A stretch of DNA of 48,892 nt from Synechococcus sp. RedBA-s (lineage in GTDB: Bacteria; Cyanobacteriota; Cyanobacteriia; PCC-6307; Cyanobiaceae): the NCBI RefSeq assembly GCF_024345495.1, contig NZ_JAGQBF010000024.1, positions 1 to 48,892 of the forward strand. The letters run 5' to 3'. The notes under the pieces are model-generated. The model was not told the origin of the DNA, did not search any database, and saw only the letters and a program-made list of their open reading frames with translations. Every line of letters begins with the position of its first letter. Positions within the stretch are counted from its first letter, which is position 1. Position numbers and translations under genes: made by a program. Of the stretch, positions 1 to 48,892 are shown in pieces.

Positions 1-1
1 C

Positions 2-235
2 AACATCTTGGTGGAGAGGCTCTGGCGCACCGTCAAATATGAGGAGGTCTACCTCCGCGCCTATGGCGATGGCTGGGAAGCCGAGATCAGCCTGGCCCGC
101 TTCTTCTGGAGGTATGGCCATGTAAGACCACACAGCTCCCTGGGAGGCAAAACTCCCCATGAGGTCTACACTGAGACCAAACCATGTTCCTCCCGCCCGG
201 AGTTAACGATGTCAGGGGCCGAATCTGTCCAATAA
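2..235 (+). CDS. IS3-family transposase OrfB, C-terminal part
   Basis: The reading frame is open from the left window edge, so the gene is partial. The visible residues are the end of the rve-type integrase core of IS3-family OrfB proteins: ERLWRTVKYEEVYL, a region rich in aromatic residues, then HVRPHSSLGGKTPHEVY. This matches the family pattern in which the catalytic Glu lies a few residues before ERxWRTxKYE and the protein ends soon after RPHxxLxxxTPxEVY. The DDE residues lie outside the window. The stop at 233-235 is about 15 bp before the likely right end of the element. The frame is the same as that of the CHAD relic downstream. Family assignment is confident; function of this copy cannot be judged. 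Confidence 0.85.
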   Translation, partial: NILVERLWRTVKYEEVYLRAYGDGWEAEISLARFFWRYGHVRPHSSLGGKTPHEVYTETKPCSSRPELTMSGAESVQ

Positions 236-250
236 AAGCCATCCACCTCA
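212..250. repeat. Probable right terminal repeat of the IS3-family element
   Basis: IS3-family elements end in TCA on the right. The strand ends CCATCCACCTCA at 239-250, directly after the transposase stop, and coding similarity to a CHAD protein starts right after it. The reverse complement begins TGAGGTGGATGGCTTTTATT, the usual TGA start for this family. The left end is outside the window, so the repeat and the target duplication cannot be confirmed. Confidence 0.45.
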
Positions 251-589
251 GACCTTCACGTTCTCCGCAAGGCAATCAAAGGCGTCCGCTACCGACTCGA
301 ACATCTCGAACCCTTCGCCGGAGCCGGCCTGAGGGACTGGGTCACGGACCTGCGCACGGCCCAGGACCATTTAGGGGATCTGCATGATCTCCAGGTACTC
401 GCTGAGTACGTCGGCCATCAGCTTGATGGTGAACTGGCCAGGGAATTGCCAGGCCTGCATGGTGCACTCGAAGCCGCCATGCATCAGCGCTGGAACGACT
501 GGTAATCCCATGCCCAGCGGTTGATCGAGACTGACAGCCGCCAGTATCTCTACGAATCCCTCCTGCCCGGGATGGTTTCGGCCTCCTAG
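251..589 (+). pseudogene. CHAD-domain protein, C-terminal relic with an in-frame stop
   Basis: From about 254 the frame reads LHVLRKAIKGVRYRLEHL and later AQDHLGDLHDLQVLAEY. These are the two hallmark helices of the CHAD domain (conserved histidine alpha-helical domain, polyphosphate binding): RKxIKxxRYxLE and LxxLQxxLGxLHDLxVL. The start of the gene is missing because the IS3 element abuts it. A TAA at 503-505 follows WNDW, but the same frame continues with plausible residues (RLIETDSRQYLYESLL) to a TAG at 587-589, so the TAA probably truncates the original gene. CHAD proteins often sit with polyphosphate and energy-storage genes, which fits the other relics in this region. The fragment is almost certainly non-functional. 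Confidence 0.75.
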
Positions 590-765
590 TCCTTTCCATC
601 GACTCCATACTCTACTCCGATCATGTTGCCCTCCACCCTTAGCCTGGGCCCCGAAGACTGAACTATGCCTCCGTAATCCACTGTGGGGCACCTCGAAAAA
701 TCAGCAAAACACTTGATTGAGGCATGATTCCTATTATCATCGGTTGAGCAATTTTCACGACAACT

Positions 766-1800
766 GTGGGTCAGAGAGTCTTCTGCGAGGAGCAGCAAAG
801 AGTCACAAGGCTCCAGGACAAAAAACCAGTTCTCAAAAGCCTGGCTGATTCAATTCCCTGGGCATCATTCCGCCCACTGCTTGACAAGGGCTATGTCCAG
901 GAGCGCAAGACCAATGCAGGGCGCAAGAGGATTGATCTGCTGATCCTTTTCAAGATGCTCGTTCTTCAGCAGCTTTTCAACCTCAGCGATGAAGAGCTTG
1001 AATTCCAGGTGAATGACAGGAGCTCCTTTGAGGAGTTTGTCGGACTTGGTGTGATGAACAGCATTCCAGATGCCACCACAGTCGCCTTCTTCAGAGAGCG
1101 TCTGCGCAAGGCGGAAGTTATCGAGGAGCTCTTCGAGATGTTTGAGGCATACCTCCGCTCCCAGGGCCTCCAAGCCCGCGGTGGCCAGATCATCGATGCG
1201 ACTCTCGTCCCGGTTCCCAAGCAACGCAATACCCGCGAGGAGAACAAAGAAATCAAAGCCAGAAGGCTGCCGGAGGGCTGGGATGAAAACCCAGATCGCT
1301 TGCAGCAGAAAGATTTAGATGCTCGCTGGACAAAAAAGAACGGCATCAGTTACTACGGTTACAAGAACAGCCTCTGCATCGATGTCGACCATGGATTCAT
1401 CCGCCGATATGCTGTCACTTCTGCCAATATCCACGACATACAGATGCTTCCACGCTTGCTGGATCCAGAAAGCGAACATGACTATGTCTGGGCAGACTCA
1501 GCGTATTCAGGTGAATGCTTTGAGGATCTTCTGAGTCTCGGCGGCTTCGAAAGCCTGATCCATGAAAAAGGTGCTCGCAATCATCCGCTCATCGACGCAG
1601 CCAAGGAACTGAATCGGGTCAAGTCGTCAATCAGAGCTTGTGTAGAGCATGTCTTCGGCTGCATGACTATGTCCATGGGCGGAAAACTGATAAGAAAGAT
1701 TGGACTAGAAAAGAATGATGCTTGGTGGGGCCTCAAGTGCCTGACTTTTAACTTACTTCGTTGTCTCCAGCGCTCTTTCCATATAGCAACTGTTGCATGA
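766..1800 (+). CDS. IS5-family DDE transposase
   Basis: The product has 344 residues, full length for IS5-type transposases. The catalytic triad is visible: Asp144 in IIDATLVPVPK, Asp244 in VWADSAYSG and Glu294 in CVEHVFGCM, with the characteristic YGYKN before a helical stretch and IHD after the second strand. The N-terminal part (ADSIPWASFRPLL, and ILFKMLVLQQLFNLSDEE) is the DUF772-like DNA-binding region of the family. The start chosen is GTG at 766; a slightly later start is possible because residues 1-20 are not conserved. No frameshift or internal stop is seen, so the enzyme may be functional. Confidence 0.93.
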   Translation: MGQRVFCEEQQRVTRLQDKKPVLKSLADSIPWASFRPLLDKGYVQERKTNAGRKRIDLLILFKMLVLQQLFNLSDEELEFQVNDRSSFEEFVGLGVMNSIPDATTVAFFRERLRKAEVIEELFEMFEAYLRSQGLQARGGQIIDATLVPVPKQRNTREENKEIKARRLPEGWDENPDRLQQKDLDARWTKKNGISYYGYKNSLCIDVDHGFIRRYAVTSANIHDIQMLPRLLDPESEHDYVWADSAYSGECFEDLLSLGGFESLIHEKGARNHPLIDAAKELNRVKSSIRACVEHVFGCMTMSMGGKLIRKIGLEKNDAWWGLKCLTFNLLRCLQRSFHIATVA

Positions 1801-1867
1801 ATCTTCCGCAGAAGCTCCCATGGCTCAGGAGATCTCGTCAATGCTCGAGATAAGATTCTCCTGCTCT

Positions 1868-1889
1868 GCCGCCTCTTCGGCGGCTTTTT
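1868..1889 (+). terminator. Rho-independent terminator of the IS5 element
   Basis: A perfect 6-bp GC stem, GCCGCC at 1868-1873 and GGCGGC at 1879-1884, with the loop TCTTC is followed at once by TTTTT. It lies 68 bp after the transposase stop and inside the right inverted repeat, so it would end transposase transcription within the element. Confidence 0.75.
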
Positions 1890-1932
1890 CGTGTCCGCAG
1901 AGACCCTGCAAATTGTTGATTATTCGAGGTGC

Positions 1933-2283
1933 ACTTATGCACCCATTGATGGGTAAGTGCAGGCTGTTCTACTTGCCGCGCATCTTCAGGCCACGCTAAT
2001 CCCAGGAGGGGAACACGCTCAGGCCCCCTCAGCATGCGCGGCCGCACAAGGACTGATGCGAGCTAGGAGCTTGTTGCGCGTAGCCCGCCCACCTTCATGC
2101 TTACCCAAAAATCCCGCCCGAGGGGGAGGCAGGCTGTTGAGGTATTGGGGTGGGTGTTGGGAGAAAGTTTTGTCGGGTCTCCGATGCCGGCGAGATCGCC
2201 ACCTCAGAAACGAAACGCGGTGTCCTTATTCCTCGTCATGGGTGTTGTATTCAGACCGACCCGGCTATTGGCAATCCTTGTGT
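1933..2283. other. Intergenic stretch between IS5 and a small secreted-protein gene
   Basis: About 350 bp without a convincing gene. A hairpin spans 1931-1960 and overlaps the right IS end (GCACTTA pairs with TAAGTGC, CCCA with TGGG, with a four-base bulge). The rest has short open frames with arginine-rich, low-complexity translations typical of non-coding GC-rich DNA. No family was recognised. Confidence 0.5.
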
Positions 2284-2553
2284 TTAAGGGTCGAGACCCT
2301 CCCCACACGCAATCCTGTGCCAATCGGATGCCTCCCCATATGACACGTAGTCCTGCCACCGTGCACCACTTCCGCAGGCTCCAGATATTGCAATCTCACC
2401 ACTTTGGATGTTCGCGATTGTATAGCTCGTGCCATTGATGCAGACATTGTAACCGTTATGCTGGCTGCAGTTAGCCTGCGCTGGTGGTGATGGAAAGACG
2501 GTCATGCAAGAGACAGTAACACAAGGAGCTAGCGTAACGATAAAGTTTTTCAT
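2284..2553 (-). CDS. Small secreted cysteine-containing protein, unknown function
   Basis: The product is 89 residues. Residues 1-27 look like a signal peptide: MKNF, a hydrophobic core (IVTLAPCVTVSCMTVF) and a cleavage-like SPPAQA before NCSQHNG. The mature part of about 62 residues has several cysteines (in NCSQ, NVCIN, SGACGSG, IACGEG), which suggests a disulfide-bonded exported peptide. The ATG at 2553 is the only start that keeps the signal sequence. Base composition in and around it is less GC-rich than in neighbouring genes, consistent with recent acquisition beside the IS5 element. I do not recognise a family; the signal peptide is the main support for a real gene. Confidence 0.55.
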   Translation of the reverse strand: MKNFIVTLAPCVTVSCMTVFPSPPAQANCSQHNGYNVCINGTSYTIANIQSGEIAISGACGSGARWQDYVSYGEASDWHRIACGEGLDP

Positions 2554-2621
2554 GATCTTGAGATGGTTTTAAAGGGTCGCCCCCTGGAACCTCTTCATCA
2601 TCGCCGAAGCGAATCTACGCG

Positions 2622-2645
2622 CAACAGGCTCCTAGGAGGCTGTTG
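2622..2645. repeat. 24-bp near-perfect palindrome
   Basis: CAACAGGCTCCTAGGAGG followed by CTGTTG is self-complementary in 11 of 12 pairs, centred on CCTAGG. It lies in the 244-bp gap between the secreted-protein gene and the pentapeptide-repeat gene, which otherwise shows nothing recognisable. It could be a transcription stop for the flanking leftward genes or a relic of a mobile-element end. Confidence 0.5.
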
Positions 2646-2797
2646 CACATAGATCACGCCGCACCTTCTCCACAGACGGCCAAGTATCTGCCCAAAAGCT
2701 TGTGACAGCAATGGCTTTGGGCGAGAGAATGGGCCACGAGCAAGCCCAAAACATTCCGCCCCTGGTTGCCTCAGCTGGCCGAGTTTTCAGCGAACTC

Positions 2798-3964
2798 TTA
2801 GTGCTCCAGCTTGCTGGGAATGGCCTTGAGGCTGCCGGCAAGGCTCTGGCGCGTGCGGCTGCCGCCCCAGGAGGCCAGGTAAAGGCGCGTCTCGGCGTCC
2901 AGCTGGCGCAGGTCGGAGAGGTTGGCGTTCTCGACGATCGCACCTGACCCTGCTCCCGACTGGAAATCCGGTGGGATGCGTGGATCCGCGGGTGTGGCTG
3001 TCTCGGCGGTGCCGTAAAAGAAACGCGTGCGCTCCAGCCGGGCTCCATCGAGATCGGCACCACTGAGGTTGACCCCCGCCAAGTTGGCATCCGCCAGATC
3101 GGAATCCCGCAGGTTGGTCCCGCCCAGGTTGGCACCGTTGAAATCCACCCCCCGCAGGTCCGCGCCCGAAAGATCCACCCCCCGCAGCATCTGTTTCAGG
3201 TGGATCACGGGCACCCCATCGAGGCGGTCCACCTCGTAGTTGCCCTCTCCATCGAGAATCGCCCGGCCCAGGCGTTGGTCCCGGCGTAGGGGCGTGAGCA
3301 GGCGGGCGTGGGCGAGGAAGCGCAGGACCTTGGCCTTGCCCTCGCTGTCGATGCTGCCCAAAACTGCCGCTAGGCGGCCCTCGGCCAGCATGCGCTCCAG
3401 GGGCCAATCCTCCAGCAAGCCGTCCTCATCGCTGATCAGCTCGGAGAGGCCCTGAATCAAGCTATCGATGGTCTGGGCCTGGGTGATGCGGTTCTGCTGG
3501 GTGGTCAGCCTCTGGTCGACCACAAACTGGCGCCAGGCGATCACCAAGGCCACGAAGGCCACCAGGATCTGGCCGAAGGCTCCGATCACCCCCTCCCCGA
3601 CGGCTCCGATCGCGGTCCAGTCGCCGCTGCGGTAGATCGCGGCCAGGGGTTCCCACCAGCCCAGGGCCAAGCTGATCGCCACCGCCCCCAGCACCAGACC
3701 GAGCAGGGCCAGGGTCTGCACCGTGGCGGGTTCCTCGAGCCGCGAGCGCAGCACCACCCACAGAGGTGGCAGCAGCTGCAGCAGGGAGAGGACCAGGGTG
3801 AGGAGCCCCCCCAGCAGGGCCAGCCAGGTCCAGCCCAGGACCAGGGCCGCCAACGTGACGAAAACGGCCAACAGCAACTGCAGGGCCGGCAGCTCCTTGA
3901 GCCGAGAAAGGGCCGCCCGGCTACGGAACGGCAGCACCGGTCGTTCATCGGGGGTGGCGGCCAT
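2798..3964 (-). CDS. Membrane protein with C-terminal pentapeptide repeats
   Basis: The product has 388 residues. The N-terminal half has three or four predicted membrane segments: about residues 27-70 (a long Leu/Val/Ala-rich stretch ending in LLPPLWVVL), about 85-103 (LALLGLVLGAVAISLALG) and about 130-146 (ILVAFVALVIAW). A soluble region follows, and then about ten pentapeptide units of the A(D/N)LxG type (VDLSGADLRGVDFNGANLGG, ADANLAGVNLSGADLDGARL) at about 260-310. Pentapeptide repeats fold as a right-handed beta helix; such fusions with membrane regions are common in cyanobacteria and have no established role. Its start lies 5 bp after the stop of the upstream cation antiporter, so the two are probably one transcript. 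Confidence 0.85.
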   Translation of the reverse strand: MAATPDERPVLPFRSRAALSRLKELPALQLLLAVFVTLAALVLGWTWLALLGGLLTLVLSLLQLLPPLWVVLRSRLEEPATVQTLALLGLVLGAVAISLALGWWEPLAAIYRSGDWTAIGAVGEGVIGAFGQILVAFVALVIAWRQFVVDQRLTTQQNRITQAQTIDSLIQGLSELISDEDGLLEDWPLERMLAEGRLAAVLGSIDSEGKAKVLRFLAHARLLTPLRRDQRLGRAILDGEGNYEVDRLDGVPVIHLKQMLRGVDLSGADLRGVDFNGANLGGTNLRDSDLADANLAGVNLSGADLDGARLERTRFFYGTAETATPADPRIPPDFQSGAGSGAIVENANLSDLRQLDAETRLYLASWGGSRTRQSLAGSLKAIPSKLEH

Positions 3965-3969
3965 GGCGC

Positions 3970-5067
3970 TCAGGCCGCCTGGAAGTAGAAGCCGGCCGCC
4001 AGGATCAGGTAGGCCGCAAGCAGCAGCACCCCCTCTAGCCAGTCGGAGCGGCCATCGACACTGACCAGGTTGCTGACAACCACAGCTGTGATCACTGTCA
4101 CGAGTTCATAGACATCAAAGCTCAGATCGAGGGGATGGCCCAGCAGCGGCCCGATCAGCACCAGCACCGGCACCACCAGCAGGGCCACCAGCAGGGTGGA
4201 GCCCAGCGACACCGACACCGAGAGATCCATCTTGTTCTTGCGGGCCATGGTTACGGCGGTGAGGTACTCGGCCGTACCGCCCAGCAGGGGCAGCAGCACC
4301 ACACCGGTGAACAGGGCCGTGAGCCCCAGTCCCTCGGTCACGGCCTCCACCACGCCGACGAACAGCTCCGATTCGTAGGCCAGCACAGCGGTGGCCGCCA
4401 GCAGTACCCCCAGCCAGGGCAGCAGCGGCGGCTTGCTGGCGCTTTCACCGGTCTGCCCGTGGGCCGTGGGCTCCTGGGCTTCCAGATCGGCGGCGGCCAC
4501 TTCGTAGAGGCTTCGATGAGTGCCAAGGGAGAACAGCAACGTGAGGCCATAGACCGCCAGCAGCACCCAGGCCACGAAGGTGGAGAAGCCCTGGGTGCTC
4601 TCCGCCGTATGGCCGCCCGAGAGCACGGACAGGCTGGGAATCAGGATCGCCAGGACAGCCAGGGTCATGGCCGAGCCGTTGACCCGCGCCACCACCGGCT
4701 GGAACGTCTGTTCTTTACGCCCGATGCCCCCCACAAGCATCGAAAGTCCCAGGGCCAGCAGCAGGTTGGCCATCACCGTGCCGGTGATGCTTGCTTTGAC
4801 GATCTCCACCAGGCCGGCCTTGAGGGCCACCAGGGCGATGATCAGTTCTGTGGCGTTGCCGAACACCGCGTTGAGCAGGGCGCCGATCGAGGGGCCCAGG
4901 GTGATCGAGAGCTCCTCTGTGGCGGTGCTCAGCCAGATAGCCAGGGGGATGATCGCGATCGCAGAGGTCACGAACACGGCGCCATCGCCCCAGTGCAGGG
5001 CCTCGGCGGCGATGGACACCGGCACCATCGCCAGCAGGCCGATGGAAGCGGTCCGGCGCAACGACAT
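3970..5067 (-). CDS. Ca2+/H+ antiporter of the CAX (CaCA) family
   Basis: An integral membrane exchanger with two homologous halves. The first alpha repeat contains GNATELIIALVALKAG followed by ASITGTVMANLLLALG; the second contains GGTAEYLTAVTMARKN followed by LSVSVSLGSTLLVALLV. In most CAX proteins the second motif is GNAAEH; here it is GGTAEY. About eleven membrane segments are visible. The frame stays open upstream to 5217, but family members start like MSLRRTASIGLLAMVPVSIA, so ATG at 5067 is preferred (365 residues). A cytoplasmic loop rich in Glu, Thr and Ser separates the halves. The role is probably calcium or sodium efflux at high pH or salt. It is co-oriented with, and 5 bp from, the pentapeptide gene. 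Confidence 0.9.
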   Translation of the reverse strand: MSLRRTASIGLLAMVPVSIAAEALHWGDGAVFVTSAIAIIPLAIWLSTATEELSITLGPSIGALLNAVFGNATELIIALVALKAGLVEIVKASITGTVMANLLLALGLSMLVGGIGRKEQTFQPVVARVNGSAMTLAVLAILIPSLSVLSGGHTAESTQGFSTFVAWVLLAVYGLTLLFSLGTHRSLYEVAAADLEAQEPTAHGQTGESASKPPLLPWLGVLLAATAVLAYESELFVGVVEAVTEGLGLTALFTGVVLLPLLGGTAEYLTAVTMARKNKMDLSVSVSLGSTLLVALLVVPVLVLIGPLLGHPLDLSFDVYELVTVITAVVVSNLVSVDGRSDWLEGVLLLAAYLILAAGFYFQAA

Positions 5068-5171
5068 AAACCGGCAGCGAATGGCCCGCATTCTGCTGGC
5101 CCTCGGTCCGATCCAATCGATCAACCATGAACCGATGACAGCGCTCAAGCAACTGGCACAGGCTGCAGCGA

Positions 5172-5410
5172 ATGGTGGATCTGGGCTACGAGAAGGGAGA
5201 ACGAACGCCGTGGGCACACACGGTGCGCATAGTCCAGCAGCTGAACCAGCGGTCCTGGCGCATTGGCCTGAGCTGGAAGCCCAACGTTCCCTGCTCAGCC
5301 AGGTCCAGATCGAGGAGCAGGAGCGAAAAGCCTACGAACGTCTGAGTCAGGTGGCGGCAGGCCGGGTGGAGCGGCTGCTCGATCTTCTCAAGCAAGAGGT
5401 GGCGCCATAG
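5172..5410 (+). pseudogene. Possible small gene broken by a frameshift
   Basis: From ATG 5172 one frame reads MVDLGYEKGERTPWAHTVRI and then QQLNQRSWRIGLSW before turning into low-complexity SRSRSR. From about 5270 another frame reads EAQRSLLSQVQIEEQERKAY and continues as a Glu/Leu-rich helix to a stop at 5408-5410 (LLDLLKQEVAP). Joined, the two would make a helical protein of about 78 residues. I do not recognise a family and coding is not certain. Confidence 0.3.
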
Positions 5411-5413
5411 CCA

Positions 5414-5803
5414 TCAGGAGTGTTGATCCACTCCCTCCAGCGCCGTGCGCAGCTCACCGATGAACTTCTCATCCAGCTCGGTGGCGCTGAGTTCCTCGCC
5501 CACCAGGTCCTGGATCAGGGGATAGAAGCGCACCTCGAACCATTTGCGGAACACTGGGTCAGTGCGCTCCGCCGGCCAGGTGCCGGTGTCGCGATGCCAG
5601 TAGTCGAGCTCGGCTTCAAAGATCGCCTCGTAGACCTCCTCGAGGATTTCTTCGGCCTCCTCTTGCGTGGCGTAGTCAGGGATCAGGTACAGGCAGGGCT
5701 CCCTGGCGTCGGCCGCATTGACATCCAGATCCAGAGGCTTGGCCCACTCGAGCAGCTGCTGGCTGGGGTAGATCCCCACCGCGCAGCGGTTCACCACGGC
5801 CAT
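5414..5803 (-). CDS. Conserved cyanobacterial protein of unknown function
   Basis: The product has 129 residues and is soluble, acidic and without a signal or membrane segment. It contains PCLYLIPDYATQEEAEEILE, a helix-rich centre and the pattern YWHRDTGTWPAERTDPVFRKW. I recall similar short proteins as conserved hypotheticals in cyanobacteria, but no function is established. The protein looks intact and coding is well supported by codon use. Its 3' end meets the 3' end of the broken ORF on the other strand with a gap of 3 bp. Confidence 0.8.
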   Translation of the reverse strand: MAVVNRCAVGIYPSQQLLEWAKPLDLDVNAADAREPCLYLIPDYATQEEAEEILEEVYEAIFEAELDYWHRDTGTWPAERTDPVFRKWFEVRFYPLIQDLVGEELSATELDEKFIGELRTALEGVDQHS

Positions 5804-5950
5804 GGCCCACCCGGCGGCATTGACTGAACGCTAGGCATGGCCACCTGAGCAGGCTTGGCGCCGCGGGGGAAGCCTGAGGACTCTTTGGCCGGGAGGTAGA
5901 GGGGGCCAGCAGGATGGCACCCTTTTAATGAAGCCTCCGGAGACACATCG

Positions 5951-6271
5951 ATGAAGGTGATCGTCGATCTCTGCGTTGTACCGATCGGGGTTGGCGTCAA
6001 CCTGGCGCCCTACATCGCTGCCTGCGAACGGGTGCTGCTCAACGCCGGCCTCAAGATCCAGCTGCATCCCAACGGCACCGCGATCGAGGGCGAGTGGGTG
6101 CCTGTCTTCAAAGCCATCGAGGCCTGCCATCAGGCCGTGCACGCCATGGGCTGCCCCCGCATCTACACCACCGTGAAGGTCAACACCCGCACCGATCGGG
6201 ACCAGACGCTGGAGGAGAAGGTGGCCAGCGTTGAGGCATTGCTTCAACAGCGGCCTGAAAGGGGCCAATGA
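5951..6271 (+). CDS. MTH1187-family thiamine-binding protein
   Basis: The product has 106 residues, the full length of the MTH1187/YkoF-like family (DUF77). Typical parts are visible: MKVIVDLCVVPIGVGVNLAPYIAACE at the N-terminus, a central strand with QLHPNGTAIEGEW, and the closing stretch RIYTTVKVNTRTDR. These proteins are small ferredoxin-like dimers or tetramers that bind thiamine, with a suggested role in thiamine supply or sensing. No thiamine genes are adjacent. A hairpin 3 bp after the stop may end its transcript. Confidence 0.88.
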   Translation: MKVIVDLCVVPIGVGVNLAPYIAACERVLLNAGLKIQLHPNGTAIEGEWVPVFKAIEACHQAVHAMGCPRIYTTVKVNTRTDRDQTLEEKVASVEALLQQRPERGQ

Positions 6272-6273
6272 TA

Positions 6274-6297
6274 AGGGCGCCCCGAGTCGAGCGCCCT
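6274..6297 (+). terminator. Hairpin after the thiamine-binding protein gene
   Basis: AGGGCGC at 6274-6280 pairs perfectly with GCGCCCT at 6291-6297 around a 10-base loop. It starts 3 bp after the stop. There is no T tract, so it is either a weak terminator or an RNA-stabilising 3' hairpin. The following 160 bp up to the DUF167 gene show nothing recognisable. Confidence 0.45.
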
Positions 6298-6456
6298 ACT
6301 GCTTCGCAGAAGCCAAGGGCTAGGGCCGGTTGCAGGAAACTGGTTGGAACCGCCCTAGTCGAGGCCTCTGATTCATTAATAGCCCCGCCGGCCCGCCGTG
6401 TCAGTACGGCAAGCCGATCGCAGCCGCAGGGCATCAGCTCAGAGACTCTCTGCTCA

Positions 6457-6741
6457 TCACTGGCGGCCGCTCAACCCAAGAAGCGCACACCGCACCTCGT
6501 CCACCGAGAACCCTTCCACGGCGATCCATTTGCGCCGGCTGCTCTGGCCACGCACCAGTGCCACCCTGCTGGGAGCGACGCCAAGTCGCTCGGCGACGAA
6601 TCGCCGCAATGACTCATTGGCAGCACCCTCAACTGGCGGGGCCGTCAGCCGGATCACCACCGCGTCATCCCTAAGCCCCACCACCTCGTTGCGACGGCTG
6701 CACGGCTGGATCCACAGGGCAATGCTCTCGCTGGCAGTCAT
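6457..6741 (-). CDS. DUF167 (YggU) family protein
   Basis: The product has 94 residues, the normal size of this family. The conserved core is present: VVIRLTAPPVEGAANESLRR, then the helix RFVAERLGVAPSRVALVRG and the strand-forming SSRRKWIAVEG. The Lys of the usual APPVxGKAN motif is absent (PVEGAANE). DUF167 proteins are small alpha/beta proteins with no proven function. The gene is complete and isolated, with flanking genes pointing away on either side. Confidence 0.87.
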   Translation of the reverse strand: MTASESIALWIQPCSRRNEVVGLRDDAVVIRLTAPPVEGAANESLRRFVAERLGVAPSRVALVRGQSSRRKWIAVEGFSVDEVRCALLGLSGRQ

Positions 6742-6802
6742 TCATCCCATCCCACTGCCTGCTGTGGATTCCATCGACATGCCGCAGCGTTGAGGGCATG
6801 GG

Positions 6803-7591
6803 GTGAGGTGGGTCGATCTTCCTGTCAGAAGTCACCTCCGGTCCGACTTTCGATGCGTTCTTCCACCGCTTCCCACAGCACCCGGTAAGCCAGGCTCTGA
6901 GCTGCGCCCGGCGCAGATCGGCGGCACTCTCCCGGCTGTGTTCGGCCAGGTGAAGCCGGGTGAGCGGATATCTTTCGATGACGGATGCATCTGTGGGGTG
7001 ATTGTTGCGGTGGAGCCGCAGGCCCTGCTGGTGGAGATCACCGAGGCCCGCCGCCGAGGCAGCCGCCTGCGGGCGGATCAGGGCATCAACCTCCCCGACA
7101 CAGCGCTGGTGCTACCGGCCCTCACGCAGCGCGACCGCGACCGAGCCGTGCTGCCATTCGTCGCCCGCCACACCAATAGCGTGACCTTCTCGTACGTGCA
7201 ATCTCCGGCGGATGTGGAGGGGCTTCACGTCCTGCTCTGTCAACTCAACCGGGCAGATCATGGCCTGATCCTGAAGATCGAGACGCGCCAGGCCTTCGAC
7301 GATCTGCCCGCCATACTGCTGAGCGCCATGGCTTCCAACGCGCCGTTGGGCGTGATGATCGCCCGGGGTGATCTGGTGATCGAGTGCGGCTGGGAAAGGC
7401 TGGCAGAGCTGCAGGCGGAAATCCTGCGGTTCTGCGAAGCCGCCCATCTGCCCTGCATCTGGGCCACCCAGGTGCTCGAGGAACTGGCCCATCACGGCAT
7501 CCGGCAGCGCATGCACGGCCACCAGCACAAGACGCGCTCCTTGTTCCGGCGGCTGGAACTGGCGACCAACCACAGCGCCCTGGCGCCGTGA
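6803..7591 (+). pseudogene. Pyruvate-kinase-like gene, truncated and internally deleted
   Basis: Residues from about 38 onward match the catalytic barrel of a large pyruvate-kinase-like family: VKPGERISFDDGCICGVI, LRADQGINLP, FSYVQSPADVE, LILKIETRQAFDDLPAIL, GVMIARGDLVIECGWERL and CIWATQVLEELA. Three things are wrong. The N-terminal domain with the substrate-binding Arg and Asn residues is missing, replaced by about 37 unrelated residues. The highly conserved stretch that should follow ATQVLE (TRAExxDxxxA and the GP-Y region) is absent: the sequence jumps from ELAHHG to a C-terminal QRMHGHQHKTRSLFRRL, which suggests an in-frame deletion of about 40 codons. The GTG at 6803 is only the first possible start. 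Catalysis is very unlikely. Confidence 0.78.
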
Positions 7592-7605
7592 GGTCAAAGG
7601 TGGAT

Positions 7606-8031
7606 TCAGAACTCAGGGTCGCTGACTTGTTCCACTGCCGGCGCGTGGGTGCGCGCCTTGAGGTTGCGCAGGCGATTGTCGAGTTTCTGGAGCATCTCCA
7701 GCCCGAATACCGGCAGTTCCTGCACGGCGAAGAGGAACTGTTCGCGGTTCATCACCAGCAGCTCGGCGTCGCCCAGGGCGATCGCGTTGCCGTAGCGGAG
7801 ATGCTCTGGTTCGACCAGTGCTCCCACACCAACACAATGTCCCGGGCCGAGCGTCTCCTGCATCCGCCCCTCGTCCCAGTCCACCTTCACGGATCCAGAG
7901 ACGATGCCGTAGAGGCAGTCACCCGATTCGCCGCTGCGAAATACCACATCTCCATCATTGAAGTGCCGCGTGTTGCCGTCGTGAGAAAGGGCCCGGATGG
8001 TGGAGAGGGCGCCGTCTTGAGTCGTTGTCAT
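7606..8031 (-). CDS. Cyclic-nucleotide-binding-domain protein
   Basis: The product has 141 residues from the ATG at 8031 (MTTTQDGALSTIR); the open frame continues upstream to 8100 without support. The single domain has the Crp/Fnr-type beta-roll pattern: HFNDGDVVFRSGESGDCLYG, VSGSVKVDW, the phosphate-binding-cassette region CVGVGALVEPEHLRYGNAIAL, then the helix EQFLFAVQELPVFGLEMLQKLDNRL. There is no helix-turn-helix, so it is not a transcription factor. The canonical Arg of the cAMP site is not evident, so the ligand is uncertain. It could act as a regulatory module or stress sensor. The gene is intact, in contrast to the related relic at 8505-8850. Confidence 0.82.
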   Translation of the reverse strand: MTTTQDGALSTIRALSHDGNTRHFNDGDVVFRSGESGDCLYGIVSGSVKVDWDEGRMQETLGPGHCVGVGALVEPEHLRYGNAIALGDAELLVMNREQFLFAVQELPVFGLEMLQKLDNRLRNLKARTHAPAVEQVSDPEF

Positions 8032-8068
8032 GGTTGGATCGAGTCGGGAGAAGGGAGAGGACTGGGAT

Positions 8069-8275
8069 TCAGCCGATGGAAACGGGGAGCGGCTGCACAT
8101 CCCAGATAGTTCTGGCGTACTCGCGGATGGAGCGGTCGGAGGAGAAGTAGCAGTTGCGGGACATGTTCAGCAGTGAGCGCCGAAGCCAGTCCAACTGCGC
8201 ACTCAGGTAATCGGCGATGTGGGCAGGTGCCAAGAAAGGATCGTTGGCGCACAGGCCGGTGCGTTGGGGATTCGT
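8069..8275 (-). pseudogene. Glycogen phosphorylase, C-terminal relic
   Basis: The last about 60 residues before the TGA at 8069-8071 read DPFLAPAHIADYLSAQLDWL, LLNMSRNCYFSSDRSIREYA and RTIWDVQPLPVSIG. This is the terminal block of glycogen/maltodextrin phosphorylases, where the family has DPYxxLxDFxxYxxxQ, NIAxxGxFSSDRTIxEYAxxIW and P. Upstream of about 8275 the similarity ends abruptly, so about 90 percent of the gene, including the pyridoxal-phosphate lysine, is gone. The small size and lack of a start show that it is a relic. Its end overlaps the 5' flank of the nucleotide-binding-domain gene. Confidence 0.82.
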
Positions 8276-8504
8276 GTAGCTGGCCGGTTCCGGTGGATGC
8301 CGCTGCTTCAGGGGTTGCGGAATGGACAGACCAGCCATGAGGTTAAAGCTCGTACACGTCACTGTGGCCCTTGACCTCAGCCGTTCGGTTAACTTCCGGT
8401 TAGCCCCCGGTTGGAATTCGATGTAGGCGTCACCGCCTGCGGCATCAGGGACTGGCCATGGATCAACCAGGCACCCACGCGAACCGGATCCAGTCGACCA
8501 GAGA

Positions 8505-8850
8505 CTCCTCTGATGCTGTCCTCGGCCTTCTGCCAGGAGTTGGATCGTGTTCGCCAGAGGTTGCTGCTGCTTCTGAACTTCCTGCATCCCGTGGGAGGTG
8601 GCCAGGGGCTCCCCGACGACGGTTTGTTGCTGACCTGTGCCCTCTGCAGCCTGGCGTTCCATCCGCTTCAGCCATGGCGACATTGGCACGGCGATGTACG
8701 TGATCGTGGAGGGACGCATGCGCGTTCACATCGACGACCAGACCATCGTGGAGCTGGGTGAACGGGAGATCATCGGCGAGTTGGCGGCGCTGGATCCTGA
8801 GCCACGCTCGGCCTCGATGAGCGCGCTATCGAACTTCTTCACCACCACCT
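8505..8850 (+). pseudogene. Frameshifted relic with a cyclic-nucleotide-binding domain
   Basis: In one frame about 8510-8590 reads MLSSAFCQELDRVRQRLLLL and then NFLHP, a helix like that before the nucleotide-binding domain in cyanobacterial and proteobacterial HEAT-repeat or ATP/ADP-translocase-like proteins. In another frame, from about 8670, it reads FSHGDIGTAMYVIVEGRMRV, ELGEREIIGELAALDPEPRS and ASMSAL, a clear nucleotide-binding beta roll. The frame change between 8600 and 8660 and the loss of the C-terminal helix show a decayed gene. It is not a duplicate of the intact gene at 7606-8031, as the sequences differ widely. Confidence 0.65.
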
Positions 8851-8970
8851 CATCGGAGCTGGTGGCCATTATGAAGCTGTGTTGTAGATCTTCGTCGCTG
8901 TGCGGGCATTCCACAAATCGATCGATTACACCAGCCCGTCGCAGCCTGGCCTGGGCGATCCTTGCGACCC

Positions 8971-10074
8971 TCAGTGCCGGGGCGCCGTCCAGTCCTGGAA
9001 CCAGCCGCGGCGCCACAGCCAGTAACTCTGAACCAGGGCGACCAGCACCATGAACACCAGAACGATGCCATAGCCATACTTCAGGTGCAGTTCCGGCATG
9101 TTCACGAAATTCATGCCATAGATGCCGGCGATGAAGGTGAGTGGCGCAAAGATGGTAGAGACGATCGTGAGCGTCTTCATCACCTGGTTCATGCGGTTAC
9201 TGATGCTGGCCATATAGGCCTCGGTCACTGAATCGCACTGATGGCGGATGAGTTCACAGGCCTCAAAGATCAGGATCACCCGCTGCTCCATGTCCTGGAA
9301 GCCATGCAGGGCGTCGGGGCCTAGCAGCCGTTGGGTCTGGCGCAGCAGCACCATCAGCTGATGGCGCAGCGGCCACACCTGGCCCCGGATGTCCCTCAGG
9401 CTGCTGCGGATCTGGTACGTGCGGCTGAGCAGTCGTGGTTTGGGCCGCAGCAGGGCCGCCTCCTCCAGCTGCTCCAGCAGCTCCGCCAGATGTTCCAGCA
9501 ATGGAAAGAGACCGTCGAGCAGCTCGTCGATCAGGAAGTGGAGGATGTCATCCAGATCGTCCCGCGTCGGGGCCGGATCCAGGCACCTGAGCCACTGGGT
9601 GAGCTGCGGAAACGACCCGGCGCTGGGCACCTCCTCGAGGCTGATCAGCAGGTCGGGCAGTAGCAGGAATCCCACCTGCTCGGCGATCAGGCGGTCGGGT
9701 GTTTCGGAGAAGCTGAGGCGGTGCAGCACCGTCAGCACCGCATCACCGATCGAATCGACCCGGGGACGCTGGGGATGCTCCAGCAGAGGAGCCTGCATGT
9801 GGGCCGGCACCCCGAGGGTGTCGAACACCGTGCGGATCAGAGTCGTGTCGGCCAGACCCTGCAGGCGCACCCAGAGCGGAAGCCCTCCACTGAGCAGCGG
9901 CTCAAGATCCCGGGCGCCCGCCAGCTCCACTTCCTCGATCCCAGTGGGTTGAAAACAGAGCACCGAGAGCCGCGTGGGCGCCCTGCCCCCATGGATGAAC
10001 AGCTGGCTGGGGAGATCGCCGGGCCTCTCCGTGAGTCGCCTGGAGCGAAGGCTGCCCGGATCAATGCGCATCAT
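8971..10074 (-). CDS. corA: CorA-type magnesium/cobalt transporter
   Basis: The product has 367 residues, normal for CorA. The large N-terminal cytoplasmic domain leads into long helices (about 180-300, DILHFLIDELLDGLFPLLEH onward), then two C-terminal membrane segments at about 301-319 and 333-352. The signature Gly-Met-Asn is at 320-322 (IYGMNF), directly after the first segment, which defines the family and its pore selectivity filter. The loop after GMN reads VNMPELHLKYGYG, like the MPEL loop of CorA. The protein ends with basic residues. It should form a pentameric channel in the inner membrane. It is intact among relics and oriented like the Na+/phosphate cotransporter fragment upstream. 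Confidence 0.93.
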   Translation of the reverse strand: MMRIDPGSLRSRRLTERPGDLPSQLFIHGGRAPTRLSVLCFQPTGIEEVELAGARDLEPLLSGGLPLWVRLQGLADTTLIRTVFDTLGVPAHMQAPLLEHPQRPRVDSIGDAVLTVLHRLSFSETPDRLIAEQVGFLLLPDLLISLEEVPSAGSFPQLTQWLRCLDPAPTRDDLDDILHFLIDELLDGLFPLLEHLAELLEQLEEAALLRPKPRLLSRTYQIRSSLRDIRGQVWPLRHQLMVLLRQTQRLLGPDALHGFQDMEQRVILIFEACELIRHQCDSVTEAYMASISNRMNQVMKTLTIVSTIFAPLTFIAGIYGMNFVNMPELHLKYGYGIVLVFMVLVALVQSYWLWRRGWFQDWTAPRH

Positions 10075-10229
10075 CCACGGAGTGTGGCGACCCTTGCACC
10101 CCCTGGGGAGGGGGCGCTGCGCTGAAGCAGGTGCTCCAGGGCCAGGCCCGAGGCCAGCAGGGTGCCCTGCAGCAGCAGGCAGCAGCCGATCTGTGCGCGG
10201 CGTTCCCAGAGCAGGCCCGTCATGACATC

Positions 10230-10515
10230 AGTGGAAGGGGTCCTGCAGTTGAGACCACCTGCCCCTGCCGCGCTGCTGTCCGGGCGACATCGTGGGGCAT
10301 GGGGGCGCACCGGAGCCCCTGGCCAGGGCCACCAGCCAGCCCAGGCCGGTGCTGCCCACATTGGCTCCGAAGATGATGCCCAGAGAGCTGGGAAAGCTGA
10401 TCAGCCCGGCTTGAACGAATCCCACCGTGGCCACGGTGGTGGCCGATGACGACTGCAGGGCCGCCGTGATGGCGGCACCGCCACCCATGCTCAGGCCAAC
10501 CTGGTGAGCGCTCCG
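10230..10515 (-). pseudogene. Na+/phosphate cotransporter fragment (PF02690 type)
   Basis: The frame read leftward from about 10510 gives VGLSMGGGAAITAALQSSSA, then TTVATVGFVQAGLISFPSSL and GIIFGANVGSTGLGWLVALA. This is the first Na/Pi-cotransporter repeat, in which QSSSAT and GANxGxT are signatures. After WLVAL the frame degenerates (GSGAPPCPTMSPGQQRG), although GRGRWSQL resembles the family pattern further on. Between 10230 and the corA start at 10074 another frame carries weak hydrophobic similarity (AQIGCCLLLQGTLLASGLAL). The first part and the second repeat are missing, so the gene is dead. Confidence 0.72.
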
Positions 10516-10748
10516 TACCCCGCCAGCCAGCGGTTCACCCGAGGACGGATCGAGGGGGGCACTTCCTGCAGCAACTGGTCGAGCTCAAGGGCCCCCAGCC
10601 GGCGCAGATCGCGCACGTTCACCCGCCAGAGCGCCTCCGCTTCGCGGATCAGCCGCGCCCAGGTGCGTGCTTTCTGCCAGCGGCGCAACTGCTGCTGCTG
10701 ACGGCGCCCCTGGGGCGGGGCCGATTCTACCCGCTGCTCCATCGCCAT
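10491..10748 (-). CDS. Hypothetical protein of 85 residues
   Basis: The frame begins with ATG 10748 (MAMEQRVESAPPQGRR), has a glutamine/arginine-rich start and then helical, plausibly coding sequence: RLIREAEALWRVNVRDLRRL and LDQLLQEVPPSIRPRVNRWL. It is soluble with no recognisable motif. The stop lies close to the start of the cotransporter fragment, so it may be another piece of a decayed gene. I do not recognise a family. Confidence 0.35.
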   Translation of the reverse strand: MAMEQRVESAPPQGRRQQQQLRRWQKARTWARLIREAEALWRVNVRDLRRLGALELDQLLQEVPPSIRPRVNRWLAGYGALTRLA

Positions 10749-10884
10749 GGCTGCCCTCAGACCTTGCGCTGCTGCCCACAGCTTGTGCCTGGCCGCTGGT
10801 CTTGACAGCCCTTCTCAACAATGCAGTCGTGATCGGATGCATACGAGCCGGTGGGCATCAAGCTGTGCCCTGCGCTGGTGGGCT

Positions 10885-11895
10885 TCAGGCAGCCCGTCGA
10901 GCGGCTGACTCCGGCTCCACCGGCCTGACGGAGAAATCCAGTTCTCTCACCTCCCGTTCACTCAGGCGCCGGCTCCAGGCCTTGGCCACCGGCTCGTTCC
11001 AGCGGAATCCCGCTGCGCGGGCCCGGTGGCGCTGGTCGTAGGGCAGCTCGGCCCGGTACAGCTGCCGCGGCTCCAGCCCCGCCAGCAGCAGGGAGTCCAG
11101 CTCAGTGCAGCGCTCAAAGACCTGGGCCAGGTAGATGCAGTCGGTGAGGGCCCGGTGGGCGGCCCAGACCGGAATGCCGTAAGCCAGGGCCAGGTCCCGA
11201 ACCGACGGGGTGGTCTTGAGGCGGCGCTCGCTGGGCCAGCGCAGGTCCTCCATGCTGCAGAGCCAGGGTTTCTCAATCGCCGGCAGCGGACCGCGACCGA
11301 ACCAGGGCCTGTCAAAGGCCACGTTGTGGGCCACGATCACATCGGCGCTGGCCACCAGCTGCTGGAAGTAGAGGAGTCCCGCCTGCCAGGGCTGCTCCAA
11401 TCGGCTCACGCTGGCATCGATGCCGTTGATCCCCTCGGCTGCGTTGCTCTGGCAGGGCAGCAGCAGCGACAGCTGGCTGAGCACAGCGCGGCTTTGCACA
11501 TGAAACAACACCGCCCCCACTTCGATGCAGTGGTCGCTCTCGGGATCCAGGCCGGTGGTCTCGGTGTCGAGGATCAGCAGCCGCTGGGGGCAGGCCAGAT
11601 CGGGGCCGGTGGCCTCGGCTGGTGGAGTCTGCAAAGGAGTCCGCAGGGGCGTGGGCACCACCACAGCAGCAGGATCAGCCAGATCAGGCGATTCAAGTTC
11701 AGCTTGGCTTGCTTCAGTTGCGTCGGGCACGAGGCTGAGCAAGCTGGTCTGCTGCCAGCAATGGGCCTGCTGGCCCCCTGGATCCGGGGATTGCGGGGAT
11801 CCCGACGCTGCTGCCATGGGCCTGCTCCCCCGGGTGGTTGCTTTCCATGATCCCAGTTCCGGGGAGCCCATGGGGTAGGCGCTGGTGCTGGGCAT
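10885..11895 (-). CDS. DnaQ-like 3'-5' exonuclease
   Basis: The product has up to 336 residues. A DEDDh exonuclease fold occupies about 104-270: ExoI motif LILDTETTGLD (Asp and Glu metal ligands), ExoII motif IVAHNVAFDRPW, ExoIII with AHRALTDCIYLAQVF (catalytic His and final Asp). The C-terminus (PYDQRHRARAAGFRWN and beyond) resembles a short tail found in cyanobacterial relatives. The first 100 residues are Pro/Ala/Ser-rich and poorly conserved; ATG 11895 is used, but a later start is possible. It could be a proofreading-like or repair exonuclease; the polymerase III epsilon name often given to such proteins is not proven here. Confidence 0.85.
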   Translation of the reverse strand: MPSTSAYPMGSPELGSWKATTRGSRPMAAASGSPQSPDPGGQQAHCWQQTSLLSLVPDATEASQAELESPDLADPAAVVVPTPLRTPLQTPPAEATGPDLACPQRLLILDTETTGLDPESDHCIEVGAVLFHVQSRAVLSQLSLLLPCQSNAAEGINGIDASVSRLEQPWQAGLLYFQQLVASADVIVAHNVAFDRPWFGRGPLPAIEKPWLCSMEDLRWPSERRLKTTPSVRDLALAYGIPVWAAHRALTDCIYLAQVFERCTELDSLLLAGLEPRQLYRAELPYDQRHRARAAGFRWNEPVAKAWSRRLSEREVRELDFSVRPVEPESAARRAA

Positions 11896-12353
11896 GCATT
11901 CCCTCGCCGGGCCGATGAGCGCTTCTGTGGGGACCCCTCAGGACGGGGTTCCGATGGCTCAGACACTCACTGAACCAGTCAGTCGATGTCTGGTAGGTCA
12001 AGAATTTGTCCCAGCTGCTTGGATATCAGTGAGTTCAAGGGATCTGCGCAGGCTGAGGACGCCCGAACTGTGGCAGATGTAGCGCTAAGATATTAACAGG
12101 GATGAACTTCGTGATATGCTCCGGTCATCGGTTGCGCATGGCCCTGCGAATAAATGAGTCAGCTGGCGCGTTCGCCCTCTGTCTTTGTCATTCCCGCTTG
12201 GCTGCTCAATATCATGCAGATCCGACTGGCTCAAATCTTGCTTAGGCAAAGACTTCCCCCTGGTCTGCGTGGTCTGGGTCGTGCCCGCTTCGTGGTTCGT
12301 AGAACCATCCCTGCGCTGTGCGAGTGAGTGCTTCCGCTGTTGAAACACTGGAG
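11896..12353. other. Intergenic stretch upstream of two tiny ORFs
   Basis: About 460 bp between the exonuclease start and the first tiny ORF. Open frames here translate to unconserved Arg/Ser/Thr-rich strings. An AT-richer stretch lies at 12083-12115 (GCTAAGATATTAACAGGG) and could hold a promoter. No RNA gene was recognised. Confidence 0.4.
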
Positions 12354-12524
12354 ATGAATCCCATGACCACGAGAGCCAACCGGAGTGTCGTTGACCAAGG
12401 CCAGGTGAACGAACAACTCATGGCGGCGATCCTGGATAAGAAGCAAGCCCAGGTTGAGGCCTCGTCGAAGCAAATCCAGACGTTGCAGGCGGGCCTGCAG
12501 GATGCGGCCGCAAGGGAAGGATGA
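12354..12524 (+). CDS. Small hypothetical protein, 56 residues
   Basis: ATG at 12354 follows CTGGAG and gives MNPMTTRANRSVVDQGQVNE, followed by a strongly helical, charged stretch (LMAAILDKKQAQVEASSKQI, QTLQAGLQDAAAREG) with a heptad-like pattern. The last codons overlap the next ORF by four bases (ATGA), which implies translational coupling. No signal peptide, membrane segment or known motif is visible. Composition and coupling make it likely to be real. I do not recognise a family. Confidence 0.55.
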   Translation: MNPMTTRANRSVVDQGQVNEQLMAAILDKKQAQVEASSKQIQTLQAGLQDAAAREG

Positions 12525-12709
12525 ATCCCGGACTTGTGGAAGACAATGATACCTTTCTAGTCAGATTGCTCGACAGGCTGTACTCCCATCCCCAGTTGAT
12601 GGGGAATGCCGGACCAGAGATCGATGCGATTGCCGACCCCGATCTTTTCGCTGAACAGTTGCTCCTGGCGGCCGTACCGGCAGCCCAACGGTCCTCAGGG
12701 AAAGGCTGA
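12521..12709 (+). CDS. Small hypothetical protein, 62 residues
   Basis: ATG at 12521 overlaps the previous stop (ATGA) and is preceded by GGGAAGG, a good ribosome binding site. The product is acidic and helical: MNPGLVEDNDTFLVRLLDRL, then SHPQLMGNAGPEIDAIADP and LFAEQLLLAAVPAAQ. It precedes the CDGSH-glutamate synthase gene by 88 bp on the same strand, so the three genes may be co-transcribed. No homologue family is recognised. Confidence 0.5.
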   Translation: MNPGLVEDNDTFLVRLLDRLYSHPQLMGNAGPEIDAIADPDLFAEQLLLAAVPAAQRSSGKG

Positions 12710-12797
12710 ATCAGCGCTGTAATCTCCTCTCTCCAGGTTTGAAAGCTTCACCGTGCGATCAGAATGGTTCCCCGTCCACCCCCAGCAGAGGCCCTTG

Positions 12798-14417
12798 ATG
12801 GAGAAGCCGGTCGTGGCCGCCAACGAACCCATTGCCGTTGAGCTGAAGAAAGGAAAAACTTATCTCTATTGCACCTGCGGCCGCTCGAAGGATCAACCGT
12901 TCTGCGACGGCTCCCACCAGGGCAGTGGATTCTCGCCCCAGTCCTTCACGGCCAACTCCGATGGAGAAACCTGGCTCTGCCGCTGCAAGCAGACGGGCCA
13001 TGCACCCTATTGCGATGGCAGCCATGCCCAGGTGCCAGCCGAGCTGGTGGGGCAGAACGTCTCCCTCACCAGTGCAACCAAATCGCCCGAAGAACCCGAG
13101 GACCAGGACCCGACTCGGCCTGACCAGGACCCTGACCAGGATCTGATGCCGGAGCCCCATCCCACGGCTGAGGAACCCGCGCTGACCCTCATCCACGAAC
13201 TTGCCGAGCACGGGCTGGAGCACGTGGGGCCCCAGGGGCCGATCGCGGCGATGGGGGTTCCCCGCAGGGAGCTGCCCAACTGGGATCACCTCCAGATTCT
13301 GGTGGCCCAGCTGGCTAGGCAGCCACTGCAGAACGACGCGCCGGTCGCCACGGAGCTGGTGCTGGGTCCGCAGGCCGCCAAGCCTCTACATCTGCGGATT
13401 CCGCTCTTCGTGTCCGACATGAGTTTCGGCGCCCTCTCCGAGGAGGCGAAGGTGTCCCTGGCGCGGGGAGCCGAACAGGCTGGAACAGGCATCTGCTCAG
13501 GGGAGGGGGGCATGCTTCCCGAAGAAAAGGCAGCCAACAGCCGCTATCTCTATGAGCTTGCCCCGGGACGATTCGGCTACCGAGAGGAGCTGCTCGAACA
13601 GGTCCAGGCGTTCCACTTCAAGTGCGGGCAGGCGGCGAAGACCGGAGCCGGAGGCCACCTGCCCGGCATCAAGACCACTGCTCGAATTGCGGCGTTGCGC
13701 GGCGTTCCTGTGGGCGAGCCGGTGATCTCTCCGCCAACCTTCACGGATCTGAGCACGGTGGATGATTTCCGTCGATTCGCCGACCGGGTGCGGGAGATCA
13801 GTGGCGGGATCCCCGTGGGCTTCAAGATCAGCGCCCAGCACATCGAAGCTGATCTGGATTTCGCCATCGACGCCGGAGCCGATTACATCATTCTCGATGG
13901 ACGGGGTGGCGGCACCGGGGCGGCGCCCCTGCTGTTCCGGGATCACATCTCGGTTCCCACTATCCCTGCCCTGGCGCGGGCGCGCCGCCATCTGGACCGC
14001 CGCGAGGCCAGCGGCCGCGTGACCCTGATCATCACGGGTGGTCTTCGCACCCACGCCGATTGCATCAAGGCCATGGCCCTGGGCGCCGATGGGATCGCTC
14101 TGGCGAATGCCTCGATCCAGGCGATCGGCTGCGTCGGCGCCCGCCTCTGTCACACGAACAACTGTCCGGCCGGTATCGCCACCCAGGATGCGGAGCTTCG
14201 GCGGAGGCTGAACATCGACCATGCCTCCGATCGCCTGGCCCGTTTCTTCGAGGCAACTGTGGCGCTGATGCAGGTCATGGCCCGTGCCTGCGGCCACACC
14301 ACGCTCCAGGGCTTCAACAGAAATGACCTGACCAGCTGGCATCGAGACCTGGCGGAGCTGGCCGGCATCGCCTGGTGTGGAGTTGAGCCGGAACGGCCCC
14401 CCGGAACAAACTCCTAG
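12798..14417 (+). CDS. CDGSH iron-sulfur domains fused to glutamate-synthase FMN domain
   Basis: Numbered from ATG 12798 (MEKPVVAANEPIAVELKKG) the product has 539 residues. An open frame from a GTG at 12753 adds 15 poorly supported residues. Residues 20-76 hold two CDGSH-type 2Fe-2S motifs, CTCGRSKDQPFCDGSH (Cys25, Cys27, Cys36, His40) and CRCKQTGHAPYCDGSH (Cys61, Cys63, Cys72, His76), arranged like tandem MitoNEET/CISD3 proteins. A 50-residue acidic linker (EEPEDQDPTRPDQDPDQD) follows. From about 150 to the end is the FMN-binding barrel of GltB: FVSDMSFGALSEEAKVSLAR, GEGGMLPEE, FKCGQAAKTGAGGHLPG, IILDGRGGGTGAAPL, CHTNNCPAGIATQD. The glutamine amidotransferase domain is absent, and no gltD neighbour is seen. 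It may be a redox enzyme that accepts electrons through the CDGSH clusters; substrate unknown. Confidence 0.88.
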   Translation: MEKPVVAANEPIAVELKKGKTYLYCTCGRSKDQPFCDGSHQGSGFSPQSFTANSDGETWLCRCKQTGHAPYCDGSHAQVPAELVGQNVSLTSATKSPEEPEDQDPTRPDQDPDQDLMPEPHPTAEEPALTLIHELAEHGLEHVGPQGPIAAMGVPRRELPNWDHLQILVAQLARQPLQNDAPVATELVLGPQAAKPLHLRIPLFVSDMSFGALSEEAKVSLARGAEQAGTGICSGEGGMLPEEKAANSRYLYELAPGRFGYREELLEQVQAFHFKCGQAAKTGAGGHLPGIKTTARIAALRGVPVGEPVISPPTFTDLSTVDDFRRFADRVREISGGIPVGFKISAQHIEADLDFAIDAGADYIILDGRGGGTGAAPLLFRDHISVPTIPALARARRHLDRREASGRVTLIITGGLRTHADCIKAMALGADGIALANASIQAIGCVGARLCHTNNCPAGIATQDAELRRRLNIDHASDRLARFFEATVALMQVMARACGHTTLQGFNRNDLTSWHRDLAELAGIAWCGVEPERPPGTNS

Positions 14418-14446
14418 GGTGCCTTCACTGTTTTTTTGATGCACCT

Positions 14447-14917
14447 GTGGGCAAGGCCATTCAGGTTGGTGAGAAGGCTCCCCTGATCGATTTGAAGGAT
14501 CAGAACGGCAGCGCGCGCCGCAGTGATCAGCTCGCCGGCCACCCCCTGGTGCTGTTCTTCTATCCCAAGGACGACACCCCTGGCTGCACGATGGAGGCCT
14601 GCGCCTTCCGCGACAATTACGCCGCTCTGCAGGCCCTCGGCGCTGAGGTCTGGGGCGTGAGCGGCGATGACACTGCCAGCCACGGGCGCTTCTCCCAACG
14701 GCACCAGCTTCCTTATCCGCTGCTGGTGGACCAGGGCAACAGCCTGCGCCAGGCCTTCGGCGTGCCCGGCGCCCTGCTCAACCTGCTGCCGGGCCGTGTC
14801 ACCTATGTGATCGATGGCGAGGGCGTGGTGCGCCACGTGTTCAGCAACCTGTTGGATGGGCCGGCCCATGCCCGTGAGGCCATGGCCGCCCTGCAGCGGC
14901 TGGCTCCCCAGGCCTGA
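14447..14917 (+). CDS. bcp: Peroxiredoxin Q (bacterioferritin comigratory protein)
   Basis: A thiol peroxidase of the AhpC/TSA superfamily, 156 residues from a GTG start. The active site FYPKDDTPGCTMEACAF carries the peroxidatic Cys47 and the PrxQ-type resolving Cys52. Other family blocks are QLAGHPLVLFFYP, WGVSGDDTASHGRF and RVTYVIDGEGVV. It reduces H2O2 and organic peroxides using thioredoxin or glutathione-like partners. It starts 30 bp after the CDGSH-glutamate synthase gene on the same strand, suggesting co-expression with an iron-sulfur enzyme sensitive to peroxide. The DUF1350 gene follows 5 bp later. Confidence 0.92.
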   Translation: MGKAIQVGEKAPLIDLKDQNGSARRSDQLAGHPLVLFFYPKDDTPGCTMEACAFRDNYAALQALGAEVWGVSGDDTASHGRFSQRHQLPYPLLVDQGNSLRQAFGVPGALLNLLPGRVTYVIDGEGVVRHVFSNLLDGPAHAREAMAALQRLAPQA

Positions 14918-14922
14918 GCGCC

Positions 14923-15660
14923 GTGAGTCGCTGGCGTCAGCAGGGGCCTCTCTGGTGCCTGGATCCGCCCGAGTCATCGGGTGTGATCGAGTTCATCGGC
15001 GGCAGTGTGCTGGCGGCCACCCCCCAGATCAGCTACCGCAGGCTGCTGGAGGCCTTGTGCCGGCGTGGGCTCAGCCTGCGGGCCTGGAGTTATGTGCCGG
15101 GGTTCGACCATCAGGCCCAGGCCACCGAAGCCTGGCGCGCCTTTCGCGGGGCGCGGCAGGGCCCAGGCGCAGCCTCGGCGCTGCCGGTGCTGCGCCTGGG
15201 CCACAGCCTCGGGTGCAAGCTGCATCTGCTGGCCCCGGACGGGGGCCGGGGCAGCAGTGCCCTGGCGGCCATGAGCTTCAACAACTTCTCCGCTGATCGC
15301 TCGATCCCTCTGCTGGCCGACTTGGCGCCTCGGCTGGGGGTGCGCACGGAATTCAGCCCCTCACCACAGGAAACCCTGCGCTTGGTGGGCCAGCTCTACG
15401 GCGTCCCCCGCAACCTGCTGATCCGATTCGGCAGCGATGCTCTCGACCAGAGCCCCCCCCTGCTGGCGGTGCTGCAGCAGCGCCCCGGTGACGACAGCTC
15501 CCTGCTGCAGCTGGGTGGCGACCACCTCACCCCCGCCAGCGCCGGCCTGCGCCAGAACCTGCTGGGCAGCTGGGCGGATGACCCCCAGCGCCAGCGCCAG
15601 ATTGATCGCCTGGCCGCCGCGATCGACGGTTGGTGGCGCCTGGGCGAGCAGTCGGGCTGA
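14923..15660 (+). CDS. DUF1350 family protein (alpha/beta-hydrolase fold)
   Basis: The product has 245 residues. It shows the DUF1350 opening (VIEFIGGSVLAATPQISYRRLLE), the nucleophile-elbow-like RLGHSLGCKLHLL, where the Ser in GHSLG is the expected catalytic residue, and MSFNNFSADRSIPLLADL. A late LGGDHLTPAS could supply the His of a catalytic triad. DUF1350 proteins occur in cyanobacteria and chloroplasts and are poorly characterised. The start GTG at 14923 lies 5 bp after the bcp stop, so the genes probably form one transcript. The acs gene on the other strand ends 45 bp further on. Confidence 0.87.
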   Translation: MSRWRQQGPLWCLDPPESSGVIEFIGGSVLAATPQISYRRLLEALCRRGLSLRAWSYVPGFDHQAQATEAWRAFRGARQGPGAASALPVLRLGHSLGCKLHLLAPDGGRGSSALAAMSFNNFSADRSIPLLADLAPRLGVRTEFSPSPQETLRLVGQLYGVPRNLLIRFGSDALDQSPPLLAVLQQRPGDDSSLLQLGGDHLTPASAGLRQNLLGSWADDPQRQRQIDRLAAAIDGWWRLGEQSG

Positions 15661-15705
15661 TCGTGCTGCTGGTGCTCCCCTCCATCCCCTGCTGAGCGGG
15701 CCGGT

Positions 15706-17673
15706 TCAGACCCGCAGGGCGTCGAGGACCGAGCGGTCTTCGAGGGTGCTGGTGTCACCGCTCACTTCCTCGCCGGCCGCCAAGGCCCGAAGGATGCGCC
15801 GCATGATCTTGCCGCTGCGGGTTTTGGGCAGGGCATCGCTGAAGCGGATCTCATCGGGCCTGGCGATCGGACCGATCTCGCTGCCCACATGCCGGCGCAG
15901 TTCGTTGCCCAGGGCGTCGTCACCGCTGAGGCCCGCCTGCAGGGTCACAAAGGCGACGATGCCCTCGCCCTTGAGCGCATCAGGCCGGCCCACCACGGCG
16001 GCTTCGGCCACGGCCGGATGGCTCACCAGGGCCGATTCGATTTCCATTGAGCCCAGCCGGTGGCCCGACACGCTGATCACGTCATCGACCCGGCCCATCA
16101 CCCAGTAGTAGCCGTCGGCATCGCGGCGGGCGCCATCGCCTGCGAAGTACAGCGGGCGGCCATCGGCGCCACTGATGTGCTCCCAGTAGCTCTTGCGGAA
16201 GCGCTCGGGGTCGCCATGGACCGTGCGCATCATCCCCGGCCAGGGGCGGCGCACCGCCAGGTAGCCACCTTCATCGACCCCCACGCTTCTACCTTCGCTG
16301 TCGACCACATCGGCCACGATGCCGGGCAGCGGCAGGGTGGCCGATCCCGGTTTGGTGGGGGTGGCCCCGGGCAGGGGGCTGATCATCACGCCTCCGGTTT
16401 CGGTCTGCCACCAGGTGTCGATCACCGGGCAGCGGTCATGGCCGATGACCTCCCGATACCACATCCAGGCCTCGGGATTGATCGGCTCCCCCACCGTGCC
16501 CAGAATGCGCAGGCTGCTCATGTCGTACTGATCGGGCACGGCGCGGCCGCTCTTCATGAAGGCCCGGATCGCCGTGGGGGCGGTATAGAAGAGGCTCACC
16601 TTGTGCTTCTGGATCACCTCCCAGAACGCACCGGGTTTCGACGGCCGCGGAGCCCCCTCGTACATCACCGTGGTGGCGCCATTGGAGAGCGGGCCATAGA
16701 CGATGTAGCTGTGACCGGTGATCCAGCCCACATCGGCGGTGCACCAGTGCACGTCGTCATCGCGGATGTCGAAGATCCACTGGAAGGTGAGGTGGGCCCA
16801 GAGGTTGTAGCCGGCGGTGGTGTGCACCACCCCCTTGGGTTTGCCGGTGGAGCCTGAGGTGTAGAGCACGAACAGGCGGTCTTCGCTGGCCATCGGCTCC
16901 GCCGGGCAGTTGGCGCTCTGGGCCTCCACCAGCTCATGCCACCAGCGGTCGCGGCCCTCCGCCATCGCCGTGGGCTGCTCGGTGCGGCGCACCACCAGCA
17001 CCTGCTCCACCGTGGGGCAGGCGCCATCGGCGAGGGCCTGGTCCACCGCGGGTTTGAGCGCCACAGCCTTGTCCTTGCGGAAGCCGCCATCGGCGGTGAT
17101 CACGGCCTTGACGCCACCATCGATCAACCGGTCGCGCAGGGCCTCGGCGGAGAAGCCGCCGAACACCACCGAGTGGGGCGCTCCAATGCGGGCGCAGGCC
17201 AGCATGGCGATGGCCGCTTCCGGCACCATCGGCATGTAGAGGGCCACCAGATCGCCCTTGCCGATGCCGAGGGCCTTGAGAGCATTGGCGGCCTTGCAGA
17301 CCTGGGCGTGCAGTTCGCGGTAGCTGAAGCGGCGGCTGTCCCCGGGCTCCCCTTCCCAGATCAGGGCGGTCTTCTCGGCCCTCGGGCCATCGAGATGGCG
17401 ATCGAGGCAGTTGTAGGCCAGGTTGGTGGTGCCCCCCTCGAACCAGCGGGCGAAGGGTGGGTTGCTCCAATCGAGCACGGTGTGGAAGGGCTCGAACCAG
17501 TGCAGATGCTCCCGTGCCTGCTCGCCCCAGAAGGCGTCGGGGTCGGCCTCGACGCGCGCCACCAGTTCCCGGTAGGCGTCCATGCTGCCGATGCGGGCCC
17601 CCGCCGCCAGCTCCGCCGGCGGCTCGAACACCCGGCCCTCCTGCAGCACCGATTCGATCGTGACCTGGCTCAT
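15706..17673 (-). CDS. acs: Acetyl-CoA synthetase
   Basis: Converts acetate, ATP and CoA into acetyl-CoA, AMP and pyrophosphate. The product has 655 residues, the normal length. Motifs: the P-loop-like [18 protein letters not shown], the [10 protein letters not shown] block, [19 protein letters not shown], and at the end [15 protein letters not shown], where Lys622 is the residue acetylated in relatives to switch activity off. The start [14 protein letters not shown] is well placed. The gene stands alone, convergent with DUF1350 and divergent from a HAD phosphatase at its 5' side, with only 47 bp between the start codons. It allows acetate scavenging and linkage of fermentation to lipid synthesis. 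Confidence 0.96.
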
Positions 17674-17720
17674 CGGGTCGGGAGCGACACCCGGTCATTG
17701 TGGACTGACAGGATGCGGGA

Positions 17721-18371
17721 ATGAACAGCCCCGCGGCCTGTCTGTTCGACCTCGATGGTCTGCTGCTCGACACTGAGCCCCTGCACGGCCAGGCCTGGCG
17801 GCAGGCGGCACGGGAATTCGGCCTCGAGCTCACTGATCAGAAGTTGCTGCTGCTGCGTGGACGCCGGCGCCTGGATAACACCGCCAGCGTGATCGCCTGG
17901 ATCGCAGCGGCGGGCCACCAGCCCCCCAGCGCCGAGCAGTTGCTGGCGGTGCAGCAGCCGATCGCTCGAGCTCTGCTGCCCGGGGCGCGGGCGATGCCTG
18001 GAGCACTTGAGCTGGTGCGGCGCTGCCGGGAGCTGGCGATTCCAATGGCCCTGGCCACCAGCAGCAGCCACGACTCCGTGGGGATCAAGTGCGCCCCCCA
18101 CCCCTGGCTGGAGCTGATCGAGCTGATCGTCTGCGGGGATGACCCCGAGCTGGGGGAAGGCAAGCCCGCTCCCGACATCTTTGTGCTGGCGGCCCGGCGG
18201 CTGGGAGTGGCCGCCAGCGACTGCTGGGCGTTTGAGGATTCCCGCGCCGGCGCTGAAGCAGCCCTGGCCGCGGGCGCCCTGGTGCACGTGCTGCTCCCCG
18301 ACGGCCTCGGCCGGGAGCATTACCCCCAGCAGGTGCGCTGCCTGACTTCCCTCGCTGAGCTTGAGCTCTGA
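17721..18371 (+). CDS. HAD-superfamily phosphatase (beta-phosphoglucomutase-like)
   Basis: The product has 216 residues, with HAD subfamily IA layout. Motif I is CLFDLDGLLLDTEPLHG, with the nucleophile Asp and the second Asp, and a helical cap follows. Motif II is LATSSSHDSV, motif III Lys is in EGKPAPDIFVLAARRLG and motif IV is WAFEDSRAGAEAALAAG. The DxDGxxxDTE type motif is typical of phosphatases and mutases acting on sugar phosphates such as phosphoglycolate, deoxyglucose phosphate or glucose-1-phosphate. The exact substrate cannot be fixed. It shares a 47-bp divergent intergenic region with acs. Confidence 0.88.
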   Translation: MNSPAACLFDLDGLLLDTEPLHGQAWRQAAREFGLELTDQKLLLLRGRRRLDNTASVIAWIAAAGHQPPSAEQLLAVQQPIARALLPGARAMPGALELVRRCRELAIPMALATSSSHDSVGIKCAPHPWLELIELIVCGDDPELGEGKPAPDIFVLAARRLGVAASDCWAFEDSRAGAEAALAAGALVHVLLPDGLGREHYPQQVRCLTSLAELEL

Positions 18372-18392
18372 GCGAGGGCCCAGGCCTGGCCC

Positions 18393-18641
18393 TCAGCTCT
18401 CCTGGTTGGAGCGGGTGAAGCGTTGGTAGAGGCGAAAGCCCAGGCCGCCCCACAGCAGCGTCCAGACCGTGAAGGTGGCCAGGGTGCCCAGCTGGTTGGT
18501 CTCGATTGAGTACACGCCGCTTTGGATCAAGCCGGCATCGATCAGCGATCCGCCGATCCCCCAACCCAGCACCCAGCTGATCATGAAGCCAATGGCCTGA
18601 AGGTTGCCGGTCATCGCCGCGTCGCGGAGCATCAGTGGCAT
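18393..18641 (-). CDS. Small conserved membrane protein
   Basis: The product has 82 residues from the ATG at 18641 (MPLMLRDAAMTGNLQAIG); the frame stays open to 18728 without support. Two membrane segments are clear: GFMISWVLGWGIGGSLIDAG and ATFTVWTLLWGGLGFRLY, separated by SGVYSIETNQLGTL. The C-terminal QRFTRSNQES faces the other side. Small membrane proteins of this type are conserved in picocyanobacteria without known function. It diverges from the desaturase gene on the other strand; its 5' flank overlaps that gene's possible early starts. Confidence 0.68.
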   Translation of the reverse strand: MPLMLRDAAMTGNLQAIGFMISWVLGWGIGGSLIDAGLIQSGVYSIETNQLGTLATFTVWTLLWGGLGFRLYQRFTRSNQES

Positions 18642-18744
18642 TCTCCTGCGCCCGCTGGCCGGCCGGGCGGCCAGGCGGATCTGGTTAGGGTCACGCGGCT
18701 TCTGGCGCCCCCGGCCCGTTCGCTCCACTCATGCGTCAGCGTCC

Positions 18745-19941
18745 TTGATCCGTTCCAGCTCTCTCCGCTCCCGCCCCGAGCCCTCGAATTCCATCCGTCC
18801 CCTGAAGACAGCCGCTCCGCAGGAGCTCCGATATCCCACCAAAGCCGAGCTGCTGGCCTGCCTGACGCCTGAGCTGCTCAAGATCGACACCACCAAGGCC
18901 TGGGGCAGCCTGGGTCTCTCCCTCGGCCTCTCGTTGCTGGCCTACGGAGTGGGCAGCAGGATCCCCCTGACGCCGATCGCGGCGCCGCTCTGGCTGCTCT
19001 ACGCCTTGATCACCGGCACCGTGGCCGGTGGCTGCTGGGTGATCGCCCACGAGTGCGGTCACCAGGCCTTCCACCCCAACCGCCGGGTGGAAGCAACCGT
19101 GGGATTCGTGCTGCACAGCCTGCTGCTGGTGCCTTACTTCAGCTGGCAGCGCAGCCATGCGGTGCACCATGCCAACTGCAACCACCTCGAGGGGGGTGAA
19201 ACCCATGTGCCGCCGAGGGCGGGCTCAGCCTCCGCGCAGGGGGTGCAGCGCCTGGTGAGTGGTGCGGGCCCTGTGGCCTACGGGCTGTTCTCGATGGTGA
19301 CCCACTTGCTGCTGGGCTGGCCGCTCTATCTCCTCATCGGTGTGGCCGGTGGTGAGGACCACGGCGCCCCCACCTCCCACTTCTGGCACGGCAGCCCCTT
19401 TCGGAATGGTCGCCGGCCTCTCTTCCCCGACTCCAGCCGTCGCGGGATGCTGCTCTCCAACGTGGGCCTGGTGGTGATGCTGCTGGCCCTGGGCCTGGCG
19501 ATGGTGCTCACCTCCCCCGCTCGGGTGCTGGCGGTGTATGGCCTGCCTTACCTGGTGATCAACGCCTGGCTGGTGGGATACACCTGGCTGCAGCACACCG
19601 ACACCACGATTCCCCACTTCTCCACCGCCCAGTGGACCTGGGCCAAGGGGGCCCTGCAGACGGTTGATCGGCCCTACGGACCACTGCTCAACTTTCTGCA
19701 CCACGGCATTGGCTCCACCCACGTCTGCCACCACGTGAATCCCAGGATTCCCCACTACAACGCCTGGCGTGGCAATGAGCTGCTTCGTGCCCGCTACCCC
19801 GAATTGGTGCGTTTCGATCCCACGCCCATCCACCGGGCGTTGTGGCGCATCGCCAGCCGTTGTGCGGTGGTGAGCCAGCAGGGCCCAGCTGGTGGGTTCT
19901 ATTACCAGGATCCGGTGGCCGTAGCCGACACCTCGGCCTGA
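18745..19941 (+). CDS. Membrane fatty acid desaturase (plant FAD2 / cyanobacterial type)
   Basis: An O2-dependent acyl-lipid desaturase with a di-iron centre. From TTG 18745 the product has 398 residues. The three histidine boxes are HECGHQAF (about 102-109), HAVHHANCNH (138-147) and HVCHHVNPRIPHY (326-338); together they resemble the delta-12/omega-3 FAD2/FAD3 group and cyanobacterial DesA-type enzymes. Long hydrophobic stretches at about 56-100 and 232-280 anchor it in the membrane. The N-terminus is uncertain: the open frame runs from 18604, but that part overlaps the divergent gene, and no ATG exists before PLKTAAPQELRYPTKAELL; TTG 18745 is a reasonable start. The gene overlaps the DUF723-like gene on the other strand by 40 bp. 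Confidence 0.88.
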   Translation: MIRSSSLRSRPEPSNSIRPLKTAAPQELRYPTKAELLACLTPELLKIDTTKAWGSLGLSLGLSLLAYGVGSRIPLTPIAAPLWLLYALITGTVAGGCWVIAHECGHQAFHPNRRVEATVGFVLHSLLLVPYFSWQRSHAVHHANCNHLEGGETHVPPRAGSASAQGVQRLVSGAGPVAYGLFSMVTHLLLGWPLYLLIGVAGGEDHGAPTSHFWHGSPFRNGRRPLFPDSSRRGMLLSNVGLVVMLLALGLAMVLTSPARVLAVYGLPYLVINAWLVGYTWLQHTDTTIPHFSTAQWTWAKGALQTVDRPYGPLLNFLHHGIGSTHVCHHVNPRIPHYNAWRGNELLRARYPELVRFDPTPIHRALWRIASRCAVVSQQGPAGGFYYQDPVAVADTSA

Positions 19942-20246
19942 GCCCACGGCTGAGCGGCACCAGGCTGCTGAGTTGCGCCTGGTTGCCGGTCCCCAGGGCC
20001 CGCAGCCACGGTCACCGCCGCTTCCATGGCCTGCTGGCGATAGCGGCGTAGGCAGTATTTGCAGCCGCCGGTGGTCTGCAGGTGGCGCTCTGGGGTGATC
20101 ACGATCAGGCGAACGGGATGATCCAGGCAGCGGATCTTCACCGGCGTGCGATAGCTGCGGTAATCAATCTCCTCGTAGCTGTAGCGATGGCCGAACCTCT
20201 CAAGCGCCCGCTGCAGGAAGGTGTCGCGATCGATTCTCACAGCCAT
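19902..20246 (-). CDS. DUF723-like protein with zinc-binding motif
   Basis: The product has 114 residues. About residues 8-68 carry the pattern of DUF723-like DNA-binding modules: FLQRALERFGHRYSYEEIDY, the strand VKIRCLDHPVRLIVITPERHLQ, and the closing GCKYCLRR, where Cys30-like and the CxxC cysteines with His could bind zinc. The C-terminal 45 residues are Ala/Gln/Pro-rich and overlap the last 40 bp of the desaturase gene on the other strand. Related modules occur in phage and homing-type proteins and in small cyanobacterial proteins. The exact function is unknown, but the domain call is reasonable. Confidence 0.72.
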   Translation of the reverse strand: MAVRIDRDTFLQRALERFGHRYSYEEIDYRSYRTPVKIRCLDHPVRLIVITPERHLQTTGGCKYCLRRYRQQAMEAAVTVAAGPGDRQPGATQQPGAAQPWAQAEVSATATGSW

Positions 20247-20397
20247 GGACGTTCTGACAAAGCAACCAAGCAGCGGGCGATCCAGCCCTCCATCAATCAG
20301 GGCGTGCCATTCCTACTATGGGATGAGGCACGGCGGTTCCCCCAGGAGTTTCATCTTTCTGAAGATTGATGGCCTGGTGGAACCCGGATGCCTGGCC

Positions 20398-21333
20398 TCA
20401 GCTCACCGTCACGTTGGTGACCCGCCCGCCGAGACGATTGACCCGTTGCAGGGCCTGGTTCATGCGGCTGAGGGGCCCGCGGATCACGTAGGCGCTGCTG
20501 CGCACATAGTCATTGTTGACCAGCCCCGTGGCGGAGATGGTGACCATCCGGCCGCTGCTGGAGCTGTTCTGCCCAGACGATACCCGCATGGCGTCCAGCC
20601 GGTGCTCCTGGGATGGGGCCCGCAGGGGTGCTTCATGGGCAAACTTGGAGGAAATCCCCGATTCGCTGCTCACCAGCGCCTTGAACGGCCCCTCGGTGGA
20701 GACGATCACCACGCGGCCACCGGCACCCCGCACCGGCATCGCTCTGTCCTGATGCAGGGCCTTGCCCAGGCGGAACTGGGTGCCGCTGGCATCCCCCTTC
20801 ACTGAGGCCGCGGCTCCGCGGGCGAGCCGCATCAGCCAGGAGAACTGACGCCCCTCGTGGCCTTTGGAGTAATCTCAGCCGTGCAGGTAGGGGACACTGT
20901 CAAGGCCAAAACGCTCCTGGTATTCGTCACTGTCGAGGTAAGAATCGATCTCGGCGTCGAAACCCTGATCCTGCAGAATGGTGAAGTGATGTAGCATCTC
21001 CGCCTTGTTCTGAGGTGCACGCCCCAGCAGATGCTTGTGGTTCAGATCAATGAAGCGATAGGGATTGCAGTTCTCGAAGAATCTGGAGCGATAGAGACCG
21101 CTCTTGGCGAAAGTGCGCACCAGTCCCCGCACGTTGAGAACACCGTTGTGGAATAGGGATTCAGCTCCGTTGAGCCGCTCACTAGCCATCACATATTGCT
21201 GACCGAGTACCTGCTGATAGACAGCCCGAATGATCTTTTTGGTGTCCTGCTCGGAGCCATTCGACCAGCTTTCCCTGTTGCGATCATTGGCGAAGCGGTC
21301 AATGCCTAAGGCGGGTGCCTGGACCAGTGCCAT
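20398..21333 (-). pseudogene. Phycobilisome rod linker polypeptide split by one in-frame TGA
   Basis: Two open frames in the same reading frame make one 312-codon gene. The first (21333 to 20875, 152 residues) is a full PBS-linker domain: EQDTKKIIRAVYQQVLGQQY, LNGAESLFHNGVLNVRGLVR, ELLGRAP-like HKHLLGRAPQNKAEM and IDSYLDSDEYQERFG. A TGA at 20875-20877 follows VPYLHG. The frame then continues DYSKGHEGRQFSWLMRLARG into a long tail with a CpcD-like end (GRMVTISATGLVNNDY, LSRMNQALQRVNRLGG). In intact relatives a Trp (TGG) is expected where the TGA stands. The linker would connect phycocyanin or phycoerythrin hexamers in the rod. No phycobiliprotein genes are adjacent. It may be a real nonsense mutation, a sequencing error, or two products with restart at ATG 20832. 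Confidence 0.82.
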
Positions 21334-21686
21334 AGGGAGGAATTCGAGTGGGACGGGAGGGAGCAGAGTGGCGACCAGTTGAGATCAAAGCCAGTCGATG
21401 GGCTGAGGCTCGAGGCCTGAAGACGAGCCTTTAGCTCTTGGCGCAAGTCGAACTCTACGCAATGTGAGCGTTTCCGCGCAATTCCACACAAGCCTTCGTC
21501 CAACGCAAGATTCCTTCACGGCAGCGGGTGGCTTGCTGCGCAAGGTCGCTCAATGTGCATCACTCGGAGGATGTGTTGCTCTCCGAATCATGATGGACGG
21601 GTCTGTATTCAGTCCTCTCAATCGTTGCCTTGGCGCTAACACGAGGAGGGCCCGTGGCATGGTGGTGGAGTCGTTCTCCGCAGCCG
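21334..21686. other. Intergenic stretch 5' of the rod linker
   Basis: About 350 bp between the linker start and the next small gene. It is less GC-rich than the surroundings (AATGTGAGCGTTTCCGCG, AATCATGATGGACGGG) and has no gene I can support. It should hold the rod-linker promoter. No ribosome binding site is visible before the linker ATG. Confidence 0.4.
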
Positions 21687-21950
21687 ATGTTCTCCAGGCC
21701 CTGCCAGATCGCGGCGACATTCAGTTTGGTGGTGATTGCTCTGAGCGCTGCCTCTCAGCTCTGGATTCGTGCTGCTGAGCACAGGTTGCACTGGAGTTGT
21801 CTGCTCTATGCCTCCGGAGAAAAGCCCAGCGTTGTCATCCGCTCGATTCAGACGGTACTGCCAGGCTTCAAGGCCGAAGGTAAGGAATCGGTGGGTGGGG
21901 AGCGCCTGTACCGCCTCTGCTCCACGGTGCTGGATTCGGTCGCCTGGTGA
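21687..21950 (+). CDS. Small hypothetical protein with N-terminal membrane anchor or signal
   Basis: From ATG 21687 the product has 87 residues: MFSRPCQIAATFSLVVIALS gives a signal or membrane anchor, then ASQLWIRAAEHRLHWSCLLY and a basic, soluble remainder ending LYRLCSTVLDSVAW. Codon use is plausible, though the frame is open further upstream (to 21630). Its TGA at 21948-21950 abuts the lipA stop on the other strand (TGATCA). I do not recognise a family. Confidence 0.55.
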   Translation: MFSRPCQIAATFSLVVIALSAASQLWIRAAEHRLHWSCLLYASGEKPSVVIRSIQTVLPGFKAEGKESVGGERLYRLCSTVLDSVAW

Positions 21951-22874
21951 TCACTCGTCTGCGGCGTGATAGCTGCTGCGCACCAGGGGGCCGCTGCGCA
22001 CCTGCTGGAAGCCCAGCTCACGGGCGATCGCCCCGAGGCCCTCAAACTCGCTGGGGTGCCAGTAGCGGGCCACCGGCAGGTGGGCGAGGGACGGGCGCAG
22101 GTACTGGCCCAGGGTGAGGCGCTGGCAGTCGGCCCGCCGCAGATCCTCCAGGGCGGCCACCACCTCCTCAAGGGATTCGCCCAGCCCCAGCATCAGCCCT
22201 GATTTTGTCGGGATTCCCGGGGCCAGCTCCCGGGCCGCCGCCAGCAGAGCCAGGGAACGTTCATAGGTGGCGCCCCGGCGCACCTCCCCCTGCAGCCGCT
22301 GCACCGTTTCCAGGTTGTGGTTGAAGCAGACCGGCCCTGCGGTCAGCACCGTCGCCAGCCGCTGGCGCTGGGCGGCTTCGCCCTCACCGCGGTGGGCATG
22401 ACCGCCCCAGAAATCAGGGGTGAGCACCTCCATGGCCACCAGGGGATTGCGGCGCCGGATCGCCGCCATGGTGCCGGTGAACAGTCCGGCGCCGTGGTCG
22501 GCCAGATCATCGCGGGCCACGGCGGTGAGCACCACGTAGCGCAGGCCCAGCTGCTCCACCGCCTCCGCCACCCGCTCGGCTTCATCGGCATCGAAGGGCA
22601 CGGGCTCACGGCCCTTCTCCACCTGACAGAAGGCGCAGCTGCGGGTGCAGATCGGACCGCCTAGTAGGAAGGTGGCGGTGCCAGCGGCGTAGCACTCCCC
22701 TCGGTTGGGACAGCGGCCTTCCTCACAGATGGTGTGCAGCCGCTGCCCCTTGACCACGGCCTGCACCGTTTCCAGTTCCGAGGCGCTGCCGATCGGACGG
22801 CGCAACCAGGCGGGCAGCCGCTCGGCGGGCGCGATGGCGCTGTAGCGGCTGATCGGGCGAATCATGGCGGTCAC
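21951..22874 (-). CDS. lipA: Lipoyl synthase
   Basis: Radical-SAM enzyme that inserts two sulfurs into octanoyl groups on lipoyl-domain proteins. The product has 307 residues. Auxiliary cluster cysteines are Cys50, Cys55 and Cys61 ([12 protein letters not shown]); the radical-SAM motif CxxxCxxC is Cys76, Cys80 and Cys83 (CTRSCAFC). Other blocks are [34 protein letters not shown]-like [20 protein letters not shown] and [10 protein letters not shown]. The C-terminal RSSYHA matches the essential Arg-Ser-Ser-Tyr. Its start overlaps the recR stop by 4 bp, so the two are translationally coupled. Cyanobacteria often have two lipA genes; this is one of them. Confidence 0.96.
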
Positions 22875-23494
22875 TCCATGCGGCGACGACCCTCAAGGGC
22901 CCGCGCCAGGGTGACCTCATCGGCGTACTCCAGCTCGCTGCCGACCGGCAGGCCGTAGGCGATGCGGCTCACCAGACAGAACGGCCGCAGCAGCCGGGCC
23001 AGGTAGAGGCTGGTGGTGTCCCCTTCCACGCTGGGCGGCAGGGCCAGGATCACCTCCGTCATCGCCTCCTGATCCACCCGGTTCACCAGGGGCTGGATCT
23101 GCAGCAGTTCAGGTCCGATGCCATCCATCGGCGAGATCAGCCCACCCAGCACGTGGTAGTTGCCCTTGTATTCACGGGTGCGCTCCAGGGCCAGCAGGTC
23201 GCGGGAGTCGGAGACCACACAGAGCTGGCCATTGCGGCGTTCCTCATTGAGGCAGATGTCACAGAGGGAATCAGCGGAAAGGTGGAAGCAGCGCGTGCAC
23301 TGACCCACCTGGCTGCGGGCGGCGATCAGGGCATCGGCGAAGGCCTGCACCTGTTCCTCGGGCTGGCGCAGCAGGTGCAGGGCCAGGCGCTGGGCGGTGC
23401 GCGGACCGATGCCAGGCAGTCGCTCGAACTGATCGATCAGCCGCGCCAGGGGCCTGGTGAAGCCGCTCAGGAATCCGCCGCAAGTGGAGTCAAT
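22871..23494 (-). CDS. recR: Recombination protein RecR, non-canonical start
   Basis: RecR helps load RecA with RecFO in gap repair. The full reading frame gives 207 residues if it starts at ATT 23494 directly after a TAG. Helix-hairpin-helix: [20 protein letters not shown]; zinc finger Cys66, Cys69, Cys78 and Cys81 ([17 protein letters not shown]); Toprim region [35 protein letters not shown] and [17 protein letters not shown]. No ATG, GTG or TTG lies upstream of the conserved hairpin; the first GTG (23350) would remove it. ATT 23494 or CTG 23470 are the only ways to keep the family's N-terminus. The gene overlaps lipA by 4 bp and is divergent from psbP. Confidence 0.9.
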
Positions 23495-23563
23495 CTAGGA
23501 GCGAGGCCACCGGCAACAATGGAGTCGGTGTGATCCCCACCTCTCCCGCTTGCTCGGTATCCC

Positions 23564-24172
23564 ATGGCGCTGCGCCCTCCGTTCCCCTGGCTTCTCTCCA
23601 TGCGACGGGGTCTGCGCTGGGGAGGGCTCCGGGGCGTGCTCGGCCTGCTGCTGGGCAGCCTGCTGCTGCTGGGCGGGCTGAGCGGCTGCAGCGCGGCGGC
23701 GGCCGGGCTGAATTCCTTCCAGAGCCCCGACGGGCGCTATGCCTTCCTCTATCCCACCGGCTGGACCCGGGTGGCGGTGAGCAACGGCCCCCAGGTGGTC
23801 TTCCACGATCTGATCAACAGCGATGAGACCCTCAGCCTGGTGATCACGCAGGTGAACGCCACCAACGACCTGGAGTCCCTGGGCAGTGCTGTGGCGGTGG
23901 GCGAGAAGCTGGGTCGCATCGTGATTGCCCCGCAGGGCAGCGGCCGTGAGGCCGAACTGGTGGAGGCCAGTGAGCGTCAGGACGGCGGCCACACCTTCTA
24001 CGACCTGGAATATGCGGTGCATCTCTCCGACCGTGACCGCCATGAGCTGGCCACGGTGGTGGTTGACCGCGGCCGCCTCTACACCCTGGCGGCCAGCACC
24101 AATGAACTGCGCTGGCCGAAGGTGAAGGACCTGTTCCGCAACGTGATCACCTCCTTCACCCTGCAGATCTGA
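23564..24172 (+). CDS. psbP: PsbP-family photosystem II protein (CyanoP)
   Basis: The product has 202 residues. Residues 1-43 are basic and hydrophobic with a lipoprotein-like end LLLGGLSGCSAAAAG, so Cys42 or nearby is the likely lipidated residue of a thylakoid lumen protein. The PsbP fold follows: LNSFQSPDGRYAFLYPTGWT, VVFHDLINSDETLSLVI, TFYDLEYAVHLSDRDRHELA and KVKDLFRNVITSFTLQ. CyanoP binds photosystem II during assembly. ATG 23564 is supported by the signal sequence; another ATG at 23600 is possible. The next gene starts 4 bp after its stop. Confidence 0.92.
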   Translation: MALRPPFPWLLSMRRGLRWGGLRGVLGLLLGSLLLLGGLSGCSAAAAGLNSFQSPDGRYAFLYPTGWTRVAVSNGPQVVFHDLINSDETLSLVITQVNATNDLESLGSAVAVGEKLGRIVIAPQGSGREAELVEASERQDGGHTFYDLEYAVHLSDRDRHELATVVVDRGRLYTLAASTNELRWPKVKDLFRNVITSFTLQI

Positions 24173-24175
24173 CGC

Positions 24176-25387
24176 TTGGCCGATGTGCTGGTGATCGGCG
24201 CCGGCCTGACCGGCTCCCTGGTGGCCCTGGAGCTGGCCCAGCGCGGCGCTGAGGTGGAACTGCTGGATCCGGGGCAGGGCGATGCGGCCACCGCTCTGAG
24301 TTATGGAGGCGTTCCCTGGTGGGCGGGCGCCTCCGGGCCGATGAATGAGCTGATGGCTTCAGCCCCGGCGGCCTGGCGGCAGCTGGAGCAGCGCCACGGC
24401 CCCCTGGGCTGGAGTCCCTGCAGCCTGCGCCTGCACTGGAGCGACGCCGACCCCGAGCCTGCCGCTCTAGCCGAACCTGCCGCTGAAACCGATCGGGCGG
24501 TTGGCGATCCGGCTTCCGCGGCTGGCGGCAGCGCTGTCCTGGAGCAGACCCTGGCCGGGGTGGAGGCGCTGGCGCGCCGCCATCTAGGGGCTGATCAGGT
24601 GGAGCGGCTCGCTCCTTCGCCGGCCTTCGGTGGGCGGCGGATGCTGCGGCTGGAGTACGGGCGCGTCGACAGCTGCCGGCTGGCCCTGACCCTGCCGCTG
24701 GCCCTGGAGCGCGCCGGTGTGCGCCGCCGCAGGGGCCGCTGCGGCCCCCTGCAGGCGGGAGCCCTGCCCGCCCGGCAGGTGGTGCTGGCCGCTGGAGCCG
24801 GCTGCCGGGCCCTCTGGCCGGCGTTGCCCGATCGCCTGCGGGTGAGCTGGGCCGGTGTGCTGCGCTTCGAGGCTGGCCCACTCAGCCGCGAGTGGCTGAG
24901 CGGCTCCGCATCCTTTGGGCCCAACGACATCCTCATGCCGCTGCTCGCCCAGCGCCAGGCTCTTGAGCAACGGGCGGATCAGCTGCAGCGCCCTGAGTGG
25001 ATTGTCGATGCGGGTCTGGCCCCCTGGGGCGAGGGCCTGTTGCTGGGCCAGAGCAGCCTGATCAGGCCGGGCAGCTGCTGCGGCGCCCCACCCGAGGCCC
25101 CGCCCCTGGAGCTGGAGCTGCGCCAGGCGCTGGGGCGGATCGACCCCCGCCTGGGGCAGCTGGCCGCCAGCTTTGTGCAGCTGCCTGTGAGTTTCTGCAG
25201 CAGTGGTCCGCCGCTGGTGGGTCCGGTGGCAGGGGCCCCTGGGCTCTGGCTGTTTGCGGGGCTCAGCGGCCCGTTCGCTCTGGCACCCGCCCTGGCGGTG
25301 CTGCTGGCTGAGGCCATCAGCGGAGAGCGTCGGGCCCTGGAGCGGCTGCCCGGGGCTTCCACTCAACCCAGCAGCAGCTGGGGCTGA
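24176..25387 (+). CDS. FAD-dependent amino-acid-oxidase-type oxidoreductase
   Basis: The product has 403 residues from TTG 24176. The N-terminal Rossmann motif VLVIGAGLTGSLVALELAQR (GxGxxG) and acidic ELLDP bind FAD; a second signature near the C-terminus, SSGPPLVGPVAGAPGLWLFAGLSGPF, matches the DAO-type (glycine oxidase / ThiO-like) FAD-binding end. The middle region (MLRLEYGRVDSCRLALTLPL) and the substrate-binding beta sheet fit the family. The substrate is unknown; glycine oxidase relatives are used in thiazole formation for thiamine. It begins 4 bp after the psbP stop and is probably co-transcribed. Its stop lies 50 bp from the stop of the convergent LCP gene. Confidence 0.85.
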   Translation: MADVLVIGAGLTGSLVALELAQRGAEVELLDPGQGDAATALSYGGVPWWAGASGPMNELMASAPAAWRQLEQRHGPLGWSPCSLRLHWSDADPEPAALAEPAAETDRAVGDPASAAGGSAVLEQTLAGVEALARRHLGADQVERLAPSPAFGGRRMLRLEYGRVDSCRLALTLPLALERAGVRRRRGRCGPLQAGALPARQVVLAAGAGCRALWPALPDRLRVSWAGVLRFEAGPLSREWLSGSASFGPNDILMPLLAQRQALEQRADQLQRPEWIVDAGLAPWGEGLLLGQSSLIRPGSCCGAPPEAPPLELELRQALGRIDPRLGQLAASFVQLPVSFCSSGPPLVGPVAGAPGLWLFAGLSGPFALAPALAVLLAEAISGERRALERLPGASTQPSSSWG

Positions 25388-25392
25388 GCCTC

Positions 25393-25434
25393 AGAATCTG
25401 GGACCTTGAATCTGAGACCTCGAATCTGAGTCTC
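25393..25434. repeat. Three tandem copies of a 14-bp repeat
   Basis: AGAATCTGGGACCT, TGAATCTGAGACCT and CGAATCTGAGTCTC follow each other without gaps in the 50-bp space between the convergent oxidoreductase and LCP genes. The copies differ at a few positions. They do not form a strong hairpin. Confidence 0.7.
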
Positions 25435-25437
25435 AGC

Positions 25438-26385
25438 TCAGAACAGATACCGCTCGCGGCCGTTGGGCTCATCGGTGCTGGCGTTGACGGCCTCCACATT
25501 GCGCTGCGGCCAGTCGGCTTCCCAGTAGCTGATGCCGTTGAGATCGAAGGGACGGCCGCCCAGCCGTTCCGCGTCAAAACGGGTGGTGGCCATGGCCGTG
25601 ATCAGTCCGCCGATTTCCATGGGCCCCAGGTCTGTTTGGAGGTCCTGGCCGGCCGCTGCGATCAGGCTCGGCAGCCGCACCAGGTTCTCGGGGCGGGTCA
25701 GTTTGCTGAACAGGGCGGTGAGCACCAGCTTCTGGCGGTCGATCCGGCCGATATCGCCCTCCTCATCATGGCGCCAGCGCAGGAATCCCTCCAGGTCTCG
25801 GCCCTTGAGGGTCTGCAGGCCCGGCTGCAGGTCGATGTAGAGGCCCTGGCTGTTGTCGACGTAATACATGCGCTTGGGCACGTTCACTTCGACACCGCCG
25901 AGCACATCGCCCATGCGCCGGATCGCCCCCAGGTTCACCAGCAGGTGATGGTCGATCGGTCGGCCCATCCGCTCCGAGAGCTCCTGCTTGACCGCATCGG
26001 CTCCGCCGTAGGCATAGAGGGCGTTGGCCTTGATGCCGCCGAAGCGGGCTGAGTCGATGTAGGTGTCTCTGGGCACCTGGGTGACATTGGTGACGCCGTT
26101 CTCGATGCGGATCGAGAACATCACATCGGTGTTGCCACCGCCCACATCAGTGCCGAGCACCAGCACATCACGACCATTGGCGCCCCAGGCGGCGAAGGGA
26201 TTGCTGAGCTGGCCGGTGAGCCTGGCGGTCTGGCTGGCCCAGTCGCGTGGCAGCACCGAAGACAGGGGGCCGGAGAGGGCCAGACCTCCCGCGAGGCCCA
26301 TCAGCATCGCCAGGGCGATGGTCAGGGGACGGGACCCCTGGTGAGCACTCACGGGCGCCGGGGGGAGTTGGCGCTTCAAGACCAC
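25438..26385 (-). CDS. LytR-CpsA-Psr (LCP) family protein
   Basis: LCP enzymes transfer undecaprenyl-linked glycopolymers onto peptidoglycan or similar acceptors. The product has 315 residues, a short cytoplasmic N-terminus, one membrane segment at about 20-41 (ALAMLMGLAGGLALSG) and an outer LCP domain. Conserved parts are VLVLGTDVGGGNTDVMFSIR (Asp ligand of the pyrophosphate site), TQVPRDTYID (Arg), GGIKANALYAYGG and GLQTLKGRDLEGFLRWRHDE, followed by DIGRIDRQKLVL with the family's RxxRQ. The start MVLKRQLPPAP at 26385 fits a membrane-anchored protein. About 190 bp without a gene separate it from the ParB-like gene upstream. Confidence 0.9.
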   Translation of the reverse strand: MVLKRQLPPAPVSAHQGSRPLTIALAMLMGLAGGLALSGPLSSVLPRDWASQTARLTGQLSNPFAAWGANGRDVLVLGTDVGGGNTDVMFSIRIENGVTNVTQVPRDTYIDSARFGGIKANALYAYGGADAVKQELSERMGRPIDHHLLVNLGAIRRMGDVLGGVEVNVPKRMYYVDNSQGLYIDLQPGLQTLKGRDLEGFLRWRHDEEGDIGRIDRQKLVLTALFSKLTRPENLVRLPSLIAAAGQDLQTDLGPMEIGGLITAMATTRFDAERLGGRPFDLNGISYWEADWPQRNVEAVNASTDEPNGRERYLF

Positions 26386-26573
26386 AGCGGAGCAATGGTC
26401 GTGTCAACGACGGGCATCGGCTGCTGGGCGTGGAAGGAAGCGCTGGGCATAGGCATTGGCGACAGGAGCAGAGTTGTGGCCCTTTGTCACATTGATGAAA
26501 CCTTATTTCATCCACGCCGATCCGCTCCCCCTCGGCCCGGACGGATTTGTTCCAGTTCCTGGGCTGGACCCAC

Positions 26574-27215
26574 TCAGATGGACGGCGGTCCCCCATGGCC
26601 CAGCTGTCCCTGCAGCAGTCTTCTCGCTGCAGGCAGGGCGGGCCTCAGGTCCATGGAGTCAAAGGCGGGCAGCTCCTGGCGACGCAACCAGCGGCCCCAG
26701 TGAAACTCCAGGAAGGGCACCTGGGGCTGGGCGCGGATCAGCCCCTCCTGCCTCAGCTTCCAGACCAGGCTGCGGAAGGGATCGTCTTCCAGGCCGCCCA
26801 GGTCAATCGGCAGCCGCTCGGGCGGTAGAGGGCCCCGGTCTTCGCCATCCCGCAGATACAGCCAACCGCGGCGGTTCAGCTCCTCCAGGCAGTGAGCGCG
26901 ACTGGCTCCCACCAGCTCCAGCACCACCGCGCAGAAGGCTGTGGCGCTGGAATCCACCTCCATCAGGGCCCGCAGCCGGTGGTGACGATCGATCATCCAG
27001 TGCTCCCCGGCGCTGCTCACCGCCACCGGCACCGGTCGGGTACGCAGATAACGCCTGCGCTCCGCCGCCGATTCCCTGGCGAAATCCCTGGCCCTGGAGC
27101 GTACTTCCGCCAGCCCCAGACAGAGCTGGGTGGGCTGCAGCCGGCCGATGGGCAGCTCCAGTAGGTCTTGCCGGGCCAGGGGCGGCAGCTCGAGGGGACC
27201 GGGTGTCTGGGCCAT
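26574..27215 (-). CDS. ParB/Srx-like domain protein (not chromosomal ParB)
   Basis: The product has 213 residues. The core resembles putative ParB-like nuclease domains: LELPIGRLQPTQLCLGLAEV, then VPVAVSSAGEHWMIDRHHRL (the motif with two His, IDxHHRLxA) and an acidic helical C-terminus. It lacks the ParB C-terminal DNA-binding and dimerisation parts and has no parA partner nearby. In cyanobacteria such proteins are often annotated as chromosome partitioning proteins, but the DRHHRL motif is more like CTP/nucleotide-handling or sulfiredoxin-fold proteins. Function is uncertain. It is co-oriented with the ABC exporter gene upstream, with a gap of about 57 bp. Confidence 0.7.
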   Translation of the reverse strand: MAQTPGPLELPPLARQDLLELPIGRLQPTQLCLGLAEVRSRARDFARESAAERRRYLRTRPVPVAVSSAGEHWMIDRHHRLRALMEVDSSATAFCAVVLELVGASRAHCLEELNRRGWLYLRDGEDRGPLPPERLPIDLGGLEDDPFRSLVWKLRQEGLIRAQPQVPFLEFHWGRWLRRQELPAFDSMDLRPALPAARRLLQGQLGHGGPPSI

Positions 27216-27272
27216 GGGCGAGGGCCCGCCGCCGTTGGGGACCTGAGATCACATCAGCCCATGCTGGTGCAT

Positions 27273-29069
27273 TCAGGCCAGGAGTGCTTCGTCGGCGCGC
27301 AGACCGGCCTGCACCCGCCAGAGTCGAGCGTAGGCACCGCCGCGGCGCAACAGGTCGTCGTGGCAGCCCTGCTCGACGATCCGGCCCTGCTCCAGCACCA
27401 CGATCCGATCGGCATGGCGCACGGTGCTGAGCCGATGGGCGATCACCAGGGTGGTGCGCTCGGCGGTGATCAGCTCCAGTGAGCGCTGGATCGCGGCCTC
27501 CGTTTCGTTATCGACGGCGGCCGTGGCCTCATCGAGGATCAGCACCGGTGGGTTCTTGAGAATGGCCCTGGCCAGGGCGATGCGCTGGCGCTGGCCGCCC
27601 GAGAGCCGCTGGCCCCGCTCCCCCACCAGGGTGTCGTATCCCTGGGGAAGCGCTTCGATGAAGTCACTGGCTTCGGCCAGGGCAGCGGCCCGCTCGATCG
27701 CGCTGGGGCTGGCGTCAAATGTTCCGTAGGCGATGTTCTCGCCCACGCTGCCGTGGAACAGGAACACCTCCTGGCTCACCAGGCCGATGGCATGGCGCAG
27801 GTCGCCCAGTTGCAGCTCCTGAATCGGCTGGTCATCCAGCAGGATTTCCCCTGCCTGCACGGCATAGAGCCGCAGCAGCAACTTCACCAGGGTGCTCTTG
27901 CCGGAGCCCGTGGCCCCCACGATGCCCACCGTGTGCCCGGCCGGCACCGCCAGGGAAAAGTCGACCAGCAGGGGGTCCCGGCCGGCATAGCCGAAGCTCA
28001 CCGAGCGGAATTCGATGACGCCGCGCACACCGGACAGGGGCAGGGGTCGCTCGCCGCCGGGGATGGCAATGGGGGTCTCCAGCAGATCCAACACCCGGTT
28101 GCTTGAGGCCATGGCCCGCTGGTAGTCGTCGAGGGTGCGCCCCAGGGTGGTGAGGGGCCACAGCAGCCGCTGGGTGATGAACACCAGGAAGCTGTAGGAG
28201 CCCACAGCGATCGTGCCCCGCCAGGCCTGCAGTCCGCCGATCACCAGGATCGCCAGGAAGGCGAAAAGGATGGCAAAACGGATCAGGGGAATGAAGGCGG
28301 CCGAGAGGCGAATGGCTCGCTGGTTGCTTTGCCGGTAGGCCTCGCTCTGACCGCTGATGCGCTCCAGCTCCCAGGACTCGGCTGCATAGCTCTTGATCGT
28401 GAGCATCCCGCCGAGGTTGTTCGAGAGGCTGCTGTTGAGATCGCCGGCCCGATCACGCACCTCGCGGTAACGGGGAGCCAGTCGTTTCTGGAACCGAATC
28501 GAGCCCCAGAGGATCACCGGGATGGGCAGAAAGGCCACCCCGGCCACACCGGGTGAGATGGCCGCCATCACCGCACCGACCGCCAGCACGGTGGTGCTCA
28601 GCTGCAGCAGCTCGTTGGCGCCGTGGTCGAGAAAACGCTCCAGTTGGTTGATGTCGTCGTTGAGGATCGCCATCAGCCGGCCGCTGCTGCCGGCCTCGAA
28701 GAAGGCCATCTCCAGCTGCTGCAGGTGGCCATAGGCCTCCAGCCTGAGCTCGTGCTGCATGGTCTGGGCCAGATTGCGCCAGAGCACCCCGTAGAGGTAT
28801 TCGAACAGGGATTCGGCGCTCCAGATCACAAAGGAGGCCACCGCCAGGGCCGTGAGCTGGGAGGGAACGCTGCGCAGCCCCAGATCAGCCAGCCAGGAGG
28901 TCTGCTGACGCACCACCACATCCACCGCTAGGCCGATCAGCACCGGTGGGGCCAGATCGAAGAGCTTGTTGAGCACCGAGCAGATCGAGGCCAGCCAGAC
29001 CAGCCGCCGGTGGGGCCTCAGGGCCTGCAACAGGCGGTTGATCGGGCTGCGCGCGCTCGGATGGGCCAT
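27273..29069 (-). CDS. ABC exporter with fused permease and ATPase domains
   Basis: From ATG 29069 ([19 protein letters not shown]) the product has 598 residues, typical of half-size exporters that act as homo- or heterodimers. The N-terminal six-helix transmembrane domain covers about 20-320. The nucleotide-binding domain follows with Walker [22 protein letters not shown]-loop [21 protein letters not shown], signature [15 protein letters not shown], Walker [14 protein letters not shown] and H-loop IAHRLSTV. It resembles MsbA/MDR-type exporters; the substrate (lipid, drug or peptide) cannot be told. The open frame extends to 29189, but the upstream residues are not conserved. Confidence 0.93.
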
Positions 29070-29377
29070 GAACTCAGGCGACTGGGCATCGGCCCGTGGG
29101 GCCAGAGGCCATTTAAAGGGGCCAGCCGCAGCGACGGACTTCAGCTCAGGACCGCTCAGATCAGTCCTGCGATGCGCAGATCGCGGCAATGATACAGGAG
29201 CGAAACGCCTGGAGTCCTGCCGGCGGCGTTCTGCTGCGCCTCATGCACAATTTAAAGCCTGCGCTGCAGCCTCTTTGGTCTGAGAGTGAGGCGAATCAGG
29301 GCTAGATGTCGAAGCGTAAAGCAGATTGGAAGCAAATCCAAGGAATGGGGGCCGGCGGCGAGGGATGTCCCAATGTC

Positions 29378-29608
29378 ATGAAACCAAGACGCATTGATCC
29401 CGACGCCATGGCTGCCCCTGTTCCCTGGAGCCTCGACTGGTGTGAGGACGGCGAGCTCGCCCCCCAGGATCGCTTTGATCTGCTGCAGACCCTGGTGCTC
29501 AGTGAGACATCCGAGGTCCAGGTCACTCTGATCGCGGCCATGGAACGGCTCAGCCTGAGCCAGGTGAGTGTATTGCAAACCGACTATGTCACCGGGATGT
29601 GCGCCTGA
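29378..29608 (+). CDS. Small hypothetical protein
   Basis: From ATG 29378 the product has 76 residues: MKPRRIDPDAMAAPVPWSLD, then an acidic and helical part DWCEDGELAPQDRFDLLQTL and MERLSLSQVSVLQTDYVTGM. GAGGGA upstream is a plausible ribosome binding site, and the frame is also open from ATG 29306. It is soluble with no known motif. The codon pattern is good, so it is likely a real gene, but I do not recognise it. Confidence 0.6.
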   Translation: MKPRRIDPDAMAAPVPWSLDWCEDGELAPQDRFDLLQTLVLSETSEVQVTLIAAMERLSLSQVSVLQTDYVTGMCA

Positions 29609-29650
29609 GTTCTGAGCACAGGCCAGGCATTCAGGGGCAGTAGACGGTTT

Positions 29651-30013
29651 TCAGAGGCTGTAGCGGGCGATGGTGCGTAGGCGGCAGGTGTTCTGCGCCA
29701 CATCAAGGCCCGCCCCAAGGTTCACCTGATCCAGGAAACAGGAGCAGGCGAAGGTCCCAAGCCCAGGTGGCTGAACCTTGCGTGCCGCCTGGAAGGCCGC
29801 ACTGACGGTGGCTTGACAGAATTTGCTGACTTGCTCATCCCGCTGGCTGCCGCCCGCCGAGGCTTTGAGCACTGCCTCGGCCTCCGCGGGCCCCGCCGTC
29901 ATCGTCAGATCAGCCAGGCCCGCCAGCCCCACCGTGGCCAGACGGAGCAACATCCCAACCGAGCTGGAAGGACTGCGCTGGCCGGTGGCCTTGGTGCTGG
30001 AGAGGGCTGACAT
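29651..30013 (-). CDS. Small exported protein, unknown function
   Basis: The product has 120 residues if it starts at ATG 30013, or 100 if at the internal ATG 29953. The second choice begins directly with MLLRLATVGLAGLADLTMTA and a cleavage-like AGPAEA, a good signal peptide. The mature part has conserved-looking cysteines (SKFCQATVSAAF, TFACSCFLDQVNLGAG and NTCRLRTIARYSL). The CxC motif and four cysteines suggest a disulfide-bonded periplasmic protein. Similar proteins occur in picocyanobacteria without known function. It follows the end of the DEAD-box gene on the same strand side, with a gap of 38 bp. Confidence 0.68.
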   Translation of the reverse strand: MSALSSTKATGQRSPSSSVGMLLRLATVGLAGLADLTMTAGPAEAEAVLKASAGGSQRDEQVSKFCQATVSAAFQAARKVQPPGLGTFACSCFLDQVNLGAGLDVAQNTCRLRTIARYSL

Positions 30014-30051
30014 AGGGGCGGAAACAAGGCGGTATGGCGGCTCGAGCTGAC

Positions 30052-32064
30052 TCAGGACTGGTGCCGGGTGATCTGAAGCTCTTTGTTCATCACCCGCAGC
30101 CGCCGCAGGGCGGTGAACACATCTTCGGGCATTCCACTGGGGAGATCCACGGTGCTGTGCGTGTCAAAGATTTGGATGCGACCGATGCTGCGACCGGTCA
30201 GGCCGGCTTCGTTGGCGATGGCTCCAACAATGTTGCCGGGCTTGACCCGGTCCTGCCAGCCCACCTCGATCCGGAACCGCTCCATGTCGGCATCTGGGGG
30301 AGTGGAGGCCTCGAGGCGGCCGCCGCCGGATCGGGAGGGGGAGCGGCGATCACCGCCGCGGCGGTCGTCGTCACCGCCGCGCTGGCGGTCGCGGCTGGGG
30401 GCGGCCTGGTGCCAGCTTTCGGTGCCCTGCACCAGCAAGGGGCGATCGCCCACGGCCAGTTGCAGGGCGGCCAGGGCCAGCTGCTCGGGAGTGGTGCCGA
30501 TCTCGCTGCCCACCCGCTGCAGGATTTCGCTCAGCAGAGCCAGCTCCTGCTCGTTGGAGCGGGGGGTCCCCACCAGGGCGGTGAGGCGCTCGCGCAGACG
30601 ATCGAGCCTGCTCTGGTTGATGTCGGCATTGCTGGGCACGTCCATCGGCGTGATCGCCTTGCCCACGGTCCGCTCCAGGCCGCCGAGAAAACGGCGTTCG
30701 CGGGGGGTGAGGAACAGGATCGCGTCGCCCTGGCGGCCCGCCCGGCCGGTGCGGCCGATGCGGTGCACATAGGCCTCGCTGTCAAAGGGGATGTCGTAGT
30801 TGATGACCAGGGTGATCCGATCCACATCCAGGCCCCGGGCGGCCACGTCGGTGGCCACGAGCACGTTTACCTGGCCACTGCGCAGCCGCTCCACCGTGCG
30901 CTCCCGCTGGTTCTGGGGCACATCGCCGTTGAGCACGGCCACGTCGTAGCCCTGTTGCTCCAGGGCTTCGGACACGGTGAGGGTGATCGCCTTGGTGCGA
31001 GCGAAAATGATCACGCCCCCGCTGGTCTCTGCTTCGAGCACTCGGGTGAGCGCCTCGAGTTTCTGGGCTCCGTGCACCACCAGATGGCGCTGGCGAATGG
31101 TGCTGTTCTCGGCACCCTTCTGCTGAATGGTGACCTCAGCCGGGTTCTGCAGATACTTGCGCGAGAGCCGGCGGATCTCCGAGGGCATGGTGGCGGAGAA
31201 GAGCACCACCTGGCGCTGCTCGGGGAGTTGCTCCAGCACCCACTCGACGTCGTCGATGAAGCCCATGCGCAGCATTTCGTCGGCTTCATCGAGCACAAGG
31301 CAGCGCAGCCCGGAGAGATCGAGGGTGCCCTGGCGCATGTGGTCCATCACCCGGCCGGGGGTGCCCACCACGATTTGTACGCCGCGCTTGAGGCGAACGA
31401 TCTGGTCACGGAAATCGGCACCGCCATAGATGGGCAGCACCCGCACCTGGGGGAGCTTGGCGGCGTAGCCGTTGAAGGCTTCAGCCACCTGAAGGGCCAG
31501 TTCACGGGTGGGGGTGAGCACCAGCACCTGGGGGGTGCGCTGCTGGGGGTCGAGGCGGGCCAGCAGGGGCAGGGCGAAGGCAGCGGTCTTGCCGGTGCCC
31601 GTCTGGGCCTGGCCCACCAGGTCGCGGCCAAGCATCAGCTCGGGAATGGCGGCCTTCTGAATCGGTGAAGGGTCGCTATAGCCGCAATCGGCCACGGCGG
31701 CGAGGAGCTCAGCCCCGAGGCCGAACCTGGCGAACCCGTTAGCAGGGGGGGGATCAGCCTCCTCAGTGGGTTGATCAAGGGGGCCAATCAGGGTGGACTC
31801 GACGGCGGTGACTTCGGCCGAAGGCTGCCCTTCAAGGGCACTCAGATCGACGCTGCTGGAGAGAGTGCCGGGCTGGATGGAGGGGGTGGTGGTGATGGGA
31901 TCGCTCGCGATGGGTTGGATGGGGGATTGGGCGGGATGGTCGCTCAGGTCGATGGAGCACGCAAAGCTCTCGCTCGCGTTGAACTGGGTCACGATGAGTT
32001 GATGGGGCCTTGGCCTGGGAGTTCCTTCAACGCAGGCCGGCAGGTACCCGTATCTCGCGGCCAC
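30052..32064 (-). CDS. DEAD-box RNA helicase (CsdA/DeaD type)
   Basis: An ATP-dependent RNA helicase of up to 670 residues. The helicase core has, in order, the Q motif (DPSPIQKAAIP), motif I AQTGTGKTAAFALPL, Ia PTRELALQ, Ib TPGRVMDHM, II LVLDEADEML, III SATMPSE, IV GVIIFARTKA, V LVATDVAARGLDVDRI and VI YVHRIGRTGRAGRQ. A charged linker rich in Arg, Asp and Gly (about 540-590) precedes a DbpA-like RNA-binding end with RFRIEVGWQDRVKPGNIVGA and IFDTHSTVDLP. This layout is that of CsdA/DeaD, used in cold adaptation and ribosome assembly. The start may be ATG 32064 or GTG 31992; the first 110 residues are poorly conserved. Confidence 0.93.
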   Translation of the reverse strand: MAARYGYLPACVEGTPRPRPHQLIVTQFNASESFACSIDLSDHPAQSPIQPIASDPITTTPSIQPGTLSSSVDLSALEGQPSAEVTAVESTLIGPLDQPTEEADPPPANGFARFGLGAELLAAVADCGYSDPSPIQKAAIPELMLGRDLVGQAQTGTGKTAAFALPLLARLDPQQRTPQVLVLTPTRELALQVAEAFNGYAAKLPQVRVLPIYGGADFRDQIVRLKRGVQIVVGTPGRVMDHMRQGTLDLSGLRCLVLDEADEMLRMGFIDDVEWVLEQLPEQRQVVLFSATMPSEIRRLSRKYLQNPAEVTIQQKGAENSTIRQRHLVVHGAQKLEALTRVLEAETSGGVIIFARTKAITLTVSEALEQQGYDVAVLNGDVPQNQRERTVERLRSGQVNVLVATDVAARGLDVDRITLVINYDIPFDSEAYVHRIGRTGRAGRQGDAILFLTPRERRFLGGLERTVGKAITPMDVPSNADINQSRLDRLRERLTALVGTPRSNEQELALLSEILQRVGSEIGTTPEQLALAALQLAVGDRPLLVQGTESWHQAAPSRDRQRGGDDDRRGGDRRSPSRSGGGRLEASTPPDADMERFRIEVGWQDRVKPGNIVGAIANEAGLTGRSIGRIQIFDTHSTVDLPSGMPEDVFTALRRLRVMNKELQITRHQS

Positions 32065-32088
32065 AGGGCCTGAAAAAAGACTGCCTTG

Positions 32089-32103
32089 CCCTTTATTAAA
32101 GGG
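32089..32103. repeat. Palindrome CCCTTTATTAAAGGG upstream of the DEAD-box gene
   Basis: CCCTTTATTAAAGGG is a perfect 15-bp palindrome (7-bp arms around one T). It lies 25 bp before the earliest start of the helicase gene and 27 bp after the stop of the cupin gene. It could be the 3' hairpin of the cupin transcript or a regulator site for the helicase. Confidence 0.5.
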
Positions 32104-32129
32104 TGAGTATTAACTGTAACACCTCGCCC

Positions 32130-32537
32130 TCAGCGACTCCCCCTGGGCCCAACGGCTCCGGGGGATGTGGGTCCCCCCAGTCGTCCGTAGTCGTCGGCGA
32201 AGCGCTCGATATCGTCGTCGCTGAGGGCATCGCCCCGCTGCACCTCGACGATCATCAGCCCCTGCTCCCCGGAGCTGGCCCGGTGCACAGCCAGGGTGGG
32301 GATGGTCAGCGTCGTGCCAGGCGCTGCCCTCAGCAGTGTGCCCGCGCACTCAAGGATGCCGGCACCTTCCACGACCACCCAGTGCTCGCTGCGGTGGTGA
32401 TGGCGTTGAAGGCTGATGCGGCTGGAGGGATGCAACCAGAGCCGCTTGATCAGGTAGCCCTGACCACTGGCGAGGGTCTCGAACCAGCCCCAGGGGCGTT
32501 CGCTGCGGTGCTCGCTTCGCCTGGCCGGTTCCGCCAT
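32130..32537 (-). CDS. Cupin protein of the mannose-6-phosphate isomerase type II family
   Basis: The product has 135 residues, the size of the isolated C-terminal cupin domain of type II phosphomannose isomerases. Conserved parts are [20 protein letters not shown], the metal-binding [22 protein letters not shown] and [13 protein letters not shown], then [11 protein letters not shown] and a C-terminal [13 protein letters not shown]. The usual role is isomerisation of fructose-6-phosphate and mannose-6-phosphate for GDP-mannose, though isolated cupins may instead be pyrophosphorylase partners. The preceding small ORF on the same strand ends 6 bp before its start. Confidence 0.88.
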
Positions 32538-32543
32538 GGCCGA

Positions 32544-32765
32544 TCAGCCAAAGGCGGCCGGTTTCCAGGCCTGGGCCCTGGCCTGGCTGATTTCGGCGAT
32601 CTTGTCGTGGGCGTGCAGACGGCGCTGAATCTGGTTGCTGCAGCCCTGCCAGGTGGGCGGAGTGGTGCTGGCGTCGAAGCAGGCTTCGCTGCGGTCATCC
32701 AGCATCCGGCCCAGGGTCGGCTCCTCACCCTGGGGGCCCGGCAGCAGAAGGTAGTAGCGGATCAT
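32544..32765 (-). CDS. Small conserved hypothetical protein
   Basis: From ATG 32765 the product has 73 residues: [40 protein letters not shown] and [20 protein letters not shown]. It is soluble with no recognised motif. The open frame begins at 32801 but the second ATG has a better context. It ends 6 bp before the cupin start, so the pair is probably an operon diverging from glnN. Confidence 0.6.
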
Positions 32766-32826
32766 GCGTACCGGGCACGGAATGACTCCAGTCTGTCCCA
32801 TGGCGGTGGGGTCGCCTGGCGTCTCT

Positions 32827-32868
32827 GTAGCAACGGCTTCTTCTCAGGGCATGGCTGCCGTCTTGGAT
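32827..32868 (+). promoter_or_regulatory. Possible degenerate NtcA-type promoter upstream of glnN
   Basis: NtcA activates nitrogen genes through GTAN8TAC, usually about 22 bp before a -10 box TAN3T. Upstream of glnN, GTA at 32827-32829 is followed after 8 bases by TTC (32838-32840), one mismatch from TAC. A TTGGAT lies about 22 bp further on (32863-32868), in place of TAN3T. The gene would start 23 bp later. The match is weak. Confidence 0.25.
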
Positions 32869-32891
32869 GCCCCGCAGACACATGGTCTGAG

Positions 32892-35060
32892 ATGCCCAGC
32901 ACCAATCGCCTTGCCGCCATTCAGCGCACCCAGGAGCGCCCAGCGACGGTCACGGCCCCCATCGCCTCCCTTGATGAGATCTGGGCCGCTGACGTCTTCA
33001 ACCTCTCGAAGATGAAGTCATCCTTGCCCAAGGAGATCTTCAAGTCGGTTCAGAAGACGATCAAGGAGGGAGGCAAGCTCGATGTCTCCGTCGCCAACGT
33101 GGTGGCCCAGGCGATGAAGGACTGGGCCGTGAGCCGCGGCGCCCTCTACTACGCCCACGTCTTCTACCCGCTCACCAATTCCACCGCCGAGAAGCACGAC
33201 GGTTTCATTTCCACCCAGAGCGACGGCTCCGCCATCTGTGAATTCACCGGCAAGGTGCTGGTGCAGGGGGAACCGGACGGCTCCTCCTTCCCCAACGGCG
33301 GCATTCGCTCCACGTTCGAGGCGCGTGGCTATACCGCCTGGGACATCACCAGCCCGGCCTTCCTGATGTCGACGCCCAATGGCGTCACCCTCTGCATTCC
33401 CACCGTCTTCGTGTCGTGGACAGGAGAGGCCCTCGATAAGAAAACGCCGCTGCTGCGCTCCAACGCGGCCATGAACAAGCAGGCCCAGCGTCTGCTGAAG
33501 CTGCTGGGCAACACCGACGTGGCCCCGGTGAACTCCAGCTGTGGCGCTGAGCAGGAGTACTTCCTGGTGGACAGCGCGTTCGTGAGCCTCCGCCCCGACC
33601 TGCTGCTCACTGGCCGCACCCTCTTTGGCAGCCCATCCCCCAAGGGTCAGCAATTTGATGACCACTACTTCGGTGCGATCCCCCAGAGGGTTCAGATCTT
33701 CATGCAGGACGTGGAGTACCAGATGTACCGGTTGGGCATCCCCGCCAAGACTCGTCACAACGAAGTGGCGCCCGGCCAGTTCGAGCTGGCCCCCTTCTTC
33801 GAGGCGGCCAACGTGGCCACCGACCACCAGCAGCTGACCATGACGTTGCTGAAGAACACGGCGCGCAAGCACGGCATGAACTGCCTGCTGCACGAGAAGC
33901 CCTTCGAGGGCATCAACGGCTCCGGCAAGCACGTGAACTGGTCGGTGGGTAACGCCACCCAGGGCAACCTGCTCGATCCCGGCAGCAGCCCGGAGGAGAA
34001 CATGCAGTTCCTGCTGTTCTGCGGAGCGGTGATCCGTGGCGTCCATCTCTACGGGCCGCTGCTGCGTGCCGTGGTGGCCACGGCCGGCAACGATCACCGC
34101 CTCGGTGCCAACGAAGCTCCTCCGGCGATCATCTCCGTGTACCTCGGCAGCCAACTGGAGGAGGTCTTCACGATGATCAAGAACGGCAACCTCGGCAGCA
34201 CCGATCACGGTGGCCTGATGCAGCTGGGCGTCGACACCTTGCCGGAGTTTCCCAAGGATCCCGGCGATCGCAACCGCACCTCCCCCTTCGCCTTCACCGG
34301 CAACCGTTTCGAGTTCAGGGCTGTGGGCTCGAACCAGTCAGTGGCGGGCCCGCTGGTGGCGATGAACACGATGATGGCTGACTCCCTCAAGTTCATCTGC
34401 GATGAGATGGAGTCGAAGATGGCTGCCGGAGCCAGCCTTGAGGACGCCGCCGCAGCTGTCCTCAAGGCCATCATGGAACAGCACGGCAACGTCGTCTTCG
34501 GCGGTGACGGCTACTCCAGCGAGTGGCACCAGATGGCCGTCAACGAGCGGGGGCTGGAGAACCTGCCCACCACAGCCGACGCCCTGCTCGTGCTTGAGCG
34601 CGACAACGTCAAGGACCTGTTCGCGCGCACGGGGGTGCTCACCCCGGTGGAACTGCAGAGCCGCTTCGAGGTCTACGCCGAGCAGTACGTGCTGGCGGTG
34701 GAAGTGGAGGCCAAGCTGGCCCTGCAGATCGCCCGCATCCAGGTCTATCCCGCTGTGATGGAGTATCTCGGCAACCTGGCCAATTCCCTGCGTTACCAGG
34801 AGGATCTGGGCCTTCCCCCCGATCGGGCCATGGCCGGCCGCATCGCCAGCCTCAACCAGGAGCTCCTGGCCAACTGCACAGCGCTGGAATCAGCCCTGCC
34901 GAATCCTCCCCACGACCCTGTCGCGCACATGCGTCACTGCGCCGACACGCTGCTGCCGCTGATGCACAAGATCCGCGAGGCCGTCGACGGGCTCGAAACC
35001 CTGGTCGACGACAACACCTGGCCGCTGCCCACCTACCAGGAGATGCTGTTCATCCGCTGA
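32892..35060 (+). CDS. glnN: Type III glutamine synthetase
   Basis: Catalyses ATP-dependent ammonia assimilation into glutamine. The product has 722 residues from ATG 32892, the long GSIII length, unlike the 470-residue GSI. GSIII-specific blocks: [44 protein letters not shown]-like [34 protein letters not shown], and [20 protein letters not shown] with RLGANEAP catalytic loop. The later [20 protein letters not shown]-like [19 protein letters not shown] supplies metal and substrate residues. The frame upstream of 32892 is open without support. GSIII is expressed in nitrogen-starved cyanobacteria, usually under NtcA. The gene is convergent with recD. Confidence 0.96.
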
Positions 35061-35074
35061 ACCTGAGGGGGTCT

Positions 35075-35101
35075 GGCTGCCCTTTGTTCAATCGGGCAGC
35101 C
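35075..35101. terminator. Shared hairpin at the glnN / recD convergence
   Basis: GGCTGCCC at 35075-35082 and GGGCAGCC at 35094-35101 form a perfect 8-bp stem around an 11-base loop. The right arm lies within the last codons of recD. There is no clear T tract, but the hairpin sits exactly between two convergent genes and could stop transcription in both directions. Confidence 0.55.
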
Positions 35102-36791
35102 AACCCTGGCCTTCGGGGGTGATCAGCACCCCCTGCCGCCGTGCTCTGGTCAGGGCTGTGTAGAGGAGGCGCCGGTCCCAGCGGCCCTCCGCCTCCGGCA
35201 TCAGCACCAGCACCTGCTGGTACTGGCTGCCCTGCGATTTATGGATCGTGATCGCGAAAGCCGCTTCGGCGGCGGCCATGCGGCTGGGGTGCACCAGCCT
35301 TGTTTCCTCCCCGGCGACGCCGAGGTCCTGGCTTCCCCAGAACAGCAGCCTGCGCTGGCCGTCGCTGTCCACCACCACACCCACATCGCCATTGGCGAGC
35401 CCCTGCTCCGGCAGGTTGCGCTGGCACAGCACCGGAGTGCCGGGTGGCCAGAACGCCGGTCCCCGGCCCCAGTCGTCGCCCAGCAGCCGTTGGTTCAGCG
35501 CCTGCACCCCCCAGCTCCCGCGTCGGGTGGGGGCCAGCACCACGCAGTGCTCCAGCTCCTCCAGCAGCTCCCGGCTGAAGCGCTCAGGATCCACGCTCCA
35601 GCTGGCGGCCAGCTGGGCCAGCCGTGTCTGATGGGCCCTGAGTCGCTCCAGCAACTCGGCGGGCAGTCGGCCCACTGGAGATCGCCACCAGCTGAGGTTG
35701 TCTGTGCTGCTCAGCTCGCTCAGGTGGTCCAGAAATCCAGGGGTGTCACCCCGCCGCAGGTGGCCCGCCGCCAGGGCCAGCGCCCCGTCATTGCGGTAGG
35801 TGGTGATCAGCTCGATCGCCGCATCCCCCAGCTCCTGGAGCCGGGCTGGGGCCTGCAGCTCCTGCAGCACCGCTCCGGGTCCCACCGGGGCCAGTTGGTC
35901 GGGATCTCCCACCAGCACCAGCTGGGCATCGGTCGGCATGGCCTCCAGCAGGGCCGCCATCAGCGGCAGATCCAGCATCGACACCTCATCCACCACCAGC
36001 AGATCCAGGGCCAGGGGCCGCTGCCGGTGGCGTCCGAAGCCGTCGCCTCGGCTCTCCAGCAGCCGGTGCAGGGTGGTGCAGGGACTGGCCGCCAGCTGCG
36101 CGGCCAGCGGCGGAGGGAGGGTGGAGCCCCCGGCGGCGATGGCCTGGCGCAGGCGGGCGGCGGCCTTGCCGGTGGGTGCAGCCAGGTGCAGCTTCCAGCC
36201 GGGACGTTCCTCCAGCACCGCCGCCAGCATCTGCACGATCGTGCTGGTCTTGCCGGTGCCGGGTCCGCCCCCGAGCAGCACCAGGCCCTGGCTGAGCAGG
36301 GCCACCACCGCCGCCTGCTGGCGGGAATCCAGCCCGCCCCGCTTCTGGGCCCGCTCGGCGGCGGCCTTCCGGCGGGCGCCAGTCAGGGGAGGCTGCACGC
36401 TGGCCCTGGCCCGCCGCTGCAGTTCGGCCATCGTGCCCTCCAGCTGCAGCAGCCAGCGGCGCCAGCCCAGACCCCGCTCGCTCAGCATCACTGGGGGCGG
36501 GGCATCGCCGCTGGGCGCCGGGGGCGCAGCAGGTGCTGCCGGCTGCTGCGCCCCCAGAGCCCAGCCGCAGCGCACCAAGGCCTGGCGGTGGCCCTCAGGC
36601 CAGTGCTCAACGCTGATGATCCCCTCGGGGGCAGGCCCCTCCAGGGGCAGATGCAACTCACCGCGCACCAGGGCCGCACTCAGGGCGCCGATCAGCTCGC
36701 AGAGCAACGGATCGCTCCCGATCCCGTAGAGCCTGGGCAGGGCTTCGGCCAGGGCGGGGCCCAGGGGAGTGAGGGGCGGCTGTGGGCTCAT
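35088..36791 (-). CDS. recD: RecBCD exonuclease V, RecD (alpha) subunit
   Basis: The product has 567 residues, full length for RecD. The 5'-3' helicase core has Walker A GGGPGTGKTSTIVQMLAAVL, then AAPTGKAAARL, Walker B LLVVDEVSMLDLPLMAALLE, motif III VLVGDPDQLAPVGPGAVLQE, motif V AFAITIHKSQGSQYQQVLVL and motif VI LYTALTRARRQGVLI. The N-terminal part is RecD-like. It overlaps the recB stop by 4 bp (36788-36791) and is the last gene of the recC-recB-recD unit. It moves on the 5'-ended strand in the complex. Confidence 0.94.
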   Translation of the reverse strand: MSPQPPLTPLGPALAEALPRLYGIGSDPLLCELIGALSAALVRGELHLPLEGPAPEGIISVEHWPEGHRQALVRCGWALGAQQPAAPAAPPAPSGDAPPPVMLSERGLGWRRWLLQLEGTMAELQRRARASVQPPLTGARRKAAAERAQKRGGLDSRQQAAVVALLSQGLVLLGGGPGTGKTSTIVQMLAAVLEERPGWKLHLAAPTGKAAARLRQAIAAGGSTLPPPLAAQLAASPCTTLHRLLESRGDGFGRHRQRPLALDLLVVDEVSMLDLPLMAALLEAMPTDAQLVLVGDPDQLAPVGPGAVLQELQAPARLQELGDAAIELITTYRNDGALALAAGHLRRGDTPGFLDHLSELSSTDNLSWWRSPVGRLPAELLERLRAHQTRLAQLAASWSVDPERFSRELLEELEHCVVLAPTRRGSWGVQALNQRLLGDDWGRGPAFWPPGTPVLCQRNLPEQGLANGDVGVVVDSDGQRRLLFWGSQDLGVAGEETRLVHPSRMAAAEAAFAITIHKSQGSQYQQVLVLMPEAEGRWDRRLLYTALTRARRQGVLITPEGQGWLPD

Positions 36792-39700
36792 TGCTGGCCC
36801 TCCCGCAGCAGCGCATCGAGGGCCTTAAGCCGCTCCAGCGGGGCTGGCTCCACGAACATGCCGGGCACCGAAAGCTCCGCCATCGTCAGGCCGGCTGGTG
36901 GGCGGATCGCTCCGGGGACGCCCCGCAGAAACAGATAGATGTAGCCGCCGAGATCGCGCTCAGGGCGGTAGCCCGGCAGGCGCCAGCCCAGGTAGCGGTG
37001 CAGGGCCACCAGATAGAGGTGGGCCTGGAGCGGGTAGTGGTGGCTTTCCATCACAGCGGCCATCTGGGCGCGCCCGTAGTCGAGGGGCCCGCAGGCGATC
37101 GGCTGGCCCAGGGGATCGCGCTGGCCCAGCCAGTTGCTCTTCCAGTCGGCCACCCACCAGCGCTCGTGCCCGTCAGGCCCCGGCGCCGTGAACACCAGAT
37201 CGATCGAGCCGGTGAGGAAGCCGCGGCTAGCCACGGACAGCTCCGCCAGCCGCTGGGCGTAGTCCTCTCCGAAGCTGCCCTCGAGGTGGCCGCTGAACAC
37301 CGCAGCCAACCCCTGGGCCCGCACCAGGGCGTGCTGCGCTGAGGCCTCTGCGCCCAGGGCCAGGGGCAGATCGAAGGGCATCTCGCGCAGCTGCCGCCGC
37401 GGATCCAGCTGGGCCAGCCCCAGCGCCCCAAGGGCCCCGCCCATCGGCGTGTGCCGCAGCTGCTCCAGGAACTCCAGGGTGGCCGGGGCGTGCTCCAGGT
37501 CGAGTCCAGCGCGCTCCAGCTCCCGCTCCACCAGCTCTCGGTGCAGCGGGTCGTGACCGCCCATGCGGTGATCCACCCGCTCCAGGATGCGGTGCAGGGC
37601 ATCTCCGGCGGCGGCGCCGCGGGGAAACAGCGCCAGGGGGCCGCTGCGCGGGGCCGTGGCATCCGGCAGCCACTCCGCTCCGGCGGGGCCGCTGAGCTGA
37701 GGGCCTGGGCTGATTGGGTTCTCCCCATCGCTGGCAGTGCGATCAAGGCCATCGGTTTCACGGCCCTCCTCGATCGTCTCTGGCGCCAGGGGGGCAGCGT
37801 GGGCCCCCTGGGTCCAGCTGGAGTAGCTGCTACGCCCCCAGCCCGAGAACAGTGACCAGCGGGGCACCGGCCCGGTGCCCAGGTCTCCGGCCGCCGCCGG
37901 CGCCTGCCAGCGCCGCGCGGCCGGCTGCTCGGGATCACCCCTGATCAGGGTGACCGGCAGGGAGCGCCGCTGGATCTCTGCGTCCAGATGCTCCAGCCAG
38001 TCGCGATCGGAGCGATCGCTGCAGGTCTCGTCGCCGGCATCGAGCGCAGCCAGGGGCTCGTCGCTGAACAGCCAGGGGAGCAGGGGATTGCTGGCCTGGC
38101 CCCGGGCTGGGGCGAAACCGAGCACCAGCAGCTCCCTGGCCCGGGTGAGGGCCACGTAGGCCAGCCGTTCCCGCTCCGCCGCCAGGGCGGCCTGCTCCTG
38201 CTCCGCCGCCTCCTGAGCCAGACCCCAGCGCGGATCGAGATGCACATCCAGCTGGGGCCCGCTGGCGTTGGTCGGGCTCCAGCGGCGCCCGAGGCTCCTG
38301 CCCCTCCGGCGGGTGGGGCTGCCCACCCCCTGCCAGAAGTAGGGGCAGATCACCACGGGGAATTCCAGGCCCTTGCTGCGGTGCACCGTCACCACTCCCA
38401 CCGCTGAGCTGACCGCATCGCTGTGGGGCTGTTGATGGTCCGGCACGGTTTCAGGTGGATGCAGCCGCCGTCGCCGCAACCAGTCGGCGGCGGAGGCCGC
38501 CCCGAGCCGCTGTTGATGCAGCCGCTCCTGCACCAGCTCGGCGCACTGCTGCAGATCGGCCAGCCAGCGGCCGTGCAGGGAGAGCCGAGCGAGCTCCTCA
38601 CTGCGCAGCAGCCGCCCCAGGGTGGCCAGCAGACCATCGTTGGGGAGCCGCTCCGCCAGGCGGGCCAACTGGCCGGAGAGCCGATCCCAGTCGTGGCTGT
38701 CGGCGGCCGCCAACCGCTGTGGGCTCCAGCCCAGCAGGGGGGAGGCGGCCAGCAGCCGCAGGCGGTCGCCGCTGCCGGGCTCCGCCAGGGCATCGAGCAA
38801 GCGCTGCAGCAGGGCTGCTCCTTCGCCGGCGAACACATCCCCCTGGCTGAGCAGGCGGCTGGGGATTCCCCGGCGCTCCAGGGCCCCGCGCAGATCTTCG
38901 GCCTGCTGGTGTCGGTCCACCAGCAGGCAGAGGTCGGAGGGTCGTAGCGGCCGGCTCGTCTCCCCAGCGCCCATCCGCCATCCCCGCAGCAGCAGATCCA
39001 GCACCAGGGTCGCCACCCGATCCCCCACACGACCCTCCAGCTCGCTGCGGCTGGGGAGTTCATCAACGGCTCCGCTCTCATCCCCCAGCCAGAGCAGTTG
39101 CAGGGGGTGCTGATCCGCCGGCAGCAGCAGGGGCTCGCCCCCATCCGCTCGGGCGGGCCGCAGGGGGGGCACCGGCAGCTGCGAGCGCGGCAGGCCCGGG
39201 GCCATCAGCTGGTTGAGGGCCTCCAGCAGCGCCGGCGAGGAGCGGAAGTTGCGTGCCAGCCGGTGGTTGGCGCTGGCGGCCCGGCTGGCGGCCCTATAGG
39301 TGTCGAGATCGCCGCCGCGGAAGCGGTAGATCGCCTGCTTGGGATCACCCACCAGCACCAGCAGCTGGCGCGGCTGGGCTCCAGGCGGCGCGAAGGCCCG
39401 CTGCAGGATGCGCCACTGCAGGGGATCGGTGTCCTGGAACTCATCGATCAGCGCCGCCCGGTAGCGCTGAGAGAGGGCTTCGATCAGGGCAGGCCGCTGG
39501 CTGCCGTCGGCGCCGGGATCGAGGCCGCTGAGCAGGTCGCCGTAGCTCATGCGCCCCCCCCGCTGCCGCCGCCGTGCCAGCTCCAGGCGGGCCCAGTGGC
39601 AGAAATGGCTGAGCACCGCTTCGGCTGGACCGTCCACCAGTGCCGCAGCCGCCGCCAGCAGCTCGGGCTGGGGCAGCCGCGGCCGCGGGCCCTCCAGGGC

Positions 39701-40675
39701 GGCCAAGGCCTGGCTGATGGGCCCCGGGTGGAAGTAGTCGGGAATCCAGCTGGTCTTGTCGTTCAGCAGCTCGGCGTAGGAGCCTGGGCAGGGCTGCGCC
39801 TGCAGCCAGGCGCCCAGCAACTGGACGCGTTTGTGTCGGGGGTTGGCGCTGTACGGCGCCTTGCTCTTGAGGCCTGCCTGCCTGCGCTCCGCCGCTGCAG
39901 CGCAGATCGCCTGCTCCAGGGCTTCTCCCTGCTGCTCAAAGAGCGTCCCGAAACGATCCCAGTCGCAGGCCCACTGGGCCAGCCACTGGGGGGCGAGGGG
40001 ACGCTCGGGGTCCCAGCCCGGCGGCAGGTCCGGGCTGGCCAGGGTCGGATCCCCCTCCAGGGAGGCCAGCAGGCTTTGCAGTGCCTCGATCTGGACCCCC
40101 CGGCTGATCAGTCCGCGCAGGGCATGGGCCGGCAGGCGCAGCACCTGCTGCTGCCAGTAGTCGTGCACCACCTGCTCCTGCAGCAGCGCCCCGTCGTTCT
40201 CCAGCTCCACCTCCGGTGCCAGGCCGGCTTCCAGGGCCTGGCGCTGCAGGCTGCGGTGGCAGAACCCATGGATCGTGGTGATGTCGGCGGCATCGAGCTC
40301 CTCGAGGGCCAGCAGCAGCTGGGCGCGCAGCCGCTCGTGGTGCTCGGCGGGGAGGCTCCCCAGCCACTCCCTCAGCTCCTGATCCAGACCCTCCTGGCCC
40401 GCGGGATCAGGGTTCTGCAGCAGCAGCTGGGCCTGCTGCAGGCGCCGGCCGATCCGGTCCCGGAGCTCGGCGGCGGCGGTCTTGGTGAAGGTGACCACCA
40501 GCAGCGCCCGCAGCGACAGCTGCCGCTCGCCCACCAGCCGCAGCACCAGGTGGGCAAGGGTGAAGGTCTTGCCGGTGCCGGCACTGGCCTCAATCAGGTG
40601 CACCCCGGGGTCGAGGGACACGCCGTTGGCCGCTAGCTCCGCCGCCACCGGCCCCTGGGCACGGGCGCTGCTCAT
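36788..40675 (-). CDS. recB: RecBCD exonuclease V, RecB (beta) subunit
   Basis: The product has 1295 residues, similar to RecB elsewhere. UvrD-type SF1 helicase motifs: Walker A IEASAGTGKTFTLAHLVLRL (residues 28-47), Walker B LIDEFQDTDPLQWRILQRAF, VGDPKQAIYRFRGGDLDTYR, VTVHRSKGLEFPVVICPYFW and YVALTRARELLVLGF. The C-terminal nuclease domain has the metal ligands in LTGSIDLVFTAP and VADWKSNWLG, then QMAAVMESHHYPLQAHLYLV, the QxxxY motif. The enzyme degrades double-strand ends and loads RecA. It overlaps recC by 4 bp. No frameshift is seen. Confidence 0.95.
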   Translation of the reverse strand: MSSARAQGPVAAELAANGVSLDPGVHLIEASAGTGKTFTLAHLVLRLVGERQLSLRALLVVTFTKTAAAELRDRIGRRLQQAQLLLQNPDPAGQEGLDQELREWLGSLPAEHHERLRAQLLLALEELDAADITTIHGFCHRSLQRQALEAGLAPEVELENDGALLQEQVVHDYWQQQVLRLPAHALRGLISRGVQIEALQSLLASLEGDPTLASPDLPPGWDPERPLAPQWLAQWACDWDRFGTLFEQQGEALEQAICAAAAERRQAGLKSKAPYSANPRHKRVQLLGAWLQAQPCPGSYAELLNDKTSWIPDYFHPGPISQALAALEGPRPRLPQPELLAAAAALVDGPAEAVLSHFCHWARLELARRRQRGGRMSYGDLLSGLDPGADGSQRPALIEALSQRYRAALIDEFQDTDPLQWRILQRAFAPPGAQPRQLLVLVGDPKQAIYRFRGGDLDTYRAASRAASANHRLARNFRSSPALLEALNQLMAPGLPRSQLPVPPLRPARADGGEPLLLPADQHPLQLLWLGDESGAVDELPSRSELEGRVGDRVATLVLDLLLRGWRMGAGETSRPLRPSDLCLLVDRHQQAEDLRGALERRGIPSRLLSQGDVFAGEGAALLQRLLDALAEPGSGDRLRLLAASPLLGWSPQRLAAADSHDWDRLSGQLARLAERLPNDGLLATLGRLLRSEELARLSLHGRWLADLQQCAELVQERLHQQRLGAASAADWLRRRRLHPPETVPDHQQPHSDAVSSAVGVVTVHRSKGLEFPVVICPYFWQGVGSPTRRRGRSLGRRWSPTNASGPQLDVHLDPRWGLAQEAAEQEQAALAAERERLAYVALTRARELLVLGFAPARGQASNPLLPWLFSDEPLAALDAGDETCSDRSDRDWLEHLDAEIQRRSLPVTLIRGDPEQPAARRWQAPAAAGDLGTGPVPRWSLFSGWGRSSYSSWTQGAHAAPLAPETIEEGRETDGLDRTASDGENPISPGPQLSGPAGAEWLPDATAPRSGPLALFPRGAAAGDALHRILERVDHRMGGHDPLHRELVERELERAGLDLEHAPATLEFLEQLRHTPMGGALGALGLAQLDPRRQLREMPFDLPLALGAEASAQHALVRAQGLAAVFSGHLEGSFGEDYAQRLAELSVASRGFLTGSIDLVFTAPGPDGHERWWVADWKSNWLGQRDPLGQPIACGPLDYGRAQMAAVMESHHYPLQAHLYLVALHRYLGWRLPGYRPERDLGGYIYLFLRGVPGAIRPPAGLTMAELSVPGMFVEPAPLERLKALDALLREGQQ

Positions 40676-43600
40676 GGTTTCAGCTGCTGCTCCAGCAGCG
40701 GTTCATGCAGGGCCAGGGCCAGGGACACGAACGGGCCGAACTCGCCCTGGAGGATGGAGTCCGCCGGGCAGTCGCGGCCGAAGCAAAGGGCCATCGCCTG
40801 CTGCTGCCGTTCGCCCTCGCTCCAGGGGGGCGCCCCTTCCCAGCACTGCAGCGCCTTGGCGGAACCGCTGCCGGGGCGGCTGTGCTCGGCCTGGGCGTAG
40901 GCCCAGCCGGTTTCCGGGGGCACCGGCCAGCAGCACTGGTGGTGACTGTGGTGCCAGCTGAGCAGTTGCTGCAGCTGCTCGGCCGCGTCTTGCGCCTGCA
41001 GGGCCTGCAGGCGCTGCACCACCACGAAACGATCCTGCTCGCGGGCAATCAGCAGGGCCTGGCGCGGAGCCTGGTCGCTGGCGCAGGCCAGCAGCAGGCG
41101 CAGCCAGAGATCGAGCCGGTGGGGGGTGCGGGCCTGGGCGGTGTGCACCAGCACCAGCCGATCCTCGCGCCATTCGAGCTCCGCCTCCAGGGTCACGCCC
41201 AGCGGTTGGTTCGGCCGCTCCTGCAGGCCTGGCCACTGATGCCGCCGCCGTCTGGCTTCCCCCAGCTGCTCCAACAGCAGCTGCAACGACGACCAGCGCT
41301 GGCTGAGGGCATCGCCCTCTAGTTCCCCCGCCGTCAGGGGAGGGGCCAGGCCGCGGCCCCGCCACAGCCGCAGCCAGTCGGGCGGGGAGGGGTCATCGCT
41401 GCCGTTGGCGAGCTGATCGCGCAGCAGCCGCGAGCGGCGCAGCTCATCGAGGCTGAGGGCTTCGAGGTCCTCCACAGGCTCGGCCCATTCCCGCGGCCGC
41501 AGCCCCAGCTGCTGCAGCCAGCTCTCCTGGGGCGCCATCAGCCAGCGGCGCAGATCTTCAAAACCATCAACGCCTGGATCCGGCCGGGGCACGTTGCTGC
41601 CCTCGGGGGCGGCCGCCGGCTCGGGCGACTGGCGCCGGGCCAGGGGTTGCAGCGGCTGGGCGGCCATGGCCGGATCCTCGAGGAGCTGGCGGGCCTGGCG
41701 CAGGCGCTGGTCGCAGCTGGAGGGGGCCCTCAGACCCGTTGGCAGAAAATTGCGGCGATCGAGCGGGTTCACGGCGTGCTCCACCACCAGCCCCTCGAAG
41801 CCCTCGGCGCCCAGCTCGGCCCGTAGCTGGTCCAGCCATTGGCGCACCGGCGCCGGCGGTGGCAGGGGGTCCCCCCTGCGCTCATCGCGGCTGCTCCAGC
41901 TGATCAGCAGGTGATCGCGGGCCGAGAGCAGCGCCTCCAGCAGCACATAGCGGTCCTGGTCGGCGGGATCGGGGTCGCCCAGCAGGCGCTGGTGCTCCAT
42001 CGGATGGAAGCTGGGCCGCTGACGGCGACGCGGGAACACCTCCGCATCGAGGCCCATCAGCACGATCACTCGGTAAGGGATGGCCCGCATCGGCTCCAGG
42101 GCGCTGATTGTCAGGGCGCCGCTGCGGTGGCCGAAGCGGCCGCTGTCGGCGCTCAGCCGCTCCTGCAGTACCGCCGCCACCACCGTGGCCGGGATCGTCA
42201 GGTGGCAGCCGGCGGCGCCGGTGGTCCACTCGGCGATGGCCTGGTGGATCGTTGCCAGCTCCCAGGCCCTCTCGCCGCCGTCGCCGAAGAGCTCCTCCAG
42301 CAGCGCCCTGAGGCAGGGGCCCCACTCTTCGGCGCGGCGGCTGCGGCGCAGCTCGGTGATCGCCCGCCGCAGACGGCTGAGCAGCAGGATCCAGCGGCCC
42401 TGGCTTTCGGGCGTGCCGGCCAGGGGGTGGGGGGCGCAGTCGCCGATGGCCAGGCCGGGTTCATCCGGGAGCACCAGGCCCAGCAGCAGTCGATCGATCG
42501 CCCAACTCAGGCTGTGCTGCTCGGCGCCGTTCCGCTCACCACCACCACCCCGCTCACCGCCGTCCAGGCCCCAGCGGAAGCCACAGGCCTGCAGCGCCCG
42601 GGTGATGGCGGCGGCCTCCCGGGGCTCCAGCTGATGGTGCTCCCGCAGGGCGGCGCCCTCCAGCAGGCCCTCCAGGCCCGAGGCGGTCAGGCGCTCCCCC
42701 GTCAGCCGCAGCAGCTGCAGCAGCGATTGGGCGATGCCGGCGTCATCGAGCTGGCTGCGGTCGGTGAGCCGCCAGGGCAGCTCCACCCCCGTGGCCTCGC
42801 TGTCCGAGAAGACCGAGGCCAGCAGAGGCGCCAATTGATCCACCTGGGGAGTCATCACCAAGATGTGGCGCGGCTCGAGGCTGGGGTCAGCGGCCAGCAG
42901 TTGCAGCAGGCGATCACGCACGATCTGCACCTGCCGCAGCCCACCGGGACAGGGGTGGAACTCCAGGGAGTGGTCGTTGATGGAGCGTTGCAGGGGAGCG
43001 GCGGCCGAGGGCTGGGCCAGGTGCTCCTGGAGCTGCTCCAGCAGGCTGGGCTGGCGGCGGACGCCGGCCGCCGCCGTGGCCGGCAGCAGGAACAGATCCA
43101 GCTCCTTGGAACTGCCCAGCTGCGACTCGCCGGTGCCCTCCAGCAGCTGCTGAAATTCGCCCCCCAGGCGGCCGAAGCGGGCCTCCAGTCCTGGGGTCTG
43201 CAGCAACCAGTCGAGGCCGAAGGGCTGCTCCAGGGCCAGGGCATCCTGGAGCTCGCGGCGGCGCTCCACGCAGCGCTGCCAGAGGTCGGCGCAGGGGGTG
43301 AGCAGGTAGAGGTCGACGGGCAACACCAGGGCCAGGGCCTGCAGCAGCTGCACCTGCACCGGCGGAGCGCTGCTGAGGCCGAACAGGCGCAGGGGGGCGG
43401 GGATCCCCTCGGCGCTGAGCTGGCCCTGGCGCAGGCGCTCGATCAACTCCAGGGCCCTGAGCCCGAAGGGCTTCCGCCCCAGCCGCTCCCCCAGGCGCTG
43501 AACCAGCAAGGGCTGCCAGGCCAGCGACTCCGGCAGGGGATTGCCGCGGCTGTCGCCACAACCGCCCTGCCACCAGGCCTGGGCCATGGCGGGCCTGTAG

Positions 43601-44046
43601 AGGCTGAGGTCGTCGAGGCCATCGGCGATGGCGCGGGCTAGTTGCCAGAGGGGCTCATCCAGCTCGCCACTGTCGTTGCGCTGGTCCAGCCAGCGGCGCA
43701 GTGGCGCGGCTTCCGGGGCTTCCACCAGCTGGGGCAGCAGCTCCAGCACCGGCCAGACCAGATCACCCGCTCGCCAGGGATCGCCACTGCCCTCGGGGCC
43801 CTCGGCGCTCTCGCCCAGGAGTTGCTCGACGACGGCGCGCAGCTGGCTGCCGGGAAAGGGGAAGCGGATGTTGGCGGCGATGCCCCCCAGTTCCAGGGCC
43901 AGCTGCTCGCCCAGCCAGCGGCTGGTGGGCCAGGTGTTCACCACCACCGACACCGTTTCGAACGGGTCGGGGGGGATCAGGCGCAAGTGCTGGCCCAGCA
44001 GCTGGGCCAGCAGGTCGGCCCGGTTGCTGCGATACACCGTCAGCAT
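40672..44046 (-). CDS. recC: RecBCD exonuclease V, RecC (gamma) subunit
   Basis: The product has 1124 residues. The N-terminus LTVYRSNRADLLAQLLGQHL and VVNTWPTSRWLGEQLALELG and the late SALEPMRAIPYRVIVLMGLD are typical of RecC, the Chi-scanning subunit with a dead helicase and nuclease fold. Its ATG at 44046 starts the operon; recB overlaps it by four bases and recD follows. All three subunits are intact. The operon order recC-recB-recD differs from E. coli, where ptrA sits between recC and recB. The operon is common in picocyanobacteria but not in most other cyanobacteria, in line with horizontal origin. Confidence 0.94.
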   Translation of the reverse strand: MLTVYRSNRADLLAQLLGQHLRLIPPDPFETVSVVVNTWPTSRWLGEQLALELGGIAANIRFPFPGSQLRAVVEQLLGESAEGPEGSGDPWRAGDLVWPVLELLPQLVEAPEAAPLRRWLDQRNDSGELDEPLWQLARAIADGLDDLSLYRPAMAQAWWQGGCGDSRGNPLPESLAWQPLLVQRLGERLGRKPFGLRALELIERLRQGQLSAEGIPAPLRLFGLSSAPPVQVQLLQALALVLPVDLYLLTPCADLWQRCVERRRELQDALALEQPFGLDWLLQTPGLEARFGRLGGEFQQLLEGTGESQLGSSKELDLFLLPATAAAGVRRQPSLLEQLQEHLAQPSAAAPLQRSINDHSLEFHPCPGGLRQVQIVRDRLLQLLAADPSLEPRHILVMTPQVDQLAPLLASVFSDSEATGVELPWRLTDRSQLDDAGIAQSLLQLLRLTGERLTASGLEGLLEGAALREHHQLEPREAAAITRALQACGFRWGLDGGERGGGGERNGAEQHSLSWAIDRLLLGLVLPDEPGLAIGDCAPHPLAGTPESQGRWILLLSRLRRAITELRRSRRAEEWGPCLRALLEELFGDGGERAWELATIHQAIAEWTTGAAGCHLTIPATVVAAVLQERLSADSGRFGHRSGALTISALEPMRAIPYRVIVLMGLDAEVFPRRRQRPSFHPMEHQRLLGDPDPADQDRYVLLEALLSARDHLLISWSSRDERRGDPLPPPAPVRQWLDQLRAELGAEGFEGLVVEHAVNPLDRRNFLPTGLRAPSSCDQRLRQARQLLEDPAMAAQPLQPLARRQSPEPAAAPEGSNVPRPDPGVDGFEDLRRWLMAPQESWLQQLGLRPREWAEPVEDLEALSLDELRRSRLLRDQLANGSDDPSPPDWLRLWRGRGLAPPLTAGELEGDALSQRWSSLQLLLEQLGEARRRRHQWPGLQERPNQPLGVTLEAELEWREDRLVLVHTAQARTPHRLDLWLRLLLACASDQAPRQALLIAREQDRFVVVQRLQALQAQDAAEQLQQLLSWHHSHHQCCWPVPPETGWAYAQAEHSRPGSGSAKALQCWEGAPPWSEGERQQQAMALCFGRDCPADSILQGEFGPFVSLALALHEPLLEQQLKP

Positions 44047-44056
44047 GGGGTGGTCG

Positions 44057-44731
44057 TCAGCGGGAGCCGGCCCCCGCCTTGGCTGAACGGCGCCGGCCCG
44101 GCAGCTGGGAGCCGATGCTGCGCAGCCCTGGCACGCTGATCAGCTCACCGCTCTCCGGGCAGTAGGCGCTGAGGCGGCCGCCGTAGCAGGCGCCGGTGTC
44201 GATCTTGACAATGCCGTTGGCACTGCGCTCTACCCGGGCTACGGGGGTGTGGCCGATGATCACGTCCCCGAACCTGCCGTCGTACTTGGTCCAGAAGGGC
44301 TGGCGGATCGAGAGGTCGGGCTTCCAACTGCTGGGATCGAAGCCGGCATGGGTGGCCACCCAGCCCTGGCCCCAATAGGCCAGGGGCAGGCCCTCCAGCC
44401 GCGTCCTCCAGAGGCGGCATTGACGGCCCCCCAGCTGCCGGTAGGTGTCGGAGCCCGCTAGGGCCGGATCACTGGCACCGCGTTGCTTGGTCAGGGCCTT
44501 TAGCAGGTTCTGCTCGTGGTTGCCCCGCAGCCAGATGGCCCTCCCCTGCTCCACCAGCCTCCAGGCCAGCAGCATGGTGCGCTCGATCTGGGGCCCTCGA
44601 TTGATCAGATCACCGCAGAGGATCAGGCGGTCGCTGGTGGGCAGTCGGCTGATCAGGTCCTGAAGAGCGGTGGCGCAGCCGTGGACGTCACCGATCACCC
44701 AGTGACGGGGGGACTGCGGTGGAAACGCCAT
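44057..44731 (-). CDS. Serine/threonine protein phosphatase (PPP, calcineurin-like)
   Basis: A metallophosphatase with the three signature motifs in order: WVIGDVHGC (about 11-19), LILCGDLINRGPQ (37-49) and IWLRGNHEQNLL (about 67-78), plus later His in VATHAGFDP and VIIGHTPVA. The product has 224 residues from ATG 44731; the open frame further upstream (to 45292) is not conserved. The C-terminus (SKAGAGSR-like tail) is basic. Bacterial PPP enzymes of this size are PrpA/ApaH relatives acting on phosphoproteins or dinucleotides. It ends 10 bp before the recC start, on the same strand, so it may be transcribed with recCBD or be independent. Confidence 0.88.
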   Translation of the reverse strand: MAFPPQSPRHWVIGDVHGCATALQDLISRLPTSDRLILCGDLINRGPQIERTMLLAWRLVEQGRAIWLRGNHEQNLLKALTKQRGASDPALAGSDTYRQLGGRQCRLWRTRLEGLPLAYWGQGWVATHAGFDPSSWKPDLSIRQPFWTKYDGRFGDVIIGHTPVARVERSANGIVKIDTGACYGGRLSAYCPESGELISVPGLRSIGSQLPGRRRSAKAGAGSR

Positions 44732-44833
44732 GCAAAAGATGCGCCGAAGTGAAGCTGCGCTGCCACCAGTGTGACCTCTGAGCTCCACTTCTGTCAGCAA
44801 CTGGTACGGTCCAGCCGTGCCGCTGGGGTCTGA

Positions 44834-45175
44834 ATGAATCCTGCTTCCCTGCCGGTGTCCCAGAAAGTTCAGGCTCTGGTGAAGGCCCTGAATGGAGCGC
44901 AGCGCACCAATGAAGCGCTGGCCCGCTGCCGTGACGGTGAGGAGATGATCGTTGTGCTGGTGGACGCCTCCCGCAAGCTCGGTCTTGGGCTCAGCCGCGA
45001 GGATCTGCTGAGGACCCCGCCGATCCGAGACTGGATCTGGTGGAAGAACAAAGAAGCGCTGCTCACCATCGGCGACAACGTTCCCCGCTATCAGCAGGAC
45101 GGGGGGCAGGGCCGTGCCCCGAAGGCCGGCGAGGGCGAGGCGGAGCCCCGCCGCCGCTTCCTTGGGCTGTTCTGA
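44834..45175 (+). CDS. Nif11-like domain protein
   Basis: The product has 113 residues. Residues about 8-60 resemble the Nif11 leader domain: QKVQALVKALNGAQRTNEAL, RDGEEMIVVLVDASRKLGLG and SREDLLRTPP, with the helix pairs and acidic turn of the family. The following RDWIWWKNKEALLTIGDNVP and a basic, Pro/Gly-rich C-terminus (EPRRRFLGLF) are a family extension. Nif11 domains occur as leaders of modified peptides and as free small proteins in cyanobacteria; there is no modification enzyme nearby. Function is uncertain. Start ATG 44834 follows a GC-rich 5' region. Confidence 0.7.
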   Translation: MNPASLPVSQKVQALVKALNGAQRTNEALARCRDGEEMIVVLVDASRKLGLGLSREDLLRTPPIRDWIWWKNKEALLTIGDNVPRYQQDGGQGRAPKAGEGEAEPRRRFLGLF

Positions 45176-45312
45176 GCGGGGGGCGGGATTCCGGTTGGGC
45201 TGATCGCCGGGTGGTTTGAAGCTCTCAAGGAAATCATCGGATTTGAGTCCGATTTGGCTGGGTGTGAGCTGACACCATGGATTGATCAACACGTCAGCGC
45301 CTCAACACCTTG

Positions 45313-45468
45313 ATGACCACGGATCTCCACTGGCAGACAAATGGAGAGCTGCATCCCGACGATCTCGCGCGTCTGAGGGAGCGGATTCTCGCCGATGCAG
45401 CTCTCAATCCGGTGCAGCTTCAACTGCTGGATGGCTGGGTGGTCAACAAGCAGAAGCAGCTGGCCTGA
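45313..45468 (+). CDS. Small hypothetical protein, 51 residues
   Basis: ATG at 45313 gives MTTDLHWQTNGELHPDDLAR, then LRERILADAALNPVQLQLLD, GWVVNKQKQLA and a TGA. It is charged and helical with no signal or membrane part. Codon use is good and the gene stands alone between the Nif11-like gene and the ycf54 stop. I do not recognise a family, but the composition supports a real small gene. Confidence 0.55.
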   Translation: MTTDLHWQTNGELHPDDLARLRERILADAALNPVQLQLLDGWVVNKQKQLA

Positions 45469-45492
45469 GCGCCTCTTGACCCCGTCAGCCGC

Positions 45493-45831
45493 TCAGCTCG
45501 ACTGCTGAGCCAGGGCATCTTCAATGCTGGGGCTGGGGGCTTGGAAGCTGCCCTTGGCCACGAATTCCAGCCGCAGCTTGAGAAATTCGATGAATTTGGG
45601 GTCTGTGGAGACCACGGCGGCCGCAGGGCTGGGCACGGTGGTGGCCAGGGCCGACAGTTCAGGCGCGCTCAGGAAGGCCGGCCGCTTGAGCAGCCAGAAA
45701 TCGATCGCCTTGCCCACCTCGCCGTAGTTGCGCACCCGCTCGCGCAGCACCTCCTCCAGGGGTTCCTCCACCGTCAGGAACTGCTCACTGGCGGCGATGA
45801 AGTGATACGTGGTGGTGGGGGAGGCGCTCAT
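45493..45831 (-). CDS. ycf54: Ycf54, Mg-protoporphyrin IX monomethyl ester cyclase subunit
   Basis: The product has 112 residues, the family size. The typical core is present: [57 protein letters not shown], then [20 protein letters not shown] and [10 protein letters not shown]. Ycf54 partners the oxidative cyclase AcsF in making the fifth ring of chlorophyll. The start overlaps the pdxJ stop by 4 bp (45828-45831), so both are translated in a coupled way. Confidence 0.9.
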
Positions 45832-46577
45832 GGGGTGCTGCCGCTGAACAGGGGGTCGCGACGGGGATTCTGAATCAGGGCGCGCATCTCCCTGACGGCA
45901 CTCTGCAATCCCACCGCCAGGGCCCGAGCCACGATCGTGTGGCCGATGTTCAGCTCCTCCATGCCCTCAATCGCCGCGATCGGCTCCACGTTCTGATAGG
46001 TGAGCCCATGGCCGGCGTTGACCCGCAGGCCCAGGGAGCGGGCCACGAAGCTGCCCTCTTCCAGCCGCGCCAGCTCCCGCGGCTGCTCAGCCCAGGCGGC
46101 TTCGGCGTAGGCGCCGGTGTGCAGCTCCACCCAGCGGGCGCCGCTGGCCCGGCAGGCCTCCAGCTGGGGGCCGTCCGGATCCACGAACAGGCTCACGGGA
46201 ATGCCTGAAGCCTGCAGGCGGCCCACCAGGGCCTGGAGCGTGCCGAGCTGGCTCACCACATCAAGGCCCCCTTCGGTGGTCACCTCCTGACGCTGTTCCG
46301 GCACCAGGGTCACCATGTCCGGGCGAATCCGCAGGGCGATGGCCTCCATCTCAGGGGTGGCGGCCATCTCCAGATTGAGGCGGCTGCGCACCGTGGCCCG
46401 CAGCAACTCCACGTCACGCTCCTGGATGTGGCGCCGGTCCTCGCGCAGGTGCACGGTGATGCCATCGGCGCCGCCCAGTTCCGCCAGCAGGGCCAGGGTG
46501 ACCGGATCCGGTTCCAGGGCTCGGCGAGCCTGGCGCACGTTGGCGATGTGATCGATGTTCACGCCAAGGCTGGCCAT
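45828..46577 (-). CDS. pdxJ: Pyridoxine 5'-phosphate synthase
   Basis: Condenses aminoacetone phosphate and deoxyxylulose phosphate into pyridoxine 5'-phosphate. The product has 249 residues in a TIM barrel. Family blocks: [16 protein letters not shown] at the N-terminus, [20 protein letters not shown] (catalytic Glu), [49 protein letters not shown] and [14 protein letters not shown], then [11 protein letters not shown]. No residue appears missing. It is the first gene of the pair with ycf54. Confidence 0.95.
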
Positions 46578-46727
46578 GGCTCGCTCAGGGGCTTGAAGGA
46601 CCTTTGATCCTATGGATCAGGCCCGGTGCTTCAGGGGCCGCGGCGGGGGCTGGCTCGACCGCAGAGGCAACTGCCCGTGGCCTGAGACGAAGCACGGCGG
46701 CGCGCTCTATCTTGCAGCCACTGGCGA

Positions 46728-47510
46728 ATGCGGCTTCAGGTGAAGGCCGAGACGACGGAAGTGATTGAGGGACCACCCAGGACCGAGCCCAGGCGCCCTG
46801 AGCCGAAGCGACGCTCCAGCCTGGTGCCCCGGGAGAGCAGCGTCTGCCGGGGCATCAGTCCGCTGTTGTCACCGCTGGCGATGCTGGTGACCCAGGACAT
46901 CGCCCTGCAAGGATTTTTCAGCTCGATTGAGGTGCTGGGATCGGAGCATCTGCCCCTGGAGGGTCCGGTGCTGCTGGCCCCCACCCATAGAGCCCGCTGG
47001 GATGCCCTGCTGCTGCCCCATGCCGCCGGCCGCCGGGTCAGTGGCCGCGATTGCCGCTTCATGGTCACCGTCACGGAGATGAGGGGGCTGCAGGGCTGGT
47101 TTCTTGATCGCCTGGGCTGCTTCCCGATCGATCAGGGGCGGCCGGGCACCAGCGCCCTGCGCTATGCCGTTGATCTGCTGGCTGCCTCGCAGCAGCTGGT
47201 GGTGTTCCCCGAGGGGCAGATCCGGCGTCGGGATGGGGCGATTCGGGTACACCAGGGACTGGGGCGGCTGGCGCTGTTGGCCGCCAGCCAGGGGGTGGAT
47301 GTGCGGGTCGTTCCGGTGGGAATCGGCTACAGCCACGCCCCCCCGCGCTGCCGGGGCCAGGCCGCCCTGGCCTTTGCCCCTGCCCTGAGGGTGGAGAGGG
47401 ATGGCGGCCGCGCCGCCGTGCGCGACCTCAACCAGCGGCTGGCGCAGGGGATGCAATCAGCTGAGGAAGCGGCCCGCCTGGCCGTGGGTCGTCCCATCGC
47501 TTCCCCGTAG
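46728..47510 (+). CDS. 1-acylglycerol-3-phosphate acyltransferase-like protein (PlsC family)
   Basis: The product has 260 residues. The acyltransferase motifs are visible: block I is LLAPTHRARWDALLLPHA (HX4D with His and Asp), block II resembles RFMVTVTEMRGLQGWFLDRL and the GCFPIDQGRPG region, block III is LVVFPEGQIRRRDGAIRVHQ (FPEG) and block IV is VVPVGIGYSH. The N-terminal 40 residues are basic and Pro-rich. Such proteins add the second acyl chain to lysophosphatidate, or act on other acyl acceptors. The gene is divergent from pdxJ, with a gap of 150 bp, and precedes a secreted-protein gene by 28 bp. Confidence 0.88.
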   Translation: MRLQVKAETTEVIEGPPRTEPRRPEPKRRSSLVPRESSVCRGISPLLSPLAMLVTQDIALQGFFSSIEVLGSEHLPLEGPVLLAPTHRARWDALLLPHAAGRRVSGRDCRFMVTVTEMRGLQGWFLDRLGCFPIDQGRPGTSALRYAVDLLAASQQLVVFPEGQIRRRDGAIRVHQGLGRLALLAASQGVDVRVVPVGIGYSHAPPRCRGQAALAFAPALRVERDGGRAAVRDLNQRLAQGMQSAEEAARLAVGRPIASP

Positions 47511-47538
47511 AGTCCGACGAACTTTCGGTGTTGTCTCT

Positions 47539-48075
47539 GTGCGCCGGCCCCACGTTGCCCTCGGACTTGCCCTGGCGGCAACCCTGCTGTCCCTCACCCC
47601 GACCCTGCCCCTGCAGGCCCAGGGGGAGCCGCCGAAGGTGCTGGAAGGATCGGCTGGCACCTTCAACCTGCAGGCCGTCAAGGATCTGCTCAGCCGCGGG
47701 GATGCCGCTGTGGCCCGGGGTGATCTGGCCGGCGCTCGCAAGGACTACGACCAGGCCCGGGACGCCAGCCTGCGCCTGCTGGGCTTCTATCGCGACCTGA
47801 GCGGTTCCTTCCGCGGTCTCGATGCGCGCATCCCCCGCGAGATGGACCAGAAGGGACGCGAGTCGCTGGAGCTGCTGGCCCAGTCCAACCTGCGCCTGGC
47901 CGCGTTGCTGCGTCGCCAGAACCAGCCCGAGGTGGCCGTGCCGCTGCTGGTGGAGGTGGTGAAGGTGATGACCCCCACCCGCGAGGAGGGACGCCGTGCC
48001 TACCAGACCCTGGTGGAACTGGGCTTCGCCACCATCCCCTACACCGGCGGCGGCGACGTCCCGGCCACCCCGTAA
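47539..48075 (+). CDS. Exported helical (TPR-like) protein, unknown function
   Basis: From GTG 47539 the product has 178 residues: MRRPHVALGLALAATLLSLT with a cleavage-like LQAQG gives a signal peptide. The mature protein is helical: AVKDLLSRGDAAVARGDLAG, RKDYDQARDASLRLLGFYRD, then DQKGRESLELLAQSNLRLAA and REEGRRAYQTLVELGF, a TPR-like spacing of Ala, Leu and Tyr. The frame is open upstream to 47401 inside plsC, but the signal peptide fixes the start. Similar proteins are known in cyanobacteria without a defined role. It probably acts in the periplasm or lumen. BolA and GrxD genes follow on the same strand. Confidence 0.72.
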   Translation: MRRPHVALGLALAATLLSLTPTLPLQAQGEPPKVLEGSAGTFNLQAVKDLLSRGDAAVARGDLAGARKDYDQARDASLRLLGFYRDLSGSFRGLDARIPREMDQKGRESLELLAQSNLRLAALLRRQNQPEVAVPLLVEVVKVMTPTREEGRRAYQTLVELGFATIPYTGGGDVPATP

Positions 48076-48130
48076 GGCAGGCCAGCGCTCTGGCTTCTAG
48101 ATTCGCCTTTGTGTGGATGAATTCTCAGTC

Positions 48131-48373
48131 ATGGTGCAATCGGAGCAGGTGAAAGAAGCGATCTGCGCCAGCCTCCCCGATGCCGAGGTGGAGGTGGAGG
48201 ATCTCACCGGTGGCGGCGATCACCTCCAGGTGAAAGTGGTGTCCTCGGCCTTCGCAGGCCTCTCCAGGATCAAGCAGCACCAGCTGGTGTACGCGGCCCT
48301 GCGCCGGGAACTGGCCAGTGAGGCGATCCATGCCCTCGCCCTGCAGACCACCACGCCCGTGGGCGTGGCCTGA
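48131..48373 (+). CDS. bolA: BolA family protein
   Basis: The product has 80 residues from ATG 48131 ([20 protein letters not shown]). The BolA fold is seen in [20 protein letters not shown] with the His-containing loop, [20 protein letters not shown] with the helix-turn-helix-like H, and ALALQTTTP at the end. BolA partners monothiol glutaredoxins to form 2Fe-2S heterodimers that sense or deliver iron-sulfur clusters. Its neighbour 42 bp downstream is exactly such a glutaredoxin, a conserved pairing. An earlier GTG at 48113 is less likely. Confidence 0.9.
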
Positions 48374-48415
48374 TCATCCCTCCCAACTCTTCCAACTTTT
48401 TCACCCCTTGCATCC

Positions 48416-48739
48416 ATGGACATCGCCGTCAAGCAACGTATCGACAGCCTTCTGAGCAGCAGCCCGATCGTGGTGTTCATGAAGGGCTCGAAGCTGATGC
48501 CCCAGTGCGGGTTCTCTAACAACGTGGTTCAGATCCTCAACTCTCTGGGCCTGCCGTTTGAAACCTTCGATGTGCTCTCCGATCAGGAGGTGCGCCAGGC
48601 TATCAAGGAGTATTCGGAATGGCCCACCATTCCCCAGGTGTATGTGAACGGTGAATTCATCGGCGGCTCCGATATCCTGATCGAGATGTACAACTCCGGT
48701 GAGCTGCGCGAAACTCTCACCGTCGCCTTGGCCAGCTAG
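48416..48739 (+). CDS. grxD: Monothiol glutaredoxin (CGFS type)
   Basis: The product has 107 residues. The active site is MPQCGFSNNVVQIL with Cys31 in the CGFS motif, preceded by PIVVFMKGSK (Lys of the glutathione site). Later blocks WPTIPQVYVNGEFIGGSDIL (cis-Pro and GG/SD) and the helical end fit the Grx4/GrxD family. These proteins bind 2Fe-2S clusters with glutathione and pass them to target proteins or to BolA. It follows bolA by 42 bp and is probably co-transcribed. An inverted repeat GTCCCTATTCCTAGGGAAC follows the stop and marks the start of the next mobile element. Confidence 0.95.
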   Translation: MDIAVKQRIDSLLSSSPIVVFMKGSKLMPQCGFSNNVVQILNSLGLPFETFDVLSDQEVRQAIKEYSEWPTIPQVYVNGEFIGGSDILIEMYNSGELRETLTVALAS

Positions 48740-48753
48740 GTCCCTATTCCTAG

Positions 48754-48892
48754 GGAACCCCTGAAAAACCCGCTAAAATCAGTCCAGATCTAGGACTGAG
48801 ACTGGAACGGATGGCCGACCCCCTCCAGCTGGGCTTCACGGACTACGAGCAGATCTACGCCAAAAAGAGGACGCGTCGCCAGCGCTTCTTGG
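48754..48892 (+). mobile_element. Left end of a second IS5-family element
   Basis: Starting at 48754, GGAACCCCTGAAAAACCCGC resembles IS5-type left inverted repeats. It is preceded by CTAG (48750-48753), which fits the YTAR target sites of this family. A transposase start follows at 48811. The right end lies outside the window, so the length and the target duplication cannot be checked. It differs from the element at 688-1932. Confidence 0.6.
48811..48892 (+). CDS. IS5-family transposase, N-terminal part
   Basis: Open from ATG 48811 to the window edge: MADPLQLGFTDYEQIYAKKR then TRRQRFL. This opening (LGFxDYExxYAKKRTxRxxFL) is the N-terminus of IS5-type transposases. The DDE residues are outside. 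The start is 58 bp inside the presumed left terminal repeat, a normal distance. The gene is partial; whether it is intact cannot be told. Confidence 0.72.
   Translation, partial: MADPLQLGFTDYEQIYAKKRTRRQRFL

Follow-up and report, generated by a model that had tools for sequence, protein, structure and literature searches.

The window, i.e., the whole stretch of 48,892 nucleotides that was analysed, encodes a protein with two CDGSH motifs and an FMN domain of the glutamate synthase type (Table 1). The gene lies in a single open frame on the forward strand (12753-14417, 554 aa). We placed its start at the ATG in 12798 because the resulting N-terminus (MEKPVV...) resembles that of the relatives (MSKPIV...); the GTG at 12753 is a possible longer start. 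Pfam matched zf-CDGSH in two stretches (3.9e-18) and Glu_synthase over the barrel, both beyond the cut-off. The two motifs are complete (3Cys-1His), and the spacing from H55 to C76 is 20 residues, as in type 5 CISD proteins. In an alignment with the GltS of A. brasilense, the cysteines C460, C466 and C471 correspond to its residues 1102, 1108 and 1113, which we take to be the [3Fe-4S] ligands of that enzyme. The amidotransferase family was absent from the Pfam matches of the protein, and no GltD domain was found within the gene itself. The Pfam matches, the ligands and the cysteine triad thus confirm a preliminary description of this DNA, made from the letters, that had reported tandem CDGSH motifs ahead of a GltB-type FMN/[3Fe-4S] domain and a missing amidotransferase domain.

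Table 1. Features of the locus, with their positions in the window.
Feature	Position	Strand	Basis and remarks
CDGSH2-FMN protein (type 5 CISD)	12798..14417	+	539 aa from ATG 12798; start by homology
First CDGSH motif	12870..12917	+	Pfam; ligands C40, C42, C51, H55 (numbered from GTG 12753)
Second CDGSH motif	12978..13025	+	Pfam; ligands C76, C78, C87, H91
Linker, acidic and Pro-rich, partly predicted flexible	13071..13172	+	pLDDT <50 at model residues 92-103
GltB-type FMN barrel	13173..14378	+	Pfam Glu_synthase 4.3e-89; structural match to 1ofd
Substrate-pocket stretch K290, Q293, K296, H302 (Gln in GltB), R316	13620..13700	+	Alignment
[3Fe-4S] cysteine triad C460, C466, C471	14130..14165	+	Alignment
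PrxQ/Bcp-type peroxiredoxin	14447..14917	+	Pfam; starts 30 bp downstream of the CDGSH2-FMN gene

Among solved chains, the FMN part is closest to the large subunits of GltS (6e-39 to 9.5e-36). The N-terminus matched 3tbn, a "putative uncharacterized protein" (1.3e-20, spanning both motifs), and human CISD3 (6avj, 3.3e-19). The AlphaFold2 model (80 sequences; mean pLDDT 90.0, pTM 0.79) is confident in the CDGSH region and the barrel, and loose in the linker. VIA-align superposed the modelled barrel on the GltS of Synechocystis (1ofd) with a Z of 38.1 and an rmsd of 2.8 over 389 aligned residues (28% identity). The VIA-align list barely reaches the CDGSH part of the model, and the fold of this part is assigned from the sequence match to 3tbn. 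Two more CDGSH-like stretches occur in the same genome (C60:57851-58078 and C60:83460-83516), one tandem (in a 146-aa frame) and one weak (21.6 bits, below the Pfam cut-off), and the host may have further CDGSH proteins.

Conserved ligands and a published architecture

We studied the conservation of the cluster ligands in the best 80 of the 576 confirmed loci of a genome-collection scan, a set biased to CDGSH forms. Two complete 3Cys-1His motifs were present in 79 of these 80 proteins and the C-x5-C-x4-C triad in all 80; the exception is L049, where a Cys of the second motif is replaced by Trp. An 82-protein alignment that omits near copies and two proteins with odd motifs (L047, L048, L049, L059, L066 and L113) showed no variation in the eight CDGSH ligands or the triad. 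Chance would not be a sensible account of such conservation. The doubt raised in the preliminary description, that the CDGSH cysteines might vary among homologues, can thus be set aside. In Halomonas ventosae (L059:4956-6893), four CDGSH motifs precede the FMN domain and the tandem pair appears duplicated.

In the substrate pocket, the stretch from K290 to R316 is presumably the 2-OG contact. Glu231, Lys290, Gln293, Lys296 and Arg316 were as in GltB in 34/34 CDGSH forms and in 18/18 Rieske forms of the main clade (see below), and Lys296 and Arg316 were kept in 13 of the 14 rubredoxin forms. The aligned Gln position, which we take to be Gln978 of GltS, is His in 30/34 CDGSH and 18/18 Rieske forms, and Glu in a second Rieske clade. 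In cousins at 37% identity, Asn takes the place of Glu231 and Val that of Lys290. Since the GltB-like pocket residues are kept, a ligand resembling glutamate or 2-oxoglutarate is plausible.

The protein does not take the place of GOGAT. A full-length GltS (1544-aa frame) is encoded on another contig of the same genome, full-length frames (1544-1562 aa) were found in all eight same-genus genomes searched, and four of five other genomes searched also had one (in G339 nothing that long was found at E <= 1e-20). We therefore rejected the CDGSH2-FMN protein as a GOGAT replacement. The co-existing enzyme and the absent amidotransferase domain support the earlier view that it is not an ordinary GOGAT.

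A search for other CDGSH+GltB proteins returned many, and their architecture is in print. Proteins with tandem CDGSH motifs and a C-terminal GltS FMN domain were named type 5 CISD and reported from 32 bacterial species (PLoS One 2011, PMC3174974). Class II CDGSH proteins with Glu_synthase and FMN_dh domains were described in cyanobacteria, where they group with the proteobacterial ones, and horizontal transfer was suggested for them (Sci Rep 2018, PMC5859297). The accessible text of these two papers states no function for type 5 CISD and mentions no sister proteins in which the FMN domain carries a Rieske or rubredoxin module. The window protein is therefore a further member of a published and named architecture, which is itself not new. 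We found no published reaction, measured potential or cofactor for a CDGSH-type member in the literature, and neither the Rieske form of the FMN protein nor the module-bearing TPP enzyme described below in the open-access literature (subscription papers were mostly outside this scope). The family is thus half defined, on the point of prior biochemical definition raised by the preliminary description: the architecture is published, and CD0828 of Clostridioides difficile, which has the same layout with a rubredoxin, is partly characterised. The exchange of modules with Rieske domains and the TPP partner raise the interest of the protein beyond that of a known fusion.

Among cyanobacteria, the type 5 gene is present in six of eight same-genus genomes and intact in one (G013) of 28 other genomes of the same family, several of which are incomplete. 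In a sample of the phylum, 5/292 genomes reached E <= 1e-50, with close homologues in two (the window's own and G013). A genome of another genus of the family (G031, L018) has a broken type 5 gene, split over frames and with part of the barrel missing.

N-terminal modules of the FMN-domain family

We searched with the FMN domain only (E <= 1e-80) one gammaproteobacterial sample of 369 genomes and one Verrucomicrobiota sample of 288. The former gave 55 matching genomes, which by motif carry CDGSH (39) or Rieske (15) modules, with one not read (G395). The latter gave 20, with CDGSH (4), Rieske (2) or rubredoxin (13) modules and one fragment (G828). Hence, an N-terminal one-electron module was found in 73/73 readable genomes with a homologue (tandem CDGSH in 43, Rieske in 17, rubredoxin in 13), a tally that leaves out G395, G828 and the second copies in G340 and G387. 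The window protein shares this trait, with its CDGSH pair as the one-electron module ahead of the FMN domain. Pfam applied to 70 chosen proteins, 14 of them rubredoxin rows, gave counts of 34 for zf-CDGSH, 21 for Rieske, 11 for Rubredoxin and 11 for RUBY_RBDX. Beyond the two samples, Rieske forms occur in three haloarchaeal plasmids and in the cyanobacterium G041, and Monoglobus has a rubredoxin-like motif (RUBY_RBDX at 23 bits, below its Pfam cut-off). None of the three modules was found by motif in cousins at 32-37% identity. A plasmid of Pseudoalteromonas sp. NC201 (L045:5932-8073) encodes the FMN domain with no N-terminal module and with a C-terminal FGE-sulfatase (SUMF1-like) domain; Asn replaces Glu231 in this protein.

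We built a tree of 79 FMN domains, nine of them outgroups. The rubredoxin forms make up one clade (100/99). The Rieske module needs two changes, also over the 5-95% range of the bootstrap trees, and at least two are required by the starred branches, either as separate gains or as one gain followed or preceded by one loss. A quick tree places the larger Rieske clade (18 rows, SH-aLRT 98) within the CDGSH radiation, where the surrounding branches are moderately supported (83-93). We are unsure of the join of the rubredoxin and second Rieske clades, where long branches meet. Three changes are enough to account for the three modules on the tree. Judged by these sequences, the family is one catalytic core with different one-electron modules, and their exchange suggests that the CDGSH part would be an electrical connector and not a glutamate-making part.

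Neighbouring genes

The preliminary description had noted that peroxiredoxin Q follows in what looks like the same operon. The position holds, with both genes on the same strand and 30 bp apart, but among 110 loci with flanks of varying length the adjacency is limited to three close kin (the window, L047 and L048). The only other matches to the window PrxQ in a tblastn search of the collected loci were a weak one (34%) beside L164 and one of 43% in L218, which comes from a distant cousin. We therefore rejected PrxQ as a functional partner across the family. A DUF1350 protein (window 14923-15660) begins 6 bp past PrxQ, and L047 and L048 also have it together with PrxQ and the type 5 gene. No promoter of the sigma-70 kind was detected between 12400 and 15900.

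The most recurrent neighbour occurs in at most 11 of the 110 loci (some neighbour clusters are unannotated). This absence of a widely recurring neighbour means that none indicates an acceptor for the CDGSH forms. The neighbours include LysR (11 loci), pirin (6), GST (4) and cytochrome b561 (4), a grouping that we take to be quinone-stress-like. It is at most suggestive, with frequencies that are low among the 110 loci. Seven loci (L051, L074, L076, L084, L095, L096 and L106) have CDGSH-FMN genes near at least one of these four.

A PoxB-like TPP enzyme is encoded at 5 kb or less from the FMN gene in 6/110 loci; it is next door in L064, L206 and L214, and the largest distance is 4.2 kb, in L042. 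Its best solved match is 3eya, the E. coli pyruvate dehydrogenase [cytochrome]. These TPP enzymes carry N-terminal modules of their own, which are Rieske domains where the nearby FMN gene is of the Rieske type. In L064 (2686-4932), the TPP enzyme has a tandem CDGSH and a Rieske domain at its N-terminus and adjoins a CDGSH-FMN gene. Its CDGSH module is closest to that of its own neighbour (76%, first of 131). The Rieske modules of partner pairs are just 24-33% alike where alignable, and the TPP cores of different groups are 55-67% identical. The haloarchaeal plasmids L042 and L043 encode a Rieske-FMN gene, a Rieske-TPP gene, a TauE-type exporter and a mercury(II) reductase in one region; L042 additionally encodes a sodium:proton antiporter.

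We examined 13 rubredoxin-type loci of Verrucomicrobiota with wider flanks. A TPP enzyme with two rubredoxins is next door in four of them, and a rubrerythrin lies within two genes in nine (Pfam-checked on three), five of which also have a Fur/PerR gene (Pfam-checked on two). In L234, L235, L238 and L241, a double-rubredoxin TPP enzyme, the rubredoxin-FMN protein, a Fur/PerR gene and a rubrerythrin form an operon-like run.

The two proteins have a common type of module in all ten FMN/TPP pairs within 5 kb, pairs that are not independent (close kinship links the four rubredoxin loci, and also the two haloarchaea). Among further genomes with both proteins, the modules match in G432 and G630 and differ in G625 (CDGSH vs Rieske); in G682 the start of the TPP gene is cut off. 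The TPP enzyme occurs in 10/75 genomes with the FMN family vs 0/75 without (Fisher p 0.0014, in a test that ignores kinship and with control genomes that include many smaller ones). It was not found in the window's genus, which has only relatives at about 32%. We propose, tentatively and as something that may well prove wrong, that the FMN/[3Fe-4S] core belongs to a widespread family with three exchangeable connectors, that a PoxB-like TPP enzyme within 5 kb wears the same kind of connector, and that together they might make up an unrecognised two-enzyme route draining electrons from amino and keto acids to one common acceptor that handles peroxide or oxygen, each connector suiting an aerobic or anaerobic host.

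Direction of electron flow and related systems

Rieske and rubredoxin centres usually have higher potentials than the FMN and [3Fe-4S] centres of GltS. In GltS with 2-oxoglutarate, the FMN is at about -270 mV and the [3Fe-4S] cluster at about -190 mV (PMC8097209), whereas the mitoNEET cluster lies at about -30 to 0 mV (PMC9490426). FMNH2 reduces the [2Fe-2S] cluster of mitoNEET, which O2 or ubiquinone reoxidises (Wang, Landry and Ding, via PMC9490426). With these borrowed potentials, the path from donor to FMN, [3Fe-4S], CDGSH and acceptor would run downhill, so that the module would be an outlet; the analogy favours electrons flowing out through CDGSH. The PoxB-like enzyme should oxidise its substrate and bears the same kinds of module, which also points to an outlet. 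Hence, of the earlier proposal of a redox enzyme fed through the CDGSH clusters, the CDGSH-coupled redox enzyme fits, because the relatives carry other one-electron modules where it has CDGSH, but the inward direction is disfavoured by the published potentials.

From these comparisons we infer the electron direction, substrate, acceptor and physiological role of the window protein. We give an even chance to its being a dehydrogenase with FMN and [3Fe-4S] and an electron outlet that is tethered, exchangeable and of higher potential. A two-electron donor would reduce the FMN in the GltB-like pocket, our first guess being glutamate or a similar amino or keto diacid and our second NADH. The electrons would then pass singly from FMN to [3Fe-4S] and on to the tandem CDGSH [2Fe-2S] clusters at the N-terminus. 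On their flexible linker, these clusters would hand them to an outside acceptor, e.g., a peroxide- or quinone-handling partner, a quinone or O2. Rieske and rubredoxin domains would do the same job in the sister proteins. The reduction of CD0828 by NADH, which FMN speeds up, and the likeness of its mutant to the rubrerythrin mutant (PMC11980386; see below) speak for the outlet. Against the outlet count the slow transfer from CD0828 to Rbr and Sor (PMC11980386), the module-less protein of L045, the TPP partner being present in just 10/75 family genomes and absent from the window's genus, and the differing modules of G625. The strongest counter-argument is the pocket, which keeps the Glu, Lys and Arg of GltB and would suit reductive amination too.

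In an opposite reading, electrons would enter by way of CDGSH and reach the FMN, which would reduce an imino acid; this imino acid would arise from ammonia or an amine, free or delivered by a partner, and 2-oxoglutarate or another such keto acid. The stand-alone FMN subunits of N-methylglutamate synthase are a precedent, all five pocket residues listed above are those of GltB, and an archaeal GltS was described as a ferredoxin-type N-domain with a synthase domain (PMC2483277). We nevertheless regard such a reductive synthase as unlikely: the protein has no glutaminase domain and none was recognised among the annotated neighbours, the cluster potential of mitoNEET is above those of the FMN and [3Fe-4S] of GltS, the position of Gln978 is His in most CDGSH forms (30/34), and the genome has a full GOGAT. 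If the CDGSH pair were instead outside the electron path, it could be a device for sensing or for cluster transfer, through which redox, NO or pH would turn the FMN enzyme on or off. Binding of NO to the mitoNEET cluster inhibits its electron transfer (PMC9490426), and lability has been described for NEET clusters (PMC6006223). However, the rubredoxin and Rieske domains that occupy the CDGSH position in relatives have one-electron transfer in common with it, a likeness that sensing hardly explains, and we hold this reading to be very improbable.

Another reading draws on CD0828 of C. difficile (mBio 2025, PMC11980386), a 480-aa protein with a rubredoxin and a GltS-type FMN domain, encoded in the PerR-controlled rbr operon. 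CD0828 is reduced by NADH slowly, and faster with FMN, and its mutant is similar to the rbr mutant in the response to H2O2 and air; its authors considered a role as peroxidase donor (PMC11980386). By extension, the window protein would use NAD(P)H to supply peroxidases with electrons, as a reductase that has no NADH domain itself, and PrxQ or its reductant would be the client. PrxQ 30 bp downstream and the rubrerythrin and Fur/PerR genes near the verrucomicrobial rubredoxin forms agree with it. However, reduction of CD0828 by NADH is slow, its transfer to Rbr and Sor was judged too slow for a physiological partner, the mutant is not menadione-sensitive (PMC11980386), and the PrxQ linkage is restricted to close kin. 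We thus hold a peroxidase donor to be distinctly improbable and retain the dehydrogenase with a CDGSH outlet as our preferred reading.

CDGSH (NEET) proteins matter in human disease, and electron transfer, sensing and cluster delivery are competing views of what their clusters do. A CDGSH pair covalently tied to an FMN enzyme, with Rieske or rubredoxin instead in the sister proteins, argues for electron transfer. Proteins of the window type provide a soluble system for measuring transfer from FMN to CDGSH. The puzzling CD0828 may gain a family, and the PoxB-like TPP enzyme is a possible partner for proteins of the window type.

The window protein can be set against four known systems. It has no structural difference from type 5 CISD, with which it shares the tandem CDGSH motifs about 20 residues apart and the C-terminal GltS FMN domain. 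It shares with the Fd- and NADPH-dependent glutamate synthases (GltB/GltS) the FMN barrel, the [3Fe-4S] triad and the pocket residues, but it is without their amidotransferase and other large domains, carries the CDGSH pair at its N-terminus, and shows His where the pocket of GltB has Gln. The mitoNEET/FMNH2 system uses the same pair of cofactors, with reduced FMN passing electrons to a CDGSH [2Fe-2S] cluster; there the FMN is free and each chain has one motif, whereas the window protein has both cofactors in one chain. By its published description, CD0828 is alike in its one-electron N-terminal module, linker and GltS-type FMN domain with C-x5-C-x4-C, and the rubredoxin forms of the family are often near rubrerythrin and Fur/PerR genes, as is CD0828. 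It differs in having a rubredoxin and in lying in an rbr-perR-sor operon, whereas the window protein has CDGSH motifs and, by Pfam, no rubredoxin N-domain.
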